A DNA stretch of 13,421 nt, taken from NCBI GenBank assembly GCA_003526465.1, contig DPWD01000292.1, forward strand, positions 1-13,421, written 5' to 3'. The notes under the pieces are model-generated. The model saw nothing but the letters and a program-made list of their open reading frames with translations, did no database searches and was not told the origin of the DNA. Position numbers and translations under genes: made by a program. This document shows positions 1 through 13,421 of this stretch, piece after piece. Source of the stretch: Hyphomonadaceae bacterium (GTDB lineage Bacteria; Pseudomonadota; Alphaproteobacteria; Caulobacterales; Aquidulcibacteraceae). Each line of letters opens with the position of its first letter. The first letter of the stretch is position 1.

Positions 1-202
1 CCGCCGGGCGCTCGTGGGCGAGCTTCACCTTGCCGGCACCGGTCTTGCGCGTGAACCAGGCTGCGCGCGCCCGTTTGTTTCCGTTGTTTCCCGTAGCCCT
101 TCCGAGCGCCTTGGGAAACCGGGCGGGGCTTTCGCGCCGCCCGCCACGGCGCGGACCGCCCGGCCTCACGTCAAAGATATCGTCATCGCCAGACTTCGCC
201 AT
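1..202 (-). CDS. Probable relaxase / conjugal transfer protein, N-terminal part only
   Basis: Reading leftward from an ATG at 202, 67 codons stay open to the window edge, so the gene is cut at its C-terminus. The start reads MAKSGDDDIFDVRPGGPRRG and continues Arg/Lys/Gly-rich. An acidic patch followed by an RPG-type basic stretch resembles the N-terminus of VirD2-like (DUF3363) relaxases found on alphaproteobacterial integrative and conjugative elements; that is from memory of the family, not from a search. The catalytic tyrosine and the histidine triad are not in the visible part, so activity cannot be judged. Context supports the call: an integrase and a tRNA attachment site lie to the right on the same strand, and two tandem palindromes sit just upstream of the start. 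If correct, the protein would nick oriT and pilot the strand into a recipient. Alternative: an unrelated basic DNA-binding protein. Confidence 0.45.
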   Translation of the reverse strand, partial: MAKSGDDDIFDVRPGGPRRGGRRESPARFPKALGRATGNNGNKRARAAWFTRKTGAGKVKLAHERPA

Positions 203-253
203 CACGCACTCCAATTCCGGCTTGAAATGCGCGCGCGCTTGTTTCCCGAAGCG

Positions 254-286
254 CACCCTACTTGCAGGGTGTGGGGGCATCCCCAC
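254..286. promoter_or_regulatory. Two abutting palindromes, candidate oriT/nic region
   Basis: CACCCT (254-259) and AGGGTG (266-271) form a perfect 6-bp inverted repeat around ACTTGC. GTGGGG (271-276) and CCCCAC (281-286) form a second around GCAT, sharing base 271. They lie 52-84 bases upstream of the relaxase start. Read on the minus strand, the second palindrome is followed by ACCCTGCAAG, which differs by one base from the MOBP nic core ATCCTG/C, in the usual order (inverted repeat, then nic). Relaxase genes often sit beside their oriT. The alternative is an autoregulatory operator of the relaxase promoter. Confidence 0.4.
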
Positions 287-324
287 GGCCCGCAAACAGG
301 GCGCAAAAAAAGATGTACAGACAA

Positions 325-358
325 GCCGCTCACGCTTTTCAAGCTGAGCGGCATTTTA
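325..358 (-). terminator. Rho-independent terminator after abiE operon, possibly bidirectional
   Basis: GCCGCTCA (325-332) pairs perfectly with TGAGCGGC (345-352). Inside it GCTT (334-337) pairs with AAGC (341-344) across the loop TTC, with C333 as a single bulge. ATTTTA follows on the plus strand, and a T-rich run (complement of 305-311) lies about 13 bases beyond the stem on the minus strand. It sits 78 bases past the abiEii stop and before the relaxase start, so it most likely ends the abiE transcript. Confidence 0.6.
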
Positions 359-435
359 TCTTGCCTAAAACCCGTCGTCTCTTTGCGCGTTATTCCTGAC
401 TATTCCTCTTGGATTCTTGTTCAAACCTACACTTA

Positions 436-1467
436 TTACGGCTCCGGCGCGCGATTGATCCTCGCTTCCAGGTTCGCGATTTCTCCCAGCACCCAATCAA
501 ATGTTGGCGCGTCACCAAACATCATGCCCGACATGCGTACATAGTCGCGGGCGAGGTCTTGCCGGATTTCAGGTTGCGGCGTCAGGAGCATAGTACCAGG
601 ACGCGCCTCGTCTAGCTTCTCCCAAGGCCGGCGGAAGGCGAGCTGTTTGTGCTGGCGCACGTCGTCGAGCAGCGCAATGTCCCGAACAGCCTTGAGCCCT
701 TCAGCGCGCCCGGCCATCATCGCCACATCGTAATAGTGGCGCGAAATCGGGTTGCGATCATCGGGCCGTTTGCCTTGGTCGCGGAAGCCGCAGTGAACGC
801 CGTGAAGGATTAGCGCCTTTTCCCAGAACGTGCGACGGGCGGCGATCAGCGTGACCGACTTGGTCGTGAGGTCCATCCGCATGCCAAGCAGGTCTTGGAC
901 GTAGGGGGCGATGGCTCGCCGCTGGATCGGTTCAAGTGCGCCTCGGGCACCGCACTCGATCTTGACGAATGGTCGGAGATACGGATCGGCAGGAAGGATC
1001 GATGGGTATTTTACCTGTAGACTCGCGCCATCGGGATCGTCGGCGTCCACTTCGACGGCACACATCGGAACGAGGGTAGCGAGCCGCTCGCGCATTTTCA
1101 CCGTTACGTGGACGCCGCACTTCTCGATAAGACCTTTGAAATTCTCCTTCCGTTTGGTCGCGCTGAGCGAGGGTGCGAACGGGTCGTTTCCGCTCCGCAC
1201 GCGAAGTCCGGCGCGCGACAGCACGATATCTATGTCCTCGGAGAAACGGTTTATGAGGCCGTAGCCCTTGGAAAGAGAGGTGCCGCCTTTAAAGAAAAGT
1301 TTGGGCTGGGAGGGCAATCCCTTGAACAGCGCATCGATAACGCGACAGACCCAGAAATCCTTTTCGATGGCCTGCGCCGTCGTGCCGAGCCGGATCGCCG
1401 CAGCCTCGAACAGGTCGCGGCGATCCATAGCCATCAAGGTGTCGAACCGGGCGTAGTCGGAGTTCAT
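436..1467 (-). CDS. abiEii: AbiEii toxin, nucleotidyltransferase of a type IV toxin-antitoxin system
   Basis: The 343-residue product has the features of the AbiEii/MenT nucleotidyltransferase family: EKDFWV (35-40), the nucleotide-binding motif GGTSLSK (61-67), the metal-binding acidic motif RFSEDIDI (74-81, with D78 and D80), RTFWEK (212-217) and SRHYYDV (242-248). Family members transfer nucleotides to tRNA or related targets, stop growth, and can abort phage infection; the target of this copy is unknown. Length matches family members of about 300-340 residues and all the motifs are present, so the gene looks intact. The ATG lies 6 bases after the abiEi stop, giving the usual antitoxin-first operon. 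It ends before a hairpin terminator. Its place on a transferable element next to the integrase fits maintenance (addiction) or phage defence, or both. The call is firm; the biological role is inferred from the family. Confidence 0.9.
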   Translation of the reverse strand: MNSDYARFDTLMAMDRRDLFEAAAIRLGTTAQAIEKDFWVCRVIDALFKGLPSQPKLFFKGGTSLSKGYGLINRFSEDIDIVLSRAGLRVRSGNDPFAPSLSATKRKENFKGLIEKCGVHVTVKMRERLATLVPMCAVEVDADDPDGASLQVKYPSILPADPYLRPFVKIECGARGALEPIQRRAIAPYVQDLLGMRMDLTTKSVTLIAARRTFWEKALILHGVHCGFRDQGKRPDDRNPISRHYYDVAMMAGRAEGLKAVRDIALLDDVRQHKQLAFRRPWEKLDEARPGTMLLTPQPEIRQDLARDYVRMSGMMFGDAPTFDWVLGEIANLEARINRAPEP

Positions 1468-1473
1468 CGTCTG

Positions 1474-2088
1474 CTATGTCGCCCGATTCTCCACGATTCG
1501 CCGAGCTGGGCCGATCGCCCATGCCGGAAGCGCCCGCAGGTTGCGCGCGAGCGCGGACTTGGCGCCCTTCGAAGCATGACGGCGAATGGTTGCCGCCGCT
1601 GCATCCAGCGGCGCATTCGTCGCGCGCGCCCACAGCAGGGCTTGGACAATCGGCGCCGCCGGGCTGCCGATCCATGGGATCAACGCCGACTTGGCCCGGT
1701 GGAACTGAACTAGGCGGCGGTCGATGGCGACATCGCCGATCTTGCGGGCAGCCACATAAGCAGGACGAACCGGAACGGCCGTCGTAAGTCCCATGGCGTT
1801 GGCGGCGGCGAGGTCATCGCGGATCACCAATGTCCTTGCTCGCCGGGAGACTGCCGCCACCACGGCGTCAAGGCTTGCCGGCGCATCGGCCCCCAAGACG
1901 GCGCTGTGGCGAGGGCGGTCGTACAGACCGCGTCCAATCCGGCGAAGGTCACCGGCCTTGGCCAGTCTGGAAAGCGCCTGGTCGACTGCCGCCCGCCCGC
2001 CCAAGTCCAGAAAGTCCTTGGGCGTGAAGGCGCGCGTGCCGGGGGCATGGGCGCGAACGCGGGTCATGATCTTGGCGGCGATGTTCAT
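1474..2088 (-). CDS. abiEi: AbiEi antitoxin, winged-helix transcriptional autorepressor
   Basis: The 204-residue protein begins MNIAAKIMTRVRAHAPGTRA. A winged helix-turn-helix domain spans roughly residues 5-58, ending LRRIGRGLYDRPR, a signature of the AbiEi/DUF6088 family. The C-terminal two-thirds is basic and Ala/Arg-rich, as expected for the domain that counters the toxin without binding it. Known AbiEi proteins repress their own promoter by binding inverted repeats, and exactly such a repeat lies at 2106-2138. AGGA (complement of 2096-2099) sits 7 bases before the ATG and supports this start. abiEii follows 6 bases downstream, so the two are co-transcribed and probably translationally linked. 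The integrase gene ends 135 bases upstream on the same strand. Confidence 0.88.
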   Translation of the reverse strand: MNIAAKIMTRVRAHAPGTRAFTPKDFLDLGGRAAVDQALSRLAKAGDLRRIGRGLYDRPRHSAVLGADAPASLDAVVAAVSRRARTLVIRDDLAAANAMGLTTAVPVRPAYVAARKIGDVAIDRRLVQFHRAKSALIPWIGSPAAPIVQALLWARATNAPLDAAAATIRRHASKGAKSALARNLRALPAWAIGPARRIVENRAT

Positions 2089-2105
2089 GGCATTTTCCTG
2101 CGAGG

Positions 2106-2138
2106 ATTGTCAGATATATATATGAATAATCTGACAAT
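2106..2138 (-). promoter_or_regulatory. Promoter/operator of abiE: perfect 10-bp inverted repeat with AT-rich centre
   Basis: ATTGTCAGAT (2106-2115) and ATCTGACAAT (2129-2138) are exact reverse complements separated by 13 bases of TATA-like sequence, the most AT-rich spot nearby. On the minus strand TTGTCA can serve as a -35 box and the TATATA run as part of a -10 region, so a repressor bound here would block transcription. AbiEi-type antitoxins are known to bind such repeats for negative autoregulation. It lies 18 bases upstream of the abiEi start codon. Confidence 0.7.
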
Positions 2139-2223
2139 GGCAAACCATCGGGGGCGCTGGCGCTGTAGACGGACTGCCCTTGTGAAGGTCGGATGCCGGA
2201 CAAAGCGGGTGGCGCCGGCTGGA

Positions 2224-3483
2224 TTATGGGCCCCCGTCGGGGGCCGAACGCGCCGCCGCCACATGCTTGGAGATGCGCTCGACCAGGTCGCGCACAGGAT
2301 CATCGCGCAGGTGGGCATAACGCTCGGTGGTCGATGCCTTTCGGTGCCCAAGAGCTTTGCCGAGAACGTAAAGGCTCTCGCCTTGCTCGACCGCAAAGGA
2401 CGCGAACGAGTGGCGGAGATCGTGAATACGAACGCCTTCAATTTTCGCCGCCTTGCACACTCGCAACCAGGATCGCCTGAGCCCGACTGTCGGGCGCTCA
2501 TCCTTGGCGGTTCTGTCTGTCTTAATGGCGGGAAAGACGAAATCCGAGATGCGCGGCTGCGCCTGGAATTCCCTCAGCACTTCATCGCTGAATGGGATAC
2601 GGCGCGCGCCCGTTTTCGAGCGAAACTCCGGGAGGACGAGGGCCTTTCGCTGAAAGTCGATTTCGTCCCAGGTTAGGGCGGCGATCTCGGACTTGCGACA
2701 GCCCGTCAAAAGCAGAATCCGAAATATGGAAGCGTGGCTTGCGTGCGCCTCGCCTTTATCGGTGCAGACATCTATCGCCACGTAGAGACGCTTCACCTCA
2801 TCGGTTGAAAGATAGCGTTCCCGTTTCTGGGTTTTGAAGGTGGCAACGCCCTTGGCGGGATTGGCTGACACATAACCGCGCCGTACCGCCCATTGGAGCA
2901 TAGCCGCAAGCGTGATCATGGTTCGCTTGGCCGTGCCTACGCCGCCCTTGACGATCACTCGGCCGCGCTTCTTTCCGCTCTTTTCAGTCTTGGCGGTTTT
3001 GCCACTGGCGACCGCGCGCTGGAAATCCGCGATGTCGTTGCTGGTCAAACTGGCGGCAAGCTTACGTCCGAGAAGGGGCTCGGCGTGGCTCTTAAGGTTG
3101 GAGCGGTCAGTTTGCCATGTCGTGGCTCGCTTGGTTGGTTTGTCGATCGGACCTTGTTCCATATAGAGGTCGATGAGCTGCGCCACAGTCAGCCCCTCAC
3201 GGGTGGCGACTTTCTCCTCCTGAGGGTCGCCGCCATTGCGCGCGGCGTAGAGCAAGTCTTCGGCCTTGCGCCGGGCGGTTTCCGGCGTCCATGGTGAGCC
3301 ATGTCTGCCGATCGTGAACCAGCGCTGCCGGTGACCGACACGATAGAACACCATGTACATCTTCGCGCCGTTGGGACGCACGCGAAGCACAAACCCTTTG
3401 AGCTCGTCGTCCCAAATCTTGATTTCTTTGCCGTTCGGATCGGGCTCTGCTGCGTCCACAATGCGCTTAAGAATTTTGGCCAC
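2224..3483 (-). CDS. int: Tyrosine-type site-specific integrase (P4-like, DUF4102 N-terminus)
   Basis: The 419-residue recombinase catalyses insertion and, with helper factors, excision of the element at tRNA-Val. Residues 1-90 form the DUF4102 arm-type DNA-binding domain (IKIWDDELKGFVLRVRPNG, then FTIGRHG). Residues about 97-205 are the core-binding SAM-like domain. The catalytic domain from about 222 has the full set: R263 (TGCRKSEI), K290 (RSKTG), H354 and R357 (HDLRHSFAS), H380 (LGHRKASTTERYAH) and nucleophile Y389. The start is GTG at 3483, preceded by AAGGTG five bases upstream, and the protein then reads MAKILKRIVDA as expected for the family. It begins 208 bases from the tRNA fragment and is transcribed away from it, the usual layout for an integrase next to its attachment site. 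It appears complete and functional. Confidence 0.95.
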   Translation of the reverse strand: MAKILKRIVDAAEPDPNGKEIKIWDDELKGFVLRVRPNGAKMYMVFYRVGHRQRWFTIGRHGSPWTPETARRKAEDLLYAARNGGDPQEEKVATREGLTVAQLIDLYMEQGPIDKPTKRATTWQTDRSNLKSHAEPLLGRKLAASLTSNDIADFQRAVASGKTAKTEKSGKKRGRVIVKGGVGTAKRTMITLAAMLQWAVRRGYVSANPAKGVATFKTQKRERYLSTDEVKRLYVAIDVCTDKGEAHASHASIFRILLLTGCRKSEIAALTWDEIDFQRKALVLPEFRSKTGARRIPFSDEVLREFQAQPRISDFVFPAIKTDRTAKDERPTVGLRRSWLRVCKAAKIEGVRIHDLRHSFASFAVEQGESLYVLGKALGHRKASTTERYAHLRDDPVRDLVERISKHVAAARSAPDGGP

Positions 3484-3618
3484 TGTCGCACCTTTTGCTC
3501 GGGTCCGTAGAGGTCAATTCCTCCACCGTGGGGGTTGCGTTGGTAAGCATATGGTAAGCACGAGAACGGAAGTCGGCGGAAGTTGTGTCGATCACAATAT
3601 GCGATGAGATAAACACAA

Positions 3619-3677
3619 GTCACTGATGTGACGATGGAAAAAGAACGCGATGGAAAAATGCGGAAAGACGCGGAAAA
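3619..3677. repeat. Short repeats between integrase and attachment site, candidate arm sites
   Basis: CGATGGAAAAA occurs twice (3632-3642 and 3648-3658, 16-base period), followed by GCGGAAA twice (3660-3666 and 3670-3676, 10-base period). GTCAC/GTGAC form a small inverted repeat at 3619-3632. Repeats in this position commonly bind the integrase N-terminal domain or an excisionase. Assignment is by position only. Confidence 0.4.
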
Positions 3678-3691
3678 TCAGCTGAGTTGCA

Positions 3692-3736
3692 TTGACATCG
3701 TAGGGGTCACAGGTTCGATCCCTGTCGCGCCCACCA
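3692..3736 (+). repeat. tRNA-Val(GAC) 3' fragment: attachment-site repeat of the integrated element
   Basis: The 45 bases match tRNA positions 32-76 exactly in layout: anticodon loop TTGACAT with anticodon GAC, the 3' strand of the anticodon stem CGTAG, variable loop GGGTC, a perfect T arm (ACAGG, TTCGATC, CCTGT), acceptor strand CGCGCCC, A73 and CCA. The 5' half is absent: no GGGCGCG acceptor strand, D arm or complementary anticodon strand is present upstream. This is therefore not a working tRNA gene but the copy displaced when the element inserted. Integrases of this type often recombine from the anticodon loop to the 3' end. The intact gene is predicted beyond the left edge, at the other end of the element. 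Confidence 0.85.
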
Positions 3737-4164
3737 TTGAATCAAAGACTTAGGCAGCACGTCAGAGCAACGTGACACCGCTTAGCTAGCGCCCCGCTAG
3801 AGCGACAGAGCAAACCACGGCACGCCGCGACGGCGCGCAATGAGGGTATCCACAACAGCAAAACAGCGCGGGCACCGCGAGCGCCTCCCTTGTGGATGCA
3901 CTTGGTTTGGAGTCATCGGCGCGGCGATCGGCTTCGGCGTCGCGCCCACCCTGGTGACTTTGATCAGCGACGCCCTCGGCGGCGGCGGCGCCATTCGCTA
4001 CGGCCACGCCGCCACCGGCGCGATTACCAGCACGCTCGCAGCAATCGAGCCGACGCGTTAGCCGATCCCAAAAACGAAAGTGGAGCGCACGCTGATTGCG
4101 GACATCTCGCCGTGTCGCCTCCGGGGGGCCGACGCGGTTGCCTGACGCTTGTCGCGCCGACGCC
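3737..4164. other. Gene-poor backbone stretch with a nested hairpin
   Basis: No complete gene is visible in these 428 bases. ATCCACAA (3848-3855) and TTGTGGAT (3890-3897) form an 8-bp inverted repeat enclosing a second hairpin, CGCGG (3867-3871) with CCGCG (3875-3879) around GCA. A degraded transporter end follows (3900-4061, listed separately), and 4062-4164 shows nothing I can assign. Open frames on the opposite strand are Arg/Pro-rich and look like by-products of high GC. Confidence 0.5.
3900..4061 (+). pseudogene. C-terminal remnant of an MFS transporter
   Basis: The frame encodes TWFGVIGAAIGFGVAPTLV followed by TLISDALGGGGAIRYGHA and a short alanine/threonine-rich hydrophobic tail ending at a TAG. 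A small-residue helix leading to a GxGxxPTLVxLISD-type sequence is typical of the last part of major facilitator superfamily transporters of alphaproteobacteria. Only about 53 residues remain; there is no upstream coding sequence for the other helices. In the same frame, upstream codons (from about 3801) read through the hairpin sequence as low-complexity Arg-rich residues. The transporter was probably lost by deletion near the attachment site or by insertion of the hairpin element. The family call is moderate because the piece is short. Confidence 0.4.
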
Positions 4165-5616
4165 CTATCCCGCTTTCGCCACGAACCGCGCCGGGGCTTC
4201 GAAGATCGCGGCGCTGGGCTGGCGCTGGGGCATGCGGTTGTAGGCGTCGAGGGCGGCGATCTTGTAGGCTTCGGCAAGCGTCGGGTAGTTGAAGGTGTTC
4301 TCGACGAAATAATCCAGGCCGCCGCCGAGGTTGAGCACCGCCTGCCCGATATGGATGAGTTCGGTCGCGCCCTCGCCGACGATGTGCACGCCGAGCAGGC
4401 GGCGCGTCTCGATGGCGAAGATCATTTTCATGAAGCCGGAATTGAGCCCTATGATGTGGCCGCGCGAGGTTTCGCGGAAGCGGGCGATGCCGGTTTCGAA
4501 CGGGATCGCCTTCTCGCGCACCTCTTCCTCGGTCATGCCGATGGTGGAAATTTCCGGCACCGAATAGATGCCGTACGGGAAGAATTGCGGCGGCGCCTGC
4601 GCTGGCTCGCCAAACGCGTGACAGGCGGCGATGCGGCCCTGCTCCATGGAAGTGGAAGCAAGGCTCGGAAAGCCGATCACGTCGCCCACCGCGTAGATGT
4701 GCTCGACCGCGGTGCGGAAATTGGCTTTGTCGACGGCGATGCGCCCGCGCGCGTCGGCTTCAAGGCCAGCGGCGGCGAGGTTCAGCGTGTCGGTTGCGCC
4801 TTTGCGCCCGGCCGCGAACAGAACCATGTCGGCGGCGATCTGGCGATGATCTTCAAGATCGATCACACACGCTTGCGGCCCGACTCGGCGTACGCGCTCG
4901 ACCTTGCTCTTGAAACGCAGATTGACACCGCGATCGCGCAGATCGTGGATGAACTCATCCACCAATTCGCGGTCCACGAAGCCAAGCAGGCTCTCGCCCG
5001 GCTCGACCAAAGTGACTTTCACATCCAGCGCCGAGAAGATGGTGGCGTACTCGACGCCAATCACGCTTGCGCCGATCACCGCGAGCGAACGTGGCAAGCG
5101 CTTCAGTTCCAGGATATCGTCGGCGTCGACGATGGTCTCGCCGTCGAACGGTATGTCGGCGGGCCGGTACGGCGTGGTGCCGACGGCGAGAATGATGCGC
5201 TCGCCGTGGAAATGCTTGACCTCGCCGTTTTCACCGGTGACTTCGATAGCGCTGGGCGCGAGAAACCGCGCCGCCCCTGCCACACAGGTCACGTTGTTGC
5301 GCGCAAACTGGTGCTCGAGCACTTCGACTTCGTGATCGAGCGTGATGTGAAGGCGCCGGCGCAAATCTTCGGCGGTGATCACGTCCTTGTTGCGGTGGGC
5401 GCGGCCGTAGAAACCGCGCTCGCGCCAGCCGGAAAGATTGAGCACGGTTTCGCGCAGGGTCTTCGACGGGATAGTGCCGGTATGCACGCACACGCCGCCA
5501 ACGCGCCGCCCGCGCTCGACCACCAGGACGCTTTTCTTCAACTTCGCCGCTTGCACCGCCGCGCGCCGTCCGGCAGGGCCGGAACCGATGACGATGAGAT
5601 CGAAATGCTGCGCCAT
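4165..5616 (-). CDS. sthA: Soluble pyridine nucleotide transhydrogenase
   Basis: The 483-residue flavoprotein exchanges hydride between NADPH and NAD+ in the cytoplasm and helps drain excess NADPH. The FAD-binding GSGPAG is at 11-16. The region of the redox disulfide reads GGVCVHTGTIPSK (40-52): one cysteine (C43) remains and the second position is threonine (T48), so this is not a lipoamide dehydrogenase or glutathione reductase. HTGTIPSKTLRE is the SthA signature. The NAD(P)-binding Rossmann motif is IGASVIGVEY (181-190), the second FAD motif is YAVGDVIGFPSLA (308-320), and the dimerisation domain runs from about 350, ending NYPTLAEAYKIAALDAYNR. Length is slightly above the usual 465 residues because of a short C-terminal tail. 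No clear ribosome-binding site precedes the ATG, which with a 37-base gap from the small gene upstream suggests co-transcription. Confidence 0.92.
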   Translation of the reverse strand: MAQHFDLIVIGSGPAGRRAAVQAAKLKKSVLVVERGRRVGGVCVHTGTIPSKTLRETVLNLSGWRERGFYGRAHRNKDVITAEDLRRRLHITLDHEVEVLEHQFARNNVTCVAGAARFLAPSAIEVTGENGEVKHFHGERIILAVGTTPYRPADIPFDGETIVDADDILELKRLPRSLAVIGASVIGVEYATIFSALDVKVTLVEPGESLLGFVDRELVDEFIHDLRDRGVNLRFKSKVERVRRVGPQACVIDLEDHRQIAADMVLFAAGRKGATDTLNLAAAGLEADARGRIAVDKANFRTAVEHIYAVGDVIGFPSLASTSMEQGRIAACHAFGEPAQAPPQFFPYGIYSVPEISTIGMTEEEVREKAIPFETGIARFRETSRGHIIGLNSGFMKMIFAIETRRLLGVHIVGEGATELIHIGQAVLNLGGGLDYFVENTFNYPTLAEAYKIAALDAYNRMPQRQPSAAIFEAPARFVAKAG

Positions 5617-5653
5617 GGGCGCAAGCTTGTGCGCGCAGGCGCTGGAAAATCCG

Positions 5654-5857
5654 TTAATGCTGCGGCGAAAGCAGCCTGCGCCCGGCGTCGGCGACCGCGT
5701 CCAGCGATCCCACGAGCCGGCTCATCTTCGGTGCGACGATCTCATCGTACTGAATGGAGGCGCTCGCCAGCAGCATGAAACCAAGGCCGGCAAGCGCCGC
5801 GCCCGCCGTGGCAAAAACGCCCTTCAGCGCTAATTTCAGCGAGATCGCGCCAAACAT
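5654..5857 (-). CDS. Small single-helix membrane protein, unknown function
   Basis: This 67-residue reading frame begins MFGAISLKLALKGVF; residues about 9-33 form one hydrophobic, glycine/alanine-rich transmembrane segment, followed by a short soluble tail (about 34-67) ending RRLLSPQH. AAGGA (complement of 5866-5870) lies 8 bases before the ATG, good support for a real gene. It is 37 bases upstream of sthA on the same strand, so the two probably share a transcript whose promoter lies in 5858-5945. I do not recognise a family. The hydrophobic start could instead act as an uncleaved signal anchor with the tail in the periplasm. Confidence 0.6.
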   Translation of the reverse strand: MFGAISLKLALKGVFATAGAALAGLGFMLLASASIQYDEIVAPKMSRLVGSLDAVADAGRRLLSPQH

Positions 5858-5955
5858 GTTCCGCGTCCTTGCTTAATGCGCGTTGAGTATGGCGCCGGAA
5901 GCGTAAACAATTACTCACCGAAAGGTTAAGACGTTTGTGAACGTTGCTGCGGTCG

Positions 5956-6093
5956 CTCCCCCTCCCCTCGAGGGGTTGGGGGCGGGCTGATGCGCCATTG
6001 TTTGTTGTACTTGACGCAAATCGTGCGCTGCAATGCCTTTGCCGTCAGTGTTTCACCCCACCCCCTGCCCCCTCCCCTCAAGGGGAGGGGGAG
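5956..6093. repeat. REPIN-like inverted pair of C/G-rich repeats (family A)
   Basis: The first unit (5956-5986) begins CTCCCCCTCCCCTCGAGGGG and contains the 12-base palindrome CCCCTCGAGGGG. The second (6054-6093), read on the minus strand, begins CTCCCCCTCCCCTTGAGGGG and folds into a perfect 11-bp stem (6068-6078 with 6081-6091). The two copies face each other across 67 bases. Related pairs occur at 11208-11364 and from 13302. The second stem lies 21 bases past the ku stop and could help end that transcript. Confidence 0.8.
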
Positions 6094-6112
6094 GTGCATC
6101 TCCTGGAGAGAC

Positions 6113-7036
6113 TTATTTCTTCGCACGCTTTGCCGCCGGCTTGGCCGATGCTTTCGGCGCGGCTTTCACCTTCTCGGCGGCTGCCTTGGGGCGCTTCACC
6201 GGCGTTGGCCCTGCTTCCGCGTTCGCGCCGTTTGCCGCTTGCTTCTTCGCCAGCGACTTCTTTAGCGCATCCACCAGCGACACGACATTGCCGCCATAAT
6301 CGGGCGCCGCGGATTCCTGGTCTTCCAGGATGGTCTCGCCTTCGCGCTCGATCTTCTTCTTGATCAGCCGCTCCAGCGCTTGCGAATATTCGTCCTCGAA
6401 CTTGCTCGCGTCGAACGGCGCCTGCTTGCGTTTGATCAGCTCCTCGGCGAGATCGACCAGGTCAGGCTCGGACTTGCCAGCCGGGATTTCATCGAAGAAG
6501 CCTTTCGCCGCGCGCAGCTCCTCGGCGTAGTGGACGGTCTCCACCAGAATGCCGTCCTCGTAGGGTTTGACCGCCGCGATATAGGAGCGCCCGCGCATGG
6601 TGATCTGCCCGAGCCCGATGGTGCCAGTGCGCCGCAGCGCATCGCGCACCACGCGATAGGGCTCGTCGGCCAACTTGCCGTCGGGCAGGGCGTAATAGGG
6701 CTTGTCGAAATAGATCGGGTCGATGGTCTCGGCCGGCGCGAACTGGATCATGTCCAGCGTCTTCTTGGAATCGATCTTCAGCGCCTCGAATTCCTCGTCC
6801 GAGAACAGCACGTACCGGCCCTTCTGCACTTCGTAGCCTTTGACGATGTCGTCCTTGTCGACCGGCCCGATGCCGGGCACGACCTTCTCGTACTTGATCC
6901 GCTGTTTGGAGGGTTCGTGAATCTGGTTGAACGCGATTTTCTCGCGCGAATCCAAAGCCGAATAGAGTTTTACCGGCAGCGCCACCAAGGCGAGCCTGAT
7001 CTGGCCGGTCCAAACCGGACGAGCTGGAGGCGCCAT
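6113..7036 (-). CDS. ku: Non-homologous end joining protein Ku
   Basis: The 307-residue protein would bind broken DNA ends as a homodimeric ring and recruit LigD. The core is typical of bacterial Ku: PVWTGQIRLALVALPVKLYS (8-26, family form W.G.I.LALV..PV.LY), EKIAFNQIHEPSKQRIKYEK (32-51), GYEVQKGRYVLFSDEEFEAL (67-86) and FDKPYYALPDG (110-120). After about residue 262 comes a Lys/Ala/Pro-rich tail ending AAKRAKK, known in other bacterial Ku proteins to bind DNA and aid bridging. I chose the ATG at 7036, not the upstream one at 7111, because homology starts here and AGGG lies 4 bases upstream; the extra 25 residues would be unlike the family. No ligD is visible in the window. The gene is divergent from ivd. 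Confidence 0.93.
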   Translation of the reverse strand: MAPPARPVWTGQIRLALVALPVKLYSALDSREKIAFNQIHEPSKQRIKYEKVVPGIGPVDKDDIVKGYEVQKGRYVLFSDEEFEALKIDSKKTLDMIQFAPAETIDPIYFDKPYYALPDGKLADEPYRVVRDALRRTGTIGLGQITMRGRSYIAAVKPYEDGILVETVHYAEELRAAKGFFDEIPAGKSEPDLVDLAEELIKRKQAPFDASKFEDEYSQALERLIKKKIEREGETILEDQESAAPDYGGNVVSLVDALKKSLAKKQAANGANAEAGPTPVKRPKAAAEKVKAAPKASAKPAAKRAKK

Positions 7037-7051
7037 TTTACCCTGACCACA

Positions 7052-7078
7052 CGTTACGACCCTTCCGGCAACGTAACG
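7052..7078. promoter_or_regulatory. Inverted repeat in the ku-ivd divergent region, candidate operator
   Basis: CGTTACG (7052-7058) and CGTAACG (7072-7078) are exact reverse complements, 13 bases apart and 20 bases centre to centre, about two helical turns. They lie 16 bases upstream of the ku start codon and 132 bases upstream of ivd, in the only intergenic region that can hold both promoters. Leucine-degradation operons are known to be controlled by LiuR- or TetR-type repressors, but I cannot assign this site to one. Confidence 0.35.
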
Positions 7079-7210
7079 AAAAATGGGGGTGGCAACAAGG
7101 CGGGGCGGCAAGGTTAACCCTCTTTGTCGAGTCTGGATTTCGCCAGCGGCGCGATTGGGCTATGGGCGGGGGCAAGAACGGCCCGCAGAGGCCACGCGCA
7201 TAGGGAGACC

Positions 7211-8374
7211 ATGACCCAATCCTACGAGCTCGATTTAGCCCTCGGCGAGACCGCCGACGCCATCCGCGACACGACGCGCAAATTCGCCGAGGCGCGCCTC
7301 GGCCCCATTGCCGCCGAGATCGACGCTGCCAACAAATTCCCGCGCGAACTTTGGCCCGAGATGGGCGCGCTTGGGCTGCACGGGATCACGGTGGCGGAAG
7401 AGGATGGCGGTCTGGGCCTCGGTTATCTCGAACACGTGGTGGCGATGGAGGAGGTGAGCCGCGCGAGCGGCGCGATAGGCCTCAGCTACGGCGCCCACTC
7501 CAATCTCTGCGTGAATCAAATCCGGCGCTGGGCTACGTCCGATCAGAAGAAGCGCTATCTGCCGAAGCTGATCAGCGGGGAGCATGTTGGCTCGCTGGCC
7601 ATGAGCGAAGCCGGCGCGGGCTCCGATGTCGTCGGCATGAAATTGCGAGCGGAGAAACGCGGCGACCGCTACGTGCTCAACGGAACCAAGTTCTGGATCA
7701 CCAACGCACCCGAAGCAAATACGCTGGTCGTGTACGCAAAGACCGAACCGAGCGCGGGCCCTGGCGGCATCACCGCGTTTCTGATCGAACGCGGCATGAA
7801 GGGTTTCAGCACGGGGCAAAAGCTCGACAAGATGGGCATGCGCGGCTCTGACACCGGAGAGCTCGTGTTCGAGGATTGCGAAATTCCCGAAGAGAATGTG
7901 ATGGGCGGGCTCAATCGCGGCGTCGCCGTGCTGATGAGCGGCCTCGATTACGAACGCGCGGTGCTGGCGGCGGGGCCGCTGGGCATCATGCAGGCGTGCC
8001 TTGACGTAGTGCTGCCCTATGTGCGCGAGCGCAAGCAATTCGGCAAACCCATCGGCTCGTTCCAGCTGATGCAAGGCAAGATCGCCGACATGGTGGTGGC
8101 GCTGAGTTCGGCGCGGGCCTACGTGTACGCCGTGGCGCGCGCGTGCGACGCGGGCAAAACCACACGCCACGACGCGGCGGGGGCGATCCTGTATGCGTCG
8201 GAGAGCGCGGTGAAGGTGGCGCTGGAAGCAATTCAGGCGCTCGGCGGCGCGGGCTATACGAAGGACTTTCCGGTGGAGCGCTTCCTGCGTGATGCAAAGC
8301 TCTACGATATTGGCGCGGGGACAAGCGAAGTGCGGCGGTTCCTGATCGGGCGCGAGGTTATTGGGGGTGGCTAA
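7211..8374 (+). CDS. ivd: Isovaleryl-CoA dehydrogenase
   Basis: The 387-residue flavoenzyme oxidises isovaleryl-CoA to 3-methylcrotonyl-CoA in leucine breakdown, passing electrons to ETF. Acyl-CoA dehydrogenase signatures are complete: [17 protein letters not shown] (132-148), [10 protein letters not shown] (158-167), [21 protein letters not shown] (274-294) and [22 protein letters not shown] (342-363), then [24 protein letters not shown] (92-104) and the catalytic base E248 in [13 protein letters not shown] place it in the isovaleryl group rather than short- or medium-chain enzymes. I chose the ATG at 7211: GGGAG lies just upstream and the length fits the family. The frame stays open up to 7124, but those 29 residues are not family-like. 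It is the first gene of the mcc cluster. Its TAA overlaps the first base of a 27-bp inverted repeat. Confidence 0.93.
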
Positions 8375-8510
8375 TATGGAGCGCCGGCGCCCTCGCCGGC
8401 CCTTTCTTCGTGCACTTTGCGCGCCCTTGGCGCCTTTTGTGTTTGAACACGAAGGCACAACGATTCCACCAAGGACACAAAATGCCGGCGAGGGCGCCGG
8501 CGCTCCATAT
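8374..8510. repeat. REPIN-like element with perfect 27-bp inverted arms (family B)
   Basis: Bases 8374-8400 and 8484-8510 are exact reverse complements, 27 of 27, with an 83-base centre. Each arm begins ATATGGAGCGCCGGCG and also folds on itself (GCCGGCG with CGCCGGC), so this is two REP hairpins in mirror orientation. The centre, read on the minus strand, contains iterated CTTTGTGTCC- and CTTCGTGTTC-like phrases. The first arm starts in the ivd stop codon. Similar elements with GGAGCGCCGGCG arms and CTTCGTG centres occur in many bacteria, as far as I recall. Confidence 0.85.
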
Positions 8511-8522
8511 GTACGGCGAACA

Positions 8523-8789
8523 ATGAAACGCAGATCTGCCTTCGAACCAAAGAGCGAGCCGATTGGATTAGTCATCGCAAGAATTCTGTTCAGCCTTGGT
8601 TTCCTAATTGTTGCGGCTTTGGGGTTTCTGGGGGTGGCAGTGCTACTCGGTAAAGCGCATGCGCCTGAGCCAATTGCATGGACGTGCTTTGTCTTGTACG
8701 GGGTTGCTGTTCTGGTCGCCTACCTTTTTCTTAAGTGGACCAATCTCGGAAAATTTCTCTGGGACATTCCTCCATATTTGATTTTCTAG
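8523..8789 (+). CDS. Small two-helix membrane protein, unknown function
   Basis: The 88-residue product begins [20 protein letters not shown]. Two hydrophobic segments at about residues 14-37 and 46-67 are separated by a short loop (GKAHAPEP), with a hydrophobic C-terminus ending PPYLIF. The reading frame is open back to 8361, but the first 54 codons would translate the inverted repeat, so I place the start at the ATG at 8523. The ribosome-binding site is weak. Base composition is lower in GC than in the neighbours, which suggests a recent arrival or weak selection. It sits between ivd and mccB, 17 bases before mccB, where most leucine-degradation operons have nothing. No family recognised. 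Confidence 0.6.
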
Positions 8790-8806
8790 AGACGCTGCGC
8801 CAAACA

Positions 8807-10411
8807 ATGAAACTCAAATCCAGCATCGATCCAAACTCCGAAGCCTTCGCCAAGAACGCCGCGCATCACCGCGCGCTGGCGGAGCAACTGCGCTCGCGCA
8901 CGGCGCAAATCGCGCTCGGCGGCCCTGAAGAATCCCGCACCCGCCACACCAAGCGCGGCAAGCTGCTGCCGCGCGAGCGCGTGGAGCGTTTGCTCGATCC
9001 GGGCGCGCCGTTTCTGGAAGTGGGCGCGCTGGCGGCGTATGGGCTCTACCACAACGAAGCGCCGGCGGGCGGGATCATCACCGGCATTGGCCGCGTCTCC
9101 GGGCGCGAAGTGATGATCGTCGCCAATGACGCCACCGTGAAGGGCGGGGCGTATTTTCCGATCACGGTGAAGAAGCATCTGCGCGCGCAGGAGATCGCGA
9201 TGCAGAACAAATTGCCGTGCGTGTATCTCGTGGATTCCGGCGGCGCCAACCTGCCGCACCAGGCCGAAGTCTTCCCCGACCGCGACCATTTCGGCCGCAT
9301 CTTCTACAACCAGGCGCGCATGAGCGCCGAGAGCATAGCGCAAATCGCCTGCGTCATGGGCTCGTGCACGGCCGGCGGCGCGTATGTGCCGGCGATGAGC
9401 GACGAGACCATCATCGTGCGTAACCAAGGCACCATCTTTCTCGGCGGGCCGCCTTTGGTGAAAGCCGCGACCGGCGAAGTGATCAGCGCCGAAGATCTCG
9501 GCGGTGCGGAGGTGCATGGGCGCAAATCTGGCGTGGTCGATCACGTCGCGCAGGACGATGCGCATGCGCTACATCTCGTGCGCCGCGCGGTGGCGAATCT
9601 CAACACCGTAAAGCATGTCGGCCTCGATCTGCGCGAACCGGTAGCGCCCGCCTACGACGCGAGCGAGTTGTACGGCATCCTGCCCCAGGACGTGCGCACG
9701 CCATACGATGTGCATGACATCGTCGCCCGCATCGTCGACGGCAGCGAGTTCGACGAATTCCGCCCGCTCTATGGCGCAACTTTGGTCACCGGCTTTGCCC
9801 GCATCTGGGGCTATCCGGTCGCGATCCTGGCCAATAACGGCATCTTGTTTTCCGAGAGCGCCCAGAAAGCCGCGCATTTCATCGAACTCGCCTGCAAGCG
9901 CGGCATTCCGTTGGTGTTCCTGCAGAACATTTCCGGCTTCATGGTCGGGGGCAAATACGAAGCCGGCGGCATCGCCAAGGATGGCGCCAAGATGGTGACG
10001 GCGGTGGCGTCAGCGGAAGTGCCCAAGTTCACCGTGCTGATCGGCGGCTCCTTCGGCGCCGGCAATTACGGCATGTGCGGGCGCGCGTATAGCCCACGCT
10101 TCCTGTTCACCTGGCCCAATTCGCGCATCTCGGTGATGGGCGGCGAACAGGCCGCGAGCGTGCTAGCGCAAGTGAAGCGCGATGGTATGGAGTCGAAGGG
10201 GGAGAAGTGGAGCAAGGACGAAGAAGAGAAGTTCAAACAGCCGATCCGCGAGCGCTACGAACTAGAAGGCGATCCCTATCACGCCACCGCGCGTCTGTGG
10301 GACGACGGCATCATCGATCCAGCGCAAACGCGCGATGTGCTGGGGCTAGCGATTTCCGCGTCGCTCAATGCGCCGAACCCGGAGACGCGGTTTGGGGTGT
10401 TTAGGATGTAG
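8807..10411 (+). CDS. mccB: Methylcrotonyl-CoA carboxylase, carboxyltransferase (beta) subunit
   Basis: The 534-residue subunit transfers the carboxyl group from biotin to 3-methylcrotonyl-CoA, giving 3-methylglutaconyl-CoA. It has the two crotonase-like halves of the carboxyltransferase family. [20 protein letters not shown] (144-163) and IFYNQARMS (165-173) are characteristic of MCC beta and separate it from propionyl- or geranyl-CoA carboxylases. The acyl-CoA oxyanion-hole glycines lie in [16 protein letters not shown] (185-200), and the second half has [23 protein letters not shown] (374-396) and [20 protein letters not shown] (413-432). I chose the ATG at 8807 over the in-frame one at 8735 because [17 protein letters not shown] matches the usual N-terminus; no good Shine-Dalgarno is seen. 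The partner mccA lies about 960 bases downstream, separated by an unrelated gene and repeats. Confidence 0.94.
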
Positions 10412-10413
10412 CG

Positions 10414-11022
10414 ATGCGTAGCCATATGATTCTGGCGTTGGCTCTTTTGAGCGCTGGGTGTGCGAACTCATCGCGCAGTGTTGCGGAAGGGCTTTACCGA
10501 ACGACCAGCGCGACCGAGCAAGGCGCTGTGATCGATGAGATGGTTGAGCGTTGGTATGATAACGCGCGCGCCTATCCATCCTGTCGCTCTAGACAGAACC
10601 ATATCTATGCTGACGAAGGACGAGGACGCGAGAGCATTGGCGCGCAGGAGTTCTTCGCTCGACTACGATCACCGGCCATCTTCGTGGTTTCCGGTCCCGA
10701 GCGCGTGGAGGAGCGAATCGACGTAGAGGACGGCGGGCACGGCGATTCCTACCCCTACGAGTATCACACACTTTATCGCTTTGACCGGGCGCGAATCCTC
10801 TACGCACAGGACAGCGACTACGCTCGGATTTGGCCTATAAGCTTTCAGCTTTCCGAGTTAGCCGCGGCGCCACGCATTCCAAGTGACTTCGTGAGCGCGA
10901 ATCGAAGCTATCTGGTGTTTGCAAATTTCATTGAGTATGAGCCGCGCCTGGATGCGCTCGTTATCTGCGAACTTTCCGATCCGGCGACTTTGCCCCTTAT
11001 CTTAGAACAGCCCACACAATGA
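10414..11022 (+). CDS. Putative lipoprotein, unknown function
   Basis: The 202-residue product begins MRSHMILALALLSAGCANSS. The hydrophobic stretch 5-14 and the lipobox LSAGC (12-16) predict a lipoprotein attached at C16; the second mature residue is alanine, which by the usual rule would not retain it in the inner membrane. The mature part is acidic and tyrosine-rich (DSYPYEYHTLYRF, about 111-123) and shows no repeats or further membrane segments. The start lies 2 bases after the mccB stop, so it is probably translated from the same mRNA. Codon use is less GC-biased than in mccB. I do not recognise a family; nothing links it chemically to leucine breakdown, and it splits the usual mccB-mccA pair. 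Confidence 0.7.
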   Translation: MRSHMILALALLSAGCANSSRSVAEGLYRTTSATEQGAVIDEMVERWYDNARAYPSCRSRQNHIYADEGRGRESIGAQEFFARLRSPAIFVVSGPERVEERIDVEDGGHGDSYPYEYHTLYRFDRARILYAQDSDYARIWPISFQLSELAAAPRIPSDFVSANRSYLVFANFIEYEPRLDALVICELSDPATLPLILEQPTQ

Positions 11023-11036
11023 GCCATACAAACTTC

Positions 11037-11142
11037 CGTCATTCCGGACGCGACGAAGTCGCGATCCGGAACCCAGGGGCCAACATCGAGCTGGTTGCTC
11101 CTGGGTTCCGGGTTCGTCGCTGCGCGACGCCCCGGAATGACG
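11037..11142. repeat. REPIN-like inverted pair (family C)
   Basis: The outer arms CGTCATTCCGG (11037-11047) and CCGGAATGACG (11132-11142) are exact reverse complements, as are CCGGAACCCAGG (11066-11077) and CCTGGGTTCCGG (11100-11111). Each half also carries its own hairpin: CGCGAC-GAA-GTCGCG (11049-11063) and CGTCGC-TGC-GCGACG (11115-11129). It starts 15 bases after the lipoprotein stop and ends 11 bases before the truncated mccA-like start. Confidence 0.85.
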
Positions 11143-11153
11143 AAGAGAGTTGC

Positions 11154-11371
11154 ATGTTAAAGAGTGCTTTGATCGCCAATCGCGGCGAAATCGCCCGGCG
11201 CGCGCTTCTCCCCCTCTCCCTTGCGGAGAGGGGGCGGGGGGTGAGGGGCGTTGAGCTGCCACGCACTTTGCAGGCTCGCGCTCGGCTCTCGCTCTCGAGA
11301 CAGTGCGCTCGTATTTTCGCCCCTCATCCCCTAACCCCTTCTCCGCAAGGGAGAAGGGGAAGAGACCGCCC

Positions 11372-11378
<7 letters not shown>
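11154..11378 (+). pseudogene. Truncated second copy of the mccA start, reading on as a 74-codon frame
   Basis: The frame opens MLKSALIANRGEIARRA. Its first 16 residues match the start of mccA (MLKSVLIANRGEIARR) at all positions but one, with 40 of 48 bases identical; seven of the eight base differences are synonymous. After codon 17 the sequence becomes the C/G-rich repeat at 11208-11364, and the frame continues as low-complexity LPLSLAERGRG-type residues. The stop codon TAA (11376-11378) overlaps the mccA start (ATGCTAA), so if translated it would act as a leader that delivers ribosomes to mccA. A purine-rich GAAGAGA lies 5 bases before its ATG. It could be a dead remnant of a biotin carboxylase gene or a retained leader; I favour a remnant. 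Confidence 0.65.
11208..11364. repeat. REPIN-like inverted pair (family A) between the mccA-like remnant and mccA
   Basis: Unit one (11208-11250) has the stem CCCCCTCTCC (11210-11219) with GGAGAGGGGG (11225-11234), then GGGGTGAGGGGCG. Unit two (11318-11364) is in reverse orientation with the stem CCCCTTCTCC (11335-11344) and GGAGAAGGGG (11350-11359). The 67-base gap equals that of the pair at 5956-6093. The right arm is purine-rich and lies 12 bases before the mccA ATG, so the hairpin may affect access to the ribosome-binding site. Confidence 0.8.
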
Positions 11379-13288
<1,910 letters not shown>

Positions 13289-13301
13289 GTACGCTGCTCC
13301 A

Positions 13302-13421
13302 ACCCTCTCCCCCTGCGGGGGAGAGGGTGCCGCGGAGCGGCGGGTGAGGGAAAGGCGCTCTATCCGGCATAGACCGCAAACCCCTCATCCGGCCCTTCGG
13401 GCCACCTTCTCCCCTCAAGGG
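13302..13421. repeat. REPIN-like inverted pair (family A) after mccA, cut by the window edge
   Basis: ACCCTCTCCCCC (13302-13313) pairs perfectly with GGGGGAGAGGGT (13317-13328) across TGC, followed by CGGGTGAGGG. A second unit in reverse orientation begins near 13381 (CCCCTCATCC), contains the hairpin GGCCC-TTC-GGGCC and runs to the edge at CCCCTCAAGGG. It begins 13 bases past the mccA stop and the first stem may double as a transcription end, though it lacks a T-run. Confidence 0.75.

Follow-up and report, generated by a model that had tools for sequence, protein, structure and literature searches.

MIRUs of mycobacteria are short repeats, apparently mobile, that insert at start codons. The ORF of a MIRU becomes coupled to the gene with a −4 nt spacing, so the insertion disturbs expression little (PMC12548453). 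REP and REPIN sequences are palindromic, often paired and located mainly between same-direction and convergent ORFs, and the ends of GTAG REPs often supply stop codons to the flanking ORFs (PMC3733652). RPEs are palindromes of about 150 bp that are kept in a readable frame, and a review stresses their fusions inside genes (PMC10969869).

In layout, the Terricaulis repeats analysed here are palindromic and often paired like REP and REPIN sequences, and are kept in a readable frame like RPEs. The bridged Terricaulis copies differ from the RPE fusions in being separate coupled ORFs between genes. The closest known kind is the mycobacterial MIRU, and by an analogy of layout the Terricaulis repeats would work in the same way. 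They differ from MIRUs in their alphaproteobacterial host, their GC-rich palindromic doublets and the presence of several repeat types at one junction, and in having, at mccA, a captured 16-codon gene start with a 7-nt overlap. A literature search with limited reach into subscription papers found no report of MIRU-like repeats in Caulobacterales, and an Rfam search gave no match near the gathering score.

The duplicated mccA start in the window

The window is the whole 13,421-nt stretch of DNA that was analysed, and its genome (G000) is an incomplete MAG (57% complete, 403 contigs) of the genus Terricaulis in the order Caulobacterales. The start of mccA is duplicated in the window (Table 1). 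The copies, read directly from the sequence, are 48 nt long and have 40 identical bases, and a codon count found seven of the eight differences to be synonymous and one (GCT/GTT) nonsynonymous, which bears out the first-pass annotation of this DNA. The upstream copy, referred to as the remnant, reads MLKSALIANRGEIARR, and the second copy, the working mccA start, begins MLKSVLIANRGEIARR; the DNA between them is GC-rich. The remnant frame runs uninterrupted to a TAA within the ATGCTAA of the mccA start, as had also been described, but actually opens upstream of the remnant at an ATG overlapping the TGA of the preceding ORF. The complete bridging ORF joins two genes. The remnant matches the genus profile of mccA starts with E = 7.3e-10 and is not a chance match. 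A matching layout is present in G005, G010 and G007, which are separate assemblies with about 30, 40 and 70 contigs, so the duplication is not a private misassembly, the finding that the annotation had said would remove it.

Table 1. Coordinates of the mccA junction in the window
Feature	Position	Strand	Basis and remarks
mccB-like carboxyltransferase gene, first in the coupled chain	8735..10411	+	ORF; name from gene order; precedes mccA in the Terricaulis loci whose contigs extend far enough
Upstream ORF, 202 aa, lipoprotein-like N-terminus by eye	10414..11022	+	Its TGA stop (11020-11022) overlaps the following start
Bridging ORF, 119 aa: repeat A, remnant and repeat B1	11019..11378	+	Opens at ATG 11019; ATGA overlap at start, ATGCTAA overlap at end; stop TAA 11376-11378
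Palindromic repeat A, approximate limits	11038..11145		Inverted arms 11066-11085 / 11092-11111
Remnant, first 16 codons of mccA	11154..11201	+	Opens at ATG 11154; read letters, pairwise match, genus profile
Insert B1, palindromic repeat doublet, 170 nt	11202..11371		Reaches the mccA ATG; inverted arms 11200-11241 / 11328-11369
Right-arm hairpin, 3' strand GGAGAAGGGG	11335..11359	+	Fold, z −2.95
Overlap ATGCTAA, mccA start and bridging ORF stop	11372..11378	+	
mccA-like biotin carboxylase gene with second, working start	11372..13288	+	ORF

The B1 loop (11243-11322) matches only at the mccA loci of G000 and G003 in a search of 30 genomes, 19 of them Terricaulis, that was run without G022 and G028; B1 is also present at mccA in those two genomes. 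Repeat A also sits directly before mccA in G008 and G001. Two of three protein-search matches (P0001, P0003) are an mccA-like start joined to a B1 peptide. Elsewhere in the window, repeat-like peptides at 5944-6100 and 13300-13421 (HPLPPPLKGRG, PPLRGTLSPAGG) suggest additional palindromic repeats, and at 436-3483 a tyrosine-integrase-like ORF adjoins two ORFs that by eye resemble an AbiE-type pair.

The remnant is probably the old mccA start, displaced and retained as a leader that couples translation, an instance of coupling-preserving repeats that lie at stop/start overlaps within operons across Terricaulis. A GC-rich palindromic repeat would have come between the old and the new copy of the start. 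The old copy, which would retain its former upstream start signals, would open a short ORF that passes through the repeat and stops on the new start, and ribosomes from the upstream gene would translate across the repeat. In the hairpin, the strand GGAGAAGGGG forms a purine run that resembles an SD, lies 12 nt ahead of the mccA ATG and may act as the SD of mccA. Leader translation would open the hairpin and expose this run, because the run is held in the hairpin at the end of the right arm, adjoining the mccA ATG. This step corresponds to the unfolding model of translational coupling (PMC12548453). Ribosomes would then terminate at ATGCTAA and reinitiate on mccA, and selection would retain mainly the reading frame.

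Remnants and bridging frames at other mccA loci

The 27 mccB-mccA intervals of 26 Terricaulis genomes were read. Remnants are present in G000, G005, G007 and G012, twice in G010, twice at a second mccA locus of the G003 assembly (G003b) and in decayed form in G022. A profile from 26 mccA starts recovers seven of the nine remnants, in six of 30 Terricaulis genomes, and the two beyond these are decayed. The break lies mostly directly after codon 16; the likeness may extend past this codon in the G012 remnant, and the G022 remnant is shortened to 10 codons. The intervals also hold variable families of small genes, several of which by eye end in a common C-terminus like RIRAEIAARE, and in G024, a one-contig genome, the mccA match is in two frames near codon 109 (L063 17755-19639), a frameshift or a sequencing error.

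A break that adjoins different inserts (B1, B2, B3 or a small gene) in most cases, together with cores that follow one another in tandem in G010 and G003b, might mark the attL and attR sites of an integrative element that targeted the 5' end of mccA, supplied a new start and is now reduced to the remnant. SXT integrates in prfC and supplies a new start. At mccA this origin is very improbable. All 27 mccB-mccA intervals are below 1.4 kb, which leaves no room for an integrase island, and no integrase or island was found between two cores in them. Profile matches above 43 bits in the 30 Terricaulis genomes, four of them without an assembled mccA start and one (G017) with a contig ending at it, are all at mccA loci.

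All 13 repeat-fronted mccA starts tested, which are partly related by descent and not independent (several genomes share B1, and several share B2), are bridged by an ORF crossing the repeat. Twelve of these ORFs end on the mccA start and one is a base short. The ORFs begin either with the remnant or on the preceding gene's stop, with start codons picked after the sequences had been inspected, and G014 was excluded since its repeat replaces the first mccA codons. In the frame-shift control one start is bridged with one base added (G024) and one with two added (G009). The stop ends at +7 of mccA for the remnant ORFs of G000, G005, G007, G012 (563 nt), G022 and the second remnants of G003b and G010, and also in G028, G015, G008 and G001, whose ORFs begin at the preceding stop without a recognisable remnant. 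The end overlap is 7 nt in these 11 of the 13 cases. The other two, likewise lacking a recognisable remnant, are G009, with an end at +4, and G024, one base short of the ATG. Behind the first remnants of G003b and G010 lies a small gene, on whose start the remnant ORFs end. Overlapping stops are not universal among intervals that lack such repeats (e.g., G023, G006 and G004). In 13 of 13 repeat-fronted starts the frame and the place of the stop are preserved, which supports, beyond the single case, the earlier proposal that the remnant could serve as a translationally coupled leader.

Remnant sequences have decayed in G007, G010 and G022, and pN/pS values of 0.74-0.79 indicate weak peptide constraint in B2 bodies. 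Both would be expected of a dead scar, an untranslated leftover with a frame held open by luck and high GC. This account is unlikely, since the decay spares the frame: the seven remnant-to-mccA distances (218, 221, 221, 221, 563, 218 and 200 nt) are all 2 mod 3 and open, whereas the two other frames carry 1-7 stops, and the frame-shifted controls mostly fail. The remnant belongs to a bridge that recurs with its frame intact and is not an isolated scar. A conserved leader peptide was rejected as the reason for the remnant, as its sequence decays and the frame persists. Constraint is stronger in two A pairs (pN/pS 0.24 and 0.34; four A pairs of unequal length were dropped), and repeat A may have a peptide role. 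Hairpin folds of six sequences range from z −3.65 to −0.1, with a modest value for G005 (−1.4) and an unexceptional one for G008 (−0.1), so on these predictions the hairpin part of the mechanism is not general.

Outside Terricaulis, 80 named mccA loci contain one clear remnant, in a Sphingomonas MAG (L088). The order there is remnant, bioB and mccA. The remnant shares 41 of 48 bases, extends to about 20 codons, starts on the stop of the preceding gene and ends in a TAA directly before the ATGATG of the bioB start, and the bioB TGA overlaps the mccA ATG. This bioB (L088 2103-3172), a biotin synthase gene by sequence, lies between the remnant and the real biotin carboxylase start, with stops and starts that touch or overlap on both sides. 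In Sphingomonas arenae (L066) bioB precedes mccA without a remnant. The other named loci reach at most 29/48, taken as background, and include the decayed G022 case (L064, 28/48). In a profile search across the class (385 genomes, E <= 1e-10, with strict filters) the members of any same-strand pair were at least about 8.8 kb apart; because even the mccA start of the window fell outside the cut-off, further cases may exist.

Repeats at other operon junctions

Repeats of the mccA families were located in 60 other loci, in 400 kb of G007, in loci read previously and in a total of 760 kb from G028 and G021. Like MIRUs they are interspersed, with 119 islands outside mccA in the stretches read, and lie between same-direction operon genes: 46 islands are in same-direction gaps compared with 8 in divergent and 7 in convergent gaps, 52 are inside long coding-like ORFs and 6 are at edges. 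The share of same-direction gaps among intergenic islands with both neighbours (46/61) differs from that among repeat-free gaps of 100-300 nt (p 0.01).

An ORF from the upstream stop to the downstream start bridges 22 of 44 same-direction repeat gaps and is missing from 22, by gene calls from a simple codon model made for the analysis; two more gaps fell outside this count, as their upstream ORFs run past the repeat. Frame-shift controls bridge 3 and 4 of the 44 (Fisher 1.1e-7), in GC-rich DNA that has few stops. The bridging ORFs, two of which are longer than 100 aa and could be ordinary genes, overlap their neighbours by 4 nt (NTGA) as MIRU ORFs do, exactly from NTGA(−4) to NTGA(+4) in 15 of the 22 gaps and at the downstream end in 20. 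Repeat-free gaps of 100-300 nt are bridged in 11 of 116 cases (Fisher 1.0e-7 vs repeat gaps), a contrast that leans on selected loci, because the stretches supplying this control have 4 of 15 repeat gaps bridged compared with 18 of 29 in loci chosen by similarity to mccA repeats. The frame-shift contrast does not lean on them. Shifts reduce the repeat-free count to 3 and 2 of 116, so the true frame is favoured there too; ordinary small genes also leave the bridging mark, though less often. In two repeat-poor genomes a preceding test with looser criteria found bridges in 1 of 6 repeat gaps vs 84 of 400 others, and a k-mer search in G007 returned too few repeats for a bridging test.

Empty and filled sites were compared at one operon junction (L147) in 26 genomes, with counts made by eye. 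Fourteen genomes are without a repeat, and 13 of these show a plain GTGA overlap. Ten sites are filled, eight bridged between NTGA sites (G000, G012, G022, G003, G023, G028, G007 and G005) and two unbridged (G013 and G019); the remaining two genomes have a different neighbour. Insertion into an existing start/stop overlap is a further likeness to MIRUs. The bridged fills comprise by eye at least two, and probably three, unlike repeat sequences. A second junction (L211) is mixed, with bridged fills in G018, G017, G007, G010 and G006, empty sites, and several fills without a bridge (e.g., G008, G028, G003 and G005).

A wider reading can be put forward only tentatively. The repeats may form a class akin to MIRUs, made up of several types of palindrome that preserve coupling and enter the same Terricaulis operon junctions again and again. 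At mccA the host would reuse 16-20 codons of the downstream start as the leader, perhaps with the new start taken from another strain's allele, and gene-start duplication would be a recurrent evolutionary answer to repeats inserted ahead of coupled genes, in Sphingomonas with bioB as well. If this holds, coupling-preserving repeats are not a mycobacterial peculiarity, palindromic repeats have a reason to be tolerated in operons, and some 'hypothetical proteins' of 45-75 aa could be translation bridges. It also raises the question of whether a bridging ORF of little peptide meaning keeps the downstream gene expressed.

The 52 of 119 islands inside coding-like ORFs may be RPE-like, and some of the palindromes may be in-frame protein parts as in Rickettsia. 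The mccA of G014 reads through a repeat in frame. This B2-like repeat (L055, about 15530-15720) replaces the mccA codons before about 51, and the gene may be broken or shortened.

Source of the second start

The first-pass annotation had offered repair from a paralog as one source of the second copy. This is not supported: the accC-like start of the same genome shares 35 of 48 bases with the window remnant, compared with 41 for the mccA starts of two other Terricaulis genomes and 40 for its own mccA. The start of the pccA-like gene gave no match in a motif search of this incomplete MAG. The G005 remnant is identical to another species' mccA start at 46 of 48 positions and to its own at 40, and the G012 remnant at 47 and 39. 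Another strain's mccA is likelier than a paralog as the source of one copy, because these two remnants match the mccA of other species better than their own. The same closeness to other species' starts suggests that the repeat and the new start arrived together from another strain, and the start was perhaps doubled by recombination with an allele bearing both. Homology-facilitated illegitimate recombination would be a fitting route for such doubling. A trio of genomes, picked post hoc, has a 75-nt block in common at the mccA start and not beyond, and in a permutation of a group of four genomes 3116 of 20000 random fours equal it (not significant). These comparisons only hint that the new start is foreign.

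Direct copies on both sides of an insert, and insert lengths that are nearly equal (170, 173 and 170 nt), are also what a transposing repeat would leave by plain target-site duplication followed by divergence. This origin is improbable. A scan of 40 other repeat loci, several of them overlapping, found no comparable flanking duplication; its single pair, at a place in G009 seen in two loci, is an unrelated 30/40 match 1481 nt apart. The closeness of the G005 and G012 remnants to other species rather than to their own gene also speaks against it, as do the B1, B2 and B3 loops, whose alignment is not above chance (z −0.6 to 2.1). The annotation's statement that this is not a fresh target-site duplication fits these data. 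The equal lengths hint that B1, B2 and B3 may descend from one ancestral insert, but the loop alignments, which do not rise above chance, do not bear this out.

Gene-start duplication as a general habit was rejected. A scan of 760 kb of two relatives returned 36 direct repeats of at least 35/48, and the printed rows, with low-complexity matches left out, were by eye domain repeats, tandem repeats or paralogs. Y1 transposase number did not correlate significantly with repeat number in 19 genomes (rho 0.36, p 0.13; repeat counts are at-least values), and none was found in the 57% of G000 that the assembly covers. Y1 transposases (Y1_Tnp, PF01797) are present in 16 of 30 Terricaulis genomes, and on G003:C135 one lies about 3 kb from a repeat.
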